Positions 1 to 64,000 of a stretch of 64,000 bases of DNA are shown here, piece by piece. The translations under genes were made by a program, and so were the position numbers. Position 1 is the stretch's first letter, and every line of letters begins with the position of its first letter. The stretch comes from Sabulicella rubraurantiaca (lineage in GTDB: Bacteria > Pseudomonadota > Alphaproteobacteria > Acetobacterales > Acetobacteraceae), in assembly GCF_017355885.1 (NCBI RefSeq), contig NZ_JAFEUU010000002.1, positions 186,001 to 250,000 of the forward strand. Reading direction: 5' to 3'. The notes below the pieces were generated by a model. The model searched no databases. It had not been told where the DNA came from and worked only from the letters and a program-made list of their open reading frames with translations.

Positions 1-102
1 CAGCCCGGCGAGCCAGGTCGGCAGGCCGGTGCGCAACGGCGCCCAGGCCGCCAGCAGCAGGATCATGGGCAAGGCGAGGAGAAGGACGAGGCGCGGACGC
101 AT
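1..102 (-). CDS. tamB: TamB, translocation and assembly module inner-membrane subunit (N-terminal fragment, runs off the window)
   Basis: Only the first 34 codons are visible, starting with ATG at 102-100. They encode a basic start (MRPRL) and a hydrophobic segment (residues about 5-21), as expected for the single N-terminal membrane anchor of TamB. The start codon overlaps the tamA stop by one base (TGATG), which is the usual tamA-tamB arrangement and suggests translational coupling. TamB bridges inner and outer membranes and works with TamA in outer-membrane protein or lipid transport. The identification rests mainly on context, because the characteristic C-terminal domain lies outside the window. 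Confidence 0.7.
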   Translation of the reverse strand, partial: MRPRLVLLLALPMILLLAAWAPLRTGLPTWLAGL

Positions 103-1985
103 CAGAAGGCGTGCCCGATGCCGATATAGAGCCCGTAGCCCTGCGATCCTTCCTGCTTGACCAGTGGAATGGCGACATCGGCGCGGATGGGGCCGAGGGC
201 CGTATAGTAGCGCACGCCCACGCCGGTCCCGAGGCGCCAGGCCGCGTCGGCGCCCGAGCCGCCGCCCACGCGCCCGCCATCCACGAAAATCACGCCGCCC
301 CAGTTGGTGCCGAAGCGCTGGCGCCATTCCACCGAGGCCTCGATGAGCGAGGTTCCGCCGATGCGCTGCCGCGTGCCCGGGATGCGCGGGCTGATGCTCT
401 GGTAGTCGTAGCCGCGCACGGAGCCGCCGCCGCCGGCGAAGAAGCGCTGGGAGATGGGCACGCCCAGCGCATCGGTGCCGAGCAGTTGCCCGTAAGACCC
501 GCGCAGCGCGAGGATGGAGCGCCCCTGCCCATCTATGTCGAAATAGGTGGAGGCGGTGGCGCGCAGCCGCACATAGGGGTTGGCGTCGCGCACCGAATAG
601 GAGGGGATCACCGTCGCCTCCGCGCGGATACCGCGGCGCGGGTCCAGCAGGCTGTCCGTGCCGTCCCAGCGCGCGCCCACCTGCCAGCCCACTACCTGAT
701 TCGGCGTCAGCGTCCCGCGTGACGGGCCGCTCTGGCCGATCTCGAAAACCGGGCCGGTGTTGATCGTCAGCCGGTCGCTGATGCGCCGCTCCGCGAGGAA
801 GGAGCCGACCAGCGCGTCGCGGTCGTAGGATTCCAGCCGCTCGCGCAGCAGGAAGAGCGAGGCGACCAGCGCGTAGTCGGTGTTGAACAGGAAGGGGTCA
901 CGGAAGGTAAAGCCCAGCCTCCCACCGGTGCGCGAGGCATCGGAGGCGCCGAGCCGCGTCGCCGCGCCTTCCAGCCGCAACCGCTCCGCATTGCCGAACA
1001 GGTTGCGGTGCTCGAAGAAGGCCCCCAGTTCGATGCCGAAGCGCGTCTCATAGGCGGCGTTGAGGCCGATGGCGCGGCGTGCCCGCTCCGACACCGTGAC
1101 CGAGACGGGCAGTCGCCCATCCGGCGCCAGCGCATCGCCGGTCTCCACTCGCACGGAATCGAAGACGCCCAGCGCGGTGAGGTCGGCGCGGGCGCGGCCG
1201 ACCCGCGCCGGGTCGAAGGGATAATTCGCGAGGCGGCGATCGGTGTAGCGACGCAGGAAGCGCTCATTCACCCGCTGCGTCCCCGACACGTCCGAATTGG
1301 CGAAGCGAGCGAAGGGGCCGGGGGCGAGGGTGAAGGCGATCTCCATGGATTGGCGGTCGTGGTTCACCACCACGTCGCGCTCCTCCACCTTCGCGAAGGG
1401 GTGGCCGGCGGCCAGCAGGCGCTCCACCAGGGCGGATTGCGCCTCCACCACATTGGCGCCGCGCGCTGGCTCGCCCACCAGATCCTGGAGTGGGGCGGCC
1501 GCGCGCGCGGCGCCCGCCACCGCCGCCCGGGGGGGGGGGGGGGGGGGGGGGATGGAGTAACGTGGGCCGGGCGTGGCGCGGATCGTGACCGGGATGGGCC
1601 CGCCACCGGCGGGCGGGCGGAACTCCACGGCGGTGGGGTCCTGCCCGGCCACCTGGATGCGGAAGGTGCCGGCGAAGAAGCCCTCGCTGTCCAGGGCGGC
1701 ACGCACGCGCTCCGCATCGCCGCGCGCACGGGCCAGGAGGCCCGGCACGTCGGTCGGCGCGCGTTCCTGCAGGGCGACGAGGCGGGAGGCGGCGGCGATG
1801 GCGGCGTCGAGCGCGCCATTTCCCGTCGGCTCCACGGTCACGGTGTAGGGGCGCGTCTCGGGATCCGGCCCCGGCGGCGCGTCCTGGGCGGAACCAGCCC
1901 AGGGAAGCAGCAGTGAAAGAAGGGCGAGACGCAACCAGACACGCAAGGCAAGGCCCCTCCCTTCTTTCCTGCTTGCAGGCTTCAC
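102..1985 (-). CDS. tamA: TamA-like outer membrane protein assembly factor (Omp85 family) with a seven-proline homopolymer tract
   Basis: A 627-residue Omp85-family protein. It has a signal peptide (residues 1 to about 33, ending GSAQ), POTRA-type repeats over about 45-300 and a C-terminal 16-strand barrel. The barrel is recognised by LGTDALGVPISQRFFAGGGGSVRG-type sequence (the RGYDYQS motif follows) and by the terminal GIGHAF, a beta-signal ending in aromatic Phe. It would insert substrates into the outer membrane together with TamB, whose start overlaps its stop. Odd feature: residues 146-152 are seven prolines encoded by an unbroken run of 23 C on the coding strand (1529-1551), where POTRA1 should pass into POTRA2. 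Any change in run length not divisible by three would truncate the protein. Family assignment is firm; BamA is less likely given the length and the tamB neighbour. Confidence 0.9.
   Translation of the reverse strand: MKPASRKEGRGLALRVWLRLALLSLLLPWAGSAQDAPPGPDPETRPYTVTVEPTGNGALDAAIAAASRLVALQERAPTDVPGLLARARGDAERVRAALDSEGFFAGTFRIQVAGQDPTAVEFRPPAGGGPIPVTIRATPGPRYSIPPPPPPPRAAVAGAARAAAPLQDLVGEPARGANVVEAQSALVERLLAAGHPFAKVEERDVVVNHDRQSMEIAFTLAPGPFARFANSDVSGTQRVNERFLRRYTDRRLANYPFDPARVGRARADLTALGVFDSVRVETGDALAPDGRLPVSVTVSERARRAIGLNAAYETRFGIELGAFFEHRNLFGNAERLRLEGAATRLGASDASRTGGRLGFTFRDPFLFNTDYALVASLFLLRERLESYDRDALVGSFLAERRISDRLTINTGPVFEIGQSGPSRGTLTPNQVVGWQVGARWDGTDSLLDPRRGIRAEATVIPSYSVRDANPYVRLRATASTYFDIDGQGRSILALRGSYGQLLGTDALGVPISQRFFAGGGGSVRGYDYQSISPRIPGTRQRIGGTSLIEASVEWRQRFGTNWGGVIFVDGGRVGGGSGADAAWRLGTGVGVRYYTALGPIRADVAIPLVKQEGSQGYGLYIGIGHAF
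1529..1551. repeat. Homopolymer tract of 23 G (plus strand) inside tamA
   Basis: Twenty-three consecutive G residues read directly from the plus strand, encoding Pro146-Pro152 of TamA plus parts of the flanking Ile and Arg codons. Tracts of this length are slippage-prone in replication and also error-prone in sequencing and assembly. One shifted reading frame terminates near position 1364, giving a truncated protein of roughly 200 residues. Confidence 0.95.
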
Positions 1986-2038
1986 CTTTCGGGAAACGCG
2001 GTAGGCTGGGAAAGGTCGCGTCCGAGGTTACTCCACTG

Positions 2039-2506
2039 TCACGCGGGGTCGCCGGTATCCGCCATCAGCCCCGCCGCCTCGATGCCGGCGATGCAGCATT
2101 CCTCGTCCTTCGCGGACACGTCGCCCGAGATGCCGACGGCGCCGAGCAGGACGTTGTTGCGGTCCCGCACCAGGACGCCGCCCTGGGCCGGGACGGCCTT
2201 GCCACCCGTCAGGTCGGAGAGCGCATTGGTGAAGCCCGGCATGGACTGGGCACGGCGCGCCAGTTCGCGCGTACCGAAGCCCATGGACAGGGCACCGAAG
2301 GCCTTGCCCGTCGCGATCTCGGGCCGCAGCAGGGAGGCGCCGTCCTCGCGCTTCGCGGATTTCAGGTGCCCGCCCGCGTCCAGCACCACGACGCAGAGCG
2401 GCAGGAGGCCGAGTTCGCGGCCCTTGCGCAGCGCGGCGTCGGCGATGATTTCCGCCTGGGCGAGGGTGAGGCCGTTCACGGCGGCGGGATGGGCGGGCTG
2501 GGGCAT
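2039..2506 (-). CDS. GlcG/HbpS-like heme-degrading/binding family protein (DUF336)
   Basis: A 155-residue protein of the GlcG/HbpS family, with LTLAQAEIIADAALRKG at the N-terminus, the hallmark VVVLDAGGHLKSAKRED, and the Gly-rich PAQGGVLVRD plus GAVGISGD near the C-terminus. Members bind heme or corrinoids, or are of unknown role beside glycolate and catabolic genes. I chose the ATG at 2506 because GAGGAGG lies 8 nt upstream and the family starts here; an in-frame upstream extension is not supported by homology. It lies 50 bp downstream of ccmI on the same strand, so co-transcription with the cytochrome c maturation genes is possible, but that is inference. Confidence 0.8.
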   Translation of the reverse strand: MPQPAHPAAVNGLTLAQAEIIADAALRKGRELGLLPLCVVVLDAGGHLKSAKREDGASLLRPEIATGKAFGALSMGFGTRELARRAQSMPGFTNALSDLTGGKAVPAQGGVLVRDRNNVLLGAVGISGDVSAKDEECCIAGIEAAGLMADTGDPA

Positions 2507-2555
2507 GTCATTCCTCCTCGTTCCCCCGGGCGATGCCCGGCGGAGAGGGGGTGCG

Positions 2556-3350
2556 TCAAGGCAGGGCGCGCAGCCGTGCTTCCACGAGTTCGCGCCAGGG
2601 CGCGTCGGCGGGGGCATCGTTCAGGAGGGCGCGCCACGTCGCGCGGGCATTCTCCGGCCGTCCGGCGCGGGCTTCCACCATGCCCGACAGGAAGCGCAGA
2701 CGCGGGTCGGCGGGCTGGGCGGCCAGCGCCTCGCCCAGCCAGCGCCGCGCCTCCTCCAGCGCGCCACGTTCGATCTCGACCTCGGCGAGGTCACCGGCCA
2801 GGCCGGGATCGAAGCGGGCGGAGAGGGCGCGGGTCCAGGCCTCGGCGGCCTCGGCCAGGCGGCCACGGTTGCGCTCGGCATTGCCCAACAGGATCCAGCC
2901 CTGGCGCCCCATCTCCGAGTTGATGTCGGCGCGCGCCAGCCGCTCGCGCAGCGTGGCGATCAGCGCGTCGTCGCGGCTCACCGCCTCGCTGCGCTGCGCG
3001 AGGGTGGCGGACGGCATGCCCGGCGTGCCGCGCCACAGATAGGTGCCCACGGCAGCGGCGGGGATCAGGATGAGGGCGAGCAACAGGGCGGGAGCGGGTC
3101 GCAGGGCAGCCTGCGATTCCTCCGGCGCAGGGGCGTTGAGCAGGCGCCGCTGCACCTCGACCAGCGCGGCGCGATGCGCGGCCTCGTCCAGCCGCCCTTC
3201 GGCGCGCTGCGCGTCCAGCTCGGCGATCTGCGCGGCGTAGAGGGCACGGTCCGCCTCCGCCCGCCCGCGCGGACGCGGTGGGCGCAGCGTGGCGAGCAGG
3301 ACCGGCAGCAGGGCCAGCGCGGCGAGGAGAGCAAGGGTAAGCCAGGTCAC
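2556..3350 (-). CDS. ccmI: Cytochrome c maturation protein CcmI (CycH), TPR apocytochrome chaperone
   Basis: A 264-residue protein with an N-terminal membrane helix (about 2-22), a cytoplasmic loop, a second helix around residues 85-107 (PALLLALILIPAAAVGTYLW) and a periplasmic tetratricopeptide region. The TPRs are visible in GWILLGNAERNRGRLAEA, in WTRALSARFDPGLAGDLAE and in the following repeat. CcmI delivers apocytochrome c to the CcmFH heme ligation complex. It starts with GTG at 3350, which overlaps the ccmH stop (GTGA, 4 nt). It is the last gene of the ccm operon. Confidence 0.93.
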   Translation of the reverse strand: MTWLTLALLAALALLPVLLATLRPPRPRGRAEADRALYAAQIAELDAQRAEGRLDEAAHRAALVEVQRRLLNAPAPEESQAALRPAPALLLALILIPAAAVGTYLWRGTPGMPSATLAQRSEAVSRDDALIATLRERLARADINSEMGRQGWILLGNAERNRGRLAEAAEAWTRALSARFDPGLAGDLAEVEIERGALEEARRWLGEALAAQPADPRLRFLSGMVEARAGRPENARATWRALLNDAPADAPWRELVEARLRALP

Positions 3351-3814
3351 GGGGGCGGGGGGCCTTCCAGCCGCGCGAGGCGCGCCTTTTCCTCCGCCGA
3401 GAGTTCCGTGTCGCCGATGCCGGTGGCGGCGCGGCGGCGACGCGTCAGCACGATGGCGATCAGCCCGCCACCCAGGAACAGGACCGGCGTGGCCCAGAGC
3501 AGCACGGTGTGGATTCCCACGGGCGGGCGCAGCAGCACGAAGTCGCCGTAGCGCTGGTGGACGAAGCGCAGCGTCTCCTCATCCGACGCCCCGGCGGCGA
3601 TCTGCTCGCGCACCAGGATGCGGAGGTCGCGGGCCAAGCTGGCATCGCTGTCCTCGATGCTCTGGTTCTGGCAGACGAGGCAGCGCAGCTCCCGCCCCAC
3701 GGCGCGGGCACGGGCTTCCAGCGCCGGGTCTTCAAGCCGGTAGGTGGTGTCGCCGATCTGGGCGTGCGCGGGCGCTGCCAGCAGCAGCGCGAGAAGCAGG
3801 AGAAGACGCGTCAT
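3347..3814 (-). CDS. ccmH: Cytochrome c maturation protein CcmH (CycL)
   Basis: A 155-residue periplasmic, membrane-anchored thiol reductase acting on apocytochrome c. It has a signal peptide (ending PAHAQ, residue 19), the redox motif LRCLVCQNQSIEDSDA with Cys45 and Cys48, and a C-terminal transmembrane helix (about 105-125) followed by a basic stretch. The length fits the short CcmH of alphaproteobacteria, with CcmI as a separate gene. The ATG at 3814 overlaps the ccmG stop (ATGA). Confidence 0.95.
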   Translation of the reverse strand: MTRLLLLLALLLAAPAHAQIGDTTYRLEDPALEARARAVGRELRCLVCQNQSIEDSDASLARDLRILVREQIAAGASDEETLRFVHQRYGDFVLLRPPVGIHTVLLWATPVLFLGGGLIAIVLTRRRRAATGIGDTELSAEEKARLARLEGPPPP

Positions 3815-4371
3815 GCGAGGAGCCGTCGCAGCTCCGGCATCATTTCGGCGGTGATGGGGCCGGCCCAGCGCCACTTCACTAGCCCGTCGCGGCCGATCAC
3901 GTAGCTTTCCGGCACGCCATAGACGCCCCATTCGATGGCGACGCGCCCCGGCTGGTCGGCGCCCAGACGTGCGAAGGGATTGCCGTGGCGCTGAAGGAAG
4001 CTGCGCGCGTCGGCCGGGCGGTCCTTGTAGTTCACCCCCAGCACCGGCACGCCCTCGCGATGCAGCGCCATGAGCTGCGGGTGCTCGATGATGCAGGGCA
4101 CGCACCAGGAGGCCCAGAAATTCACCAGCACCGGCCGGCCCGTCCCGCGCAGATCGCCGGCGGCGAAGGCGGGTAGGTTCGCCCCCTCGACCTCCGGCAG
4201 GGCGAAATCGGGCGGCGCGCGACCGATCAGCGCCGAGGGGACGCCGCGCGGGTTGAAGGACCCGTCCTGCAGGCCGCGCAGCATGGCCCAAAAGCCCAGC
4301 CCCGCCGCCCCGGCAACGGCGAGCGGCGCATAGAGCAGGACGCGGCGGCGCGAGGGGGACATGGTGCTCAT
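3811..4371 (-). CDS. ccmG: Thiol:disulfide interchange protein CcmG/DsbE
   Basis: A 186-residue membrane-anchored thioredoxin-fold protein. Its N-terminal helix (about 10-28) is followed by a periplasmic AhpC/TSA-like domain with the active site NFWASWCVPC near residues 80-92 and the cis-proline region YGVPESYVI. It reduces CcmH or apocytochrome c before heme attachment. I placed the start at the ATG at 4371, which overlaps the ccmF stop by 4 nt; another ATG three codons later is possible. A longer in-frame extension upstream lies inside ccmF and lacks homology. Confidence 0.94.
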   Translation of the reverse strand: MSTMSPSRRRVLLYAPLAVAGAAGLGFWAMLRGLQDGSFNPRGVPSALIGRAPPDFALPEVEGANLPAFAAGDLRGTGRPVLVNFWASWCVPCIIEHPQLMALHREGVPVLGVNYKDRPADARSFLQRHGNPFARLGADQPGRVAIEWGVYGVPESYVIGRDGLVKWRWAGPITAEMMPELRRLLA

Positions 4372-6350
4372 GCTGGCGCCCCCTGCGCCGCGCCGCGCCG
4401 GGCGGGGGCGGCAACCCGCACACGACGGTCGGTGAGGGACAGCCCGCCACCCAGCGCCATGATCAGCGAGCCGATCCATAGCAAGGGGGCGAGCGGGTTA
4501 TTGTGGAGGCGAAGCACCGCCTCACGCCGCCCATCCGGCCCGTCCCGCTCCTCGCCCAGCACGGCGTAGAGGTCGCGCAGCCCGTTGGTGCGGATCGCCG
4601 TCTCGGTGGTGGTGGTGCGGCCGATGGGGAAAAAGCGCTTGGAGGGCTCCATCACCTGCACGACACGCCCGTCGCGCAGCACGGTGATGGTGGCGCGGCG
4701 CGCGGTGTAGTTTGGCCCCTGGAAGTCGCGCACCCCATCGAGGCGCCACTCATACCCGGCGAACTCGGTGGAGGCACCGGGGGTGAGCGCGACCAGCTTG
4801 TCGGTGGCCATGCCCATCCCGGCCATGCCCAGCACAGTGACGCCAACCCCGGCATGGGCGATGGCGGCGCCCCAGGCCGCGCGCGGCAGGCCCCGCGCCC
4901 GGCGCAGTGCATTGCCGATGCCGGTGCGGCCCAGCCCCGCACGGTCCAGGATGTCGGTCGCCGCCCCGGCGATCAGCCACATCCCGATGGCAAAGCCCAG
5001 CGCGGGCATGACCGGCGCGCCGCCCAGGAACATCGCCAGCAGGAAGACGAGCAGCGCGAGCGAAGCCGCCCACCACAGGCGCTGCAGCACGGGCCAGAGC
5101 GCCGCGCGCTTCCAGGCCAACAGCGGCCCCGCCGCCATGGCCATGACCAGCGGCAGGGCGAGCGGCAGGGTGGCGAGGTTGAAGAAGGGCGGCCCGACCG
5201 AAATCATCCGCCCCGCCAGCAGGTCGAGAAAGAGCGGATACAGCGTGCCCACCAGCACCACCGCACAGATTGAGCAGAGCAGCAGGTTGTTCAGCACGAT
5301 CCCGCCCTCGCGCGAGACCGGCGCGAAGACGCCTTGCGGCGCCATGGCAGGCGCGCGGAAGGCGAAGAGGGCGAAGGCGCCCGCGATGTAGATCCCCAGC
5401 AGGACGAGGATGAACACGCCGCGCGCAGGGTCGGAAGCGAAGGCGTGCACCGAGTTCAGGACGCCCGAGCGCACGAGGAAGGTGCCGAGCAGCGACAGGG
5501 CGAAGGCCAGCAGCGCCAGCAGCACGGTCCAGATCTTCAGCGCCTCGCGCTTCTCCACCACGATGGCCGAATGCAGCAGCGCCGCCCCGGCCAGCCAGGG
5601 CAGCAGCGAGGCATTCTCCACCGGGTCCCAGAACCAGTAGCCACCCCAGCCCAGCTCGTAATAGGCCCACCAGGAGCCGAGGCCGATGCCGAGGGTGAGG
5701 AAGCTCCAGGCCGCGAGGCTCCAGGGCCGCACCCAGCGGCCCCAGGCGGCGTCCACCCGCCCCTCGATCAGCGCCGCCACGGCAAAGGCGAAGGTCACGG
5801 CGTAGCCGACATAGCCGAGGTAGAGCAGCGGCGGATGCATGGCCAAGCCGATATCCTGCAGCAGCGGGTTCAGCCCCTGCCCGTCCAGCGGCGGTGGCCA
5901 GACCCGGTCGAAGGGGTTGGAGGTAGCGAGGATGAACGAGAGGAACCCGACCGAGATCATCCCCAGCACCGACAGCACCCGCGCCCGCAGCGCCGAGGGC
6001 AGGTCCCGGCCGAAGGCCGCCACGGCGGCGGAGCACAGCGCCAGCACCAGCACCCAGAGCACCATGGAGCCCTCATGGTTCCCCCAGGCGCCGGAGAGCT
6101 TGAAGATCATCGGCTTTGCGGAGTGGCTGTTAGCCACCACGTTGGACACGGTGGTGTCGTTGGTGGCGAAGGCCCAGAGCAGGCTGGCGAATCCCGCCGC
6201 GACCGCGACCATCTGCGCCAGGGCCAAGGGCGGGCCGGATTCCATCAACCGCGCGTCGCGCGTCTGCGCGCCCCAGAGCGGCAGGATGGACTGCGACAGG
6301 GCGACCATCAGTGCCAGGATCAGGGCGAAATGCCCGAGTTCGGGGATCAT
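4368..6350 (-). CDS. ccmF: Heme lyase CcmF/NrfE family
   Basis: A 660-residue polytopic membrane protein and the core of the heme ligation complex that attaches heme to the CXXCH of apocytochrome c. The tryptophan-rich WWD heme-handling motif [18 protein letters not shown] lies near residues 233-251, surrounded by at least twelve hydrophobic helices; a large periplasmic C-terminal loop precedes the last helix. The start MIPELGH (ATG at 6350) matches the family and overlaps the ccmE stop (ATGA); an in-frame ATG eight codons earlier is rejected on this basis. Confidence 0.96.
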
Positions 6351-6844
6351 GAGCGCGGACGGGCCGTGTTCCACTCCGCGGCCGGGGGCGGCGCGCCCTC
6401 CGCGGGGTTCCAGTGTCCGGCGCGCTTCAGCGCGTCCGCCACTTCGGGCGGCATGTAGGTTTCATCATGGCGGGCGAGCACCTCTCGGGCGCGGAACACT
6501 CCGTCCGTGCCGAGGACGCCCTGGGTGACGACGCCCTGCCCCTCGCGGAACAGGTCGGGAAGGACGCCGGTGAAGACCACGGGCACCGTGTGCTGCCCGT
6601 CCGTCACGCGGAAGCGGATGGCGGGGCGGCCGTCATAGGCGCCATGGCGCTCCACGCTGCCGGACTCGACCAGCCCGCCCAGGCGGAAGGCGCGGCCTTC
6701 CGGCGGGCGCTCCGCCGCGATGTCGGAGGGGGAGCGGAAGAAGACGAGGTTGTCCTGGAAGGCGGTCAGCGTCAGCGCGGTGGCCGAGCCGATGCCGATG
6801 CCGCAGAGCAGGAGAACGTAGAGGCGGCGGCGCTTGCGCGTCAT
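6347..6844 (-). CDS. ccmE: Cytochrome c maturation heme chaperone CcmE
   Basis: A 165-residue protein with an N-terminal basic anchor ([19 protein letters not shown]) and a periplasmic OB-fold carrying [10 protein letters not shown] and the covalent heme-binding motif HDETY near residue 127, so this is the His-type (not Cys-type) CcmE. It accepts heme from CcmC and passes it to CcmF. The ATG at 6844 overlaps the ccmD stop (ATGA). Confidence 0.96.
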
Positions 6845-6975
6845 CGGCGCGGCTCCAATCGGGAAAGTTGGCGCTTCGCGGCGCGATGGCGCGCGGCGGC
6901 GAGCAAGGCAAGAAGCAGGAACGTTCCGAGCGAGAGCCCCCAGGACAGGGCGACGTGCCACCAGTGCTGCGTCAT
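6841..6975 (-). CDS. ccmD: Heme exporter protein CcmD (44 aa)
   Basis: A short gene found by reading the gap between ccmC and ccmE: ATG at 6975, TGA at 6843-6841, 44 codons. The product begins [17 protein letters not shown], continues with a hydrophobic helix (residues about 9-28) and ends in a highly basic tail ([16 protein letters not shown]). This is the size, topology and position of CcmD, which stabilises the CcmABCE heme-export complex. Both ends overlap neighbouring genes by 4 nt (ATGA), as throughout this operon. Sequence conservation in CcmD is weak, but context is decisive. Confidence 0.92.
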
Positions 6976-7760
6976 GGCGTGGCCGCCTCCATGCGGCGGG
7001 CGGCGGCCATCTGCAGGGCGCGCACCCGGCGCTCCATCACGGCGGCGCGGGTGCCGGCCAGCACCACGGCGGCGAAGGCCAGGCCGAAGCCGATCGTGCA
7101 GGCCAAGAGCGGGTAGAGGATGTCCACGTGCATGCTAGGCGCCGCGACACGGGTGACGCTGGCTGGCTGGTGCAGCGTGTTCCACCAATCCACGGAGAAC
7201 TTCACGATGGGCAGGTTCACCACGCCGACCAGCGCCAGGATCGCGCCCATGCGCGCGCCCCGCTCCACGTCGTCGAAGGCGCGCACCAGCGCGGCATGGC
7301 CGAGCCAGAGAAAGAACAGCACGAGGACGGAGGTGAGGCGGGCATCCCAGACCCACCACGTCCCCCACATAGGCTTGCCCCAGAGCGAGCCGGTGGCGAG
7401 GCACAACGCCGTCACCGCCGCGCCCACCGGCGACAATTCCCGCGCCGCGAGGTCGGCGAGCGGGTGGCGCCAGATCAGCGACATGACCGACAATATGGCA
7501 AGGCCGAGATAGCCGCCCATGGCCAGCCAGGCCATTGGCACGTGGACGAACATGATCCGCACCGTCTCGCCCTGCTGCCAGTCGGGCGGCGCAAGAAAGA
7601 GCGCCCAGGCCGCAGCGCCGCCGAGCATCAGGGCCGCCGCGACGGAAAGCGGCAGCAGCCAGGAATCCGTCAGCCGCAGGAAGCGGCCCGGATTGGCGAA
7701 GCGGTGCAGGCGGCCCGGCGCCGGGGGCGCGGCCGCCAGGGTGCGGGTCGAGGTGTCCAC
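6972..7760 (-). CDS. ccmC: Heme exporter/transfer protein CcmC
   Basis: A 262-residue, six-helix membrane protein that loads heme onto CcmE. The WWD motif is [18 protein letters not shown] (about 124-143), flanked by the conserved periplasmic His residues (HVPMAW and the later WWNTLHQP). It starts with GTG at 7760 and is the first gene of the operon in this window. ccmA and ccmB, the ABC exporter subunits, are not adjacent and must be elsewhere. Confidence 0.96.
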
Positions 7761-7880
7761 AAGCCTGAGAATAGGCGCTAGCCTGCCTGAAATGAAGCGC
7801 GGGACCGCCCGCGCAACGGCCGGGGCGCCATGCCGGGCGCACGGGCGTCGATTTGCGGCGAATCAATGCAAGGGTGGGGG

Positions 7881-8309
7881 ATGCGGTTCTTCCTGTTGAA
7901 ATCCGAGCCGGACGCCTTCTCGTGGGAGGAGCAGGTGGCACGCGGCGTGGAGCCCTGGACGGGGGTTCGCAACGCGCAGGCTGCCGCCGTGCTGCGCAGC
8001 ATGGAACTGGGCGACCGCGCCTTCTTCTACCACTCCAACATCGGCAAGCAGGTGGTGGGCATCGTCGAGGTGGTCCGCACCGCCTATCCCGACCCCACCG
8101 CCAGCAAGGGCAACTGGGTCTGCGTGGACGTGCGCACCGTCTGCCCCCTTCCTCGCCCCGTCACCCTGGCCGCGATCCGGGCCGAGAAGCGGCTGGAGGG
8201 CATCCCGCTGGTGCGCCAGTCCCGCCTGTCCTGCATGGCGTTGGACCCGGCGCATTGGCAGGTGATCTGCGAGTTGGGAGGGCTGGTCCCGGCGGAAGCG
8301 GCGGCGTGA
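7881..8309 (+). CDS. EVE-domain (PUA-like) protein, thymocyte nuclear protein 1 type
   Basis: A 142-residue single-domain protein with family signatures: FLLKSEPDAFSW at the start, GVRNAQAAAVLRSMELGDRAFFYHSN, and IVEVVRTAYPDPTA. EVE domains are PUA-related folds that bind modified bases in nucleic acids. The ATG at 7881 was chosen since the conserved MRFFLLKSEP begins there; it is preceded by GTGGGGG. It is transcribed away from ccmC and overlaps or abuts the Rieske gene that follows. Confidence 0.9.
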   Translation: MRFFLLKSEPDAFSWEEQVARGVEPWTGVRNAQAAAVLRSMELGDRAFFYHSNIGKQVVGIVEVVRTAYPDPTASKGNWVCVDVRTVCPLPRPVTLAAIRAEKRLEGIPLVRQSRLSCMALDPAHWQVICELGGLVPAEAAA

Positions 8310-8317
8310 GCGCCACG

Positions 8318-8644
8318 ATGCGTATGCTCTGCCGGCTTGAGGAGATCCCGGATGGCGGCGCCAAGGGCTTCTCCGGCCCGCCGGGCTCCTACATCGGGAT
8401 GTTCGTGGTGCGGCGGGGAGAGCAGGTCTTCGCCTACGTGAATTCCTGCCCGCATGTCGGGGTGCCGCTCGACCCCGTGCCCGACCGCTTCCTGGACCGC
8501 AAGGGCGAGATGATCGTCTGCTCCGCCCATGGCGCGCGGTTCCGGGTGGAGGATGGCGAATGCATCTCCGGCCCCTGCATGGGCGACGTGCTGGAGCCCG
8601 TCGATGTGGAGGTGGTGGAGGGCGAGGTCCGCGCCGCCTTCTGA
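8318..8644 (+). CDS. Rieske [2Fe-2S] ferredoxin-like protein
   Basis: A 108-residue single Rieske domain. The cluster ligands are CPHVG (Cys44, His46) and CSAHG (Cys68, His71), and no catalytic subunit is fused or adjacent. A role as a small electron carrier is inferred. Start choice: ATG at 8318; an in-frame GTG at 8306 overlaps the stop of the EVE gene (GTGA) and would add four residues, so coupling with the upstream gene is possible. Confidence 0.88.
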   Translation: MRMLCRLEEIPDGGAKGFSGPPGSYIGMFVVRRGEQVFAYVNSCPHVGVPLDPVPDRFLDRKGEMIVCSAHGARFRVEDGECISGPCMGDVLEPVDVEVVEGEVRAAF

Positions 8645-8659
8645 CCCCGCCCCCGCCCG

Positions 8660-9745
8660 TCAGCGCTGCTGCTGCTGCGCCATGAGGCCGAGGAAGTTCG
8701 CCTGCGTGTCCTCCGCGAGGCGGAACCACTGCACCTCCTCGATGCGATACTTGTCCCACTCGGCGTGGATGCGACGGAAGCGGGCATTGCCGCTGCCGAT
8801 CTCGGCATACAGATCCTGCGCCGCGCGGTAGCAGGCGGAAAGGATGTCGCGCGAGAAGACGCGAAGCTGCGCGCCCTGTGCCACGAGGCGACGCAGCGCC
8901 TGCGGGTTCAGGTGGTCGTACCGCGCCATCATCCAGTGCCACGCCTCGGTGCAGGCGGCTTCCAGGATTGCCTTGTAGTGGTTCGGCAGGGCCTCGTACG
9001 CGGCGGGATGGATCATCAGGTCGATGGAGGGCGAATACTCCCACCAGCCGGGCGCGTAGTAGAAGCGCGCGACGCGCTGGAAACCGAGCTTCTCGTCGTC
9101 ATAGGGGCCGACCCATTCGAGGCCGTCGATCACGCCGCGCTCCAGCGCCGGGTAGAGGTCGGGGCCGGGGATCTGCTGCGCCACCACGCCCAGCTTCTGC
9201 AGCACCGCGCCGCCATGGCCGGCGATACGGAACTTCAGCCCGTTCAGGTCCCCCACCGTATTGATCTCGCGCCGGAACCACCCGCCCATCTGCGCGCCGG
9301 TGTTGCCCGCCGGGATCGCCATGACGCCCTGGTCCCGATAGACCTCGGCCAGCAGCGCCCTGCCGCCGCCTTCCTGCAGCCAGGACCAGAGCTGGCGCGA
9401 GGACATGCCGAAGGGCAGGCAGGTGGCGATGGACAGCGCCGGATCCTTGCCGAGGTAGTAGTAGGCGGAGGTGTAGCCGCACTCCACCGTGCCCGCGCCC
9501 ACGCCGTCCATCACCGCCAAGGCCGGCATCACCTCGCCGGGGCCGAAGGGCAGGATCTGGAAGGCGCCGTCCGTCATCTCGCTGACGCGGCGGCAGATGC
9601 GTTCCTGTGTGCCGTAGAGCGTATCGAGGGACTTGGGAAAGGAGCCCGGCATGCGCCAGCGGATGCGCGGCTGGGCGGAGGCAAGATTGGGCGCGGCAAG
9701 AGCGGCTGCAGCCGCCGAGCCGGCGAGCAGGTGACGACGTTCCAT
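8660..9745 (-). CDS. TRAP transporter solute-binding protein, DctP family (orphan)
   Basis: A 361-residue periplasmic receptor. It has a twin-arginine-like signal (MERRHLLAGSAAAAALAAP, cleavage near SAQ), an RIRWRMPGSFPKSLDTLYG start of the mature domain, and the conserved substrate-carboxylate arginine in LKFRIAG. The WVGPYDDEKLGF segment and the length resemble the TakP-type subgroup that binds 2-oxo acids. No DctQ/DctM membrane subunits are adjacent, so the partner transporter must be elsewhere. It converges on the Rieske gene (15 bp apart) and diverges from the Bug receptor at 9895. Confidence 0.9.
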   Translation of the reverse strand: MERRHLLAGSAAAAALAAPNLASAQPRIRWRMPGSFPKSLDTLYGTQERICRRVSEMTDGAFQILPFGPGEVMPALAVMDGVGAGTVECGYTSAYYYLGKDPALSIATCLPFGMSSRQLWSWLQEGGGRALLAEVYRDQGVMAIPAGNTGAQMGGWFRREINTVGDLNGLKFRIAGHGGAVLQKLGVVAQQIPGPDLYPALERGVIDGLEWVGPYDDEKLGFQRVARFYYAPGWWEYSPSIDLMIHPAAYEALPNHYKAILEAACTEAWHWMMARYDHLNPQALRRLVAQGAQLRVFSRDILSACYRAAQDLYAEIGSGNARFRRIHAEWDKYRIEEVQWFRLAEDTQANFLGLMAQQQQR

Positions 9746-9894
9746 TGTTTCCTTGATTCCTTGGACGCTAGCGGAACGAGCGTGGCGCAGCGACAAGTCC
9801 GGAGGCAAGGAGTTCCTCATCGGCGTTGACGGCCATGCCGCACTGCAACAAGCTTGCCGCCGAGGAAAGCGCCGGTCCGATCGAAGGATCCGCC

Positions 9895-10860
9895 ATGACG
9901 CACCTAACCCGCCGTGGCTTGCTCGGCACCGCCGGCAGCCTGCTCGCCCTTCCCGCCTTCGCCGCCTTTCCCGACCGGCCGATTCGCATCATCTCCGGCT
10001 ATCCGCCCGGCGGGCTGAACGACGTGGTGGCGCGCGCCATGGCGCCCGTGCTGACGCCGCTGCTCGGCCAAGCGGTGGTGGTCGAGAACCGGCCGGGCGC
10101 GGGCGGTGCCGTGGGCGGGCAGGTCGCGGCCCGCGCCACGCCGGACGGGCACACGCTCTGGATGGGCATCGTGGACACCCAGGCCATCCTGCCCACCGCG
10201 ATGCGCGCCCTATCCTATGACCCGGACCGCGACTTCGCACCCATCTCCTTCGTCACGAACGCGCCCTTCGCCCTGGTCTCCGGCCCCTCCCGCCCCACCA
10301 TCCAGGACTTCGCCGGGCTGATGGCGGCGGCGAAGGTGAAGCGGGAGGAGGTCACCTACGCCTCCTGGGGCGTCGCCTCCACGCCACACCTCGCCATGGA
10401 GCGCGTGAACCGGCAGCAGGGCGTCGAGATGCTGCACGTTCCCTACACTGGCGCGGCGCCGGCGCTGCAGGCCGTGATGGCCGGGCAGGTGGACTGCATG
10501 TTCATCCCTGCCGGCGCGGCGGAGGGCGCGGCGCGCGATGGCAAGCTGCGCGTCCTGGCCGTGGCGGCGAAGCAGCGTGTCGCGCTCTATCCGGAGGCGC
10601 CCACCATCCTCGAACTGGGCGGGCCGCTGGATGCGGGGCTTTGGAAGGCGATCTACGCCCCCGCCCGCACCCCGGCCCCGGTGATCACACAGCTGAACGA
10701 GGCGGTGCACGCGGCGATGCGCCAGCCTGCCTTCGTCGAGGTGCTGCGCCAGCAGGGCGCGGTGCCCGAACCCTCCAGCCCCGAAGCGCTGGGCGAGTTG
10801 CAGCGGCGGGAGCGCGTGGCTTGGGGGGATGTGGTGCGGGCGGCGAACGCCTACCTGTGA
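9895..10860 (+). CDS. Bug/TctC-type tripartite tricarboxylate transporter solute receptor (1)
   Basis: A 321-residue periplasmic receptor: signal peptide MTHLTRRGLLGTAGSLLALPAFA, then FPDRPIRIISGYPPGGLNDVVAR, the canonical Bug N-terminal loop. Also visible are VVVENRPGAGGAVGG, the second ligand loop TYASWGVASTPHLA and VPYTGAAPALQAVMAGQVDCMF. Bug proteins feed TctAB permeases or act as sensors; none is adjacent. The ATG at 9895 gives a correct signal peptide, whereas upstream in-frame starts do not. A GST gene follows after 5 bp and is probably co-transcribed. Confidence 0.92.
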   Translation: MTHLTRRGLLGTAGSLLALPAFAAFPDRPIRIISGYPPGGLNDVVARAMAPVLTPLLGQAVVVENRPGAGGAVGGQVAARATPDGHTLWMGIVDTQAILPTAMRALSYDPDRDFAPISFVTNAPFALVSGPSRPTIQDFAGLMAAAKVKREEVTYASWGVASTPHLAMERVNRQQGVEMLHVPYTGAAPALQAVMAGQVDCMFIPAGAAEGAARDGKLRVLAVAAKQRVALYPEAPTILELGGPLDAGLWKAIYAPARTPAPVITQLNEAVHAAMRQPAFVEVLRQQGAVPEPSSPEALGELQRRERVAWGDVVRAANAYL

Positions 10861-10865
10861 GCCCT

Positions 10866-11492
10866 ATGTACGCCCTGATCAGCGCGACGCCCTCGCCCTA
10901 TGCCCGCAGGGCGCGGATCGCGCTGATCGAGAAGGGCATCCCCTTCGAGCTGCGCACCGAGGTCCCCTGGGAAGGCAGCACCGCCACGCCTCGCTACAAC
11001 CCGCTGGAGAAGCTGCCCGTGCTGGTGCTTCCCGACGGCACCGGCATCTACGAGAGCCGCTTCATCCTGGAATGGCTGGAAGCGAAGCACCCCGAGCCGC
11101 GCCTGCTGCCCGACGGCGTGGAGGCGGTGCTGGAGGCGCGGCAATGCGAGGTGATTGCCGACGGGATCTGCGACGCCACCGTGCTGCTTTTCTTCGAGCG
11201 GCAGCGCGAGGCGCCAAGCGGGCCCTGGATCGCACGGCAGCGCCGCAAGGTGGAGGGCGGGCTCGCGGCGCTTGAGGCACGCGCGGGCTCGGGCTTCCTG
11301 GTCGGCGAGCGCTTCGGCCTCGCCGACATCGCGGTGGGCGCGGCGCTGCGCTACCTCGACGTGCGCTTCGCGGAACTCGGCTGGCGGAAGCGCCACCCGA
11401 AGCTCTCCGCACTGAGCGACCGGCTGGAGGAGCGGGAGAGCTTCAAGGCGACCGTACCGGTGCCGCAGATGATCCGCGAGGCGGTGGTGTAG
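10866..11492 (+). CDS. Glutathione S-transferase family protein (1)
   Basis: A 208-residue GST. Its thioredoxin-like N-terminal domain (MYALISATPSPYARRARIAL) has Ser/Tyr at the activation position, cis-proline in EKLPVLVLPDG and the glutathione gamma-glutamyl contact YESRFILEWL. A helical C-terminal domain follows (FLVGERFGLADIAVGAALRYLD with the N-capping motif). The substrate is unknown; location directly after a Bug receptor suggests a role in catabolism or detoxification of an imported acid (inference). Confidence 0.9.
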   Translation: MYALISATPSPYARRARIALIEKGIPFELRTEVPWEGSTATPRYNPLEKLPVLVLPDGTGIYESRFILEWLEAKHPEPRLLPDGVEAVLEARQCEVIADGICDATVLLFFERQREAPSGPWIARQRRKVEGGLAALEARAGSGFLVGERFGLADIAVGAALRYLDVRFAELGWRKRHPKLSALSDRLEERESFKATVPVPQMIREAVV

Positions 11493-11495
11493 CAG

Positions 11496-12614
11496 TCAGG
11501 CCGGCGCGACGCGCAGGATGCGGCCCCGGCTCTCGTCGGTCAGGATCAGCAGCGCGCCATCGGCCGCGAAGACCACCTGTCGCATCCGCACCTGGTTCCA
11601 CAGCAACCGCTCCTCCTCGCCTGGCGCGTCGCCCTGCATGGGCAGGCGCAGGAGGCCGGAAGGATTCAGGCAGGCCATGAACAGGTCGCCGCGCCAGAAC
11701 CCGTCCCTCGGCCCGAAGGCGATGCCGGAGGGGGAGACGGAGGGCGTCCAGTGCCGGAGCGGGTCGGTGAAGCCGCGCCCGGTGCTGCGCCCGCCCGCGA
11801 TCTGCCCGCCCCAATATTCCCGGCCCGTGGTGGCGAGGGGCCAGCCATAGTTCCGCCCGGGCTGGATCAGGTTCAGCTCATCGCCGCCGCGCGGACCGAA
11901 CTCCGCCAGGATCAGGGAGCCGGTGGCGGGGTTGAAGGCGAGGCCTTGCGGATTGCGGTGGCCATAGGTCCAGACCTCGCCGCGCGCGTCCTGGCGTCCG
12001 GCGAAGGGGTTGTCCGCCGGAATGCGCCCGTCCCGCGTCAGGCGGATCACCTTGCCCGCCAGGTCGCCCAGGCGCTGCGCCCGCTCGCGATCCTGGTTGC
12101 GGTCGCCCGTGGTCATGAAGATGTGCGCGTTGTCGGGCGAGACAAGGACGCGGCTGCCGTAGTGCAACCGCCCGCTCGCCTGGGCCGGGGCGGCATCCAG
12201 CACCGGCGTCAGCGCCTCCAGCCCGGCCTGCCCCAGCCGGGCGCGCCAGAGCCGGGTCAGCGCCCCGCCCTCCACCAGCGTGGCGGCGGTCAGGAACACC
12301 TCCCGCGTACGGGCGAAATCCGGCGGCACGGCCACGTCGAGCAGCCCGCCCTGCCCTTCCGCCACGACGGGCGGCACACCCTGCAACGGCGCCGAGACAC
12401 GCCCATCCGGGGAAAGGTAGCGCAGGCGGCCTGGACGCTCCGTCACCAGCAGCCCGCCATCGGGCAGCAGCGCCGCGCCCCAGGGGTGCGACAGCCCCGC
12501 GGCCCACTCCGTCACCCGCACCGCGCCGCGCCCGGTCCGCACCGTCGTGGCATCCTGCGCGCGGGCCAGGGCGGGGGCGAGGAGCAGGGGAAGCGAGCGG
12601 CGGAGCATCTTCAT
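11496..12614 (-). CDS. PQQ-dependent soluble aldose sugar dehydrogenase family (YliI/Asd-like)
   Basis: A 372-residue six-bladed propeller protein with a signal peptide ending ALARA. Family hallmarks are LSHPWGAALLPDGGLLVTERPGRL, EGQGGLLDVAVPPDF, the catalytic/PQQ region FMTTGDRNQD, EVWTYGHRNPQGLAFNP, EFGPRGGDELNLIQPGRNYGWPL and SPSGIAF. It oxidises aldose sugars in the periplasm using PQQ and passes electrons to quinone or cytochrome. The ATG at 12614 gives the secretory signal. It converges with the GST gene (3 bp apart). Confidence 0.9.
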   Translation of the reverse strand: MKMLRRSLPLLLAPALARAQDATTVRTGRGAVRVTEWAAGLSHPWGAALLPDGGLLVTERPGRLRYLSPDGRVSAPLQGVPPVVAEGQGGLLDVAVPPDFARTREVFLTAATLVEGGALTRLWRARLGQAGLEALTPVLDAAPAQASGRLHYGSRVLVSPDNAHIFMTTGDRNQDRERAQRLGDLAGKVIRLTRDGRIPADNPFAGRQDARGEVWTYGHRNPQGLAFNPATGSLILAEFGPRGGDELNLIQPGRNYGWPLATTGREYWGGQIAGGRSTGRGFTDPLRHWTPSVSPSGIAFGPRDGFWRGDLFMACLNPSGLLRLPMQGDAPGEEERLLWNQVRMRQVVFAADGALLILTDESRGRILRVAPA

Positions 12615-12749
12615 GCTTCGCCATATGGGCGACTTGCGATACCGCGCGAGGTTTCCGCGCCGCGTCATTCTGCGATAAGCGGGGGCGATGGCCCGGACGC
12701 GCGCGTGAACGAGGTTTCGCCCTTCCTCGCCCGGCTCCGGCGCGGGTCG

Positions 12750-13937
12750 ATGCGGCGCGAGCCCCTGGCGCCCACGCCCTTCGCCGCCGATGCCTCCGGC
12801 CGCTGGCGCGCCTCGCGCCCGGCGGGCGCTTGGCCCTTCGGCGCCTCGGTCTTCGCTTCGCTGCTGATCCATGCCGGGCTAGTGGCGGCGCTGCTGCTCT
12901 GGGCCGACCCGCGGCCGATGAGCGACCCGACCCTGCCGCCGCCCTCCTTCGACATGGTGTTCGAGGGCGGCCAGCCGGAGCGCTCGGAGGAGGAACCGGC
13001 GGAGGGGCTGGAGGCCCCGCCTTTGCCGGTAGCGCCGCCCATGCCGGATTCCGTGCCGCCGCCCCCGGCGGTCCCGGCCCCGCCGCCTGTGCCCGCGCCA
13101 GTCGAATCGCCCATCGCCGAAGTCCCTCTGCCGGTGCCGGCGCCCGCGCCTCCCCCGGCCCTAGCCGAGGCCCCAGTGCCGCGCCCGCCCACCGCCCCGC
13201 CCCCGCCGCAGCCGCCGGATCGGATCGCGCCGGTCCCGCCGGTCGCCGCGCCCCCTCCGCCACCGCCCTTGCTCGACGCCCTGCCGGCCCCGCAGCCGCC
13301 GCGCCTCGCCCTGCCGCCCCGGCCGGAGCCACCGCCCCCCGTGCTGGCGCAGCCCCCGCCCGCCGTGGAGTTCGTGCCCCCCACGGCGCTGCAACTGCCC
13401 GATCGGTTCGACCTACCGCTGCCGCCCGCCCAGGCCCCGCCCCCGCCGCGCCAGCAGGCGCAGCCTCGCCCTGCACCGCGCCCGCCTTTGCCCGGCATCA
13501 CCGTGCCCGAGGGGTTCCAGCTGGGTGGGCGATCCGCGCCGCCGGCCGGGCGCCCGCGCGGCCGCGGCCTCGACACCTCGCTGGACCCGCGCTTCACCGA
13601 AGGCCGCCCCACCACCGACCCGATGGCGCGAGTCATCGGCGCGCAGGTCGGCGCCGATTGGCGCGCCGCCTTCCGCCGCTGGCTGGAGGAGAACATCCAC
13701 TATCCGATCGACGCGGCGCAGCGCGGCGAGGACGGGGCGGTACGCGTCACCATCACCGCCAGCCCCGATGGGACAGTGCGCGGGGTGCGGATGACGATGC
13801 CCTCCACCTCGCCCTCGCTGAACAGCGCCACCTCGCGCCCCTTCAACGGCGCGCGCCTGCCCGCCTTCCCCGCCAATTCCGATCCCACCGTGACGATCGA
13901 GCTGACGGTGAATTACGTGCTGATCCGCGGGCGCTGA
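12750..13937 (+). CDS. TonB-family energy transducer with very long proline-rich linker
   Basis: A 395-residue protein: short basic cytoplasmic segment, one membrane helix (about residues 31-53, FGASVFASLLIHAGLVAALLLWA), then some 200 residues dominated by Pro, Ala, Val and Glu that would span the periplasm. A C-terminal TonB-like domain follows (RRWLEENIHYPIDAAQRGEDGAVRV, then ITASPDGTVRGVRM). TonB couples the proton motive force to outer-membrane transporters via ExbBD; no exbBD or receptor gene is adjacent. Start choice: ATG at 12750; an in-frame GTG at 12705 would add 15 residues. Confidence 0.8.
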   Translation: MRREPLAPTPFAADASGRWRASRPAGAWPFGASVFASLLIHAGLVAALLLWADPRPMSDPTLPPPSFDMVFEGGQPERSEEEPAEGLEAPPLPVAPPMPDSVPPPPAVPAPPPVPAPVESPIAEVPLPVPAPAPPPALAEAPVPRPPTAPPPPQPPDRIAPVPPVAAPPPPPPLLDALPAPQPPRLALPPRPEPPPPVLAQPPPAVEFVPPTALQLPDRFDLPLPPAQAPPPPRQQAQPRPAPRPPLPGITVPEGFQLGGRSAPPAGRPRGRGLDTSLDPRFTEGRPTTDPMARVIGAQVGADWRAAFRRWLEENIHYPIDAAQRGEDGAVRVTITASPDGTVRGVRMTMPSTSPSLNSATSRPFNGARLPAFPANSDPTVTIELTVNYVLIRGR

Positions 13938-13998
13938 TCCCCCTTCCGCCCTGGGCCCGCCCGTCGCAATCTGCGCGCGAGCCAGGGAGGAATACCCA

Positions 13999-15537
13999 GT
14001 GGACGCGATCGCCGAGGCGCCGCCCGTCATCCGCCTGCATCCGGAGGACGGGGTGGTCATTGCCCGCCGCGTCCTGCCGCCCGGCACGCCGGTCGCGCCC
14101 AACGTCACCGCCCGCGCCCGCATCCCCGCCGGGCACAAGGTCGCCACGCGCGGCCATGCGCCGGGCGAGGCGATCCGCCGCTACGGCCAGATCATCGGCT
14201 TCGCCACGGAATCCATCGCGCCCGGCGAATGGGTGCACACGCAGAACTGCGCCATGGGCGATTTCAGCCGCGACTACGCCTTCGGCGTGGATGCCCGCCC
14301 CACCGCCCCTGCCGAGGTCCCGGCGCATTTCCTGGGCTATCGCCGCGCTGATGGGCGCGTGGCAACGCGCAACAGCATCGGCATCATCACCTCGGTCAAT
14401 TGCTCGGCGCATGTGGCCGACCTCATCGCGCGGCATTTCGCGCGCGACCCGTTCGGCGACCGGCCCGACCCCCTGGCCGGCTTCGCCCACGTGGACGAGG
14501 TGGTGGCACTGACTCACAAGAGCGGCTGCGGCATGACGGAGGGCGAGCCGCTGCGCGTCCTGCGCCGCACCCTCGCGGGCTTCGCGCGGCATCCGAACTT
14601 CTCCCACGTCATCGCGATCGGGCTGGGCTGCGAGGTGAACCAGCTGGGCGGGCTGCTGGAGGAGCAACGCCTCGCCGGACGGCTGCGCACGCTCAACATC
14701 CAGGAGAGCGGCGGCACGCGGAAGACGGTGGAAGCCGGCATCGAGTTCGTGAAGGGGGTGCTGGCCGAGGCCGACGCGGCGCGTCGCGAGGCAGTGCCGA
14801 CGAGCGAGCTTTGCGTGGCGCTGCAATGCGGCGGCAGCGACGGCTACAGCGGCATCTCGGCCAATGTGGCACTGGGCTTCGCCTCCGACCTCGTGGTGCG
14901 GAATGGCGGCACCGTCATCCTCAGCGAATCCCCCGAGACCTACGGCGCCGAGCACCTGCTGACCCGCCGCGCGGTGAGCCGCGAGGTGGGCGAGAGGCTG
15001 GTGGACATCATGAAGTGGTGGGAGGACTACACCGCGCGCGAGGGGGCGGAGATGAACGCCAACCCCTCGCCGGGCAACAAGGCGGGCGGGCTGACCACCA
15101 TCCTGGAGAAGTCGCTGGGCGCCATGGCGAAGGCGGGCACCACCAACCTCGTGGACGTCGTGCGCTATGCCGAGCCGGTGACGGCCAAGGGCTTCGTCTT
15201 CATGGACACGCCCGGCTACGACCCGGTCGGCGCCACGGGCCAGGTGGCGGGCGGCGCCAACCTGATGTGCTTCACCACCGGGCGCGGCAGCGTCTTCGGC
15301 ATGAAGCCGGCGCCATCGCTGAAGCTCGCGACCAACTCGGCCATGTTCGCCCAGATGGAGGAGGACATGGACATCAATTGCGGCACGGTGCTGGACGGCA
15401 CCGAGACGGTGGAGGAATGCGGCGAGCGCATCTTCCAGCACATGCTGCGCGTGGCTTCTGGCGAGAGAACCAAGAGCGAGGCGCTGGGCTTCGGGGATGC
15501 GGAGTTCGCCCCCTGGGTGCTGGGCGCGACGATGTGA
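13999..15537 (+). CDS. UxaA/GarD-family sugar-acid dehydratase (altronate/galactarate dehydratase type)
   Basis: A 512-residue two-domain enzyme. The N-terminal SAF domain covers about 1-95 (VIARRVLPPGTPVAP). The C-terminal catalytic domain has RVATRNSIGIITSVNCSAHV, LTHKSGCGMTEGE, IGLGCEVNQ, LQCGGSDGYSGISAN, ANPSPGNKAGGLTTI and FTTGRGSVFG. These metal-dependent dehydratases convert altronate, galactarate or related acids to 2-keto-3-deoxy acids. It starts with GTG at 13999 behind GGGAGG. It heads a row with an MFS carrier and a D-2-hydroxyacid dehydrogenase, suggesting import and breakdown of a hydroxy acid; the exact substrate cannot be read from sequence. Confidence 0.9.
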   Translation: MDAIAEAPPVIRLHPEDGVVIARRVLPPGTPVAPNVTARARIPAGHKVATRGHAPGEAIRRYGQIIGFATESIAPGEWVHTQNCAMGDFSRDYAFGVDARPTAPAEVPAHFLGYRRADGRVATRNSIGIITSVNCSAHVADLIARHFARDPFGDRPDPLAGFAHVDEVVALTHKSGCGMTEGEPLRVLRRTLAGFARHPNFSHVIAIGLGCEVNQLGGLLEEQRLAGRLRTLNIQESGGTRKTVEAGIEFVKGVLAEADAARREAVPTSELCVALQCGGSDGYSGISANVALGFASDLVVRNGGTVILSESPETYGAEHLLTRRAVSREVGERLVDIMKWWEDYTAREGAEMNANPSPGNKAGGLTTILEKSLGAMAKAGTTNLVDVVRYAEPVTAKGFVFMDTPGYDPVGATGQVAGGANLMCFTTGRGSVFGMKPAPSLKLATNSAMFAQMEEDMDINCGTVLDGTETVEECGERIFQHMLRVASGERTKSEALGFGDAEFAPWVLGATM

Positions 15538-15623
15538 GCGAAGCGCCCCAGGCTCCGTAAACCTCCTCTGTTGCGGCCTGCGCGAAGCCGATATCGCGCA
15601 GAAAACGCAACCAGGGGTTGAGA

Positions 15624-16859
15624 ATGACGGGTTCCCATCCGCGCAGCCGCATCATCGCGGCGGGCGTCGTCGGCAATGTGCTCGAATGGTACGATTTCGC
15701 CGTATTCGGCTACTTCGCCGCCGTGCTGGGCCGCCATTTCTTTCCCGCGCAAAGCCCCACCGCACAGATCCTTGCCACATTCGGCGTCTTTGCCATCGGC
15801 TTCCTGATGCGCCCCCTGGGCGGGGCGCTGATCGGCGCCATTGGCGACCGGCATGGACGGCGCGCCGCGCTCAACATCTCCATCGTGACCATGGCCGTCC
15901 CCACCGTCCTGATCGGCCTGCTGCCCAGCTACGAGACGCTGGGCATCCTCGCCCCCACGCTGCTGGTGCTGCTGCGGATGATGCAGGGCCTCTCCGTGGG
16001 CGGGGAGTTCACCGCCTCCATGGTCTTCGTGGCGGAACACGCGGCGCCCGGCCGCCAGGGCGTCACCATCTCCGCCGTCGCGGCCGGCGCCGGGGGCGGC
16101 CTGCTGCTGGGTTCGGGCACCGGGGCCCTGCTGAATGCCGCCATGGCGCCCGAGGCGCTGGCCGATTGGGGCTGGCGCATCCCCTTCCTGTTCGGTGCCC
16201 TGGTCGCGCTGGCGGGGTTCCTGCTCCGCCGCCACATGGTGGAAGCCCCTTCGCGCGAGAGCCACGCCGCGCCGCTGCGCGCCGTGCTGCGCACCCAGGG
16301 CTGGCTCGTGGCGCGCATGACCGGGCTGGCTGCCTTTGCCGGCGTCGCCTTCTACCTGGTCTTCGTCTACCTCGTGTCCTGGCTGCAGGTGGTGGATGGC
16401 ATCCCGCCCGCCACGGCGCTGGAGATCAACACCCTCTCCATGGCGCTGATGCTGCCCATGGTGGTCCTGGGCGGATGGCTCGCGGATCGCTTCGGCCAGT
16501 TCATGGTGATGCGCGCCGTGCTGGTGGTCGCGCTCCTCGCCACCTGGCCGCTCTTCACCCTGATGCACCACCCCGAGCCGCTGATGATCCAGTTCGGCCA
16601 GCTGGGCTTCGTCGTGCTGGTGGGGCTCTACCTCGCGCCGCTGCCGGTGGCGCTGATGCGAGCGGCGCCGGCGGATCTGCGCTGCACGACCATGGCGCTG
16701 GGGCAGAACCTGGCGCTGGGGGCGCTGGGCGGATGCGCGCCGCTGGTCGCGGCCTTCCTGATCGCGCGGAGTGGTGATGAGATGATGCCCGCCTTCATCA
16801 TCATGGCGACGACGGTCGTCAGCCTCGCCATGGCCTTCAGCTTCCGCGACCAACGATAA
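15624..16859 (+). CDS. MFS transporter, metabolite:H+ symporter (MHS/ProP-like) family
   Basis: A 411-residue, twelve-helix carrier. Family signatures are GVVGNVLEWYDFAVFGYF in helix 1 (the MHS NxxEWYD motif), IGDRHGRRAAL (MFS motif A, about 78-90) and GLSVGGEFTASMVFVAEHA. MHS members import organic acids or osmolytes with protons. It probably moves the substrate of the neighbouring dehydratase. Start: ATG at 15624 after AGGGG; a TTG two codons earlier is possible. An imperfect 7-bp inverted repeat (15579-15585/15594-15600) lies just upstream. Confidence 0.9.
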   Translation: MTGSHPRSRIIAAGVVGNVLEWYDFAVFGYFAAVLGRHFFPAQSPTAQILATFGVFAIGFLMRPLGGALIGAIGDRHGRRAALNISIVTMAVPTVLIGLLPSYETLGILAPTLLVLLRMMQGLSVGGEFTASMVFVAEHAAPGRQGVTISAVAAGAGGGLLLGSGTGALLNAAMAPEALADWGWRIPFLFGALVALAGFLLRRHMVEAPSRESHAAPLRAVLRTQGWLVARMTGLAAFAGVAFYLVFVYLVSWLQVVDGIPPATALEINTLSMALMLPMVVLGGWLADRFGQFMVMRAVLVVALLATWPLFTLMHHPEPLMIQFGQLGFVVLVGLYLAPLPVALMRAAPADLRCTTMALGQNLALGALGGCAPLVAAFLIARSGDEMMPAFIIMATTVVSLAMAFSFRDQR

Positions 16860-16868
16860 GGAACGTCC

Positions 16869-17873
16869 TTGCTCACCCTCCTCGAACCCGAATCCCTGTA
16901 TCCCGATACCGCGCTGGAGCAGCGCATCCTCGGCGACACGATCCGCATCCTCCAGGGCAACGCGAAGAAGTCGCTGCTGGAACTGCCGCAGGAGCTCTGC
17001 GACCAGGCGGATGCGCTGATGACGCTGCGCATGGCCGTGCCGAAGGAGGCGCTGGACCGCTTCCCCAAGCTGCGCGTCGTGCTGCGCATGGGCGTCGGCT
17101 ATGACCGGGTGGACCGCGCCGAATGCGCGCGGCGCGGCATCACCGTCTGCAACATCCCCGACTACGGGACCGAGGAGGTGGCGGACACCGCCATCGCCAT
17201 GACCGTCGCGCTGCGGCGCGGCCTGCCGCTCTATCACGACGCGATGCGCGCCGATCCGCCCTGCCCCTGGGGCGTCATCCGCTCGCCCATCGTGCGGCGT
17301 TTCCGCGGCCAGGGCTTCGGCGTGCTGGGCCTGGGGCGGATCGGCACGGCGGCGGCGCTGCGGGCCAAGGCGCTGGGCTTCCGCGTCTCCTTCTTCGACC
17401 CGTATCTGCCCAACGGCGCCGACCGCGCCCTGGGCATCACGCGGATGGAGAGCCTGGAGGCACTGATGCGCGAATCCGACGTGCTCTCCATCCATTGCCC
17501 GCTGACGCGCGACACGCGCGGCCTCGTTGGCGCTGCGGCACTCGCGGCGCTGCCGGAGGACGCGGTGGTGGTGAACACGGCGCGCGGCCCCATTCTCGAC
17601 CTCGACGCGCTGGAGGCCGGGCTGCGTTCCGGCCGCATTGCCGGGGCTGGGCTGGACGTGCTGCCGGTGGAGCCGCCCGTGCCAGAGCCCGCCCTGCTCC
17701 AAGCCTATCGCGCCCAGGAGGAATGGCTGCGGGGTCGGCTGATGATCCTGCCGCACATCGCCTTCCACAGCCCCGAGGCCTGGGGCGACATCCGTCTGAA
17801 GGCGGCGGAGACGATGCGCGACATCCTGGTGCGCGGCCTCCGCACCAACGTCATCCCGCCAGGATCCGACTGA
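16869..17873 (+). CDS. D-2-hydroxyacid dehydrogenase, C-terminal-binding-protein-like
   Basis: A 334-residue NAD(P)-dependent enzyme of the D-isomer-specific family. It shows VLRMGVGYDRVDRAECARRGI, the dinucleotide fold FGVLGLGRIGTAAALRAKALGF (GxGxxG), the catalytic Arg region VVNTARGPILDLDAL, a Glu near LPVEPP, and the catalytic His in LPHIAFHSPEAW. The Tyr/His arrangement and CxIPDYGTEEVADTA resemble CtBP-type dehydrogenases. It starts with TTG at 16869, 9 nt after the MFS gene, so the three genes appear to form an operon. Its 3' end overlaps that of the convergent racemase-like gene by 23 bp. Confidence 0.88.
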   Translation: MLTLLEPESLYPDTALEQRILGDTIRILQGNAKKSLLELPQELCDQADALMTLRMAVPKEALDRFPKLRVVLRMGVGYDRVDRAECARRGITVCNIPDYGTEEVADTAIAMTVALRRGLPLYHDAMRADPPCPWGVIRSPIVRRFRGQGFGVLGLGRIGTAAALRAKALGFRVSFFDPYLPNGADRALGITRMESLEALMRESDVLSIHCPLTRDTRGLVGAAALAALPEDAVVVNTARGPILDLDALEAGLRSGRIAGAGLDVLPVEPPVPEPALLQAYRAQEEWLRGRLMILPHIAFHSPEAWGDIRLKAAETMRDILVRGLRTNVIPPGSD

Positions 17874-18570
17874 GCGGGGCGGAGAGACCGACGCTCGGCG
17901 CCGGCTGCATCGGCGCCGTGCCGCGCTGGGCGTCGGGCAGCTGCGCCAGCGTTTCCTCCAGGCAATCCAGCACCGGCACCGGAAGGAGGGGCCGCAGGCG
18001 CGGCGCCAGCCCGACCAGCCCGGCGCCTCCCAGCACTACGCAGCCCGCCCCCGCCGCCACCTCTTCCCTTGCCACCTCGGCCAGCAGGGCGAGGGCGCGT
18101 TCCGGCTCGCGGGCGATCATGTCGCCGGTGGGGGGCACGGCGGCGACGCGTACCCGGTCTGGCCCGTGGCCGCGCAGGAGGGCGAATTCCCGCAGCATCG
18201 GCACCCAGGCCTCTCCGCCCGTCAGCAGCGAGACGGTCGGGGCATGGCGCAGCGCGGCGATAATGGACGCATCCGCCAGCCCCAGCACCGGGATGGGCAG
18301 CGCCTCGCGTGCCGCTTCCAGCCCCGGATCGCCGAAGCAGGCGATGATCGCCGCGTCGAAGCCTTCCGGATTGTCGCGCGCCACGCGTTCCGCCAGCGCG
18401 TCCAGCACCGCATGGGCGGCGATCGCGGCGGCGGCGCGGGTGGCGATGTAGCGCGCCCCGAAGCGTGCCGTCGCCGGCACCACCTCATGCGGGCACAGGG
18501 CGCGGGCCGCTTCGGCCAGGCGCTCGGTGATGGCGGGGTCGGTGTTGCCGTTGAGGAGGAGAAGCTTCAT
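17851..18570 (-). CDS. Asp/Glu/hydantoin racemase superfamily protein lacking the second catalytic cysteine
   Basis: A 239-residue protein with the superfamily N-terminus LLLNGNTDPAITERL and first active-site cysteine in AAIIACFGDPGLEAAR. The second catalytic cysteine, which family members carry as GCAGM/GCAGL, is replaced: the DNA reads GGA GGC, giving VVLGGAGLVGL, with the only nearby cysteine five residues earlier (GAGCVVL). Two-base racemisation of hydantoins or amino acids needs both cysteines, so the activity is doubtful; an isomerase, decarboxylase-like or binding role is possible. The ATG at 18570 follows a weak RBS. Overlaps the 3' end of the dehydrogenase gene. Confidence 0.82.
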   Translation of the reverse strand: MKLLLLNGNTDPAITERLAEAARALCPHEVVPATARFGARYIATRAAAAIAAHAVLDALAERVARDNPEGFDAAIIACFGDPGLEAAREALPIPVLGLADASIIAALRHAPTVSLLTGGEAWVPMLREFALLRGHGPDRVRVAAVPPTGDMIAREPERALALLAEVAREEVAAGAGCVVLGGAGLVGLAPRLRPLLPVPVLDCLEETLAQLPDAQRGTAPMQPAPSVGLSAPLSRILAG

Positions 18571-18612
18571 CGGCGGGCAGTGATGCCGTCTCCTTGGGCA
18601 AAGGCAAGGCCC

Positions 18613-18661
18613 GGGACGGCAAAGGGGCGGGGCGGAAATGCTTGCGCCGCCCCGCCGTCCC
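18613..18661. promoter_or_regulatory. Large nested GC-rich hairpin in the leader of the family-5 receptor gene
   Basis: The outer arms GGGACGGC (18613-18620) and GCCGTCCC (18654-18661) enclose GGGGCGG (18629-18635) paired with CCGCCCC (18647-18653). It lies 35 nt before the ATG at 18697, between divergent genes. It could be a 5'-UTR structure or a terminator for antisense transcription; no riboswitch class is recognised. Confidence 0.5.
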
Positions 18662-18696
18662 ATTTCCAATCGGCGCCGTCATCAGGGAGACAACAA

Positions 18697-20310
18697 ATGC
18701 GCCTGCGCCACGCGCTCCTCGCGGCCTTGCTGCCGGCGGCACTGCTTGCCGCGCAGCCGGCGGCCGCCCAAGGCACCATCCGCATCGGCATGACGGCGGC
18801 AGACATCCCGCTGACCCATGGCCAGCCCGACCAGGGTTTCGAGGGCAACCGCTTCACCGGCATCCCCCTCTATGACGGGCTGACCGCCTGGGATCTGTCG
18901 AGCGCCGACCGTGCCTCCACCCTCATCGCCGGGCTGGCGACGGAATGGGCGGTGGACCCGAATGACCGCACGCGCTGGGTGTTCCGCCTGCGGCCGGGCG
19001 TGAAGTTCCACGACGGCAGCGACTTCAACGCGGATGCCGTGGTGTGGAACGTCCGCAAGGTGCTGGACCGCGAGGCGCCGCATTTCGACCCGCGTCAGGT
19101 GGGCGTGACGGCCAGCCGCATGCCGACGCTGCGCCGCGCCGAGAAGATCGACGACATGACGGTGGCGCTCTTCACCAGCGAGCCGGACTCCCTGCTGCCG
19201 ATCAACCTGACCAACCTGTTCATGGCCAGCCCAGCGCATTGGGAGCGGCTGCGCGGGCAGCATCCGAATGCCGAGGCGACCTGGAACGCCTTCGCCGCGA
19301 ATCCCTCCGGCACCGGCCCCTTCCGCCTCACGCGCTTCGTCCCGCGCGAGCGTGCGGAGATGACGCGCAACGACAATTACTGGGGCGAGAAGGCGCGCGC
19401 TGAGCGCATCGTGCTGCTGCCCATCCCCGAGGCCAATGCGCGCACCGCCGCGCTGCTCTCCAACCAGGTGGACTGGATCGAGGCCCCAGCGCCCGACGCG
19501 GTGCAGCAGCTTCGTTCGCGCAACATGCAGATCGCGACGAACCCGCAGCCGCATGTCTGGCCCTGGCAGCCCTGCTTCCTCGAAACTTCGCCGCTGCGTG
19601 ACGTGCGGGTGCGGCGCGCCATCAACCTCGCCATCGACCGCGACGGGCTGCGGCAGCTCCTCAACGGCATGATGCAGCCTGCCGTCGGCACGGTGCCGCC
19701 GGGCCACCCGTGGTGGGGCAACCCCTCCTTCAACATCCGCACCGACAAGGCCGAGGCGCGGCGCCTGCTGGCCGAGGCCGGCTACACTCCGCAGCGGCCG
19801 CTGACGCTGCGCGTGCAAATCAGCGCCTCCGGCTCCGGCCAGATGCAGCCCTTGCCGATGAACGAGTTCCTTCAGCAGGATCTCCGGCAGGTCGGCGTGA
19901 ACGTCGAGTTCGACGTGATCGAGTGGAACGCGCTCTTCACCAACTGGCGCAACGGGTGCGGCCATCCCTCGGCGCGCGGCGCGCATGCCATCAACGTCTC
20001 CTTCGCCTCCATGGACCCGTTCTTCGCCATGGTGCGGTTCTGGGACAGCAAGATGGCGGCGCCGACCTCCAACAATTGGGGCATGTTCAACGACCCTCGC
20101 TTCGACCGTCTGGTTGCCGAGGCGCGCAACGCCTTCGAGCCGGCCGAGCGCGACGCCGCCCTGGCGCGGCTGCACGCCGCCGGGGTGGAGGAAGCGCTGT
20201 TCATCTGGATCGCGCATGACGTGGGACCCCGCGCCATGAGCCCGCGCGTGCGCGGCCACGTCCAGCCGCGAAGCTGGTTCGTGGATCTGCGGCTGCCGTA
20301 TATTCAGTGA
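18697..20310 (+). CDS. ABC transporter family-5 solute-binding protein (peptide/organic compound type)
   Basis: A 537-residue periplasmic receptor with signal peptide (MRLRHALLAALLPAALLAAQPAAAQ). The SBP_bac_5 signature appears as LATEWAVDPNDRTRWVFRLRPGVKFHDGSDFNADAVVWN, with later SGTGPFRLTRF, DVRVRRAINLAIDRDGL and AEARRLLAEAGYTP. Such receptors bind di- or oligopeptides, glutathione, nickel or opines; the ligand cannot be read. Two permease genes follow, separated by 171 bp with two hairpins, which may set a high receptor-to-permease ratio. Confidence 0.92.
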   Translation: MRLRHALLAALLPAALLAAQPAAAQGTIRIGMTAADIPLTHGQPDQGFEGNRFTGIPLYDGLTAWDLSSADRASTLIAGLATEWAVDPNDRTRWVFRLRPGVKFHDGSDFNADAVVWNVRKVLDREAPHFDPRQVGVTASRMPTLRRAEKIDDMTVALFTSEPDSLLPINLTNLFMASPAHWERLRGQHPNAEATWNAFAANPSGTGPFRLTRFVPRERAEMTRNDNYWGEKARAERIVLLPIPEANARTAALLSNQVDWIEAPAPDAVQQLRSRNMQIATNPQPHVWPWQPCFLETSPLRDVRVRRAINLAIDRDGLRQLLNGMMQPAVGTVPPGHPWWGNPSFNIRTDKAEARRLLAEAGYTPQRPLTLRVQISASGSGQMQPLPMNEFLQQDLRQVGVNVEFDVIEWNALFTNWRNGCGHPSARGAHAINVSFASMDPFFAMVRFWDSKMAAPTSNNWGMFNDPRFDRLVAEARNAFEPAERDAALARLHAAGVEEALFIWIAHDVGPRAMSPRVRGHVQPRSWFVDLRLPYIQ

Positions 20311-20311
20311 T

Positions 20312-20342
20312 CCCCGCGAAACCGCTTCGCAGTTTCGTGGGG
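20312..20342 (+). terminator. Hairpin immediately after the receptor stop codon (attenuator-like)
   Basis: CCCCGCGAAAC (20312-20322) pairs with GTTTCGTGGGG (20332-20342), 11 bp with one G-U pair and a 9-nt loop. No T-run follows, so partial termination or mRNA 3'-end stabilisation is more likely than full termination. Confidence 0.6.
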
Positions 20343-20379
20343 GCCCCGTTCGGGCGCCATCTCCTGAACGGTTCCGCAT

Positions 20380-20404
20380 CCTCCCTCGGCCAAGCCGAGG
20401 GAGG
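20380..20404 (+). terminator. Perfect 11-bp hairpin between receptor and permease genes
   Basis: CCTCCCTCGGC (20380-20390), loop CAA, GCCGAGGGAGG (20394-20404). With the preceding hairpin it separates receptor from permeases. It is GC-rich without a T-tract, and could equally be a dispersed repeat of REP type. Confidence 0.55.
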
Positions 20405-20481
20405 GCCTCGTAGGGGGCCAGTTTCCAAGGCGCGCCGACCTTCCACCGGCGGGCCGAGTATCAAGGCGGGATGACCGGCTG

Positions 20482-21435
20482 ATGTTCCTTTATCTCGTGA
20501 AGCGGACGATCTACGCGGTCCCCATCGCCCTGGCGGTGGGGTTCGTGTGCTTCATGCTGGTGCAGATCGCCCCCGGCGACCCGATCAACGCCATCGTGCC
20601 GCCCGACGCCTCGCAGGAATTGCTGGAGCAGGTGCGGCGCGACTACGGGCTCGACAAGCCTCTGCCGGTGCAGTTCGGGCTGTGGCTGATGAAGGTGGTG
20701 CAGGGCGATCTCGGCCGGTCGCTCGCCACCGGGCGGCCAGTCTGGGACGATCTGTCCTCCGCCATCGGCAACACGCTGACCCTGGCCGTCGCCGCGTCAC
20801 TGATCGGCTTTGTGCTGGGCTGCGTGCTCGGCGGGCTGGCCGGTACTTTCCGCGGCTCGGTCCTCGACCGCGTGGCGGTGACGACGGCGGTGGCTGGCGT
20901 CTCCGTGCCGCATTACTGGCTGGGCATGGTGCTGGTGGTGATCTTCTCCGTCCAGCTCAACATGCTGCCCGCCATGGGCGCCGGGCCAGGCGGATCCTCC
21001 GACTGGGCGTGGGACTGGGAGCACCTGCAACACCTCGTCCTGCCCGCCGTGACGCTCTCCGTCATCCCCATGGGCATCGTGACCCGCACGGTGCGCGGCA
21101 TCGTGGCGGAGATCATGAACCAGGAATTCGTCACCGCCCTGCGCGGCAAGGGGCTGACGCGCATGGCGATCTTCCTCCACGTCGTGAAGAATGCCGCGCC
21201 GAACGCCCTCGCGGTCATGGGCCTCCAGCTTGGCTACCTGATGGGCGGTTCCATCCTGGTGGAGACGGTGTTCTCCTGGCCCGGGACCGGGCTCCTGCTC
21301 AACAGCGCCATTTTCCAGCGCGACCTGCCGGTGCTCCAGGGCACGATCCTGGTGCTGGCCATGTTCTTCGTGGCGCTGAACCTTTGCGTGGACCTCGTCC
21401 AGACCGCCCTCGACCCCAGGATCAAGCGCGCATGA
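20482..21435 (+). CDS. ABC transporter permease, DppB/OppB type
   Basis: A 317-residue inner-membrane permease: N-terminal helix (YLVKRTIYAVPIALAVGFVCFMLVQIAPGDP), the family motif RRDYGLDKPLPVQFGLW, about six helices, and the EAA loop contacting the ATPase (VTALRGKGLTRMAIFLHVVKNA). It forms the translocation pore with the downstream DppC-type subunit. No ATPase (DppD/DppF) genes are adjacent, so it must borrow them from another locus. Confidence 0.94.
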   Translation: MFLYLVKRTIYAVPIALAVGFVCFMLVQIAPGDPINAIVPPDASQELLEQVRRDYGLDKPLPVQFGLWLMKVVQGDLGRSLATGRPVWDDLSSAIGNTLTLAVAASLIGFVLGCVLGGLAGTFRGSVLDRVAVTTAVAGVSVPHYWLGMVLVVIFSVQLNMLPAMGAGPGGSSDWAWDWEHLQHLVLPAVTLSVIPMGIVTRTVRGIVAEIMNQEFVTALRGKGLTRMAIFLHVVKNAAPNALAVMGLQLGYLMGGSILVETVFSWPGTGLLLNSAIFQRDLPVLQGTILVLAMFFVALNLCVDLVQTALDPRIKRA

Positions 21436-22334
21436 GCACCACGACCGCCGCCGCCGCCGAGCTTGCCGTCCAGGCGAAGGAAGCCGCGCTCCGCTCCGAG
21501 GGCTACTGGGCCGGGGTCTGGAAGCGGCTGCGCCGCGACCCGGTGACCATCGTCTGCGCGTCCATCCTGCTGATCATGCTGCTGGTGATCGTCTTCGCGC
21601 CCTTCGTCGCGCCGCACGACCCCTACCAGGGCAGCATGATCCGCCGGCTGCGCCCCATCGGCACCGATAACCACCTCCTCGGCACCGACGAGCTCGGGCG
21701 CGACATGCTTACCCGCCTCATCTACGGCGGGCGGCTTTCCTGGTTCATGGGCATCGTTCCGGTGTTCCTCGCCTTCCTGATCGGCACGACCCTGGGCGTG
21801 CTGGCGGGCTTCGCGGGCGGGCGCGTGAACATGCTGATCATGCGCGTCACCGACGTGTTCTACGCCTTCCCCTCCGTCCTGCTGGCCGTCGCCATCTCCG
21901 GTGCGCTGGGGGCGGGCATCGTCAATGCCATCCTGGCGCTGACGCTGGTCTTCGTGCCGCAGATCATCCGCGTGGCGGAGAGCGTGACGACGGGCGTGCG
22001 CAACCTGGACTTCGTGGAAGCGGCGCGCGCCTCGGGCGCCTCGGGCTTCACCATCGTGCGCGTGCACGTGCTGGGCAACGTGCTGGGGCCGATCTTCGTC
22101 TATGCCACCAGCCTGATCAGCGTGTGCATGATCCTCGCCTCCGGCCTGTCCTTCCTCGGCCTGGGCACGCGCCCGCCGGAGCCGGAATGGGGCCTGATGC
22201 TGAACACGCTGCGCACCGCCATCTACGTGCAGCCCTGGGTGGCGGTGCTGCCCGGCGCCTGCATCTTCGTCACCTCCATCTGCTTCAACCTCGTCTCCGA
22301 TGGACTGCGTCAGGCGATGGATGTGAAAGGCTGA
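21432..22334 (+). CDS. ABC transporter permease, DppC/OppC type
   Basis: A 300-residue permease: OppC N-terminal domain (WKRLRRDPVTIVCASILLIMLL), HLLGTDELGRDMLTRLIYG, and the EAA loop FVEAARASGASGFTIVRVHVLGN. It ends with VSDGLRQAMDVKG, close to the consensus OppC terminus. Its ATG overlaps the upstream stop (ATGA). A strong hairpin begins inside its last codons, indicating the operon ends here without ATPase genes. Confidence 0.94.
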   Translation: MSTTTAAAAELAVQAKEAALRSEGYWAGVWKRLRRDPVTIVCASILLIMLLVIVFAPFVAPHDPYQGSMIRRLRPIGTDNHLLGTDELGRDMLTRLIYGGRLSWFMGIVPVFLAFLIGTTLGVLAGFAGGRVNMLIMRVTDVFYAFPSVLLAVAISGALGAGIVNAILALTLVFVPQIIRVAESVTTGVRNLDFVEAARASGASGFTIVRVHVLGNVLGPIFVYATSLISVCMILASGLSFLGLGTRPPEPEWGLMLNTLRTAIYVQPWVAVLPGACIFVTSICFNLVSDGLRQAMDVKG

Positions 22335-22354
22335 CTTTGTCAGCCTTTCACGTC
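22320..22354 (+). terminator. Strong hairpin overlapping the permease stop codon
   Basis: GTGAAAGGCTGAC (22323-22335), loop TTT, GTCAGCCTTTCAC (22339-22351): 13 perfect pairs, extended to 16 with one G-U pair. It includes the TGA stop of the upstream permease. There is no T-tract, but this is the clearest end-of-operon structure in the region. Confidence 0.75.
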
Positions 22355-22470
22355 GAGGCGGGGGGCAAGGGGGCGCGCCCTGCGCCCCCCCGCCCGTCAC
22401 CATAACCCTCCCCTGAACCGCAACCCACAGTAGGCGCGCGGCGTTTCGCCCGGAAACACCCGGGACCGCC

Positions 22471-22977
22471 ATGTCACCCCTATCGCGCCGCGCCCTTCCT
22501 GCGCTGCTTTCCGGTCTTTGTCTCGCCCCCATCGCGCCTCGCGCCGCGGCGGCGGATGACGGCGCCCTGGCGCTGCTCGACCGCCTGCGCGAAGGACCGG
22601 CCGCCGGGCTAACCCGGGAGGCCCACGCGGCCCTGCTCTTCCCGCGCATCACAAGGAGCGGCTTCACCATCGCCGGCCAGCACGCGGAGGGCACCTGCAT
22701 CGGACCGGACGGCCCTCTCGGCCGCTTCGGCCTCTCCGCGCCGCCCTTCGCCGTCCTGGGTGAGGAGGACAGCGCAGCGCTAGCCGTGCTGTTCATGACG
22801 GAAGGCGCGCTGCAGCCCCTGCTCAACGCGGGGATGTGGCATTTCGGCGCGCCCACCGCCGGGACGGTGCTGGCGCTGCGGGTGACGGACCGGGACATCG
22901 CCTCGCTCCCGACCCCAGAAGGCGCGCGCCTGTTCCGCCTGTCCCACCCGCGCCGGGACGTAACCGCCTCCACCTGA
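22471..22977 (+). CDS. Divergent SYLF/YSC84-like secreted protein (paralogue of the next gene)
   Basis: A 168-residue protein with a signal peptide (ending RAAAA). It aligns with the following SYLF gene: LLFPRITRSGFTIAGQHAEG matches VLVFPRIIQGGFIVGGQYGEG, and LAVLFMTEGALQPLL matches LAMFFMTNEALQALM. The middle and C-terminus are diverged and shortened, and the conserved Gly-Tyr block is lost. SYLF domains bind lipids such as phosphoinositides in eukaryotes; the bacterial role is unknown. Probably an old tandem duplicate under relaxed constraint. Confidence 0.72.
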   Translation: MSPLSRRALPALLSGLCLAPIAPRAAAADDGALALLDRLREGPAAGLTREAHAALLFPRITRSGFTIAGQHAEGTCIGPDGPLGRFGLSAPPFAVLGEEDSAALAVLFMTEGALQPLLNAGMWHFGAPTAGTVLALRVTDRDIASLPTPEGARLFRLSHPRRDVTAST

Positions 22978-23066
22978 GCGACGCAGGCGGAACGCTCCGG
23001 CAGCCGGTCAACCTCCCGGCATGGGATGGCGTTGCCAGGGCATTCGGATCTTGTGGAGGCATTGCC

Positions 23067-23636
23067 ATGGCTTGCTTCACCCGACGCCGCCTCGCGGCGC
23101 TGTTTCCTGCCGCCGCGCTGGCCGGCGCGGCCCTCGCCCACCCCGCCCAGGCCCAGGGTTCCACACGCGCACAAATCGATGCCGAGGTGCAGGCAGCGCT
23201 GCAACGCCTGCGCAGCATGGAGAACGCGGCGCCGCTGTTCCGCCAGGCGCGGGCGGTGCTGGTTTTCCCGCGCATCATCCAGGGCGGCTTCATCGTCGGC
23301 GGCCAGTATGGCGAAGGCGCGGCGATCCAGAACGGCCGCACCCAGGGCTACTACAACATCGCCGGCGCCTCCTTTGGCCTGCTGGCGGGGGCGCAATCCG
23401 CGGGCCTCGCCATGTTCTTCATGACGAACGAGGCGCTGCAGGCGCTGATGGCCGCGGATGGGTGGGAGATCGGCACCGGCCCCTCCGTCGTGGTGCTGGA
23501 TCGCGGCGTGCAGGCCAACGTCACCGCCACCACGCTGCGCGAGCCGGTCTATGCCATCACCTTCAACCAGCAGGGGCTGATGGCGGCGCTGGCGATCAAC
23601 GGCACCAAGATCAGCCGCATCGACCCGCCGGCCTGA
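23067..23636 (+). CDS. SYLF (YSC84) lipid-binding-domain protein, secreted
   Basis: A 189-residue protein: signal peptide (MACFTRRRLAALFPAAALAGAALAHPAQA type), then the SYLF core with VLVFPRIIQGGFIVGGQYGEGAAIQNGRT, YYNIAGASFGLLAGAQSAGLAMFFMTNEAL and a C-terminal LREPVYAITFNQQGLMAALAINGTKI. Bacterial members are periplasmic proteins of unknown role. It follows a diverged paralogue by 89 bp and converges on a GST gene. Confidence 0.88.
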   Translation: MACFTRRRLAALFPAAALAGAALAHPAQAQGSTRAQIDAEVQAALQRLRSMENAAPLFRQARAVLVFPRIIQGGFIVGGQYGEGAAIQNGRTQGYYNIAGASFGLLAGAQSAGLAMFFMTNEALQALMAADGWEIGTGPSVVVLDRGVQANVTATTLREPVYAITFNQQGLMAALAINGTKISRIDPPA

Positions 23637-23644
23637 CCACTCGC

Positions 23645-23666
23645 CTCCGGCGCATCGGCGCCGGAG
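23645..23666. terminator. Hairpin after SYLF gene
   Basis: CTCCGGCGC (23645-23653), loop ATCG, GCGCCGGAG (23658-23666). First of two hairpins between convergent genes. Confidence 0.55.
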
Positions 23667-23686
23667 CTACAGCCCGAAGGGCTCAG

Positions 23687-23715
23687 GAGGCACGAAGGCA
23701 TGATCTTCGTGCCTC
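23687..23715. terminator. Bidirectional hairpin between SYLF and GST genes
   Basis: GAGGCACGAAG (23687-23697) pairs perfectly with CTTCGTGCCTC (23705-23715) around a 7-nt loop, 4 nt from the GST stop codon. Its symmetry and position between convergent genes fit a terminator working in both directions. Confidence 0.65.
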
Positions 23716-23719
23716 GAAA

Positions 23720-24358
23720 TCAGTGCAGACGCGGCGCGACCCAGCGCTGGAAGCCCGGCCTTTCGCCCAGCCGGGCATACCAATCCTCCAGCGCGGGGAA
23801 GCGCGGCATGTCCGGCACCCGCACCTCCTCGCCGAACCAGCGCCGCGCGAAGCTGCCCAACACGAGGTCGGCGAGGGTGAAGTGGTCGCCCTCGATGAAG
23901 CGCCGCCCCGTGGCGAGGCGCTTGTCCAGGATCGCCCAGCACACCGCGCTGTCCTCCACCGCCTTGCGGATCTGCGCCATGTCGCGCTTCTCCTCCGGCG
24001 TGCGCACCATGCCCCAGAACAGGTTGCGCTCGGCGGGGGAGAGGGTGGAAAGCTGCCAGTCGAGCCAGCGATCCACGCTCGCGCGCCGTCCCGGCTCGGC
24101 CGGATAGAGGCCGCGCGCATCGCCCCCTGCCAGCAGGCAGAGGTAGCGGCAGATCGTGTTGCTCTCCCAGAGCTCGACCTTGCCATGGCGCAGCGAGGGG
24201 ATGCGGCCATTCGGGTTCAGGGCGCGGTATTCGGGCGTGTCCACCACCCCGAAGGCCATGCCGGCATCCACGCGCTCATAGGGGATGTCCAGCTCGTCAA
24301 AGGTCCAGAGTGCCTTGATGACGTTGATGCTGTTGGCGCGGCCGTAAAGGGTGATCAT
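23720..24358 (-). CDS. Glutathione S-transferase family protein (2)
   Basis: A 212-residue GST: N-terminal domain MITLYGRANSINVIKALWTF with catalytic-type Ser/Asn region, NPNGRIPSLRHGKVELWESNTICRYL carrying the cis-Pro and the WESNTI glutathione contact, then the helical domain with GDHFTLADLVLGSFARRW. It resembles the catabolic GstA/beta-etherase-like groups, substrate unknown. Its ATG at 24358 overlaps the stop of the upstream ScfR-like regulator gene (ATGA), so the two are co-translated. Confidence 0.9.
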   Translation of the reverse strand: MITLYGRANSINVIKALWTFDELDIPYERVDAGMAFGVVDTPEYRALNPNGRIPSLRHGKVELWESNTICRYLCLLAGGDARGLYPAEPGRRASVDRWLDWQLSTLSPAERNLFWGMVRTPEEKRDMAQIRKAVEDSAVCWAILDKRLATGRRFIEGDHFTLADLVLGSFARRWFGEEVRVPDMPRFPALEDWYARLGERPGFQRWVAPRLH

Positions 24359-25755
24359 CGCGTTTCCCGCTTCTCGAAGCGCCAGGGTGCCGCGCTGTCC
24401 TCGTTGGCGTCCAGACGCAGACGGTGCTCCAGCGGTGGAAAGGCGCGGGAGCGGCAATCCGGCCGCTCGCAGAGGCGGCAGGACAGACCGATTCCCACCT
24501 TCGCGGCCGTGAGGTCCAGCCCGTCGCCATAGGCCACCTCCGCCGCGCGCCCCAGGTCGCAGCCCATGGCGACCACCTGCATCGGCGCCGGCTCGCCCCA
24601 GCGCGGCGCGACGCCGTGCATGGCGCGGGCGAAGCACAGGAAGGCCGCGCCATCCTCCAGCTCCGCCACCTGCACACGCACCTGCCCCGGCGAGGCGAAG
24701 GCATGGTGCACCACCCATTTCGGGCAGTTGCCGCCAAAGCGCGCGAAGGGAAAGCCGGCGGCGGAGAAGCGCTTGGTCACGTTGCCTGCGGGGTCGAGGC
24801 GCAGGAAGAAGAAGGGCACGCCGCGTGCCCCCTCCCGCTGCAGCGTCGCCATGCGGTGCGCCGCCTGCTCGAAGGACACGCCGAAGCGCGCGGCAAGCGC
24901 ATCCACGTCATGGCGCAGGGTGCGCGCGGATTGCAGGAAGGGCGCATAGGGCATGAGCAGCGCGGCGGCGGCGTAGTTCAGCAGGCCGATGCGAATCAGC
25001 GACGCCGCCTCCGCCGTGCTGGGCTCGGCGCCCGCCATCGCGGCCTCCACCGCCTCACGCGCCTCCATCAGCATCAGCTGAAAGGCGAGGCGGAAGCCGC
25101 GCCCCTCGCGCGGCAGGGATTCGCTCAGCGTCAGGCGCCGCGTCGCGGGATCGAAGCGGCGATCCGCCTCGGGCATGAATGCCACCTCGACACGCACGCC
25201 ATGGGTGCGGCGCAGGCGCTCGGCGATGGCGTGGTTCATCTCGGCCGGGGCGGCGCCCATCTCGTGCCCCATCGCCTCGGCGGCTTCCTCGAGTGCGGGG
25301 AAGTGGTTGCCGCGCTCGCCGAAGAAGTCGCGCGCCTCCTCCGTCGGCAGCAGGAGGCGGCGGCCGGAAGGAAGGGCGATGCCGCTCGCATCCTCGCGCG
25401 CCACGCGCCAGGCGCGGTAGAGCGCCAGCACCCCGCGAGCGGCATTGGGCGCGGCGGCGGCCATGGCGCGGATCTCCTCCTCCGGCAGCGCCTCGATGCC
25501 CAGGAGCGGGTCGGACAGCACCTCGCGCAGCCCAGCCTCGATCTGCCGCTCCGCTTGGCCCGACAGGGCGGCGAGGTCCACGCCCAGCGCCTCGGTCAGC
25601 TTGAAGAGCACGGATGCGGTGACGGCGCGCTGATCGTGCTCGATGAGGTTCAGGTAGGAGGCGGAGATGCCGAGCCGCACGGCCAGGGCCTGCTGCGTCA
25701 GCCCACGCTCGCCGCGCAGACGGCGGATGGTGCGGCCGATCAGGGGCTTCGCCAT
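24355..25755 (-). CDS. ScfR/RamB-type short-chain fatty-acyl transcriptional regulator (XRE + ImmA/IrrE + DUF2083)
   Basis: A 466-residue regulator. An N-terminal Cro/CI helix-turn-helix covers about 5-65 (LRGERGLTQQALAVRLGISASYLNLIEHDQR). The central region has an ImmA/IrrE-like domain with LSESLPREGRGFRLAFQL. The C-terminal ligand domain contains GIGLSCRLCERPDCRSRAFPP, the Cys-rich feature typical of ScfR/RamB/MccR. Relatives control the glyoxylate, methylcitrate or acetate pathways, and this gene is divergent from isocitrate lyase, its likely target. Start: ATG at 25755 behind GGGAG; an alternative ATG at 25767 exists. A perfect palindrome (25778-25791) lies just upstream. Confidence 0.88.
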   Translation of the reverse strand: MAKPLIGRTIRRLRGERGLTQQALAVRLGISASYLNLIEHDQRAVTASVLFKLTEALGVDLAALSGQAERQIEAGLREVLSDPLLGIEALPEEEIRAMAAAAPNAARGVLALYRAWRVAREDASGIALPSGRRLLLPTEEARDFFGERGNHFPALEEAAEAMGHEMGAAPAEMNHAIAERLRRTHGVRVEVAFMPEADRRFDPATRRLTLSESLPREGRGFRLAFQLMLMEAREAVEAAMAGAEPSTAEAASLIRIGLLNYAAAALLMPYAPFLQSARTLRHDVDALAARFGVSFEQAAHRMATLQREGARGVPFFFLRLDPAGNVTKRFSAAGFPFARFGGNCPKWVVHHAFASPGQVRVQVAELEDGAAFLCFARAMHGVAPRWGEPAPMQVVAMGCDLGRAAEVAYGDGLDLTAAKVGIGLSCRLCERPDCRSRAFPPLEHRLRLDANEDSAAPWRFEKRETR

Positions 25756-25777
25756 GGCAGCTCCCATTTACAGGCTT

Positions 25778-25791
25778 CACGAATTTTCGTG
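25778..25791. promoter_or_regulatory. Candidate operator palindrome CACGAA-TT-TTCGTG
   Basis: A perfect 6-2-6 inverted repeat in the 153-bp space between the ScfR-like regulator and aceA, 23 nt from the regulator start. It is a candidate autoregulatory site. I cannot match it to a known ScfR/RamB consensus. Confidence 0.4.
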
Positions 25792-25908
25792 TCGCGCCGT
25801 CAAGTCATTCACAGTCTTGCGCCGCTGCATCGAGAATGATCCGGGCTTTTTCGCGTTGCAATGTCAATTCTTCACTCACCGGACCGACCGGCACGCAAGG
25901 AGACGGAC

Positions 25909-27240
<1,332 letters not shown>

Positions 27241-27250
27241 CCCGACCCAG

Positions 27251-27273
27251 CGGGGCCGGGCAGGCCGGCCCCG
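27251..27273 (+). terminator. Hairpin after aceA
   Basis: CGGGGCCGG (27251-27259), loop of 5, CCGGCCCCG (27265-27273), starting 11 nt after the aceA stop and ending 25 nt before the small histidine-repeat gene. There is no T-run, so read-through into the small gene is plausible. Confidence 0.6.
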
Positions 27274-27297
27274 TCACCACAGCCGGAGAACACGACC

Positions 27298-27492
27298 ATG
27301 AACCACGAAGATCATGATGACGGGCTGGTGCATCCGCATAGCTGGGCGCGCGGAGCCGCCATGCCCGGCGCGTCGCGTGCGCAGATCGCGACCGCGATGA
27401 GTGCCAACCCCACTGCCCAGCCGGAACATGACGAGGGGCTGGTCCATGCCCATGGCTGGGCCTGCTCCGAACGCGGGAAGATGGCGGGCTGA
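27298..27492 (+). CDS. Small histidine-rich protein with two internal repeats (unknown function)
   Basis: A 64-residue protein starting with ATG at 27298, with GGAGAA about 9 nt upstream. It contains two copies of a D/E-rich, His-rich motif: HDDGLVHPHSWARG (residues about 6-19) and HDEGLVHAHGWACS (about 44-57). The consensus is HD(D/E)GLVHxHxWA, separated by a low-complexity Ala-rich linker. No signal peptide or membrane helix. The paired His/Asp pattern could bind a metal, which is inference. It lies 57 bp after aceA on the same strand. I do not recognise a named family. Repeat conservation at the protein level with synonymous differences in DNA supports real coding. Confidence 0.68.
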   Translation: MNHEDHDDGLVHPHSWARGAAMPGASRAQIATAMSANPTAQPEHDEGLVHAHGWACSERGKMAG

Positions 27493-27499
27493 GCCCCGC

Positions 27500-28417
27500 T
27501 CAACCTCCCTCGAGACTCGCGTCGTACAGCGCCCTGGCCAGCGCGAGCAGCCGGGGCGCATCATGCAACTGGTCCACCCAGCGGCGCGGGATGCCGGATA
27601 GCCCCCACAGCGCGCCGGCCAGCTGCCCGGTGACGGCGCCCACCGTGTCCGCGTCATCGCCCAGATTCACGGCGCGCAGCACCGCCTCCTCGAAATCCGC
27701 GGCGCCGTCGAGCGACCACAGTGCCGCCTCCAGCGTGTGCACCACGTAGCCGGAGGAGGAGATGGACCGTTCCGGCTGCCCGCGCCACTTGCCCGCGGCG
27801 ATGGCGCGGATGCGCGGCGGCAGGCCCTTGCGGTTGCGGGGCGCCAGCGCATCCGCCCGCCCGGCGATGAGGTCGCAGAGTAGCTCGCAAAGCAGGGTGC
27901 AGGCCGCGAGGGTGACGGGGGTGGCGTGGGTGACGCGCGACTGACGTTCCGCTACCTGCTCCGCCCGCATCGGGTCGCGCCAGAAGCGCAGCGCCACGGG
28001 GGCGAGGCGCATGATGGAGCCATTGCCTGCCGCATCCGGCGAGGGATCGCCGGCAAAGGGATTGCCGTCGCGCTCGAACCGCGCCAGTGCGGCGCGGGTG
28101 GCATTGCCGATGTCGAAGCAGGTGCCGGTGGCGCTGTTCTCGCCCTCGCGCCACCAGCGGCAGAAGCGCTCAATCAGGTCGCGCTCCTCCAGATGAGGAT
28201 GGGCGAGCAGGCTCTCGGCGAGGCAGATCGCCATGCTGGTGTCGTCGGTCCACTGGCCGGGACTGAGGCGGAAGGGTCCGCCGCCCGTCATCTCCGCCAC
28301 GGGCGCGAAGGTGCCCCGCGCGCGGAACTCGACCGTGGTGCCGAGGGCATCGCCGACCGCGAGGCCAAGGAAGCAACCCAGTGCCCGGTCGCGGGCGGGA
28401 TCGTCATGCGCGCTCAT
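27500..28417 (-). CDS. ADP-ribosylglycohydrolase family protein (DraG-like)
   Basis: A 305-residue enzyme. The metal-binding motifs of the fold are all visible: GLAVGDALGTTVEF at the N-terminus, WTDDTSMAICLAESL (TDD), and the C-terminal NLGDDADTVGAVTGQLAGALWG. DraG-like proteins remove ADP-ribose from arginine or other acceptors using two Mg/Mn ions. The target is unknown; no nif or draT gene is present. It lies downstream of addB with 179 bp between, so it probably has its own promoter. Confidence 0.92.
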   Translation of the reverse strand: MSAHDDPARDRALGCFLGLAVGDALGTTVEFRARGTFAPVAEMTGGGPFRLSPGQWTDDTSMAICLAESLLAHPHLEERDLIERFCRWWREGENSATGTCFDIGNATRAALARFERDGNPFAGDPSPDAAGNGSIMRLAPVALRFWRDPMRAEQVAERQSRVTHATPVTLAACTLLCELLCDLIAGRADALAPRNRKGLPPRIRAIAAGKWRGQPERSISSSGYVVHTLEAALWSLDGAADFEEAVLRAVNLGDDADTVGAVTGQLAGALWGLSGIPRRWVDQLHDAPRLLALARALYDASLEGG

Positions 28418-28596
28418 TCGGAAGCGTCCGGTGAGACGGCAGCGCCGTGGATCCGTGGCAGCATCGGCGCACGGGTCAGTTGCTCATGCCGGTCGAGCAT
28501 GTCCCTCCCAGGGCGGAATCGTTGCAGTTCCAACCCTATGCTGGGGGTGCTTAACCGGATGTCAACGACAAAGCCATTTGTTGGAGGGCTCGCGCC

Positions 28597-31500
28597 CTAC
28601 CCTGCCACCCCGGAGGACCATTCCGCGATGCGGGCGAGGTGGGCGTAATCGCCCTTGGCGGCGCGCGCCGGATGGGGGCGCGACAGGAAGGGGGCGCTGC
28701 CCAGTAGGAAGCGGTCTGCTAGCCCTTCCAGCGAACGCCGCGCCTCCTCCAGCAAGGGTTCCAGCTCCGTGCCCAGGGGGCGCACCTTGCCCGGCTCCAG
28801 CGCGCCGGAAAGCTGCCAGTATTCCAGTTCGCGCACCGGGCCGGGTCGGATGCCCTCGAAGGCCCCGGCCTCGGCCAGCAGCCCCTCCAGGGGAAGCTGC
28901 GGCTCTGAGCCCTCACGCACCGCCTTCTGCGAAGGGGGTTGTCCGGTCTTGAAATCCACGATTCGAATGGCGCCATCCTTCAGCACATCCAGCCGGTCGG
29001 CCCGCGCCTCCAACGCCACGGCGCCAGCCGGGCGGCGCAGGGTGAGCCGCGCCTCCGCCTCCGCATGCGCCTCGGCGAGTCCGGGGCGCAGCGATGCCTC
29101 CAGCCCGCGAATGAAGCCGCCGATCCGCTCCAGGCGCGGGCGCCACAGCGCCTCCACCGCGGGGCGCAGATGGGCGCGCTCGATCGCCTCGTCCTGCGCC
29201 TGATCCCACAGGCGCCGGGCCGCTGGCTCGCCCGGCCAAGCGGGGGGCAGCGCGTCCAAGAAGCGATGGATCGCGGCATGGACCAGCGTGCCGTAATCGG
29301 CCGAGCCCGGCTCCTGCTCCAGCGGCGCCAGCGGGCGCAGGCCGAGGATGCGCTGGGCATAGAAGGCGTAGGGGTCGGCCAGCAGGGTGCGGATGTCGCT
29401 GACGGTGACCCGGCTGGGACGCGCCTCGGCGGGGGGCGCGATAGCGGGGCGGGTGCAGGGGCGCGGCGGCTCGGCCGGCCGGTCCAGAGCCTCGGCCCAG
29501 GCGGGGGCGGCGGAAAGCGGCACGCCGAGGCCAGCGCGCTGGCCGCGCAGGAAGGTGGAAAGCCGCGTCAGCCAGCGCGCCGGCACGGTGGGGGACCCGC
29601 TGCGCCGCGCGGCGCGGGACAGGGTCACCTCGCGCCCGGAGCAGGCGACGGACAGGAAATCCGCCGCGACGCGGCCGATGCGCAGCTCGGGCGGCGGCAG
29701 GCCGAAATCGCGCCGCATCGGGCGCGACATCCAGGGGCCAGGATCTGCGGCGAGCGGCCACACCGTCTCGTCCAGCGCGCCCAGCACCACGCAGTCGAAG
29801 TCGAGGAGCCGCGCCTCCAGCAGCCCCAGGATCTCCACGTGCGGATGCGCCTGCTCCTTGCGGCCCCGGGACACGCGGGGACAGGCGGTGGTGCCGAGAG
29901 AGAGCGCCGCCTCGAACAGGGCGGGCCACTCGGCGGGCTGCACGGGCGGCATCTCCGCCATGGCGGGGCGTAGCAAGGCGAGATGGCGAGCCAACGCCTC
30001 GCCCTCCGCATGGGCATAGAGGCGCAGGCCGCCGGGGCGCGACGGCGTGTCGGCGAGGCGCTCCGCCGCCGCCAGATGCTCGTCGAACAGGTCCAGGGCG
30101 GGGCGCAGCGGCGCGGTGCGCGGCAGGGAGTGGAAGGGGCCGAGCGCCTCCTGCAACGACGCCACGAGGCGTTCCAGCAGGGCCATCCGGTCGGCATCGG
30201 TGCCCTCACCCGCGAAGGCAGCAGCGATGCCAGCGCGCAGCCCGCGGAAGCCCGGCCCCGGCGAGGGGCCGCGCAGCACCGCCACCTCCAGCCGCCGCAC
30301 CGCCGCGATCCAGTCTGGCCGCTCCCAGCCGCAGGCGGCGAGCGGATGCTTCATCACCGAGAGCAGCGAGACGGGCCCGCATTCCCCGGCGGCGAGATGC
30401 GCGACGAGGCGAAGGAAATTGCCGTTGGGCGTGGCGGAGAGGCGCTGCCCGGCGCTGTCCTCCGCCAGGATGCCATGGCGCGGCAATTCGGAGGCGACGC
30501 GGCAGGCGAGGTCGCGATCCGGCGTCACCAACGCGGCGCGGGCGCCCGGCCGCTCCAGCGCGCCGCGCAAAGTCAGGGCGATGGCGGCGGCTTCCGCCTG
30601 TGCGTCCGGCGCCTCGATCTGATTCATCCCCGCCATGGCCTCGCTCCAGCGGCGCGGGCGGCGGTCCATCCAGGCACGCAGGCCCTCGGCAGGCAGCAGC
30701 GCGGAGCCGAGCAGCGCCGGGCGATCAGCGCGCGGTGCCTGATCCGCGGTCCAGTCCTGCGCATCTGCCATCGTTGCGCCCATGCGGCGCAGCATGCGGC
30801 GCTGTCCGGCGAAGGGGTGCGTGCAGCTGTCCAGCAAGTGCTCATCCGGCACGCGGGCGGTGGCGGGATCCTCGCCAGCCAGGACCACGAAGCCGCGCGG
30901 GAGGCGCGTGGCGACGGTGCGGAGCAGATCGGCGGCAGCGGGAACGGTGCCGCCCAGCCCGATCCCGGCAGCGATCACCGGTGTCTCGGGCGGGTTCTCT
31001 TCCCAGGCGGTGCGCTGCGCCTTCAGCGCCAGGACGCGGCGCACGCCGATGTCGAGCAGACCTTCCCCGTCCAGCCAGTCCTGCCATTCGCGCACCACGC
31101 CGCGCAGGAAGGTGGTGGTGATCTGCCAATGCGTCGCCAACTTCTCCGGCGCCAGATCCTCCAGCCGCGCGAGCCAGGCATCGGTCAGCCGGGCCGGGTC
31201 GTCGGGAATCGGCTCCGCCTCCTCCAGCGCGATCTCATCGAGGAGGCGCGCGAGTTCGCCGGCAAGTTCCCAGGCGTGGCGGGCGGTGGGCGGTCCGCCG
31301 GCATGGCGCGGCCAGCGCGCCACGAAGCGCGCCAGCACCGCCTGGCGACGCAGCGCCTCCACCGCCGGCGGCAATTCCAGCAGGGCGGGAAGCTGCAACT
31401 CGTCCGCATCCTCCACCGACAGCCCGGCCAGGGCGCGAAGCTGCGGCAGCAGCAGCGCTTCCTTCTCCGAGGCGTCGAGGAAGGCGCGATGCGCCGCACG

Positions 31501-31632
31501 GGCGGAGCGCTGCGTCGGCAGGAGGATCAGGGCACGCGGCAGCGAATCCGACTCCCCGCCCAGGCGCTGCATCACGCCCCGCGCCAGCGTGGGCAGGAAG
31601 GGCAGGCCAAGCGAGATGCGGAACAGGCGCAT
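28597..31632 (-). CDS. addB: Double-strand break repair protein AddB (alphaproteobacterial type)
   Basis: A 1011-residue subunit of the AddAB helicase-nuclease, which resects DNA ends for RecA loading. The N-terminal region carries a Walker-A-like LLPTQRSARAAHRAF, as in alphaproteobacterial AddB where it is degenerate. The C-terminal third holds a PD-(D/E)XK nuclease: YGTLVHAAIHRFLDA, then LEARADRLDVL, IRIVDFKTGQPPS (catalytic D...K) and QLPLEGLLA. addA, usually directly downstream, is absent; an ADP-ribosylglycohydrolase gene is there instead. Confidence 0.94.
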   Translation of the reverse strand: MRLFRISLGLPFLPTLARGVMQRLGGESDSLPRALILLPTQRSARAAHRAFLDASEKEALLLPQLRALAGLSVEDADELQLPALLELPPAVEALRRQAVLARFVARWPRHAGGPPTARHAWELAGELARLLDEIALEEAEPIPDDPARLTDAWLARLEDLAPEKLATHWQITTTFLRGVVREWQDWLDGEGLLDIGVRRVLALKAQRTAWEENPPETPVIAAGIGLGGTVPAAADLLRTVATRLPRGFVVLAGEDPATARVPDEHLLDSCTHPFAGQRRMLRRMGATMADAQDWTADQAPRADRPALLGSALLPAEGLRAWMDRRPRRWSEAMAGMNQIEAPDAQAEAAAIALTLRGALERPGARAALVTPDRDLACRVASELPRHGILAEDSAGQRLSATPNGNFLRLVAHLAAGECGPVSLLSVMKHPLAACGWERPDWIAAVRRLEVAVLRGPSPGPGFRGLRAGIAAAFAGEGTDADRMALLERLVASLQEALGPFHSLPRTAPLRPALDLFDEHLAAAERLADTPSRPGGLRLYAHAEGEALARHLALLRPAMAEMPPVQPAEWPALFEAALSLGTTACPRVSRGRKEQAHPHVEILGLLEARLLDFDCVVLGALDETVWPLAADPGPWMSRPMRRDFGLPPPELRIGRVAADFLSVACSGREVTLSRAARRSGSPTVPARWLTRLSTFLRGQRAGLGVPLSAAPAWAEALDRPAEPPRPCTRPAIAPPAEARPSRVTVSDIRTLLADPYAFYAQRILGLRPLAPLEQEPGSADYGTLVHAAIHRFLDALPPAWPGEPAARRLWDQAQDEAIERAHLRPAVEALWRPRLERIGGFIRGLEASLRPGLAEAHAEAEARLTLRRPAGAVALEARADRLDVLKDGAIRIVDFKTGQPPSQKAVREGSEPQLPLEGLLAEAGAFEGIRPGPVRELEYWQLSGALEPGKVRPLGTELEPLLEEARRSLEGLADRFLLGSAPFLSRPHPARAAKGDYAHLARIAEWSSGVAG

Positions 31633-31680
31633 GTCCCACCCTAACGCAGAAGGTGGGGGGTGCCGCTAGCGGGGCATTCC

Positions 31681-32565
31681 TTACTCGGCCGCGGCCTTCA
31701 CCGGAGCCTTGCGGACGCGCAGCCGCCGGATGCGCCGCGCATCGGCGTCCAGCACGCGGAATTCGAGCCCCGAGGACGGGTGGGAGACGATCTCTCCCTT
31801 CGCCGGGACGCGCCCCGCGAGGGTGAAGACCAGCCCGCCGACCGTGTCGATGTCCGAGGCGCGCTCTTCCTCCGTCAGCACTGGGCCGAGGCGCGTCTCA
31901 AAATCCTCCACCGGAGTGCGGGCGTCGAGTTCGAGCACGCCTTCCGCGCGTTCGATGATCTGCGGCGCGGCCAGCTCGTCATGCTCGTCGGAGATGTCGC
32001 CGACGATGGTCTCGACCAGATCCTCGATGGTGACGATGCCGTCGATGCCGCCATACTCGTCCACCACGAGGGCGAGGTGGACGCGCTCCATCCGCATCCG
32101 TAGCAGGAGGTCCAGCACCGGGACGGAGGGGACCACCAGCAGCGGCTTGCGGAGGATGGAGCGCAGCGAGAAGCCTTCCGAGCGGCCAAGCCGAGCGATC
32201 ACGTCCTTGATGTGGACCATGCCCTGGATGTCGTCGAGTTCGCGGCCATAGACCGGGTAGCGGCTGTGGCCCTCGCGCTGCACGAAGTCGAGCACGTGCT
32301 CGAAATCCATGTCCACCTGCAGCGCGATGATGTCGGCACGCGGCAGCATCACGTCATAGGCGGTCGCGCCACGCAGCTTGAGCACGTTGCGCAGCAGGGC
32401 GCGCTCATGCGGGTTCAGCGCCTCGGCCTGCTCACCTTCCTGCTCGGGGCTGGGGGCGCCCTGCTCGGTCAGCAGCGCCTCGACGCTCTCGCGCAGATTG
32501 GCCTCGCGCCGCGCGAAGAGGGAGCGGAGGCGGCCCAGCAGGAGGGGTGGGGAATCGCTCGGCAT
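31681..32565 (-). CDS. CorC/HlyC-family CBS-domain protein (cytosolic)
   Basis: A 294-residue protein with tandem CBS domains (DVMLPRADIIALQVDMDFEHVL through VIARLGRSEGF, and the second ending VVDEYGGIDGIVTIEDLVE). A C-terminal CorC/HlyC transporter-associated domain follows (DTVGGLVFTLAGRVPAKGEIV). There is no DUF21 membrane domain, so this is the soluble CorC/YbeX type linked to Mg/Co efflux and, in E. coli, ribosome maturation. Its ATG overlaps the ybeY stop by one base (TAATG). Confidence 0.93.
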   Translation of the reverse strand: MPSDSPPLLLGRLRSLFARREANLRESVEALLTEQGAPSPEQEGEQAEALNPHERALLRNVLKLRGATAYDVMLPRADIIALQVDMDFEHVLDFVQREGHSRYPVYGRELDDIQGMVHIKDVIARLGRSEGFSLRSILRKPLLVVPSVPVLDLLLRMRMERVHLALVVDEYGGIDGIVTIEDLVETIVGDISDEHDELAAPQIIERAEGVLELDARTPVEDFETRLGPVLTEEERASDIDTVGGLVFTLAGRVPAKGEIVSHPSSGLEFRVLDADARRIRRLRVRKAPVKAAAE

Positions 32566-33056
32566 TATGCAGCCACCCGCCAGGGATTGGGGAAGCCGAG
32601 GCGGCGGAGGATGCGCGCTTCCGCCCGCTCCATCCGCGCCGCCTCGCCGGGGGCGATGTGATCATGGCCGAGCAAATGCAGCGTGCCGTGCACCACGAGA
32701 TGGGTGAAATGCGCGGGCAGGCTCCGCCCCTCGCGCAGCGCCTCCCGCCGCACCGTGCCGAGCGAGACGGCGAGGTCGCCCAGGGTCAGCGCGCCATAGG
32801 GGGCGGGAAAGGACAGGACGTTGGTCGCCTTCTCCTTGCCGCGGAACCCGCCATTGAGGCGCCGGATCTCGGCATCGTCGGTGAGGAGGAGGGAGACATG
32901 CCCGGCCTCGCCCTGGTCGGCCAGGGCAACGGTGACCGCGCGGCGAGCGAGGCTCTCCACCCGGGGCAGGGCGGCGCGCCAGCCGGGAGCATTGACGGTG
33001 ATGTCGAGCCCGGGACCGGCGAAACCGTCCCCGGGCGTTCTACTTCCGCAGTCCAT
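32565..33056 (-). CDS. ybeY: Endoribonuclease YbeY (16S rRNA 3'-end maturation)
   Basis: A 163-residue zinc enzyme with the H3xH5xH motif in HLVVHGTLHLLGHDH, and NGGFRGKEKATNVLSFP upstream. It processes 16S rRNA and takes part in ribosome quality control. I chose the ATG at 33056, which overlaps the 3' end of phoH by 17 nt; a longer in-frame start at 33095 lies deeper in phoH. Confidence 0.95.
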   Translation of the reverse strand: MDCGSRTPGDGFAGPGLDITVNAPGWRAALPRVESLARRAVTVALADQGEAGHVSLLLTDDAEIRRLNGGFRGKEKATNVLSFPAPYGALTLGDLAVSLGTVRREALREGRSLPAHFTHLVVHGTLHLLGHDHIAPGEAARMERAEARILRRLGFPNPWRVAA

Positions 33057-34068
33057 CGCGAGTTGTCCGGGCCTCCATCGCGCCATATGCCGCAACGATG
33101 CGTCCCACCAGCGGGTGACGCACGACGTCGCGCTCGTCGAAACGGATGAAGCCGATCCCGGGCACGCCGTCCAGCACGTTCATCGCCTCGACCAAGCCCG
33201 ATTTCTGCCCCGGGGGCAAGTCCACCTGGGAAGGATCGCCCGTGACCGCCATGCGCGTCCCCTCGCCCATGCGGGTCAGGAACATCTTCATCTGGGCCGG
33301 GGTGGTGTTCTGCGCCTCGTCCAGGATGGCGAAGCAATGGGACAGGGTGCGGCCGCGCATGAAGGCCAGCGGCGCGATCTCGATCTCCCCGGCGGCGAGG
33401 CGGCGCGCCACCTGCTCGGCCGGCAGCATGTCGTGCAGCGCGTCGTAGAGCGGGCGGAGATAGGGATCCACCTTCTCCTTCATGTCGCCGGGCAGGAAGC
33501 CCAGGCGTTCGCCGGCCTCCACGGCGGGACGGGACAGGACGATGCGGTCCACCCGGCCGGATTGCAGCAGCGCCACGCCCTGCGCGACGGCGAGGTAGGT
33601 CTTGCCCGTGCCGGCAGGGCCGAGACCGAACACCATCTCGTGCCGGGCCAGCGCCTCCATGTAGGCGGATTGCGCCGGGGTGCGGGGCGCGATGGCGCCG
33701 CGACGGGTCCGAATCTGCGGGATATCCTGCAACGGCAGGCGGGGATCCTGCTCCGCCTCGCCTTCCGCCATACGGATCGCACCCTCCACTTCGCTCACGC
33801 CGATCGACACGCCGCGCTCCAGCCCGCGCCACAAGCCGCGCAGCACCTGCTCGGCCATCAGGGTCTGCGCGGGCGGGCCGCTGATGGTCAGGCGATTGCC
33901 GCGGCTTGCCACTTTCACTCCCAATCGCCCCTCGATCCGCGCCAGATGCCGATCATGCTCGCCATGGAGCAGGGGCAGGAGGGCGTTGTCCTCGAATTGC
34001 AGCGTGACGCTGCGCGTCTCGGAGGACGGACCCGCCTGACGGGGGCGGAGGGCGAGGGCGTTGCTCAA
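33040..34068 (-). CDS. PhoH-family ATPase (YbeZ)
   Basis: A 342-residue cytoplasmic P-loop ATPase. An N-terminal KH-like region ([24 protein letters not shown]) precedes the Walker A motif [13 protein letters not shown] (about 144-156), the Walker B motif [11 protein letters not shown] and GDPSQVDLP. YbeZ works with YbeY in RNA processing, consistent with the overlap here. Start choice: TTG at 34068, overlapping the miaB stop (TTGA); a start within the following 20 codons cannot be excluded. Confidence 0.93.
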
Positions 34069-35402
34069 GCGGCGTCTTTCTCCTGCTCGACGATCTCGCC
34101 CGAAAGCGAGTTTGGGTGGCCCGCCACGATGCGGACGGGAATGATCCGGCCCACGAGAGTGGAAGAGCCGAAGGCATGGACGGGTTGCAGCCAAGGGGTG
34201 CGGCCGGCGATCTGCCCGGCATGACGGCCGGGTCCTGTGACCAGCACGTCGCATATGGTGCCGGCCTTGCCCGCATTGAAGTGTGCCTGCTGCGCGCGCA
34301 GCAATTCCTGAACCTCGGCGAGGCGGCGGTCCTTCGTGGCCTCGTCGACATGCGCCACGGCCGCCGCCGCCGCCGGCGTGCCGGGGCGCGGCGAATACTT
34401 GAAGGAGAAGGCCTGGGCGAAGCCGACGTGTTCGATCAGCCGCAGCGTGGCCTGGTGGTCCTCCTCCCGCTCGCCGGGATGGCCGGCGATGATGTCGGTG
34501 GAGAGCGCCAGGTCGGGCCGCGCCGCGCGCAGCCGGTCCACGAGGCGCAGATAATCCTCCGCCGTGTGGCCGCGATTCATCGCCTGGAGCACGCGGTCCG
34601 AGCCGGACTGCACCGGCAGATGCAGGAACGGCATCACCTGCGGGATGTCGCGATGCGCAGCGATCAGCGCCTCGTCCATGTCGCGCGGGTGGGAGGTGGT
34701 GTAGCGCAGCCGCTCGACGCCCGGGATGTCGGCCAGGAGGCGCAGCAGCCCCGCCAGCCCCTCGGCCCCATCGCCGTGCCAGGCATTCACGTTCTGGCCG
34801 AGCAGCGTGATCTCGCGCGTGCCCTGCTCCGCCATGCGCCGTGCCTCGGCGAGGATGGCGGCGGCGGGGCGCGAATACTCGGCGCCGCGCGTATAGGGCA
34901 CGACGCAGAAGGAGCAGAACTTGTCGCAGCCTTCCTGGATGGTGAGGAAGCCCGTCACGCCCTGCGGCGCGGCTTCCGCCGGCAGGTGATCGAACTTCTC
35001 TTCCACCGGGAACTCGGTCTCGATCGCCACCCCGCCGGAACGGGAGATGCGCGCCACCATCTCCGGCAGCTTGTGGTAGCTCTGCGGCCCCATCACGATG
35101 TCGACGAAGGGTGCGCGGGCAGTGATCTCCGCCCCTTCCGCCTGGGCGACGCAGCCGGCCACGGCCAGCATCATTCCCGGCTTCTCCTCCTTCAACTTCC
35201 GCAGCCGGCCCAGCTCGGAGAAGAGCTTTTCCGTCGCCTTCTCGCGAATGTGGCAGGTGTTGAGGATGACCATGTCCGCGCCGTCCGGCGCCTCGGCCGG
35301 GGCATAGCCGAGGGGCGCCAGTAGATCCGCCATGCGGCCGCTGTCGTACACGTTCATCTGGCAGCCCCAGCTTCGGATGAAGAGGCGCTTCTTGTTGCTC
35401 AT
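34065..35402 (-). CDS. miaB: tRNA-2-methylthio-N6-dimethylallyladenosine synthase MiaB
   Basis: A 445-residue methylthiotransferase modifying A37 of tRNAs reading UNN codons. The N-terminal UPF0004 domain has three cluster cysteines (WGCQMN, NTCHIR, VAGCVAQ). The radical SAM motif is [15 protein letters not shown] (about 157-171), and the C-terminal TRAM domain begins near residue 375 ([11 protein letters not shown]). Start at ATG 35402. Part of plsC-miaB-phoH-ybeY-corC, an order conserved in alphaproteobacteria. Confidence 0.97.
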
Positions 35403-35539
35403 AAGGGAAAGTCCCCGGGAATCCAGGGCGGGGACATGCGGGGCGGGGGCCGCACGGTCAAGAAGCGCGGTCCCGGCCGGGGATGCGAAGGGCTGTCCGG
35501 CTCATCGAAAGGGAGGCTGACAAAACCCTTCCGCGCCGG

Positions 35540-36463
35540 TCAAGCGGCTTCGATGTCCACCAGGCGGTTCTGCCGCAGCGCCGCCGCGGCCTCCGTCACG
35601 GTGCGCCCGACCCGGATGGCAAGGTCCTTGCGGTCGGACGCCACATCCGGAACGAAGCCGGGATGCAGCACGACCGTCGCCCGCGTTCCGGTGCGGCGCA
35701 GGAGGCGCCAGGCATGGGAGCCCGTTTCCATGTCGCCATACCAGGCGAAGACGGCGCGGTCCTTGCGGCCGACCGGCAGGCCTCCCAGCCGGTCATAGAC
35801 CACGGTGACGGGCTGCACCGCCCGAGCCGCAGGGGCGATGGCGAAAAAGGAGGAGCGGAAGGGCAGCACCCGCGCCCCGTCGCTGGTGGTGCCTTCGGGG
35901 AACAGGATCAGGCTTTCGCCGCTTTCCAGCTTCGCGCGCATCTCCTGCGCCTCGGCGCCGGTGCGGTTGCGGGTGCGGGAAACGAAGACCGTATTGCCCA
36001 ACCGCGCCACGGTGCCGATCAGCGGCCAGCCCGCCACGTCCGCCTTGCTGACGAAGCGCGCATCCAGCACCGCCCCCAGCACCACGATGTCCAGCCAGGA
36101 GGAGTGGTTGGATACGTGCAGCGTCGGCCGTTCCGGCGAGGACTGGCCGATGATGCGCAGCCGCAACCCGATCAGGCGGCATAGCGTGCGGTGGTAAAAG
36201 CGGCTGAAACGGTGCTTCGCGTTCCCGGGAAGGCGGATCAACACCATCTGCACCGGAAACCCGAACAGGACGGTGAAGAGCAGCACGGACAGGATGCGGC
36301 GCACCGCCCGGATCCGCCCGCCTTCCGGCCTGTCATGCCCCAGCACGTCGGCCCAGGCGCGGCCCGGCAGGCGCGGGCGGAAGCGCAGCGGCCGGTCGCG
36401 CCGCAACCGTCGCGCCTCCGGCGGGGCGGTGGATGGCAGGGACGCTGGTTCGGATGCGGCCAT
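35540..36463 (-). CDS. plsC: 1-acyl-sn-glycerol-3-phosphate acyltransferase (PlsC family)
   Basis: A 307-residue membrane-associated acyltransferase. The catalytic HX4D motif is NHSSWLD (about 117-123), the glycerol-phosphate site FPEGTTSDG follows about 75 residues later, and a membrane helix lies near residues 55-75 (RRILSVLLFTVLFGFPVQ). It converts lysophosphatidate to phosphatidate; ornithine-lipid OlsA relatives are an alternative reading. The N-terminus of about 50 residues is longer than usual and basic. Confidence 0.88.
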   Translation of the reverse strand: MAASEPASLPSTAPPEARRLRRDRPLRFRPRLPGRAWADVLGHDRPEGGRIRAVRRILSVLLFTVLFGFPVQMVLIRLPGNAKHRFSRFYHRTLCRLIGLRLRIIGQSSPERPTLHVSNHSSWLDIVVLGAVLDARFVSKADVAGWPLIGTVARLGNTVFVSRTRNRTGAEAQEMRAKLESGESLILFPEGTTSDGARVLPFRSSFFAIAPAARAVQPVTVVYDRLGGLPVGRKDRAVFAWYGDMETGSHAWRLLRRTGTRATVVLHPGFVPDVASDRKDLAIRVGRTVTEAAAALRQNRLVDIEAA

Positions 36464-36570
36464 GTCAGGGGGTTAACCCGCCGGGCAGGTCGCGTCCATG
36501 ACACAATGACGACGGATCGGTGAATCCGCGCTACTCCGGCGTTGAGGCATCATGCCCCGAGGAGATCCGG

Positions 36571-36672
36571 ATGCGACGCCTTTCGCCTTTTCAGCGCTTC
36601 ATCCTGGCGCTGGGCGCGCTGGGCCTCCTCGTCGCGGCGGTGGCGGCGCTGGCGGGCTGGTTCGCCGGCTAG
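36571..36672 (+). CDS. 33-aa single-span membrane protein (unknown)
   Basis: A very short gene found by reading the strand opposite DedA: ATG at 36571, TAG at 36670-36672, with GAGGAG about 8 nt before the start. The product starts MRRLSPFQRF and continues with one hydrophobic helix (about residues 11-32). Its stop codon overlaps the dedA stop on the other strand through the shared CTAG. RBS quality and the basic-then-hydrophobic pattern support expression; I do not recognise a family. Confidence 0.55.
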   Translation: MRRLSPFQRFILALGALGLLVAAVAALAGWFAG

Positions 36673-37271
36673 TCCTTGCGGCGCCAGGCGCGCCACACCC
36701 ACCAGACCAGTACCAGCGCCGCGAGACCGAGGAGCGGCTTGGACAGCGGGTCGATATAGCCCTCGATCGCCGTGTAGCGCTCCTCCAGCACGTAGCCGAG
36801 CACGGCGAGGCCGCCGACCCAGATCGTCGTCCCTAGCGTGGTAAGGCCATAGAACTTGTAGCGCGGCATCTCGATCAGGCCGGCAGGGACGGAGATCAAC
36901 GTCCGGATACCGGGCATCATGCGCCCCAGGAACACAGCCAGTGGCCCCCAGCGCCGCAGCGCCACCTCGCCCTCCTCGATGTCGCGCTCGCGCACGCCGA
37001 TCCAGCCGCCGAAGCGCGCCACCAGGGCACGGGTGCGGGCGGAGCCGAAGGCGCGCGCGACCTCGAACCACGCGGCATTGCCGACGATGGTGCCGAGGAT
37101 GCCGGCCAGGATCGCGCCGAGGAGCGACATCTCCCCGCGCGCCGCCGCGAAGCCGGCGAGCGGCATGATCACCTCGCTCGGGATCGGCGGGAACAGATTC
37201 TCCAGGAACATCAGGGCGAAGACGCCAAGGTAGCCGGCAGCGGCCACCCAGGAGGTGACGAGGTCCATCAT
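36669..37271 (-). CDS. DedA/SNARE-associated family membrane protein
   Basis: A 200-residue polytopic protein: FLENLFPPIPSEVIMPLAGFAAARG (the re-entrant loop with conserved Glu), GTIVGNAAWFEVARAFG, the basic motif FLGRMMPGIRTLISVPAG and a C-terminal helix. DedA proteins include undecaprenyl-phosphate flippases and affect envelope stability. It lies 9 bp downstream of an ArnT-like glycosyltransferase, which also depends on undecaprenyl carriers. Double ATG start (37271/37268). Confidence 0.92.
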   Translation of the reverse strand: MMDLVTSWVAAAGYLGVFALMFLENLFPPIPSEVIMPLAGFAAARGEMSLLGAILAGILGTIVGNAAWFEVARAFGSARTRALVARFGGWIGVRERDIEEGEVALRRWGPLAVFLGRMMPGIRTLISVPAGLIEMPRYKFYGLTTLGTTIWVGGLAVLGYVLEERYTAIEGYIDPLSKPLLGLAALVLVWWVWRAWRRKD

Positions 37272-37280
37272 GCGAGGCGG

Positions 37281-38951
37281 TCAATCCAGGGTGAACAGGT
37301 GGAGGGTCAGGGCGCGGCCGCGCGTGTAGTTGAAGCCGTGCACCGCCTCGCGCTCACGCGGGGCGATGCCGAGAGCGGCAGATTCGCGCCGGAAATCGTC
37401 CAGCGCCCGGTTGCCCACGGCGACGGCGCGGCCCGGCGCCTCGGCCAGGAAGCGGGCCGCATCCTCGCCGCGGCGGAGGAAGCGCGTCTCGGCGCCGATG
37501 CGGAACAGGGTCGAGGGCTCGGCATGGGAGGTGATGCCGAAGCGCGATGCCGGCAGGCCCGGCGCGACGCGCTCCAGCGCGGCCTGGAGGCGCGGCGCGA
37601 TCCAGATCGGCTCCACGCGAGGCAGGGTGAACTCCATCACGCTGGCATAGAGCGGAATGGCGGCAAGCACGCCAAGCACCGCCGCCCGCGCCCAGCGCGA
37701 CGCCGCCATGGCGCGCCAGGTCAGCACGACCAGCAGGATGGCGAAGGGCACGGACAGGAAGGCGCCCACCGGCTCATGCGCGGTGGCGAGCCAGGGAACC
37801 AGCAGCGCCACGACCGAAAGCCCGAGCGCAATGCCGGCCACCAGCACCCGCGCCAGAAGTGCCAGCCAGCGCGGCGGGGCGAGGCGCAGCGGGTCCATGG
37901 CCCAGGCGGCGGCCAGCAGCATCACGGCGGGGTAGGTGGGTAGGGTGTAGTGCGGCAGCTTGGTCGCCACCGCCTCGAAGACCAGCCAGCTCGGCACGAT
38001 CCAGGCGAGGAGGAAGCGCGTGCGTGGCAGGGCGCGCTCGGCCCAGACGCCGCGCGCGGCCAGCAGCGCCAGGATGCCCGCGGGAAAGGCGGCGATGGGG
38101 AAGGTCAGCAGGTAGAAGCCAGGCGGGCCCCAATGCTTCTCGTCGCCCGAACCCACCTTGCCGAGCATGTCGTCTCCGACGGCCTCGGCGAAGAAACGGC
38201 CTTCGGTTGCGATGCCGATGGCGGCCATCCAGGGCAGCACGAGGAGCAGCATCAGCGGCACGCCCCAGAGTGGGCGCAGCGCCCGCAGCCAGGGTACGCT
38301 TCCACGGTCCACGACGGCGAGGGTGATTCCGGCCAGCAGCGCCACCATGGGCGCGATCGGCCCCTTGAGCAGCACGCCGATGCCGAGCGCGATCCAGAAA
38401 AGCGCCGCCTGCCGCGCGGAAAACCCCGCGGGCTGAAGGTAGGCCGCCCCCATCAGCCCCATAGCCGCGGTGACGGCAGCCAGCAGCGCGGCATCGGTCT
38501 TGGCGATATGCGCCTCGACCATCAGCACCATGGTCCCGGCGAGCATGGTGGCGGCGAGCAGGGCCGGGCGCGGCCCGACCAGCCTTCGCCCCAGGGTGAA
38601 GGTGAACAGCACGGCCAGGATGGCGCCGAGCAGCGAGGGAATGCGGTAGGCCCAGATGTCGCGCCGCGACCCCAGCCCGGTGGCCTCGACCAGATGCACC
38701 GTCGCGGCCTGCGCCCAATGGATGCCGACCGGCTTCTTGTTGCGCTCCTCCTCGCCGACGCGCAGCCGCACCGGGTCGCCGCTGTCCAGCATCTGCCGCG
38801 TCGCCTGGGCGAAGCGGCTTTCGTCGCGGTCGCCGGAGGGCAAGGAAAAGAAGCCGGGCAGGAACAGCGCCAGGCACAGGAGGACGAGCATCAGGCGCGG
38901 GCGGCGCTGGGCGGCGGCCGCGAATGCGTCGGAAGCCGTGGAGGAGGTCAT
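37281..38951 (-). CDS. ArnT-like glycosyltransferase family 39 protein
   Basis: A 556-residue inner-membrane GT-C enzyme with about twelve helices. It has the periplasmic catalytic loop GDRDESRFAQATRQM (Asp-Glu metal site of ArnT/PMT), RNKKPVGIHWAQAATVHL, the KTDAALLA segment and KLPHYTLPTYPAVMLL. ArnT moves 4-amino-arabinose from an undecaprenyl carrier onto lipid A; relatives transfer other sugars to lipid A or proteins. The natural donor is not determinable. Shares a strand and near-contact with dedA. Confidence 0.9.
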   Translation of the reverse strand: MTSSTASDAFAAAAQRRPRLMLVLLCLALFLPGFFSLPSGDRDESRFAQATRQMLDSGDPVRLRVGEEERNKKPVGIHWAQAATVHLVEATGLGSRRDIWAYRIPSLLGAILAVLFTFTLGRRLVGPRPALLAATMLAGTMVLMVEAHIAKTDAALLAAVTAAMGLMGAAYLQPAGFSARQAALFWIALGIGVLLKGPIAPMVALLAGITLAVVDRGSVPWLRALRPLWGVPLMLLLVLPWMAAIGIATEGRFFAEAVGDDMLGKVGSGDEKHWGPPGFYLLTFPIAAFPAGILALLAARGVWAERALPRTRFLLAWIVPSWLVFEAVATKLPHYTLPTYPAVMLLAAAWAMDPLRLAPPRWLALLARVLVAGIALGLSVVALLVPWLATAHEPVGAFLSVPFAILLVVLTWRAMAASRWARAAVLGVLAAIPLYASVMEFTLPRVEPIWIAPRLQAALERVAPGLPASRFGITSHAEPSTLFRIGAETRFLRRGEDAARFLAEAPGRAVAVGNRALDDFRRESAALGIAPREREAVHGFNYTRGRALTLHLFTLD

Positions 38952-39002
38952 CGGGGCGCGCGTCTAGCACGCGTGGCCCCCCGGGGCCATAAACCGGCCT
39001 CC

Positions 39003-40202
39003 ATGCCAGCGAACCAAGCCCGCCTCGCCGCCTCCCACCTCCTCGAAGCCGTGCTGGAGCGCGGAAGGTCGCTGGAGGAGGCGCTGGACACCGTTCCGGC
39101 GATGGAGGCGCGCGACAAGGCGGCCGGGCACCGCATCGCCGCCATGGTACTGCGCCGCCTGGGCAGTCTGGACGCGGCGCTGGAGCCTTGGCTGCGCCGC
39201 CAGCCCCCTGCCCCGGCCCTGCGCGCCCTGCGGATCGGCGCGGCGGAGCTCCTGCTGCTTGGCACCCCGGCTCATGCCGCCGTCTCCGCCGCCGTTTCGG
39301 TCGTGCCGAAGCCGCTGACCGGTGTGGTGAACGCCGTGCTGCGCCGGGTGGCGGAAGCCGGGCCGGCGGTACTGGAGGGGCTCGATGCGGAGCGGCTGGA
39401 CACGCCCTCCTGGCTCTGGGCCTCCTGGCACGCGGCGCACGGGCCCGCGGTGCGCGCCATCGCCCGCGCGCATCGCGAGGAAGCGCCGCTTGACCTTTCC
39501 CTCAAGCCGGGCGCTGCCCCGCCGCCGGGCGGCGAGGCCCTGCCGGGCGGGACGCTGCGCTTCCCGGCCGGGACGCGCATCACGGAACTGCCCGGCTTCA
39601 CCGAGGGCGAATTCTGGGCGCAGGACGCGGCGGCCGCGCTGCCCGCCCGGCTGCTCGAGGCCCGCCCCGGCGAGCGCGTCGCCGACCTTTGCGCCGCGCC
39701 GGGCGGCAAGACCGCGCAGCTTGCCGCCGCGGGGGCGGAGGTGGTGGCGGTGGAGCGCGACGCGAAGCGCCTGCTTCGCCTGCGCGAGAACATGGAGCGG
39801 CTGCGCCTTCCCGCCGAGCTCGTCCAGGCCGACGCGGCGCAGTGGAGGCCGGGGCGCCAGTTCGACGCCGTGCTGCTGGACGCGCCCTGCACCGCCACCG
39901 GAACGATCCGCCGCCACCCGGACGTGCCGCACCTCAAGCGCCCCAAGGACGTGCCGACCTTGGCGGCGCAGCAGAAGACCTTGCTGGACTTGGCCGCGCG
40001 CCTCGTGAAGCCGGGCGGGCGGCTGGTCTTCTCCACCTGCTCCCTCCAGGCCGAGGAAGGCGAGGCGCATCTGCGGGCCCTGCCTGGTGGCTTCGCGCTG
40101 GACCCGACGCCCGAGGCGCCGGAAGGCTGGCTGCGGACAAGACCGGATCAGGGAATGGACGGATTCTTCATCGCGCGGCTGCGCCGCAATATGGCGCCAT
40201 GA
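39003..40202 (+). CDS. rsmB: 16S rRNA (cytosine-C5)-methyltransferase RsmB
   Basis: A 399-residue enzyme: an N-terminal NusB-like RNA-binding domain (about 1-130, with AAVSAAVSVVPKPLTGVVNAVLRRV) and a SAM methyltransferase domain. SAM binding is through DLCAAPGGKTAQLAA; the two catalytic cysteines are in DAPCTATG and FSTCSLQAEEG. It methylates C967 (E. coli numbering) of 16S rRNA. It is divergent from the ArnT-like gene. The stop overlaps the start of the next gene (ATGA). Confidence 0.96.
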   Translation: MPANQARLAASHLLEAVLERGRSLEEALDTVPAMEARDKAAGHRIAAMVLRRLGSLDAALEPWLRRQPPAPALRALRIGAAELLLLGTPAHAAVSAAVSVVPKPLTGVVNAVLRRVAEAGPAVLEGLDAERLDTPSWLWASWHAAHGPAVRAIARAHREEAPLDLSLKPGAAPPPGGEALPGGTLRFPAGTRITELPGFTEGEFWAQDAAAALPARLLEARPGERVADLCAAPGGKTAQLAAAGAEVVAVERDAKRLLRLRENMERLRLPAELVQADAAQWRPGRQFDAVLLDAPCTATGTIRRHPDVPHLKRPKDVPTLAAQQKTLLDLAARLVKPGGRLVFSTCSLQAEEGEAHLRALPGGFALDPTPEAPEGWLRTRPDQGMDGFFIARLRRNMAP

Positions 40203-41203
40203 CGAATCGGCCGCTTCTCGCCCTCGCCCTGCTGGCGCTTTCCGCCTGTGCCTCCCATCGCGACAGGGAAGGCTTCATTCCCTTCTGGAACGTGGCGGAA
40301 AATCGCGACCTGTCGCGCTCGCCCCAGCTTGGGGTGTCCTTTCCCGGCAGCCAGGCGCCGGGCGCCGTCATCCCCTTCACCATGGACACCGGCTCTGTCG
40401 GCGTCGTCGCCTCGGCGGACCATTTCCGGCCGGAGCCGGGCGCGCGGTCCCTCGGGCCTGGGCGGCGGGCCTATTCCTCCTCCGGCGTCGTGGAGGTGGG
40501 AGAATGGTTCCTCGCCGATGTCGCGCTGCATGCCCCCGGCGGGCGCGAGGCGGCGCGGGCGCGTGTGCCGGTGCTGCAGGTGCGGCGCATCGAATGCCTG
40601 CCCGGCGCGCGACGCTGCACCCCGCAGGCGGAGGCGCGCCACGTCGCCATGATGGGCGTTGGCTTCGCGCCCGGCCACGGCCCGGCCGCCGACGCAACGC
40701 CCGACTACAACCCGCTGCTGAATCTCACGCGCGGTGGGCATGGGCGCCGCGGCTGGATCATCACGCGTCACGGCGTGCATCCCGGCTTCGGCGAGGCGGA
40801 GGGATTCCGCTTCGTGCCCCTGACGCCGCGCCCCGCCTCCTCCCTGCCCGGGCGGCCGGACTGGAACGCTGTGCCCGCACCGATCGGCGTGAATGGCACG
40901 GTGGGGCAAGGCGGTGTGCTGGTGGACACCGGCATCGGCGAGGCCTTCGTCTCCCCGCCTGATGGGGTGACGCTGCCGCGCGGCCCGGCGCCTGCCGGTA
41001 CGCGCGTCACGGTCGGCCTGCCGGGCGGGGCGGAGTGGGTGGCGGTGTCCGGCGAGACACCCTCGCCGCCCGGACCGGAGTCCGTGCTGGTGGTGCATGA
41101 CGGCGTGCCCTTCGTGAATACCGGGCGGCGCTTCCTCCTCGGCCACGACATCGCCTTCGACGCCGAGGCGGGGCGCTACGGCTTCCGGCCCGTCGCACGC
41201 TGA
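40199..41203 (+). CDS. Pepsin-like (bilobal) aspartic protease-fold lipoprotein
   Basis: A 334-residue protein with a lipoprotein signal (lipobox LSAC, Cys17). Its architecture matches family A1. The first catalytic-type motif FTMDTGSVGVV has Asp63; a Tyr-bearing flap YSSSG follows at 92; the psi-loop hydrophobic-Gly motif MMGVGFAP is at 151-158. The second motif VLVDTGIGEAF has Asp243, 180 residues after the first (pepsin spacing 183), and a C-terminal FLLGHDIAFDAEAGRYGF resembles the pepsin LGD..FxxFD..xxxxGF end. Most DUF3443-type annotations share DTGS. Proteolysis in the periplasm is inferred. Co-translated with rsmB (ATGA). Confidence 0.72.
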   Translation: MTNRPLLALALLALSACASHRDREGFIPFWNVAENRDLSRSPQLGVSFPGSQAPGAVIPFTMDTGSVGVVASADHFRPEPGARSLGPGRRAYSSSGVVEVGEWFLADVALHAPGGREAARARVPVLQVRRIECLPGARRCTPQAEARHVAMMGVGFAPGHGPAADATPDYNPLLNLTRGGHGRRGWIITRHGVHPGFGEAEGFRFVPLTPRPASSLPGRPDWNAVPAPIGVNGTVGQGGVLVDTGIGEAFVSPPDGVTLPRGPAPAGTRVTVGLPGGAEWVAVSGETPSPPGPESVLVVHDGVPFVNTGRRFLLGHDIAFDAEAGRYGFRPVAR

Positions 41204-41243
41204 CCTACCCTTCCCGCCCGGAAACGGGGCGGGAGAGAGGCGC

Positions 41244-42125
41244 ATGTTCTTCGAGGGTTTCACGCTGGAAGAGCGTGACGTGGCGGGGATGCGCGTGCGC
41301 TTCCGGCGTGGCGGCTCCGGCCCGCCCTTGTTGCTGCTGCACGGCAACCCGCAGACCCACGCCATGTGGCACAAGGTCGCGCCCGCGCTGGCGCAGCGCT
41401 TCACCGTCATCTGCCCCGACATTCGCGGCTATGGCTTCTCCGCCAAGCTGCCGCCGCTTCCCGGTCACGCCGCCTATGCGAAGCGCGAGATGGCGAAGGA
41501 CGTGCTGGGCCTGATGCGCGAGCTCGGCCACGAGCGCTTCTCTGTCGTCAGCCACGACCGCGGCGCGCGCCTCGCGCATCGCCTGGCGCTGGATCACGCG
41601 GAGGTGGTGGAGCGGCTCTGCGTGATGGACATCGTGCCGACGCTGCATCACTTCGAGAATGCCGACATGGCCTTCGGCCTTGGCTACTATCACTGGTTCT
41701 GGCTGGCGCAGCCGCATCCGGGGCCGGAGATGCTGATCAAGCAGGATGTGGAGCTGTGGTTCCGCATCCACACCTCACGCGAGCCCAAAGATGACGGGTT
41801 CTTCCACCCCGAGGCGCGCGCCGACTACCTCGCCGCGCTGCGCCAGCCCGGAACGGTGGAAGCAATCTGCGAGGATTACCGCGCTGCCGCCACCATCGAC
41901 CTGGAGCATGACCGCGAAAGCCGCGCACAGGGCGTGAAGGTCACTTGCCCGCTGCTGGCACTGTGGGGCGCGAAGGGCAAGATCGGCCAGTGGTACGAGC
42001 CGCTCGCGGTGTGGCGCGCCTATTCATCGGCGGAAGTGGCTGGCCATGCGGTGAAGAGCGGGCATTATCTGGCCGAGGAGGCACCCGGAGAGGTGCTGCA
42101 AGCCCTGGAGGAGTTCCTGCCATGA
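41244..42125 (+). CDS. Fluoroacetate/haloacetate dehalogenase-type alpha/beta hydrolase
   Basis: A 293-residue alpha/beta hydrolase carrying the whole diagnostic set of fluoroacetate dehalogenases. The nucleophile is in SHDRGAR (Asp105 with Arg106 and Arg109 for the carboxylate), the acid is Asp129 (VMDIV), the halide pocket is His150-Trp151 (YYHWFW) and Tyr212 (CEDYRA), and the catalytic His is His274 (SGHYLAEE). The oxyanion loop is HGNPQTHAMW. It would hydrolyse haloacetates to glycolate. The next gene, a Bug receptor, overlaps its stop (ATGA), suggesting a coupled uptake-and-dehalogenation module. Confidence 0.88.
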   Translation: MFFEGFTLEERDVAGMRVRFRRGGSGPPLLLLHGNPQTHAMWHKVAPALAQRFTVICPDIRGYGFSAKLPPLPGHAAYAKREMAKDVLGLMRELGHERFSVVSHDRGARLAHRLALDHAEVVERLCVMDIVPTLHHFENADMAFGLGYYHWFWLAQPHPGPEMLIKQDVELWFRIHTSREPKDDGFFHPEARADYLAALRQPGTVEAICEDYRAAATIDLEHDRESRAQGVKVTCPLLALWGAKGKIGQWYEPLAVWRAYSSAEVAGHAVKSGHYLAEEAPGEVLQALEEFLP

Positions 42126-43087
42126 AGCGCCGCGCCCTTGTCGCATCCGCCCTCGCCCTGCCTTTCGCCGCTTCGGCGCAGCCTGCCTGGCAGCCACGCG
42201 GCCCCATCACGGTGATCGTGCCCAACCCGCCGGGCGGCGGCACGGATTTCGCCGCGCGCCTCTACGTGGAGGGGCTGTCCCAGGCGCTCGGCGTGCCGGT
42301 GGTGGTCGAGAATCGCGGCGGCGCCAACGGCAATATCGGCATCCTGGCGACGGTTCGCGCCCCCGCCGACGGGCACACGCTGCTGCTGCAATACAACGGC
42401 TATCACGCCGGCAACCCGGCGATGATGAGCAACCTGCAATGGGATCCGTTGCGCGACCTGAAGCCGGTCGGAATGGCGACCATGGCGCCGCACGGCATCT
42501 TCGTCAGCCCGCAAGTGCCGTCGAACACGCTGCGCGAATTCATCACATGGGCGAAGGAACGTCCGGGCGGGATCAACTACGCCTCCTCTGGCACCGGCTC
42601 CATCCAGCACATCGCAGGGGTGCTGTTCGGCCGCGCCACCGGCGTCGAGGTGACGCATGTTCCCTATCGCGGCGCGGCGCCCGCGCTGCAGGACGTGGCG
42701 GGTGGACGGATCGAGCTGTTCATCACCACGCCTTCCAGCGCCATCGCGCTGGCGCAGGCGGGGCGGGTGAAGGCGCTGGCCATCGCCGGCTCCGCACGGG
42801 CGGCCGGTCTGCCTGACGTGCCCACCACGGCGGAGGCGGGGCTGCCCGGATTCGCGCTGGATGCGTGGTTCGCCTTCTTCGCCCCCACCGGCATTCCGGA
42901 AGCCGCGCGGCAGCGGCTGAATGCCGAGCTGCGGCGCCTGGCCGACGACCCGACGATCCGCGCCCGCGCCGAGGCGGGCGGCGCCGCCACCCGCGCCATG
43001 ACCCTCGCCGAGCTGGATGCGCTGGCGGAGCGCGAGGTGCGCGAACTGGGCGAGGTGATCCGCAGCGCGGGCATCACGCTGGATTGA
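42122..43087 (+). CDS. Bug/TctC-type solute receptor (2), coupled to the dehalogenase
   Basis: A 321-residue receptor with signal peptide MKRRALVASALALPFAASA. Bug loops are ITVIVPNPPGGGTDFAARL, VVVENRGGANGNIG, NYASSGTGSIQHIAG and VTHVPYRGAAPALQDVAGG. The start overlaps the dehalogenase stop by 4 nt, so both are made from one message. No permease genes are adjacent. The ligand may be a short (halo)carboxylate (inference from context). Confidence 0.92.
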   Translation: MKRRALVASALALPFAASAQPAWQPRGPITVIVPNPPGGGTDFAARLYVEGLSQALGVPVVVENRGGANGNIGILATVRAPADGHTLLLQYNGYHAGNPAMMSNLQWDPLRDLKPVGMATMAPHGIFVSPQVPSNTLREFITWAKERPGGINYASSGTGSIQHIAGVLFGRATGVEVTHVPYRGAAPALQDVAGGRIELFITTPSSAIALAQAGRVKALAIAGSARAAGLPDVPTTAEAGLPGFALDAWFAFFAPTGIPEAARQRLNAELRRLADDPTIRARAEAGGAATRAMTLAELDALAEREVRELGEVIRSAGITLD

Positions 43088-43118
43088 GCGCGGCAGCCTG
43101 GTCCGCTGCCTCGGCGGG

Positions 43119-43616
43119 TCAGGCTCCGAGATCCAGCACCGCCACCTCGTGCCCCAGCCCCCGCAGGAATCGCAGCAGCGCCTCGGGGGCAAGGCCGGTG
43201 GAGGCGGTGTTCACGAGCGGGTGGAACCAGGCCAGCGCGGAGGCTTTCGCCAGCGCCGCGTCCAGCGCGACGCGGATCGTGCCCGGCGCGGCGTTCACCA
43301 ACCCGAACGGCGTGACGCTGCCCGGCTCCACCCCCAGCGTCGCGCGCAGCTCCTCCGCGCTGCCCATGGAGACGCGGCCCCATCCGGCGCGGCGCGCCAG
43401 CTCGTTCACGCTGAGCTGCCGCCCTTCCTCCAGCACGGCGAGGGCGAAACCGCCCTCCTTGCGCCGCAGGAAGAGGTTCTTGCTGTGCAGCCCCGGCAAC
43501 TCGCCGCGCAGCCCGCGCGACTCCGCCACGGTGAAGACGGCCGGGTGGCGCACGGTGCGCGCCTCGATCCCCGCCGCCTCCAGCCGCGCCAGCAGCCCTT
43601 CCGGCGTTTCGGTCAT
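43119..43616 (-). CDS. YbaK/ProX-family aminoacyl-tRNA deacylase (prolyl-tRNA editing type)
   Basis: A 165-residue trans-editing domain: AGIEARTVRHPAVFTVAESRGLRGELPG, the active-site Lys in HSKNLFLRRKEGG, GSVTPFGLVNAA and a C-terminal NTASTGLAPEALLRFL. The PrdX/ProXp-ala subgroup clears Ala-tRNA(Pro), and the HSKNLF motif is characteristic. The ATG overlaps the stop of the Bug receptor gene upstream on this strand (ATGA). Confidence 0.9.
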   Translation of the reverse strand: MTETPEGLLARLEAAGIEARTVRHPAVFTVAESRGLRGELPGLHSKNLFLRRKEGGFALAVLEEGRQLSVNELARRAGWGRVSMGSAEELRATLGVEPGSVTPFGLVNAAPGTIRVALDAALAKASALAWFHPLVNTASTGLAPEALLRFLRGLGHEVAVLDLGA

Positions 43617-44566
43617 TCCGGGCGAATGTTGTTGGCGCGCACCACGCGGCCCCAGCTTTCCGCCTCGTTCGCCAGCCACGCCTTGAAGGGCTCGGGCCCC
43701 ATGGCGCGCACATCGGCGCCAAGGTCGGCCATGCGGCGGGCGATTTCCGGCTGGGCGAGAATCTGGCGCAGCGCCCCGTCCAACCGCGCGATCACCGGCG
43801 CGGGCGTCGGCCCGGGGGCGAAGACGCCCTGCCAGGTGCCGCTTTCCGTCGCCGGCCAGCCGAGCTCCGCGAAGGTCGGCACGTCGAGCCCTTCCAGCCG
43901 CTTCGGACCGGAGACGGCGATGGCGCGCAGCCGCCCGTCGCGGGTGAAGGGCGCGGTGGCGGTGGCGCCGTTGATGATGATCTGCGCCTCGCCCGCCGCC
44001 ACGGCGGTCAGCGCCGCCGCGCCGCCGCGATAGGGCACCTGCGTCAGGTTCGCGCCCCAATGCTGCGCCAGCAGCACGGCGGTCAGGTGGTTGGCAGCGC
44101 CGACGCCGGAATTGGCGACGTTCAGCGTGTTCGGCGCGCGCTTCGCCAGCTCCGCCAGCTCCTGCGCGTTGCGCGCCTGGACCGAGGGATGCACGGCGAG
44201 GATGTAGGGCGCGTAGATCAGGAGGTTCACGGGCGCGAGGTCGCGCAGCACGTCAAAGGACAGGCGCGGGAACAGCGCGGGGGCGGTGGCGAGCGCGCCC
44301 GCATCGGTGATCAGCAGCGCACTGCCATCCGGCGCGGCGCGCGACACGAGTTCGGCGCCCAGATTGCCGTTGGCGCCGGAGCGATTCTCCACCACCACGT
44401 TCTGCCCGAGGATCCGCGACATCTCCGGCGCCAGGATGCGGGCGAGGATGTCGCTGGTGCCGCCCGGCGCGAAGGGGACCACGAGGCGCAGCGGGCTCCC
44501 CTGCGCGAAGGCCGGGGCGGCGAGCGGCGCAACGAGGGCGGAGGCGAGCAGGGCGCGGCGGTGCAT
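43613..44566 (-). CDS. Bug/TctC-type solute receptor (3)
   Basis: A 317-residue receptor: signal peptide MHRRALLASALVAPLAAPAFAQ, then LRLVVPFAPGGTSDILAR, NVVVENRSGANGNLGAE, NVANSGVGAANHLTA and VPYRGGAAALTAVAAGEAQI. Start at ATG 44566 from signal peptide placement. Co-transcribed with the downstream YbaK-type gene. No permease is adjacent. Confidence 0.92.
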   Translation of the reverse strand: MHRRALLASALVAPLAAPAFAQGSPLRLVVPFAPGGTSDILARILAPEMSRILGQNVVVENRSGANGNLGAELVSRAAPDGSALLITDAGALATAPALFPRLSFDVLRDLAPVNLLIYAPYILAVHPSVQARNAQELAELAKRAPNTLNVANSGVGAANHLTAVLLAQHWGANLTQVPYRGGAAALTAVAAGEAQIIINGATATAPFTRDGRLRAIAVSGPKRLEGLDVPTFAELGWPATESGTWQGVFAPGPTPAPVIARLDGALRQILAQPEIARRMADLGADVRAMGPEPFKAWLANEAESWGRVVRANNIRPE

Positions 44567-44633
44567 GGCGGTTTCCTCGGTTCGGATTTCCGCTATGGCA
44601 CCCGCATCGCGCCCCCGTGGCAAGGGGGAAAGG

Positions 44634-45623
44634 TCAGCCCACGCCGCTGAGGTTTATCCCCGCCGGCATCCAGGCATAGCCTTCACCCGCCCGCGCGACA
44701 TGGCCCAGCCCCGGCCAGGAGAAGTGATAGGACAGGACGTGATGCCGGTCCGCCGCCAGGCGGTCGAGCATCCGGGTTCGGGTGCGCGCCGACTGCGCCG
44801 GGTCGGTGTCATAGGCGAATTCCCAGGAGGGGCGCCGCAGCATAATGACCTGGTGGTGGGCGAGGTCGCCCGTGTTCACCACCGTCATGTTGCCCGAGGA
44901 AACGGCGTAGCAGTGATGCCCCACCGTGTGTCCTGGCGTGGCGATGGCGGTGATGCCCGGCACCACTTCCTGCCCGTCGCGGATCATCACCAGCCGGTCG
45001 CGATACGCCTCCAGGTTCTTCTTCGCGCCGTCGATGAAGGGCACCATGAAGGCGGGGCCGCGCTTGTTGTTGTCGTCGGTCCAGTAGCGCAGGTCGGCTT
45101 CCGCCAGCGCCACCTGGGCGTTGGGGAAGACGCGCTGCCCGTTCGCGTCCACCAGCCCCCAGGCATGGTCGCAATGGGCGTGGGTGAGCAGGATCATGTC
45201 GAACTGCTCGGGCTGGAATCCGGCGGCGCGCAAATTTTCGCGCAGCTTGCCGGTGGTGGGGCCGAACATGCGGCTCGCCTCGCCCATGCTGTCGCCCATG
45301 CCGGTGTCGATCAGCACGAGGTGGCGTCCGGTATTCACCACCAGCGCGTTCTGCTCCAGCACCACCCCGTCAGCGGGCAGAAAGCTTTCGCGCAGGAGGG
45401 TCTGCATCTCCTCCGCTGGGGCGCTGGGGAAGCCGTCGGCGGGACGGCCAAGCGGCAGGGCGCCGTCGCTTACCACGGTCGCCTCGAAATCGCCGATCTT
45501 GAAGCGGTACCAGGCCGGCGCCTGGGTGCCGAGCATCGGCGCGGCGGCGCGGGCGGCGGGCGCGGCGGCCAGCGTGCCGAGCGCGGCGGCGAGGCCGAAG
45601 GCCTCGCGGCGGGTCATGTGCAT
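44634..45623 (-). CDS. Secreted MBL-fold metallo-hydrolase
   Basis: A 329-residue protein. It has a Tat-like signal peptide (MTRREAFGLAAALGTLAAAPAARA), the zinc motif THAHCDHAWG (HxHxDH), the later HxxG region TPGHTVGHHCYAVSS and a C-terminal His (LSYHFSWPGLGHV). The oxidised-phenol and quorum-lactone-like groups share this layout; substrate unknown. ATG at 45623 behind GAGGAGG. It is divergent from the riboswitch-controlled receptor. Confidence 0.88.
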   Translation of the reverse strand: MHMTRREAFGLAAALGTLAAAPAARAAAPMLGTQAPAWYRFKIGDFEATVVSDGALPLGRPADGFPSAPAEEMQTLLRESFLPADGVVLEQNALVVNTGRHLVLIDTGMGDSMGEASRMFGPTTGKLRENLRAAGFQPEQFDMILLTHAHCDHAWGLVDANGQRVFPNAQVALAEADLRYWTDDNNKRGPAFMVPFIDGAKKNLEAYRDRLVMIRDGQEVVPGITAIATPGHTVGHHCYAVSSGNMTVVNTGDLAHHQVIMLRRPSWEFAYDTDPAQSARTRTRMLDRLAADRHHVLSYHFSWPGLGHVARAGEGYAWMPAGINLSGVG

Positions 45624-45740
45624 CGCGTTCTCCTCCTCGCGCCCTGATGCGGGCGCATGGGAAAGCCTAGACCCCTCCCGGCCCTGGAATCCACGGGGCT
45701 GCGCTTGCGCCCCGCCCGCCAATGCGCCATTTCCCGAAGC

Positions 45741-45840
45741 GACACATGGGGGTGCGCCCGGTTCGCGGCGCTGAGAGGCCGGGGACAGCCCCGCGACCCC
45801 GGAACCTGATCCGGTTCGCACCGGCGGAGGGAAGGGTGTC
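45741..45840 (+). promoter_or_regulatory. TPP (thiamine pyrophosphate) riboswitch (THI element)
   Basis: The conserved THI-box landmarks are present in order: GGGGTGC (45748-45754), CTGAGA (45771-45776), ACCTGATCCGG (45804-45814) and GGAGGGAAG-like 3' core (45826-45834). The P1 helix GACAC (45741-45745) pairs with GTGTC (45836-45840). It sits 55 nt before the start of a family-5 receptor gene. A TTCCTC (45860-45865)/GAGGAA (45880-45885) pairing would mask part of the AGGAGG ribosome-binding site, suggesting translational control: TPP bound means gene off. Confidence 0.93.
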
Positions 45841-45859
45841 GGGCGCGATCGCGTGCCCC

Positions 45860-45885
45860 TTCCTCTCCGGCATCGCGAGGAGGAA
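45860..45885 (+). promoter_or_regulatory. Putative Shine-Dalgarno sequestering hairpin of the TPP riboswitch
   Basis: TTCCTC (45860-45865) is complementary to GAGGAA (45880-45885), which overlaps the AGGAGG (45878-45883) serving the ATG at 45895. Expected expression platform; pairing is short, so confidence is moderate. Confidence 0.5.
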
Positions 45886-45894
45886 AGCGACCCG

Positions 45895-47472
45895 ATGATC
45901 CAACGCCGCGCCATCCTGGCCGCCGGGGCCGCTGCCCTCGCCTCACCCGTCGCGGCGCAGAACGCTCGGGCGCGGACGCTGCGCTTCATGCCGCAGGCGG
46001 CGCTGGCGGTGCTGGATCCGGTCTTCAACCCCTCCACCATCATCACCACCCATGGCTACTGCGTGTGGGACACGCTCTACGGCGCCGACCGCGCCATGCG
46101 CCCGCGCCCGCAGATGGCTTCGGGGCACGAGGCCTCGGCGGACGGGCTGGAATGGCGCATCGCCTTGCGCGACGGGCTGCGCTTCCATGATGGCGAGCCA
46201 GTGCGCGGGCAGGACTGCGTCGCCTCCATCCGGCGCTGGGCGGCGCGGGACAATTTCGGCCTCGCCCTGATGCGCGCCGTGGCGGAACTGGACGCGCCGG
46301 AGGACCGGGTGATCCGCTTCCGCCTCCATCGCCCCTTCCCTGCCCTGCTCGACGCGCTGGCCAAGCCGGGCAGCAGCCCCTGCTTCATGATGCCCGAGCG
46401 CTTCGCCGCGACGCCGGCCGACCGGGCGCTGGGACCTGATGCGATGATTGGCTCCGGCCCCTGGCGCTTCCAGCCGGGCGAGTATCTGCAGGGCTCGCGC
46501 TCCGTCTATCTCCGCAACGAGGCCTATGTACCGCGCGACGAACCGGCCGAGGCAGCGACGGGCGGCAAGCGCGTGCATTTCGACCGGCTGGAATTCGTAT
46601 GGCTGCCCGATGGCGGCACGGCGGCGGCGGCGCTGCGCACCGGCGAGGTGGATTGGGTGGAATACCCGCTGCCCGACCTCGTGCCGCTGCTCCAGCGTGA
46701 CCGCAACATTCGCACCCAGATCTACGACCCGAACGGCTTCCTGGGCTTCCTGCGCTTCAACCACCTGCACCCGCCCTTCAGCGACGTGCGCGTGCGCCGC
46801 GCGATCCGCGACGTGCTGGTGCAGCCGGATTTCATGCAGGCCGTGGCGCTGCCGGGGGACTGGCAGGAATGTCATTCGCTGTTCCCCTGCGGCTTGCCTG
46901 GCGCGTTGGAATTCCCGCCCGCGCCGCGCGGCCCGCAGGCGATGGACCGCGCCCGCGCCGCGCTGCGCGAGGCCGGCTACAACGGCGAACCCATCGTGCA
47001 TATCAATCCGACCGATTTCCCGGCGGTGACGCAGCAGGGCCGCGTGACGGTGGAGGTGATGCGCGCGCTGGGTCTGAATATGCAGCCAGTGGAAAGCGAC
47101 TGGGCGTCCATCCTGGCGCGGCGCGCGAACCGCAACCCGCCTTCGCAAGGGGGCTGGCACCTGCACAACACCAACGCCCCGGCAGCGACGATCGCCAACC
47201 CGGCCGTGTCCTTCGTCATCCGCATGAACGGCGCCCAGGCTTGGCCCGGCTGGCCGGAGGACGCGGCGGTAGAGGAGCAGGTCGCGGCCTGGCTTTCCGC
47301 CGCCGATGCCGGCGCTCAGAAGGTGGCGATGCGCCGCTTGCAGGAACTGGCCTGGGAGAGCGTGCCGATCGCGCCGACCGGCCTCTTCCGCCTCCGCACC
47401 GCCTTCCGCGCCGATCTCTCCGGCGTGTTACAGGGGCCGAACCCGTTCCTATGGAACCTCCGTCGCGGCTGA
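45895..47472 (+). CDS. Family-5 ABC solute-binding protein under TPP riboswitch control
   Basis: A 525-residue periplasmic receptor: signal peptide with twin Arg (MIQRRAILAAGAAALASPVAA), the SBP_bac_5 signature WRIALRDGLRFHDGEPVRGQDCVASIRRW, GSGPWRFQPGEY, FSDVRVRRAIRDVLVQPDF. It is a single gene with no permease or ATPase. Because a TPP riboswitch leads it, the ligand is probably thiamine, a precursor, a degradation product or a thiamine phosphate rather than a peptide (inference). ATG at 45895 with AGGAGG at 11 nt. Confidence 0.92.
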   Translation: MIQRRAILAAGAAALASPVAAQNARARTLRFMPQAALAVLDPVFNPSTIITTHGYCVWDTLYGADRAMRPRPQMASGHEASADGLEWRIALRDGLRFHDGEPVRGQDCVASIRRWAARDNFGLALMRAVAELDAPEDRVIRFRLHRPFPALLDALAKPGSSPCFMMPERFAATPADRALGPDAMIGSGPWRFQPGEYLQGSRSVYLRNEAYVPRDEPAEAATGGKRVHFDRLEFVWLPDGGTAAAALRTGEVDWVEYPLPDLVPLLQRDRNIRTQIYDPNGFLGFLRFNHLHPPFSDVRVRRAIRDVLVQPDFMQAVALPGDWQECHSLFPCGLPGALEFPPAPRGPQAMDRARAALREAGYNGEPIVHINPTDFPAVTQQGRVTVEVMRALGLNMQPVESDWASILARRANRNPPSQGGWHLHNTNAPAATIANPAVSFVIRMNGAQAWPGWPEDAAVEEQVAAWLSAADAGAQKVAMRRLQELAWESVPIAPTGLFRLRTAFRADLSGVLQGPNPFLWNLRRG

Positions 47473-47478
47473 TTCCGG

Positions 47479-47712
47479 CTAGCGCGAAGCCCAGCGCACC
47501 GGGCGTTCGGGCGGATTGCGGCCTAACTGCGCGTCACTCAGACACAGAGCCAGGGACACGCCGTCCCGCACAGGGTCGCGCGTTGCTTCGTTGAGAGTGG
47601 CCGCCTGGGCCTCGCAGGAAGCGAGGTCCATCGGGCGTTCCAGCACCGCCAGCGGGGGGACGGCACTGCCCGTGCCCACGGGGGAAAGGGCAACGAGAAT
47701 CAGCCAGAACAC
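47479..47712 (-). CDS. Small secreted protein with two cysteines (unknown)
   Basis: A 77-residue protein starting with GTG at 47712. Hydrophobic N-terminus (FWLILVALSPVGTGSA) looks like a signal peptide; the mature part has two cysteines (DLASCEAQAATL and LALCLSD), possibly a disulfide. No family recognised. It lies between convergent/divergent larger genes, and the start is tentative. Confidence 0.5.
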   Translation of the reverse strand: MFWLILVALSPVGTGSAVPPLAVLERPMDLASCEAQAATLNEATRDPVRDGVSLALCLSDAQLGRNPPERPVRWASR

Positions 47713-47853
47713 AGGGGGAAATCCTTTCGCTTCTTGGTCTTGCCCCCTTCAACGCACAGATCGGGTGAACGGCTGCGAGGAAACCTGCACGGCTGCAAGC
47801 CTGTTTTCTTCCCTGTCAAGTCCTCTTTGGGGACAGATGGCAAGGAGGACGCG

Positions 47854-48417
47854 ATGCGCCCATGGATGTTGCTGGCTGGGTTGGTCCTGGCCATGGGACC
47901 GGAGTTGGTGCCCGACGCCAGTGCTGCACGTGCGCCCAGCCGCGAGGTGCGCGGCACGACGGCACGCACGCCCTCGACCAACGTCGCCACTCCCGCGCGA
48001 CCGCGTGCGGCCCCTGCCACGAGAAGCACGGCTGCGAAAAACACGACGGCGCGGCGGGCGCCTGAAGTGCGCCCAATCGCTTCCCGCGCAGCGCCCCGAG
48101 CCATGCCGCGCGCGGCCCAGCGCCCTGCCCCACAACGCGCCGCCCAGCGCTCGGCGCCTCAGCATGAGGCCGCGCCGCGTCAAGCGACGCCGCGCCCAGC
48201 TCCCGCGGCGGTGATCCAGGTCGCATTGACGAGAGCGCCAGTGGAGGTGCCGCGCGCCGCACCGGGCAGCGCGGCCACTTGCAACCTCAGCTTCCCCTGC
48301 ACCGATGAGGGCGGGCGCTACTATGTCGGTTTCGACCGGGAGAAAGTCTACCTTTCTCCCCGACCCGAAGCCGCCGAGGCCCCGCTGCGCTCGGCCGAGC
48401 TGAGCACGTCGCGCTGA
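47854..48417 (+). CDS. Secreted Ala/Pro/Arg-rich low-complexity protein (unknown)
   Basis: A 187-residue protein with a signal peptide (MRPWMLLAGLVLAMGPELVPDASA), then about 100 residues of Ala, Pro, Arg and Gln, then a compact end with two cysteines (ATCNLSFPCTDEGGRYYVGFD). The start is supported by AAGGAGG at 6 nt. The basic, disordered region suggests binding to an anionic partner such as cell-wall polymer; function unknown. Confidence 0.72.
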   Translation: MRPWMLLAGLVLAMGPELVPDASAARAPSREVRGTTARTPSTNVATPARPRAAPATRSTAAKNTTARRAPEVRPIASRAAPRAMPRAAQRPAPQRAAQRSAPQHEAAPRQATPRPAPAAVIQVALTRAPVEVPRAAPGSAATCNLSFPCTDEGGRYYVGFDREKVYLSPRPEAAEAPLRSAELSTSR

Positions 48418-48429
48418 AGCTGCGACGCG

Positions 48430-49404
48430 TCACTCGCTGGTGATGCGTGCCGCCTCGATGACCCGGCGCCAGCGATCGAGGTCGCCTTCCAGGAAGGTCG
48501 CGAACTCCTCTGGCGTTGAGGGAGCGACGATGGCCCCCAGGCCTGCGAGGCGCTGCGCCGTCTCGGGCTTCTCCAGGCTGGCGCGGATGGCGCGGTTCAG
48601 CGTCTCCACCACAGGCGCCGGCGTGCGCGCCGGGGCCAGGATGCCGAGGCCCTGCGTGTATTCCTCGAAGCCCGGGAAGCCTGCCTGCGCCGTGGTGGGC
48701 ACGCCGGGATAATCGGGGTGCGGCTCGGTGGTCGAGACAGCCAGGGCTCGCAACTGCCCGCGCCCGATCATGTCGGAGATGCCGATCATCGGGTAGAACA
48801 TGAAGGAGACGCGGCCTGCCATCACCTCCTGCAGCGCGGGCGCATTGCCGCGGAACGGCACATGCGTCATGCGCGTCTCGGACAGCGTCGCCAGCAACGC
48901 GGCGGCGAGATGCGCCGAGCCGCCATTCCCGGCCGAGCCGTAGGAGATCTCGCCCGGCCGGGCGCGCGCCGCCTCCACCACGTCCTGCAGGGAGCGGAAC
49001 GGCGTCGAGGCGCCGGTGACCGCGACCAGCGGCAGACGCGCCACCAGTGAGACGGGCGCAAAATCCTGCAGGGGACGGTAGCGCGCATTGGGCAGCAGGA
49101 TGGCGTTCACGCTGTGCGACAGCGTGCTCATCAGGAGGGTGTGGCCATCCGGCGCCTCGCGCGCCACGCCCTCCGTCGCGACCAGCGCGTTGGCGCCGGT
49201 GCGGTTCTCCACCACGACGGGTTGGCCAAGGGAGTTCGTGAGATCCTGCGCCAGGACGCGCGCGATCACGTCGGTCGGCCCGCCGGCAGCGAATCCCACC
49301 ACGATGCGGACCGGTCGCGTCGGCCAGGCGGCACCTTGCGCGAAAGCCGGAAGCGGCGCGACGGCGGCAAGGAGCGCGGCGAGGCCGCGGCGGTGGAGCA
49401 TCAT
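48430..49404 (-). CDS. Bug/TctC-type solute receptor (4) in a catabolic cluster
   Basis: A 324-residue receptor with signal peptide (MMLHRRGLAALLAAVAPLPAFAQ) and Bug loops VRIVVGFAAGGPTDVIAR, VVVENRTGANALVA, SYGSAGNGGSAHLAA and MTHVPFRGNAPALQEVMAG. ATG at 49404 overlaps the stop of the small ORF upstream (ATGA). It belongs to the FAH-TauD gene row, so its ligand may be the substrate of that pathway. Confidence 0.92.
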   Translation of the reverse strand: MMLHRRGLAALLAAVAPLPAFAQGAAWPTRPVRIVVGFAAGGPTDVIARVLAQDLTNSLGQPVVVENRTGANALVATEGVAREAPDGHTLLMSTLSHSVNAILLPNARYRPLQDFAPVSLVARLPLVAVTGASTPFRSLQDVVEAARARPGEISYGSAGNGGSAHLAAALLATLSETRMTHVPFRGNAPALQEVMAGRVSFMFYPMIGISDMIGRGQLRALAVSTTEPHPDYPGVPTTAQAGFPGFEEYTQGLGILAPARTPAPVVETLNRAIRASLEKPETAQRLAGLGAIVAPSTPEEFATFLEGDLDRWRRVIEAARITSE

Positions 49405-49556
49405 GACGTTTCCCTGGGTTCTTGTTGCGTATTGGGCCGCCCGATCTCGAACGGATCGGTGGAGCGCGAATACCGGCCGTCCGGGCGTGGCGTGAGCGTG
49501 GCACGCAGCAGCCTGCCCTGGCCCACTGCCGGCAGCGACGCGAAGCCGGACAGCAT
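49401..49556 (-). CDS. 51-aa ORF translationally coupled between FAH-family and Bug genes
   Basis: ATG at 49556-49554 overlaps the FAH-family stop by one base (TGATG) and its own TGA (49403-49401) overlaps the Bug start (ATGA). The frame starts MLSGFASLPAVGQGRLLRAT and is polar and basic after a short hydrophobic start, with no recognised domain. It fills the gap between the two genes exactly. The precise fit at both ends favours a real gene, but the sequence itself gives no family match, and it could be a remnant. Confidence 0.5.
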   Translation of the reverse strand: MLSGFASLPAVGQGRLLRATLTPRPDGRYSRSTDPFEIGRPNTQQEPRETS

Positions 49557-50449
49557 CAGGCGATGCCGTGCTCGAGCACGCCGATGCGCGGGCACTCGAT
49601 CCGCAGCCGGTCACCGGATTTGAGCCAACGCGGCGGATCGCGGAAGGCGCCGGAGCCGGCGGGGGCTCCGGTGGCGATCACGTCGCCCGGCTCCAGCGTC
49701 ATGTAGCGGGACAAATGCGCGATCAGCGTGGTGACGGGGAAGATGAGGTCGTGCGTGTTCCCCTCCTGCACCAGCTCGCCATTCAGCCAGCAGCGGATCT
49801 GGAGGTTCCAGGGCTCGCCCGCCTCGTCCGGCGTCACGATACAGGGGCCCATCGGACAAAATCCATCCATGCCCTTGGCGAAGGAGGTCTGCGGCGGCTG
49901 CACGTCGAACTGGAATTCACGCGCCGAGACATCGTCCAGCAGCGTGTAGCCGGCGACGTGGCGCAGCGCATCGGCCTCGCGCACCTCGCGCGCGGTGCGG
50001 CCGATGACCACGCCGATCTCGGCTTCCCAGTCCGGCTTACGCACGGCGGCGGGAATACGGACCAGCGCGCCCGGCGGCGCGACGGCAGTCGCGGGCTTGG
50101 TGAAGATGCGCGGGATCTCCTGCACCGGCCCGCCCACCTCCTTCGCATGCGCGCCGTAATTGCGCCCGACGCCGAGGATCTTGCCCGGGCGCGGCACCGG
50201 GGCCAGCAGCCTCGCCTCGCCCAACGGGCGGCGCAGCGCCGCGTTCTCCGGCCGCGCGGCAAAGGCGAGGGCGCGTGCGGCCGCGACCATCGCCGCCTCG
50301 CCATGCGCGAGGAAGGCGGTCATGTCGCCGGGGATGATTGCGGCATCGCCGCCCAGCGCCGCCAGCGCGGCGGCGAGGTCCACCACCGAATCGCCAAGGG
50401 CCGCGCCCACGCGCGGCCCGGCCTCCGCCTCGAAGCTCAGCAGCCGCAT
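49556..50449 (-). CDS. Fumarylacetoacetate hydrolase (FAH) family protein
   Basis: A 297-residue enzyme of the FAH fold: GKILGVGRNYGAHAKEVG, FTKPATAV, the metal-binding WEAEIGVVIGRTAREV, YTLLDDVSAREFQFD, and PLEPGDVIATGAPAG-like C-terminal region (here LEPGDVIATGAPAGSG). Family members hydrolyse acylpyruvates, 2-hydroxy-2-ene-dioates or related intermediates of aromatic and sugar breakdown. The ATG at 50449 overlaps the TauD-family stop (TGATG). Confidence 0.9.
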   Translation of the reverse strand: MRLLSFEAEAGPRVGAALGDSVVDLAAALAALGGDAAIIPGDMTAFLAHGEAAMVAAARALAFAARPENAALRRPLGEARLLAPVPRPGKILGVGRNYGAHAKEVGGPVQEIPRIFTKPATAVAPPGALVRIPAAVRKPDWEAEIGVVIGRTAREVREADALRHVAGYTLLDDVSAREFQFDVQPPQTSFAKGMDGFCPMGPCIVTPDEAGEPWNLQIRCWLNGELVQEGNTHDLIFPVTTLIAHLSRYMTLEPGDVIATGAPAGSGAFRDPPRWLKSGDRLRIECPRIGVLEHGIA

Positions 50450-51327
50450 CAGGCTGCCAACGCCGCGTAGTCCAGCGTCGCCATCACCTGCACGCGCAGG
50501 ATGAAGCGGTGCTCCTCCGGTCCGTAATCCGCCACGGCATTGTGGGTAGTGCTGATATTGTCCCACATCAGCACGTCACCGGGCGTCCAGCTGTGCGAGT
50601 AGAGGTACTTGTCCTGGTCCTGGTGCCGGAACAGGAACTCCAGCATCGCGTCGCTCTCGGCCCTGTCCATACCCTCGATGTGCATGGCGTAGCCGGGGTT
50701 GCAGTAGAGGACGCGGCGCCCCGTCACCGGGTGCACGCGGAAGATGGGCTGCGGCACGGGCGGCTTCTTCGCGCGCTGCTCCGGCGTCAGCGGCGCGCGG
50801 GTGGAGCCGGGGCGGGCGCGCATCATCTCCCAGAACTTGTTGAAGTCGTGGATGGCGACCTTGCCTTCCAGGCGCTGCTTCACCTCGGCCGGCAGGTCCT
50901 CGTAGGCGGCGTGCATGTCGCGGAACTGCGTGTCGCCCAGGGGCCGCCCGTCGCGCACCGGCACCTTCTTGGCGTGCAGCACGTTCGCCAGCGCGATCTC
51001 CTTGGAGTAGCTCATATCCGTGTGCCAGCCCTGGCCAGCATCGTTGAGCCCGACCGGCTTCCCACCCTCCTTCATGTTGGAGAGGATCATGACCTCCGGG
51101 TGGTCGGGGGCGTGGAACAGGTTGGCGACGTTCACCTCCAACTCACCGAAGCGGGCGCCAAAGCGCGACAGCTCGGGCGCTTCCAGCGACTGGTCCGGGA
51201 AACAGAGAACGCCGTGATGCGCCAGCGACCGCAGCAGGGCGCGGAAATCGCCCTCGGACAGAGGGGCGGCGAGGTTGATGCCGGTGACGCGCGCGCCCAC
51301 GCCGCCCGGGTTCGGGGTGATCTGCAT
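50449..51327 (-). CDS. TauD/TfdA-family Fe(II)/2-oxoglutarate-dependent dioxygenase
   Basis: A 292-residue enzyme. The metal triad is His-Asp in GWHTDMSYS and the distal His in TTHNAVADYG; the 2-oxoglutarate Arg follows in HRFILRVQV. GVGARVTGINLAAPLS at the start and the Thr/Ser sites match the TauD/TfdA family. It may hydroxylate a sulfonate, aryloxyacid or similar compound. ATG at 51327, first gene of a minus-strand row with FAH, the 51-aa ORF and the Bug receptor. Confidence 0.92.
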   Translation of the reverse strand: MQITPNPGGVGARVTGINLAAPLSEGDFRALLRSLAHHGVLCFPDQSLEAPELSRFGARFGELEVNVANLFHAPDHPEVMILSNMKEGGKPVGLNDAGQGWHTDMSYSKEIALANVLHAKKVPVRDGRPLGDTQFRDMHAAYEDLPAEVKQRLEGKVAIHDFNKFWEMMRARPGSTRAPLTPEQRAKKPPVPQPIFRVHPVTGRRVLYCNPGYAMHIEGMDRAESDAMLEFLFRHQDQDKYLYSHSWTPGDVLMWDNISTTHNAVADYGPEEHRFILRVQVMATLDYAALAA

Positions 51328-51414
51328 GGTCGGTTTCCTCGGTTCGTTCCTCCCAGGGTATCGCCGCCGGGCATACCGCCGCGCAACAGGGTTTTCATTG
51401 CTGTGATTTGATTC

Positions 51415-51426
51415 CACATCCGTGAA
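51415..51426. promoter_or_regulatory. Candidate IclR operator, copy 1 (CACATCCGTGAA)
   Basis: Twelve bases at 51415-51426 recur exactly at 52168-52179. Copy 1 lies 2 nt before the iclR-type start codon and overlaps its ribosome-binding region, so it could give autorepression and also affect the divergent TauD-family operon. Confidence 0.5.
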
Positions 51427-51428
51427 GC

Positions 51429-52178
51429 ATGGATGCCGTCGTGAAATCTGCCGGGCGCGTGCTCGAGATCTTCGAGTTCTTCGCCCACCGCCACGCCCCC
51501 GCCACCGTGTCGGAGGTGGCGGGGGCGCTGGGCTTCCCGCTTTCCTCCACCTCGGTTCTGCTGAAGTCGCTGCGCTCCCTCGGCTATCTCGACCATGACG
51601 TGCGCACGCGGGAATACACCCCCACCATCCGCTTCGCCGTGCTCGGCACCTGGATCTTCGAGCGCTTCTTCGCGGAAGAAGGCGGCATCCCGCGCCTGAT
51701 GGACGAACTCCAGGCCGAGACGGGCGAGACGATCGTCCTGGCCATGCAGCACGGGCTGCACGTGGATTATATCCGCATCCTGCAATCCATCCGGCCGGTG
51801 CGCTTCTTCATCCGCCCCGGCTCCCGCCGCCCGATCCACCTGCCCGCCGCCGGCAAGGTGCTGCTGGCCTTGCAGAAGGATACTGAAGTCGCCGCCGTGC
51901 TACGCGCGGTGAACGCCGCCCGCGGCGCGGAGAAGCCGGTGCCGGTCCGTCCCTTCCTGGCCGAGATGGAGGAGATCCGCACCCAGGCCTTCGCGCGCAG
52001 CGAGGCGGCGGTGGTGCCCGACACGATGATGCTCGCCATGGCCCTGCCCGTCGCGGCGGGGCATCGGCCGCTGGCCATCGGCGTCAGCGGGCCGTTGGGG
52101 CGGATGCGGCGCCAGGCGCGCGGGATCCTTCGGCTGATGCGCGACAAGGTTTCGGCGCTCGGCGCTTCACATCCGTGA
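51429..52178 (+). CDS. IclR-family transcriptional regulator
   Basis: A 249-residue regulator: N-terminal winged helix (SAGRVLEIFEFFAHRHAPATVSEVAGALGFPLSSTSVLLKSL) and C-terminal effector domain with ETGETIVLAMQHGLHVDYIRIL, RRPIHLPAAGKVLLAL and SGPLGRMRRQ. IclR proteins bind small organic acids. It sits between the divergent TauD-FAH-Bug operon and an FMN hydroxyacid oxidase gene, and two copies of a shared sequence flank it. Confidence 0.92.
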   Translation: MDAVVKSAGRVLEIFEFFAHRHAPATVSEVAGALGFPLSSTSVLLKSLRSLGYLDHDVRTREYTPTIRFAVLGTWIFERFFAEEGGIPRLMDELQAETGETIVLAMQHGLHVDYIRILQSIRPVRFFIRPGSRRPIHLPAAGKVLLALQKDTEVAAVLRAVNAARGAEKPVPVRPFLAEMEEIRTQAFARSEAAVVPDTMMLAMALPVAAGHRPLAIGVSGPLGRMRRQARGILRLMRDKVSALGASHP

Positions 52179-52179
52179 A
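52166..52179. promoter_or_regulatory. Candidate IclR operator, copy 2 (TTCAC-ATCC-GTGAA)
   Basis: A perfect 5-4-5 inverted repeat containing the same 12-mer as copy 1. It overlaps the iclR-type stop codon and lies about 53 nt upstream of the chosen start of the hydroxyacid oxidase gene. Confidence 0.5.
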
Positions 52180-52231
52180 ACCGCGACGCGGCCATGTTGA
52201 CGCCAGGCCTGCCCGGTTGCGAGACACCTTC

Positions 52232-53386
52232 ATGCACCGCGCCGAACGCTTCCTCGCCCTGTCCGATTTCGAGGCGGCGGGGCACCGCCACCTGCCGCGC
52301 ATGCTTCACGGCTTCGTCGCCGGCGCGGCCGAAACCGACCAGTCCCTGCGCGACAATCGCGCCGCCTTCGGCGAATGGGGCTTCGTGCCGCGTGCTCTCC
52401 TCGACACCTCCGCGCGAACGCAGGAGACGACGCTGCTGGGCGCCACCCACGCCGCGCCCTTCGGCATCGCACCGATGGGGGCGGGCGCGGTCTGCGCCTA
52501 TCGCAGCGACATCGTCCTCGCCCGCGCCGCCGCCGCCGCCGGCATCCCCATGGTCACCAGCGCCTCCTCCCTGATCCCGCTGGAGGAGATCCGCGCGGCG
52601 GGCAGCGACTGGTACCAGGCTTACCTGCCCGGCGAGGAGAAGCGCATCGAGGCGCTGGTGGAGCGCGTCGCCCGCGCCGGCTATGGCACCTTCGTCCTGA
52701 CCGCCGACGTGCCGGTGCCGGCCAACCGCGAGAACAACCTGCGCAACGGCTTTTCCATCCCGATCAAGCCCAGCGTGCGGCTGGTCTGGGAGGGGGCGAC
52801 GCATCCGCGCTGGCTGCTGGGCACCTTCGCCCGCACCTTGCTGCGCCACGGCATGCCGCATTTCGAGAACATGGACGCGCATCGCGGCCCGCCCATCCTG
52901 TCGCGCGACCTGGTGCGGCAAGTGGGCAGCCGCGACCGGCTGGACTGGAGCCATGTCGCGCTGATCCGGCGGCTGTGGAAGGGTCCCCTCGTCATCAAGG
53001 GGCTGCTGGCGGCGGAGGATGTGGTGCGCGCCCGCGAGGCCGGCGCGGATGCGGTCATCCTGTCCAACCATGGCGGGCGACAGCTGGACGGAGCGGTCGC
53101 CCCGCTGCGCGTGCTGCCGGAAGCCGTGGCGGCGGCGCCGGGCTTCCCGTTGCTGCTGGATGGCGGGGTGCGGCGCGGGACCGATGTGCTGAAGGCGCTG
53201 GCGCTGGGGGCGCGCTTCGTCTTCGTTGGCCGCCCTTTCCTGTTCGCGGCAGCCTTGGGCGGCGAGGCTGGGGTAGCCCGCGCCATCGCCCTGCTGAAGG
53301 AGGAGATCCACCGCAACATGGCGCTGCTGGGCATCACTTCCGCGTCGCAGCTGGACCCGGGCTTCCTGCGCCGGGTCAGGGAATAG
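52232..53386 (+). CDS. FMN-dependent alpha-hydroxy acid oxidase/dehydrogenase (LldD-like)
   Basis: A 384-residue TIM-barrel flavoenzyme: ARAAAAAGIPMVTSASSLIPLEEI, LTADVPVPANRENNLRNG, VIKGLLAAEDVVRAREAGADAVILSNHGGRQLDGA with the catalytic His, and LLDGGVRRGTDVLKALALGAR (FMN phosphate). It oxidises an L-2-hydroxyacid such as lactate or glycolate. ATG at 52232 lacks a strong RBS; an in-frame GTG at 52175 would overlap the iclR gene and the operator. Its 3' end overlaps the convergent aminotransferase by 11 bp. Confidence 0.88.
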   Translation: MHRAERFLALSDFEAAGHRHLPRMLHGFVAGAAETDQSLRDNRAAFGEWGFVPRALLDTSARTQETTLLGATHAAPFGIAPMGAGAVCAYRSDIVLARAAAAAGIPMVTSASSLIPLEEIRAAGSDWYQAYLPGEEKRIEALVERVARAGYGTFVLTADVPVPANRENNLRNGFSIPIKPSVRLVWEGATHPRWLLGTFARTLLRHGMPHFENMDAHRGPPILSRDLVRQVGSRDRLDWSHVALIRRLWKGPLVIKGLLAAEDVVRAREAGADAVILSNHGGRQLDGAVAPLRVLPEAVAAAPGFPLLLDGGVRRGTDVLKALALGARFVFVGRPFLFAAALGGEAGVARAIALLKEEIHRNMALLGITSASQLDPGFLRRVRE

Positions 53387-54701
53387 AAGCCTCCACCGCC
53401 GCGCCGAAGTGGTCCACGATGGCGGCGATTTCCTCGCGGGTTACGTTGTAGGGGGGTGCGAGCACCACGTGGTCGCCCTGGCGGCCATCGATGGTCCCGC
53501 CCATGGGATAGCAGGCGAGGCCGCGCGCATAGGCTTCCTGCCCCACCCGCGCATGCAGCTTCAGCGCCGGGTCGAACACCGCCTTGGTGGCGCGGTCCTG
53601 CACCAGTTCCACCGCCCAGAACAACCCGCGCCCGCGGATCTCGCCGACATGGGCGTGGTTGCCCAGGCGCTCGGTCAGCGCCGCTTCCAGCTCCGCGCCG
53701 CGGGTGCGGACGTTCTCCAGCAGGTCTTCCTCCGCGATCACCTGCTGCACGGCCAGCGCCGCCGCGCAGGCCATGGGATGCGCCTGGTAGGTGTGGCCGT
53801 GCATGAACCCGCCCGAGCCGTCGCGCAGCGCCGCGATGATGCGTCCGGAGACGAGGATGCCGCCGATGGGCTGGTAGCCGCCGCCCAACCCCTTGGCGAC
53901 CACCTGGATGTCCGGGGCGATTCCTTCCGCCTCCCAGGCATGGGTGGTGCCGCAGCGGCCCATGCCGCTCATCACCTCGTCCAGGATCAGCAGCGCGCCG
54001 TGGCGGTCGCAGATTTCGCGGACGCGGCGGAAATAGCCGGGCAGCGCCGTCGCGCATCCCAACGTCGCGCCCACCACCGTCTCGGCGCAGAAGGCGGCGA
54101 CGTTGTCGGGGCCCAGGCGCTGGAACTCCGCTTCCAGCTCGGCCGCCAGGCGTTCGACGTAATCCTCGTCGCTCTCTCCATCCGCGCGGCCGCGATAGGC
54201 GTAGCAGGGCGAGACATGGGAGAAGGCGTGGGACAGCACCGGCTCGTAGATGGCGCGGCGCATCATGTTGCCGCCCGCCGCGAGCGCGCCGAGCGTGTTG
54301 CCATGGTAGCTCTGCCGCCGCGCGATGAAGCGCGTGCGCTGGGGCTGACCGGCTTCCACGAAATACTGCCGCGCCATCTTCAGCGCCGCCTCCATCCCCT
54401 CCGAGCCGGAGGAGACAAAATAGGCATGGGTCAGCCCGCCCGGCGCGTGGCCCACCAGCGTATCGGCAAGGCGCTCGGCGCTCTCGCAGGAGAAGAGGCT
54501 GGTATGGGCGTAGCAGAGCGCGTCCATCTGCGCCCGCATTGCCGCCAGCACCTTGGGGTGCGCGTGCCCCAGGCAGGCGACGGCGGCCCCGCCCGAGCCA
54601 TCCATCACCCGATGTCCGTCTGCAGCGGTGAGCCAGATCCCCTCCCCCTTCACGGCGAGGGGCGGAGCGGCGTCGAGGCGACGATGGATCAGGTGCGGCA
54701 T
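53376..54701 (-). CDS. Class-III (PLP) aminotransferase
   Basis: A 441-residue fold-type I aminotransferase: YFVSSGSEGMEAALKMARQY, RRQSYHGNTLGAL, LILDEVMSGMGRCGTTHAW (Asp-Glu), the PLP lysine in VVAKGLGGGYQPIGG, and HGHTYQAHPMACAAAL. The subgroup often uses omega-amino acids or pyruvate. It is 20 bp after the nucleoside transporter gene on the same strand. Confidence 0.92.
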   Translation of the reverse strand: MPHLIHRRLDAAPPLAVKGEGIWLTAADGHRVMDGSGGAAVACLGHAHPKVLAAMRAQMDALCYAHTSLFSCESAERLADTLVGHAPGGLTHAYFVSSGSEGMEAALKMARQYFVEAGQPQRTRFIARRQSYHGNTLGALAAGGNMMRRAIYEPVLSHAFSHVSPCYAYRGRADGESDEDYVERLAAELEAEFQRLGPDNVAAFCAETVVGATLGCATALPGYFRRVREICDRHGALLILDEVMSGMGRCGTTHAWEAEGIAPDIQVVAKGLGGGYQPIGGILVSGRIIAALRDGSGGFMHGHTYQAHPMACAAALAVQQVIAEEDLLENVRTRGAELEAALTERLGNHAHVGEIRGRGLFWAVELVQDRATKAVFDPALKLHARVGQEAYARGLACYPMGGTIDGRQGDHVVLAPPYNVTREEIAAIVDHFGAAVEASIP

Positions 54702-54721
54702 GAGGGAAGGCTAGCGCCCTC

Positions 54722-55954
54722 TCAAGGCGGCGTCAGCAGCCCCACCGCCGCGCCCGAGATGGCGCAGGCGATGGTCCCGCCCAGCAGGGCGAGCGGGCCG
54801 AGCGCGGCGATCTCCGACCGCCGCTCCGGGCACATCGCCGTCAGCCCGCCCAGCATGATGCCGAGCGAGCCGAAATTGGTGAAGCCGCACAGCGCATAGG
54901 CGAGGATCAGCCGCGACCTCTCGCTCAGAGCATCGCCCGTGCGCGCCAGTTCCAGATAGGACACGAACTCGTTCACCACGAGCTTGATGCCGAGCAGCCG
55001 CCCGACCTCCGTCGCCTCCGTCCAGGGCACGCCCATCAGCCATGCCACCGGCCGGAACAGCGCGCCGGCGATGCTTTCCAGCGTGACGCCGAGCAGCGGC
55101 GCCAGCGCCTCGTTCAGCAGCGCCACCAGCGCCACGAAGGCAATGAGCAGCGCCATGATGCCGAGCAGGAGCTGCAGCCCATCCGTGGTGCCGCGCACCA
55201 GCGCATCCAGCGTGCCGTCATAGAGCCGGGGCGCCGCGCCGCCCTCCGTCGCCGCCTCGCCGGGGCGCAGCAGCAGCGCGACGAGGACCGAGGCAGGGGC
55301 GGAGATGACGGAAGCCGTAAGCAGCTGCCCTGCCGCCCCAGGCACCACGGGCGCGATCATCGCCGCATAGACCACCAGCATGTTGCCTGAGATCGTCGCC
55401 AGCCCCGCGACCATGACCAGCAGCATCTCCGACCGGCTCAGCCGCGCCAGCCACGGCTTGATGAGCAGCGGCGCCTCCACCATGCCGACGAAGACATTGG
55501 CCGCGGTGCTGAACCCCGCCGCGCCGCCCAGGCCGAAAAGGCGCCGCAGCGCCCGCGACATCAGCCCGACGATGAAGGGCAGGATGCGCCAGTGATACAG
55601 CACGGCCGAGAGCGCGCCGACCAGCAGCACCAGCGGCAGCGCCTGGAAGAAGAGGATGAAGGAGCCGCCGGGCAGCGTTTCCGCGTAGGGCAGCGGCCCA
55701 CCGCCCAGGAAGCCGAAGACCAGCGAGGTCCCGGCCCGCGTCGCTCGGGCCAGCGCCTCGACCACATCGCCCAGCCAGCCCAGCGCGGCACGCAGCGGCG
55801 GCACATGCAGCATCAGCGCGGCGAGGCCCAGCGTTGCCCCCAGCCCGGCCAGGACAAGGCGCGGCGCGACCGGCCGCCGAAACCCACCGCAGGCCCAGGA
55901 CAGCAGGCAGAAGGCGACCAGCCCGAGCGCGGACTGAAGCTGGAGGAGGCTCAC
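54722..55954 (-). CDS. Concentrative nucleoside transporter (NupC/CNT family)
   Basis: A 410-residue membrane transporter: GGPLPY and FFQALPLVLLVGALSAVLYHW at the start of the core, the GFSTAANVFVGMVEAPLLIKPWL and VMVAGLATISGNMLVVYAAMI motifs, KLVVNEFVSYLEL, and LAYALCGFTNFGSLGIMLGG. It imports nucleosides with H+ or Na+. It begins with GTG, overlapping the rmuC stop (GTGA), so it is coupled to rmuC and purH expression. Confidence 0.94.
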   Translation of the reverse strand: MSLLQLQSALGLVAFCLLSWACGGFRRPVAPRLVLAGLGATLGLAALMLHVPPLRAALGWLGDVVEALARATRAGTSLVFGFLGGGPLPYAETLPGGSFILFFQALPLVLLVGALSAVLYHWRILPFIVGLMSRALRRLFGLGGAAGFSTAANVFVGMVEAPLLIKPWLARLSRSEMLLVMVAGLATISGNMLVVYAAMIAPVVPGAAGQLLTASVISAPASVLVALLLRPGEAATEGGAAPRLYDGTLDALVRGTTDGLQLLLGIMALLIAFVALVALLNEALAPLLGVTLESIAGALFRPVAWLMGVPWTEATEVGRLLGIKLVVNEFVSYLELARTGDALSERSRLILAYALCGFTNFGSLGIMLGGLTAMCPERRSEIAALGPLALLGGTIACAISGAAVGLLTPP

Positions 55955-57492
55955 GCCTCCTCTTCTTCCTCGACCATGGCGTCGAGCTGGAGAAGTTCGG
56001 TGCCCTCTTCACCCGGCAGCAGGTCCACCTCGCGCAGCTTGCGGGTGATGGCGCGGGTGCGGGTGCGTGCGGCACCGATGGTGCGATCCACCGTGCCGAC
56101 CTGCTTCGCCAGCTTCTCCAGCACGCCGTCCATCTTTGCCATCTCGCCCTTGGTGGCGGAAAGCAGCTTCTGCACGCCTTCCGCATTCTTCGACAGCGCG
56201 AGCTGCACGTAGCCCAGCTGGATGTTCTTCAGCATCACCGGAAGCATGAAGGGCCCGGCGACATAGATGCGGGAATTGCGCGCGAGGTCCTCGATCAGCC
56301 CAGGCATGCGCGCAATCTCGGCATAGAGCCCCTCGGTGGGAACGAACATCAGCGCGTAGTCGGTGGAGCGCGGCGGGCAGATATACTTGCTGGCGATCTT
56401 CGCCGCCTCGCCGCGCACGCGAACCTCGAGCGCCTTGCGGCAGCGCGCCTCCTCCGCCGTGTCGCCCGCCTCGTGCGCCAGGATCAGCCGCTCGTAATCC
56501 TCGCAGGGGAACTTGGCGTCGAGCGGCAGGAGGGCGCGCTCCTCGCCGCCCGGCATGCGGATGCAGAACTCCACTACATCCAGGCTGTCCTCGCGCAGCG
56601 TCACGTTGGTCTCGTAGGCGCCGGGAGGTAGGAAGTCGTCGAGCATCTGCTTCAGCTGCGCCTCGCCCCAGCCGCCGCGCGTCTTGATGTTGCCGAAGAG
56701 CCGCTTCAGGTCGCCCACCTGCGAAGCGACGGACTGGACGTTGCCCATCATCTGCTGGATGGCGGCGAACTGGTCGAGCACGCGCTGGAAGCTCTCGTTC
56801 ATCTGCTTCTCGACCGCGCCGGCCAGCTGCTCGTTCACGCTGCGCTGGATCTCGCCGAGGCGCTTCTCGCTCGTCTCCGCCATCTCCTTCAGCTTGCGGT
56901 CGAGCAGGTCGCGCGAGGCATTGGCCTCGGCGGCGAGGCGCTCTAGCACCGCCTTCTCCTGCTGCGCCAGGGAGGCGGTCACCTTGCCGGTGAGCCCATC
57001 CGTCGCCTCGCGCAGCTTCTCCAGCCGCTCGGCCTGCTCGGCGCGGCCGGTCTTCGCATCGGTGGCGAGGCGCTCCAGCAGCGCCGCCTCCATGCGCGCC
57101 AGCGCGGCCGCTTGGTCCAGCGCGCCCTGCGCCAGGGCCTGCTGCATGCGCTCATGGGCGGCGCGGAGTTCTTCCAGCTTGGCGCCCTGCTCGGCGCGGC
57201 CGGCACGCGCATCCTCGGCCAGTCGGTCGCCCAGCCCCTGCTGCAGCGCGGCGAGGGCCTTCGTCTGCTCGACGGCGAAGCCGCTGATCGCGGGACCGAT
57301 CAGCGCATGCACCCGTTCCGGCATGCCGCGCAGATCCGCCGCCAACTCGCCCAGCCGCTCGCCCTGGCGCTCCACCGTCGCCTGGCAGGTGGCCAACGCC
57401 GGGTCCGGCGGGGTGCGCCGGAACAGGAGGATGGCGAGGAACAGGGCTTGGACGGCCAGGACCCCGACCAGCAGCAAGGCTTCCACCGACAT
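55951..57492 (-). CDS. rmuC: DNA recombination protein RmuC
   Basis: A 513-residue protein: N-terminal membrane helix (about 3-24), a long coiled-coil (about 50-230, heptads rich in Ala, Glu, Arg, Leu) and the PD-(D/E)XK-like RmuC domain with [28 protein letters not shown] and [13 protein letters not shown]. It limits inversions at short inverted repeats. It lies 41 bp after purH on the same strand. Confidence 0.94.
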
Positions 57493-57533
57493 GCGCGCAC
57501 CCCCCGAATCGCGGGGAGTGTCGCAAGCCGGGC

Positions 57534-59108
57534 TCAGTGGCGGAAGTGGCGCATCCCGGTGAAGACCATGGCCAGCCCCGCCTCGTCGGCTGCTGCGATA
57601 ACTTCATTGTCGCGCATGGAACCGCCGGGCTGGATCACCGCGGTCGCGCCGGCCGCCGCAGCGGCCTGCAACCCGTCGGCGAAGGGGAAGAAGGCGTCGG
57701 AGGCGACGACGCTGCCCTGGGCGAGCGGCGTGTCGAGACCGGCGGCCTTCGCCGCCTCCCCCGACTTCCAGGCCGCGATGCGCGAGGAATCCACGCGGCT
57801 CATCTGCCCCGCCCCGATGCCCACCGTCGTGCCATCCTTGACGTAGATGATGGCGTTGCTCTTCACGTGCTTGCAGACGCGGAAGGCGAAGAGCAGGTCC
57901 TGCATTTCTCCCTCCGTGGGCGCGCGCTTCGTCACCACCTTCAGCGCCTCGCGCGCCACGCGGCCCGCATCGCGCGACTGCGCCAGGAAGCCGCCGGAGA
58001 CGGAGCGGAACACCGTGCCGGGCGCGGCCGGGTCGGGCATACCGCCGGTCAGCAGCAGGCGGAGGTTCTTCTTGCGCGCAAAGGCGGCGATGGCGGCGTC
58101 ATCCGCCTCGGGGGCGATGACGACCTCGGTGAACAGGCTCGCCATCTTTTCCGCCGCCTCGGCATCCAGGCGGCGATTCACGGCGATGATGCCGCCGAAG
58201 GCGCTTACCGGATCGCAGCGCAGCGCCGCGTCCCAAGCTTCGGACAGCGTCGCGCCCTCAGCCACGCCGCAGGGATTGGCGTGCTTCACGATCACCACGG
58301 CCGGGCGCTCGAACTCGGCCACGCACTCGAAGGCGGCATCCGTGTCGTTCAAATTGTTGAAGGAGAGTTCCTTGCCCTGCACCTGCCGCGCCGTGGCGAT
58401 GCCGGGACGGTTCGATCCGTCGAGGTAGAAGGCGGCGCGCTGGTGCGGGTTCTCGCCGTAGCGCAGCGTCTGGCGCAGCAAGCCCGCGAAGGCGAGACGC
58501 TGCGGGAACTCCTCCTCCAGCTGTCCGCTGAACCACTGGCTGATCGCGGAGTCATAGGCGGCGGTGCGCGCATAGGCGGCGGCGGCGAGGCGGCGGCGCA
58601 GGGCAGCGCTCGTCCCGCCCACCTCCAGCTCCGCCCGCACCTCGTCCAGCTGCGCGGCTTCCGTCACCACCACCACATGCGCGTGGTTCTTGGCCGCCGA
58701 GCGGATCATCGCCGGGCCACCAATGTCGATGTTCTCGATGCAATCCTCGAAGGGCGCGCCCTTCGCCACCGTCGCCTCGAAGGGGTAGAGGTTCACCGCC
58801 ACGAGGTCGATCGGCGCGATGTTGTGCTCCTCCATCTGCGCCAGATGATCGGCGGCGTCGCGCCGGCCCAGGATGCCGCCATGCACCTGCGGCACCAGCG
58901 TCTTCACCCGGCCTTCCAGGATCTCGGGGAAGCCGGTGTGCTCGCTCACATCCTTCACCGGGATGCCTGCCGCGCGGATCGCCGCCGCCGTGCCGCCGGT
59001 GGACAGGATCTCCGCCCCCTGCCCCGCCAGGAAGCGGGCGAACTCCACGATGCCGGTCTTGTCGGACACGGAAAGCAGCGCGCGGCGGACGGGGATGCGG
59101 TCGGTCAT
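57534..59108 (-). CDS. purH: Bifunctional AICAR formyltransferase/IMP cyclohydrolase PurH
   Basis: A 524-residue enzyme of the last two purine synthesis steps. N-terminal IMP cyclohydrolase domain about 1-195 ([51 protein letters not shown]), then the AICAR transformylase domain with [55 protein letters not shown] and [14 protein letters not shown] at 59108. Followed by rmuC and the nucleoside transporter. Confidence 0.98.
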
Positions 59109-59247
59109 GGCGGGGGTTCCGGTGGCGGTTTCGCGCGGTCTAGAGCGAAAGGGCCGGGCCGGAAACCTCCAGGGGCGCAGCCTTCCCATGCGATGCAACC
59201 CTTCCCTGCCCCTGTGGCTTGCTCCTTTCGGCAGGAGGATGGCGGCG

Positions 59248-60534
59248 ATGGTGCAAGGCGACACACCGGGGCGGCGGGAGGCAATGGCCCTGCTGCTCGG
59301 CCTGGGTGGATGCGCCTCCTTCCCCGATCTGCCAGACCGGGGCATCGCGGACGCCCCCTTGTTCCGCGAGGCCATGGCGGATGCGCCTCTCCTCCAGGGC
59401 AATGCGGTGGGGCTGCTGGCCGGCGGGCCGCGCGTGCTGATCGAGGTGTTCCGTATGATCGAGGCGGCGCGCGACCACGTCCATCTCGAGTTCTTCATCG
59501 TCGAGGACGTCCGGCGGCCCGGCAGCGGCGAATTGCTGTTCGACCTGCTGCGCCGGAAGTTGCGCGAGGGCGTGGCGGTGAACGTGATCTACGACAGCCT
59601 GGGCTCCTCCCGCACCAGCCGGGCCGAGTTCGACGCGCTGCGCGAGGCGGGGGCGCGGCTGCTTTCCTTCAACCCGGCCAATCCGCTGGAGGTGCGCCGC
59701 GCTTGGCGGCCCAACCACCGCACCCACCGCAAGATCCTGGTGGTGGATGGGCGCGTGGCGCTCACCGGCGGCGCCAACCTCCATGGGGTCTATGCCAATC
59801 GCTGCGGCCCCGGCGCCGTGGATCCGGAGGTGGACCCGGAGGAGGCGTGTTGGGACGATGTCGGGCTGCGCATCGAAGGGCCAGCGGTGCTGGCCTTCCA
59901 GCGCCTGTTCCTCGACACCTGGGAGAGCCAGGGCGGCGGAGCGCTGGCGCCCCGCGACTGGTTTCCCGCACCGCGCCGCCCGGGACCGACCGCCATGCGC
60001 GTGCTCGGCTCCTCGCCCGTCCAGGGGCGGCCGCTCTTCCATGTCGCCCGGCTGGCGGCGCTGGAGGCGGCGCGCCGCAGCGCCATCATCTGCACCGGCT
60101 ATTTCGTCCCCGCCCCCCGCGAGATGACGGAGATCCTGCGCGCGGCGCGGCGCGGGGTGGCGGTGAGCCTGCTGCTGCCCGGCGCCTCCGACCACGCCAT
60201 GCCGCTGCACATCCAGCGCTCGCTCTATGGCGATCTGCTGGAAGCGGGGGCACGGATCTTCGAGGTGCATGACCGGGTGATGCACGCCAAGCTGGCGGTA
60301 GTGGATGGGGAATGGTCCGCCGTTGGCTCTTCCAACCTCGACCGGCGCAGCGCCGCCTGGAATGACGAGGTGGACGCCATCCTGTTCGGCCCCGAATTCG
60401 GCGGGGCGCTGGAACGCCTGCTGGGAGGCCGCATCGCGGGTGCGCGCGCGGTGACGCTGGCAGAATGGCGCGCGCGGCCCTTCGGCCAGCGCGTGCGCGA
60501 GATGCTGTCCTGGAGCTTTGCGGATCAGCTCTAG
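59248..60534 (+). CDS. Phospholipase D-family protein (cardiolipin synthase-like), putative lipoprotein
   Basis: A 428-residue protein with two HKD motifs: [21 protein letters not shown] and [22 protein letters not shown]-terminus [10 protein letters not shown] is a lipobox-like sequence, so it may be membrane anchored. It makes or remodels cardiolipin or cleaves phosphodiesters. Start: ATG at 59248 has AGGAGG at 9 nt; upstream in-frame ATGs (59188, 59239) are less well placed. Divergent from purH. Confidence 0.88.
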
Positions 60535-60588
60535 ACCCGCTTTGCCGCATTCGGATGCGACGAAAGGGGTCTATCCTGTCGTTTGAAC

Positions 60589-60632
60589 GCATTTTCCGAG
60601 TCGTCGAGCGATCCCGCTCGGCTTGAAAATGC
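60589..60632. terminator. Nested inverted repeat between convergent genes
   Basis: The outer stem GCATTTTC (60589-60596)/GAAAATGC (60625-60632) encloses the perfect hairpin CGAGCG-ATCC-CGCTCG (60605-60620). It ends 6 nt before the glycosyltransferase stop. It probably terminates both genes; its layout also resembles dispersed intergenic palindromes of other alphaproteobacteria. Confidence 0.6.
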
Positions 60633-60638
60633 TTCAGA

Positions 60639-61748
60639 TCAGAGGCCCAGCAGGTCGAGCGTGCGTTCCACCACCCGCGCCTCGGTGAAGCGGTCGAGGG
60701 CGCGCTGGCGGCCCGCCTCGCCCATCGCGCGGCGCTCCGTCGCGTCGGCGGCGAGACGCGCGAGGGCGGCTTCCAGCCGGACGGTGTCGCGGGACGGGAC
60801 CAGCAGACCGGTTTCCCCGTCGCGCACCAATTCGCGGCAGCCCTTGATGTCGGTGGAAACCACCGGCAGGCCGGAGAGCATCGCCTCGATCACGCTCATC
60901 GGCAGCCCCTCGAAATGCGAGGGCAGGCAGAACGCATCGGCCGCCTGGAGGAAGCGCGCCACGTCGTGGCGATAGCCGAGGCGACGCAGCCGTGTGCCCA
61001 TTGCCGCTTCCGCCCGCGCGAAATGCGGCGCCATGTCCTCGCCGTGGTCAGAGGCGAGACGTTCGCCGATCGCCCAGAGATGCAGACGGGGCACCGCCGC
61101 CGCCGCTTCCAGCAATTCGGGCCAGCCCTTGTGCCGGACGAGGCGCGACACGGCGAGGACGACGCAATCGCCCTCCTCTACCCCCATCTCCGCCCGCAGC
61201 GCCGCACGTGTCGTGGCGTCGGGATGGAATAGGGCGGGGTCGCGGCCATTGCCCGTTGCGGTGGCGCCCCGGTGGATGAACAGGCGGCTGGCATCCCGCG
61301 CCTCCTCCTCGCTCACCGTCAGGAATGTGTCGGTGAGGCGGCCGCCCAGCCATTCCATCCCGAGCGACAGGCCGCGCCGCCAGATCGGGCCGGGCTGGTT
61401 GAACAGGAAGCCGTGGCTCGTATAGGCGATGCGCTTCACGCCGAGCGACCGTGCCGCGACACGCGCCAGCAGGCCCGAGATGGGCATGTGCGCATGGACG
61501 AGGTCGAAGCGCTCTGCCGCCATCAGCTCGCGCAGTTCCCGGAGGGCACGGAGTTGCGCACGCGGGTCGAGCGAGCGGGCAAGCGACGGGGTGAGGATGC
61601 GGAAGCCTTCCGCACGTGGCCCGTCCAGCAACGGGCCTTCGGCGCAGATCCCCACCACCTCATGCCCGCGCGCGCGGGCGCCGCGCATCAGCGGCAAAAG
61701 GAAATGCCGCAGGGAGAAATCCACGTTCGTAACCTGCGCCACTTTCAT
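60639..61748 (-). CDS. Glycosyltransferase family 4 protein
   Basis: A 369-residue GT-B retaining transferase: MKVAQVTNVDFSLRHFLLPLM with the N-terminal Gly/His nucleotide-sugar region, VHAHMPISGLLARVAARSLG, YTSHGFLFNQ, VLAVSRLVRHKGWPELLEA (donor pocket) and the EX7E motif in FCLPSHFEGLPMSVIEAMLSGLPVV. It adds a sugar to a lipid or polysaccharide; specificity is unknown. It follows the heparinase-like gene by 169 bp. Confidence 0.92.
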   Translation of the reverse strand: MKVAQVTNVDFSLRHFLLPLMRGARARGHEVVGICAEGPLLDGPRAEGFRILTPSLARSLDPRAQLRALRELRELMAAERFDLVHAHMPISGLLARVAARSLGVKRIAYTSHGFLFNQPGPIWRRGLSLGMEWLGGRLTDTFLTVSEEEARDASRLFIHRGATATGNGRDPALFHPDATTRAALRAEMGVEEGDCVVLAVSRLVRHKGWPELLEAAAAVPRLHLWAIGERLASDHGEDMAPHFARAEAAMGTRLRRLGYRHDVARFLQAADAFCLPSHFEGLPMSVIEAMLSGLPVVSTDIKGCRELVRDGETGLLVPSRDTVRLEAALARLAADATERRAMGEAGRQRALDRFTEARVVERTLDLLGL

Positions 61749-61799
61749 CGCGCGCAGCCGGAATCACCCAAACAGGAAAGGGAACCGTCCCGATAGAAT

Positions 61800-61818
61800 C
61801 CGGCCGCAAGGCGGCCGG
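61800..61818. terminator. Perfect hairpin between the heparinase-like and glycosyltransferase genes
   Basis: CCGGCCGC (61800-61807), loop AAG, GCGGCCGG (61811-61818). No T-tract. It is either an attenuator within the minus-strand gene row or a leader structure for the glycosyltransferase gene. Confidence 0.45.
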
Positions 61819-61917
61819 CGCGCGGTTCGAAACCTCTCCGCGCGCGCTCCCCCTCTGAGGCGCGCAAGCTAAGCGGCCGGAGGCCACGCCCGGCGCCTGA
61901 GGGCGCGAAAAGGGCGA

Positions 61918-63534
61918 TCACGCGGGGTGCGCGGGGACCCGCGTGGTCGCCCACTGGATGGACTCGCTCTCGCTCTCGGCGGTCAGCACGACCTGCTGGG
62001 CGCGGCGCATCTCAGCGCTGGACATGGAGACGCTGTCCTCGAGCGCCACGCGGGCGCCGCGGGCGCGCAGGCGCCAACCCTGGCCGCCGGGCAGGCGCAT
62101 CAGCACGCCGCCTTCTTCCTCCTGCAAGGTGGCGGTCACCGACGGGTGCAGGTGGAACCGCACCACGGAGGCGACGCCGGCGCCGGGGAAGGGTTCCAGC
62201 ATGTCCTCGCCGCGCAGATCGTCGCCGCTCTCGCTCAGGTAGAGGCGGCGGCGATGCACCACGCCATGGGTGCGGCGATAGCCGTCATGGCTCGCCTCCA
62301 GCCATTGCGCGCCGCTCGCCTCCTGGCGCTCGATCTCCACGCGCTCGGGGCGGCGGTTCAGCCCTTCCTCGCGCAGTTCGGCGCTATTGGTGTCGGCAAG
62401 GGTCAGGGTGGAATGGGCGGCGGTGGAGCGCATCGCGTCGCGCCAGGCGGGGTCCCCGGCCGGCACGGCGCCGCAATTCACGATCAGCTTGTCACGACCG
62501 ACCGACATCTCGAAGGACAGCGTGCCCGCATGGGCAAGGCGGTCGGCGCCGCGCGGCAGGCCGGTCGCCGGGTCGGCCGGGCGGGGCGGCGGCGGCCCGC
62601 CGCAATCGGCGATCACCAGCGTCCGGCCCGAGGCCAGACGGTGGAACCCCGTCTCCTCGAGCAGCATGGGGGCGCGGCCGCGCGCTTGGCCCTGGGCCAG
62701 CACCACGTCCACCGTGGCTGGCGGCTCCTCCCGCGTCGCGTTGAACAGGGCCAGCGTGCCGTCGCCGTGGCGGAACAGGCGCAGCGCCTGGCCCGCGCGC
62801 TCCAGCGCCGCCGTCAGCTGCGGCGGAACGGCGATGCTGCACCCGGTCAGCATGTTGCGGATCTCGATCAGGTCCTGCAGCGCCAGGAACTGCACGGCGG
62901 GCGAACGCTCCACATGGCCGCCATCGGGATGGAATTGCCGCTCCAACTCGCCAGGCAGGAAGCGCAGGGCGCGGAGGAGCCAGCCTTCCTCCTCCAGTGC
63001 GATGGAGGCAGCGACCACGCCCTTCAACGCCAGCAGCGCGCCGCGATGCGCGGCTTCCTCCGGCAGGGCGGCGGCAAGGTTGCGGCCATCCAGGGCAAGG
63101 CGCTGCATCAGCGCGCGGCGGAACCCATCCTCCGCCGTCTCGGCGAAGAAGTCCCAGTGGCCGAGCCAAGCGCAGACGCGCGCCCCGGCCACTTCCGGCG
63201 CCTCGGCCAGCGCCTCGCGCGCGCCGCGGGCCAGCCAGTCCTCGGCCAGGTCGCGCGCGGCGACGCGTGCGGCATCGGTGCCCAGCATCCGCAGGTCGCG
63301 CAGCCAGGTGTAGCCATGCAGCGCGGCGCGCCAGCGCACCGGACCGCGCGAGGCGTCCCAGCCGCCCAGGGGGCGCGCCGTGCCTGCCACCTCCAGCTCG
63401 CCGCGCAGGATACGCGCGCCGCGCTGCGCGTCGCCGGGCCAAAGGTCGCGGAAGGCGCGGGCCGGGTTGTCCGGCACGCGCACAGGCTTCAGCCGCGACA
63501 GGACACGGCGGGCGTTGCGGAACATGTCGCTCAT
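61918..63534 (-). CDS. Heparinase II/III family protein
   Basis: A 538-residue protein with an all-helical alpha/alpha toroid in the first half (WLRDLRMLGTDAARVAARDLAEDWLARG, ALDGRNLAAAL, the catalytic-like RQFHPDGGHVERSPAVQ) and a beta-rich C-terminal half (LSFEMSVGRDKLIVNCGA, AAHSTLTLADTNSAEL, HDGYRRTHGVVHRRRLYLSE). In alphaproteobacteria this gene typically travels with rpe and purH. Polysaccharide lyase activity is inferred. ATG at 63534, 2 bp after rpe. Confidence 0.93.
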   Translation of the reverse strand: MSDMFRNARRVLSRLKPVRVPDNPARAFRDLWPGDAQRGARILRGELEVAGTARPLGGWDASRGPVRWRAALHGYTWLRDLRMLGTDAARVAARDLAEDWLARGAREALAEAPEVAGARVCAWLGHWDFFAETAEDGFRRALMQRLALDGRNLAAALPEEAAHRGALLALKGVVAASIALEEEGWLLRALRFLPGELERQFHPDGGHVERSPAVQFLALQDLIEIRNMLTGCSIAVPPQLTAALERAGQALRLFRHGDGTLALFNATREEPPATVDVVLAQGQARGRAPMLLEETGFHRLASGRTLVIADCGGPPPPRPADPATGLPRGADRLAHAGTLSFEMSVGRDKLIVNCGAVPAGDPAWRDAMRSTAAHSTLTLADTNSAELREEGLNRRPERVEIERQEASGAQWLEASHDGYRRTHGVVHRRRLYLSESGDDLRGEDMLEPFPGAGVASVVRFHLHPSVTATLQEEEGGVLMRLPGGQGWRLRARGARVALEDSVSMSSAEMRRAQQVVLTAESESESIQWATTRVPAHPA

Positions 63535-63536
63535 GC

Positions 63537-64000
63537 TCAGGCGCTCTCCCTGAGGGCGGCTATGGCCTCGGCGTAGTCGGGGGCGCCGAAGACGGCGGTG
63601 CCGGCCACCAGCACGTCGGCCCCGGCCTCCCGGCACAGCGGCGCCGTCTCGCGCGTCACGCCGCCATCCACCTGCAGGGCGATGTCGCGCCCTGACTCGG
63701 CGATCATCCGCCGCAGCGTGGCGATCTTGCCGAGCTGGGCGCGGAGGAAGGACTGCCCGCCGAAGCCGGGATTGACCGTCATCACCAGGATGAGGTCCGT
63801 GAGGTCGAGCACATGGGCCACGCTTTCCACCGGCGTCGCCGGGTTCAGCACCACGCCGGGGCGGCAGCCCAGGGCGCGGATGGTTTGCAGGGAGCGATGC
63901 AGGTGCGGCCCCGCCTCCGGATGGAGGGAGATCCACTGCGCGCCTGCCTCGGCGAAAGCGGCAAGGAAGGGATCGGCCGGGGCGATCATCAGGTGCACGT
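63537..64000 (-). CDS. rpe: Ribulose-phosphate 3-epimerase (C-terminal part; start beyond the window)
   Basis: The visible 153 residues contain the family motifs VHLMIAP (His ligand of the metal), GVVLNPATP, ILVMTVNPGFGGQSFL and LQVDGGVTRET (Asp/Gly phosphate site). It interconverts ribulose-5-P and xylulose-5-P in the Calvin and pentose phosphate cycles. The gene runs off the 64,000 end and starts upstream on the minus strand. Confidence 0.95.
   Translation of the reverse strand, partial: VHLMIAPADPFLAAFAEAGAQWISLHPEAGPHLHRSLQTIRALGCRPGVVLNPATPVESVAHVLDLTDLILVMTVNPGFGGQSFLRAQLGKIATLRRMIAESGRDIALQVDGGVTRETAPLCREAGADVLVAGTAVFGAPDYAEAIAALRESA

Follow-up and report, generated by a model that had tools for sequence, protein, structure and literature searches.

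A TPP riboswitch upstream of a lone family-5 ABC receptor in Acetobacteraceae suggests on-demand uptake of a thiamine precursor

In the window, the whole 64,000-nucleotide stretch of DNA that was analysed, a TPP riboswitch stands directly upstream of a gene for a family-5 ABC receptor that has no permease gene beside it. We regard the riboswitch and its link to this lone receptor as secure. Our preferred reading, to which we give a probability of roughly 55%, is that TPP represses a receptor for hydroxymethylpyrimidine (HMP), or for a compound carrying it, and that this receptor feeds an unlinked, shared DppBCDF importer (hereafter the hub). With ample TPP the aptamer would close, the ribosome site would be hidden within the leader and receptor synthesis would stop. 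At low TPP an alternative helix would expose that site, allowing exported receptor to build up in the periplasm. There it would bind HMP, the pyrimidine precursor of thiamine, or an HMP-carrying compound, and hand it to DppBCDF, which is encoded elsewhere and is itself preceded by receptors of the same subfamily. ThiE, together with ThiD, whose step we infer, would then complete TPP.

Results

A full-length TPP riboswitch in front of the receptor gene

An Rfam scan placed an RF00059 match at 45738-45850 on the forward strand, spanning model positions 1-105 of 105 at 43.5 bits. Its E-value is 3.3e-5 for the whole window searched against all 4227 families and 2.1e-7 when a 401-base stretch is searched. 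The aptamer does not reach the gathering score of the family (54.3 bits), and for this reason a default Rfam scan of the window reports no riboswitch. Its full length, conserved core, P1 helix and significant E-value are those of an RF00059 member. An 83%-identical gene (L102) has a leader that passes the cut-off with 58.5 bits. Besides the window's, 28 orthologue loci bear a riboswitch; 26 of them pass with 58.6-74.1 bits, whereas the remaining two, both from the window's genus, score 43.4 and 39.5 bits. Because these orthologous leaders score so well, the low value in the window looks like lineage drift rather than chance. The clear THI element that a preliminary description had placed at 45741-45895 is thus borne out by a significant match, though one under the gathering score, and by orthologous leaders that rise above it.

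The columns that are invariant across the 29 aptamers include the stretches CTGAGAG and GGAACCTG, both of which are present in the window. Model R1, built from the 29 aptamers, gives the window 73.8 bits, a value that is circular for the window because its own aptamer is among the 29. RNAalifold found almost no covariation signal in the aptamers (-0.06), with double changes in 4 of 21 pairs, so the aptamer structure rests on the Rfam model and not on covariation here. The other RF00059 match of the window's own genome (65.3 bits) lies upstream of thiC. In a ThiC-bearing genome of the same genus, the 5' half of the aptamer at L067:9102-9198 aligns poorly (39.5 bits), and this riboswitch is perhaps decaying.

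Table 1 Features of the riboswitch-receptor locus in the window
Feature	Position	Strand	Basis
TPP riboswitch aptamer (THI element)	45738..45845	+	RF00059 43.5 bits over the complete model
P1 helix, 5' strand, pairs with 45836-45841	45740..45745	+	six Watson-Crick pairs
Anti-sequester strand, pairs with 45857-45863 at low TPP (putative role)	45830..45836	+	seven Watson-Crick pairs
P1 helix, 3' strand, base 45836 common with anti-sequester strand	45836..45841	+	sequence and fold
Switching strand, 45857-45863 with anti-sequester strand, 45860-45866 with Shine-Dalgarno stretch	45857..45866	+	folds with either helix set imposed
Shine-Dalgarno stretch, masked via 45879-45885	45877..45887	+	sequence; Shine-Dalgarno pairing probability 0.97
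Lone family-5 ABC receptor gene, 525 aa, twin-arginine-like start	45895..47472	+	PF00496 183.8 bits

The leader is predicted to adopt two alternative folds

Translational TPP switches have one switching strand that is common to both alternative folds, an arrangement that the predicted folds of this leader share. With the Rfam aptamer pairs imposed, the leader of the window is predicted to form the hairpin 45860-45866/45879-45885 in the Shine-Dalgarno (SD) stretch. With the helix 45830-45836/45857-45863 imposed, positions 45877-45886 are predicted to be unpaired. The SD-masking stem 45860-45865/45880-45885 that had been proposed earlier is therefore one that the leader adopts, in the predicted fold, once the aptamer is imposed. 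Without ligand, the predicted energies favour the anti-sequester fold over the aptamer fold by 12.7 kcal/mol, a gap that would make closing hinge wholly on the ligand and on tertiary contacts outside the program's model. From these modelled folds we infer the direction of switching, in which TPP would turn the gene off.

In the local leader of the window the SD pairing probability is 0.97, a level that 15 of 100 shuffles attain, and we therefore rejected the stem as individually significant in the window. Over the 29 riboswitch leaders, SD pairing averages 0.89, compared with 0.76 in dinucleotide shuffles (Wilcoxon p 8e-5) and 0.53 in the leaders of the eight riboswitch-free orthologues (Mann-Whitney p 0.001), p values that ignore kinship among the leaders. 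The pairing falls below that of their own shuffles in L076, L078, L079 and L084; in L076, L079 and L093 the choice of start codon has probably put the SD in the wrong place. The masking letters vary across species yet complement the local SD in many leaders.

The receptor belongs to family 5 and has no importer genes of its own

The ATG of the receptor gene lies 49 bases downstream of the aptamer's end. PF00496 (SBP_bac_5) matches the receptor far above its gathering score of 32.4 bits and is the only Pfam family to match it at E <= 0.001; the NMT1 domain, which defines ThiY and NMT1/THI5 receptors, is absent. The scores for the NCBIfam DppA equivalog (32.5 bits, cut-off 1005), GsiB (74.7, cut-off 594) and NikA (61.9, cut-off 393) all fall far below the respective cut-offs. 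R4 and R5 are near-invariant when the receptor is aligned with 35 full-length orthologues. A Foldseek search with the fold model of the receptor (pLDDT 79.7) returned 8vdx as the best match, followed by AgaA, YliB, DppA, NikA and OppA. This nearest solved structure, a solute-binding protein of Bordetella bronchiseptica, is 37-38% identical and scores 481.7 bits with the lone receptor's profile. Its PDB title names no ligand, and the sole match for its code in the open-licence literature concerns another subject.

Upstream of the locus lies a divergent gene for a metallo-beta-lactamase-fold protein; downstream come a 187-residue frame without a Pfam match and then an opposite-strand TctC receptor. 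The neighbourhoods of 37 orthologue loci were compared using frames of at least 80 residues over 0.8 to ~9 kb per side, some ending at a contig edge, with E. coli DppB, C, D and F, the window's DppB and DppC, and ThiZ and ThiX of L181 as queries. No Dpp- or ThiX-type permease frame was found beside the receptor in any of the 37, and a single ATPase-like frame occurs 1.8-6.9 kb away in four (L066, L075, L085 and L091). These results lead us to reject an overlooked adjacent permease or ATPase and agree with the earlier description of an SBP_bac_5 receptor lacking both, apart from the ATPase-like frame at the four loci.

Two TctC-type receptors (PF03401), at 43616-44623 (-) and 48433-49614 (-), flank the locus with no transporter gene noticed nearby, and a further TctC-like frame is present at about 42.1-43.1 kb. 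Orphan receptors, and not of a single class, may be frequent in this region.

The riboswitch-receptor pair is conserved

A receptor search over 249 Acetobacteraceae genomes, with matches listed in order of E-value, gave among those listed 36 full-length orthologues at 61-100% identity, the own genome included, below which an identity gap leads to paralogues at no more than 54%. A 37th orthologue (G088) is a 75% match covering residues 2-347, with the remainder in another frame; this split locus (L099), a broken gene or a sequencing error, is also without a riboswitch. An RF00059 match lies directly upstream of the receptor at 29 of the 37 loci, ending 39-181 bases from the chosen start codon in the 28 other than the window's. 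The eight genomes with riboswitch-free orthologues (G209, G245, G121, G213, G024, G112, G172 and G088) all have ThiC. In a quick tree of 65 rows, all 36 orthologue rows form one clade (support 100) apart from 24 hub receptors, and the riboswitch label requires two changes between riboswitch-bearing and riboswitch-free orthologues.

In a second, named collection, comprising the best 80 of at least 570 relatives, 66 loci carry the riboswitch according to the model built from the first set, whose training overlaps these species. Of these 80 loci, 19 were submitted to Rfam, which recognises the riboswitch in 14 at its curated cut-off. The misses include L145 and L161, with fewer than 50 bases upstream, and L180, a 52% paralogue. 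By their record titles, the riboswitch-bearing loci include Roseococcus, Neoroseomonas, Rhodovarius, Siccirubricoccus, Rubritepida, Humitalea and Roseomonas.

Ten receptor genomes miss the pyrimidine step of thiamine synthesis

A Pfam search found no ThiC in 10 of the 37 receptor genomes (G044, G216, G124, G160, G237, G203, G188, G141, G120 and G202). Completeness is at least 96% for nine of these and 80% for G120; G216 consists of a single contig. ThiE was found in all 37 and a strong ThiG match in 36, the ThiC-bearing G138 giving a weak match only. The ten genomes thus keep the thiazole and coupling steps and, among the steps searched, miss only the pyrimidine step. In all ten, the receptor's riboswitch is the sole RF00059 match above the cut-off; of the extra matches below it, one in G141 scores 26.3 bits and the rest score under 19 bits.

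E. coli uses another enzyme than the thiamine pyrophosphokinase family searched here. This family was found in none of the 37 receptor genomes, and the same search also misses E. coli, so that these genomes may yet use thiamine. The window's own genome has ThiC, and HMP import is consequently not obligatory there. We rejected an enrichment of ThiC loss with the receptor, because ThiC is missing from 10 of 37 receptor holders and from 59 of the 212 other genomes of the 249. Among the 37 receptor holders, the absence of ThiC is no more than weakly associated with the presence of the riboswitch (Fisher p 0.079).

ThiC-less relatives carry other importers behind TPP riboswitches

Of the 59 genomes that lack both ThiC and the receptor, 18 supplied the 20 TPP-riboswitch loci examined here, which were chosen among the matches listed. 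By their first open frames, nine precede ATPase-permease-receptor rows of the NMT1/THI5 type, and the other 11 precede a TonB-dependent receptor (eight), a ThiO-like oxidase (two) or an unclear frame (one). Pfam confirmed eight proteins from seven loci, namely an ATPase, a permease, an oxidase, two NMT1/THI5-like receptors and three TonB receptors; the remaining frames were classed by similarity to these eight. The TonB-type loci are L188, L190-L194, L196 and L199, of which Pfam confirms L188, L191 and L199, the others being similar in sequence; in six of the eight, a THI5-like receptor match lies ~2-4 kb downstream. The survey of receptors behind TPP riboswitches suggested by the preliminary description thus recovers the pair at 29 of 37 orthologue loci, and in ThiC-less relatives it finds NMT1/THI5-type operons at 9 of 20 loci. 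This ThiZXY-type importer of the same family likewise lies behind a TPP riboswitch, but it is a whole ATPase-permease-receptor operon with a Pfam NMT1 receptor, unlike the lone SBP_bac_5 receptor of the window.

THI5-like receptors occur in 58 of the 249 genomes (E <= 1e-50) and in none of the 37 receptor genomes, where nothing reaches 1e-20. The chance of zero overlap is 2e-5 if genomes are assumed to be independent, which they are not, and the mutual exclusion is confounded by shared ancestry. Ten further genomes in this search had been chosen for a TPP-riboswitch importer and form no independent control. The 69 ThiC-less genomes (249 minus the 180 ThiC-bearing genomes listed) divide into 10 with the family-5 receptor, 32 with the THI5-like receptor and 27 with neither.

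A DppBCDF hub is the best candidate partner

The preliminary description had suggested that the receptor borrows the incomplete importer at 18.7-22.3 kb of the window. This set comprises a family-5 receptor, DppB and DppC, and no Dpp-type ATPase frame lies between 14 and 30 kb; it probably borrows ATPases, since its DppB is highly conserved, with a match of at least 78% identity (78-100%) in 30 of the 37 receptor genomes. However, this DppB is missing (best match at most 59%) from the other seven (G044, G216, G124, G005, G102, G159 and G236), three of which are ThiC-less. We therefore reject the set as an obligate partner and consider the hub a better candidate.

We inspected the Dpp loci of 5 of 10 DppB-like matches in G216 and of 4 of 11 in the window's own genome (G000), together with that of the window. 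In each genome, one DppBCDF operon is preceded by kin of the lone receptor, which score 527-565 bits with its profile, or 218 bits for one that is clipped by the end of the stretch. For seven other Dpp operons, either the receptor does not exceed 120 bits or no receptor was found; the 18.7 kb receptor scores 40. A hub DppB with at least one preceding receptor of the same subfamily (one to six frames per genome) was recovered in all 35 genomes examined (G236 and G088 lie outside the sample); it is 81-100% identical to that of the own genome, and most hub receptors score ~490-610 bits. All DppBCDF subunits were recognised in 33 of the 35, G120 and G213 being short of one or two in the stretch examined. 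In the own genome, the hub DppB lies at C64:123415, outside the window, and five same-subfamily receptor frames, one of them clipped, precede this hub (L208, C64:116000-132000). Among the importers considered, the hub is the most likely partner, on which the lone receptor would dock. Pseudomonas aeruginosa offers a precedent for several receptors feeding a single Dpp importer, since its DppBCDF works with DppA1-A5 (PMC4206461), in the same arrangement as proposed here. Those receptors bind di- and tripeptides, however, and the abstract of that paper mentions neither a riboswitch nor a vitamin precursor.

The dipeptide anchors of DppA are not kept

E. coli DppABCDF shares the receptor fold class and the kind of importer subunits considered here (PMC12136057). 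In DppA, the dipeptide is held at its carboxyl end by R383 and at its amino end by D436, and a double charge reversal abolishes binding (PMC12136057). Neither anchor is kept in the lone receptor: at the positions aligned to DppA 383 and 436, none of 36 lone receptors has Arg and none has an acid, respectively, in an alignment that is gapped in this region and differs between runs, none of which gives the window Arg or an acid. Hub receptors (n=118) also lack the Arg in every case and have D or E at the second anchor in 98. The receptors of the seven other Dpp operons have no Arg, and four have D at the second anchor, which indicates that the DppA anchors are not general in the class. At the scoop positions, hub DppB has DQ in 35 of 35 genomes, compared with ER in E. 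coli DppB. As far as aligned residues can tell, these observations argue against dipeptide binding in the manner of DppA and would fit an uncharged ligand.

Discussion

Comparison across genomes suggests that a role with a thiamine compound is likely, and HMP appears to be the most likely ligand, because the ThiC-less genomes keep ThiE and ThiG and no thiamine pyrophosphokinase was found in them, which points to HMP rather than thiamine. The earlier proposal of a thiamine-compound receptor that borrows a transporter is supported in this sharpened form, with the exception of the partner at 18.7-22.3 kb. A close parallel is SAR11, an HMP auxotroph that cannot use exogenous thiamine and has a putative HMP importer, ThiV, under a TPP riboswitch (PMC11452348). 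The combination of HMP auxotrophy and a putative importer behind a TPP riboswitch resembles the pattern of our ten ThiC-less genomes, but ThiV is a one-protein sodium symporter, whereas the window encodes an ABC receptor. Several findings count against our reading: ThiC in the window's own genome, the lack of enrichment of ThiC loss among receptor holders, the 27 ThiC-less genomes with neither type of receptor, the eight riboswitch-free orthologue loci, the higher predicted stability of the ligand-free anti-sequester fold, and the ATPase-like frame some kb away at four loci.

E. coli uses thiamine via ThiK and ThiL. With the same switch and hub, the ligand might instead be thiamine, a thiamine phosphate or a breakdown product (an aminopyrimidine such as AmMP or FAMP) that is later made into HMP, a reading that we find somewhat unlikely. 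Thiamine could be used through ThiK and ThiL as in E. coli, and TPP riboswitches control transporters of thiamine and of its precursors alike (PMC3766115). The absence of the pyrophosphokinase from all 37 genomes speaks against it, tempered by the failure of that search in E. coli, and retention of ThiE and ThiG in ThiC-less genomes fits a missing pyrimidine only. It is also unlikely, to a slightly greater degree, that the ligand is as we propose while the receptor docks on another importer, be it the 18.7-22.3 kb receptor-DppB-DppC set or another Dpp/Opp system. Such permeases are numerous, with 11 DppB-like matches in the own genome, five of them inspected, and the 18.7-22.3 kb set sits in the same window without a Dpp-type ATPase frame between 14 and 30 kb; but its DppB is lost from seven receptor genomes, and the receptors of that set and of the seven other Dpp operons score far below those of the hub with the lone receptor's profile.

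Import of a peptide or of another nutrient needed at low TPP, with no thiamine compound involved, seems quite improbable to us. Solved family-5 relatives do bind, by their PDB titles, peptides, nickel, opines, sialic acid and glutathione. The lone receptors, however, lack both DppA anchors in 36 of 36, and ten genomes have the receptor's riboswitch as their only one above the cut-off and no THI5-like importer. We give very little credence to a riboswitch that has decayed and lost TPP sensing in the window's genus. The scores of 39.5-43.5 bits in the own genome and two ThiC-bearing congeners are below the cut-off, and the aptamer of L067 is poorly aligned in its 5' half. On the other hand, the window retains the core letters, P1 and the SD-masking arrangement, and scores above the Rfam cut-off are reached by the leader of the 83%-identical relative and by those of the three ThiC-less congeners (58.6-63.1 bits).

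Taken together, a TPP-repressed receptor for HMP or an HMP-carrying compound that feeds the DppBCDF hub remains our preferred reading, and it would be a new variation on riboswitch-controlled uptake of thiamine precursors, with an unusual receptor class and an unlinked, shared importer. Among the matches listed in the open-licence literature, compared by titles and abstract openings, there was no report of a TPP-riboswitch-controlled family-5 receptor, and no open-licence paper on Roseomonas and the TPP riboswitch was found; the supplementary gene lists of PMC3766115 may contain the gene. More tentatively, and with less confidence than in the reading itself, we suggest a family-5 vitamin-precursor receptor, a member of the hub subfamily placed under a private TPP riboswitch for on-demand HMP import, which would replace ThiXYZ in this branch of the Acetobacteraceae; other lone receptors may be wired likewise.

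If this holds, a vitamin precursor is carried by a receptor class that annotations commonly label as peptide-binding. Since the receptor gene is not linked to its importer, such systems would escape any annotation that relies on adjacent permease genes. Roseococcus suduntuyensis and R. thiosulfatophilus, tentatively the ThiC-less genomes G124 and G044, in which the receptor's riboswitch is the only TPP riboswitch above the cut-off, would then be predicted HMP auxotrophs.
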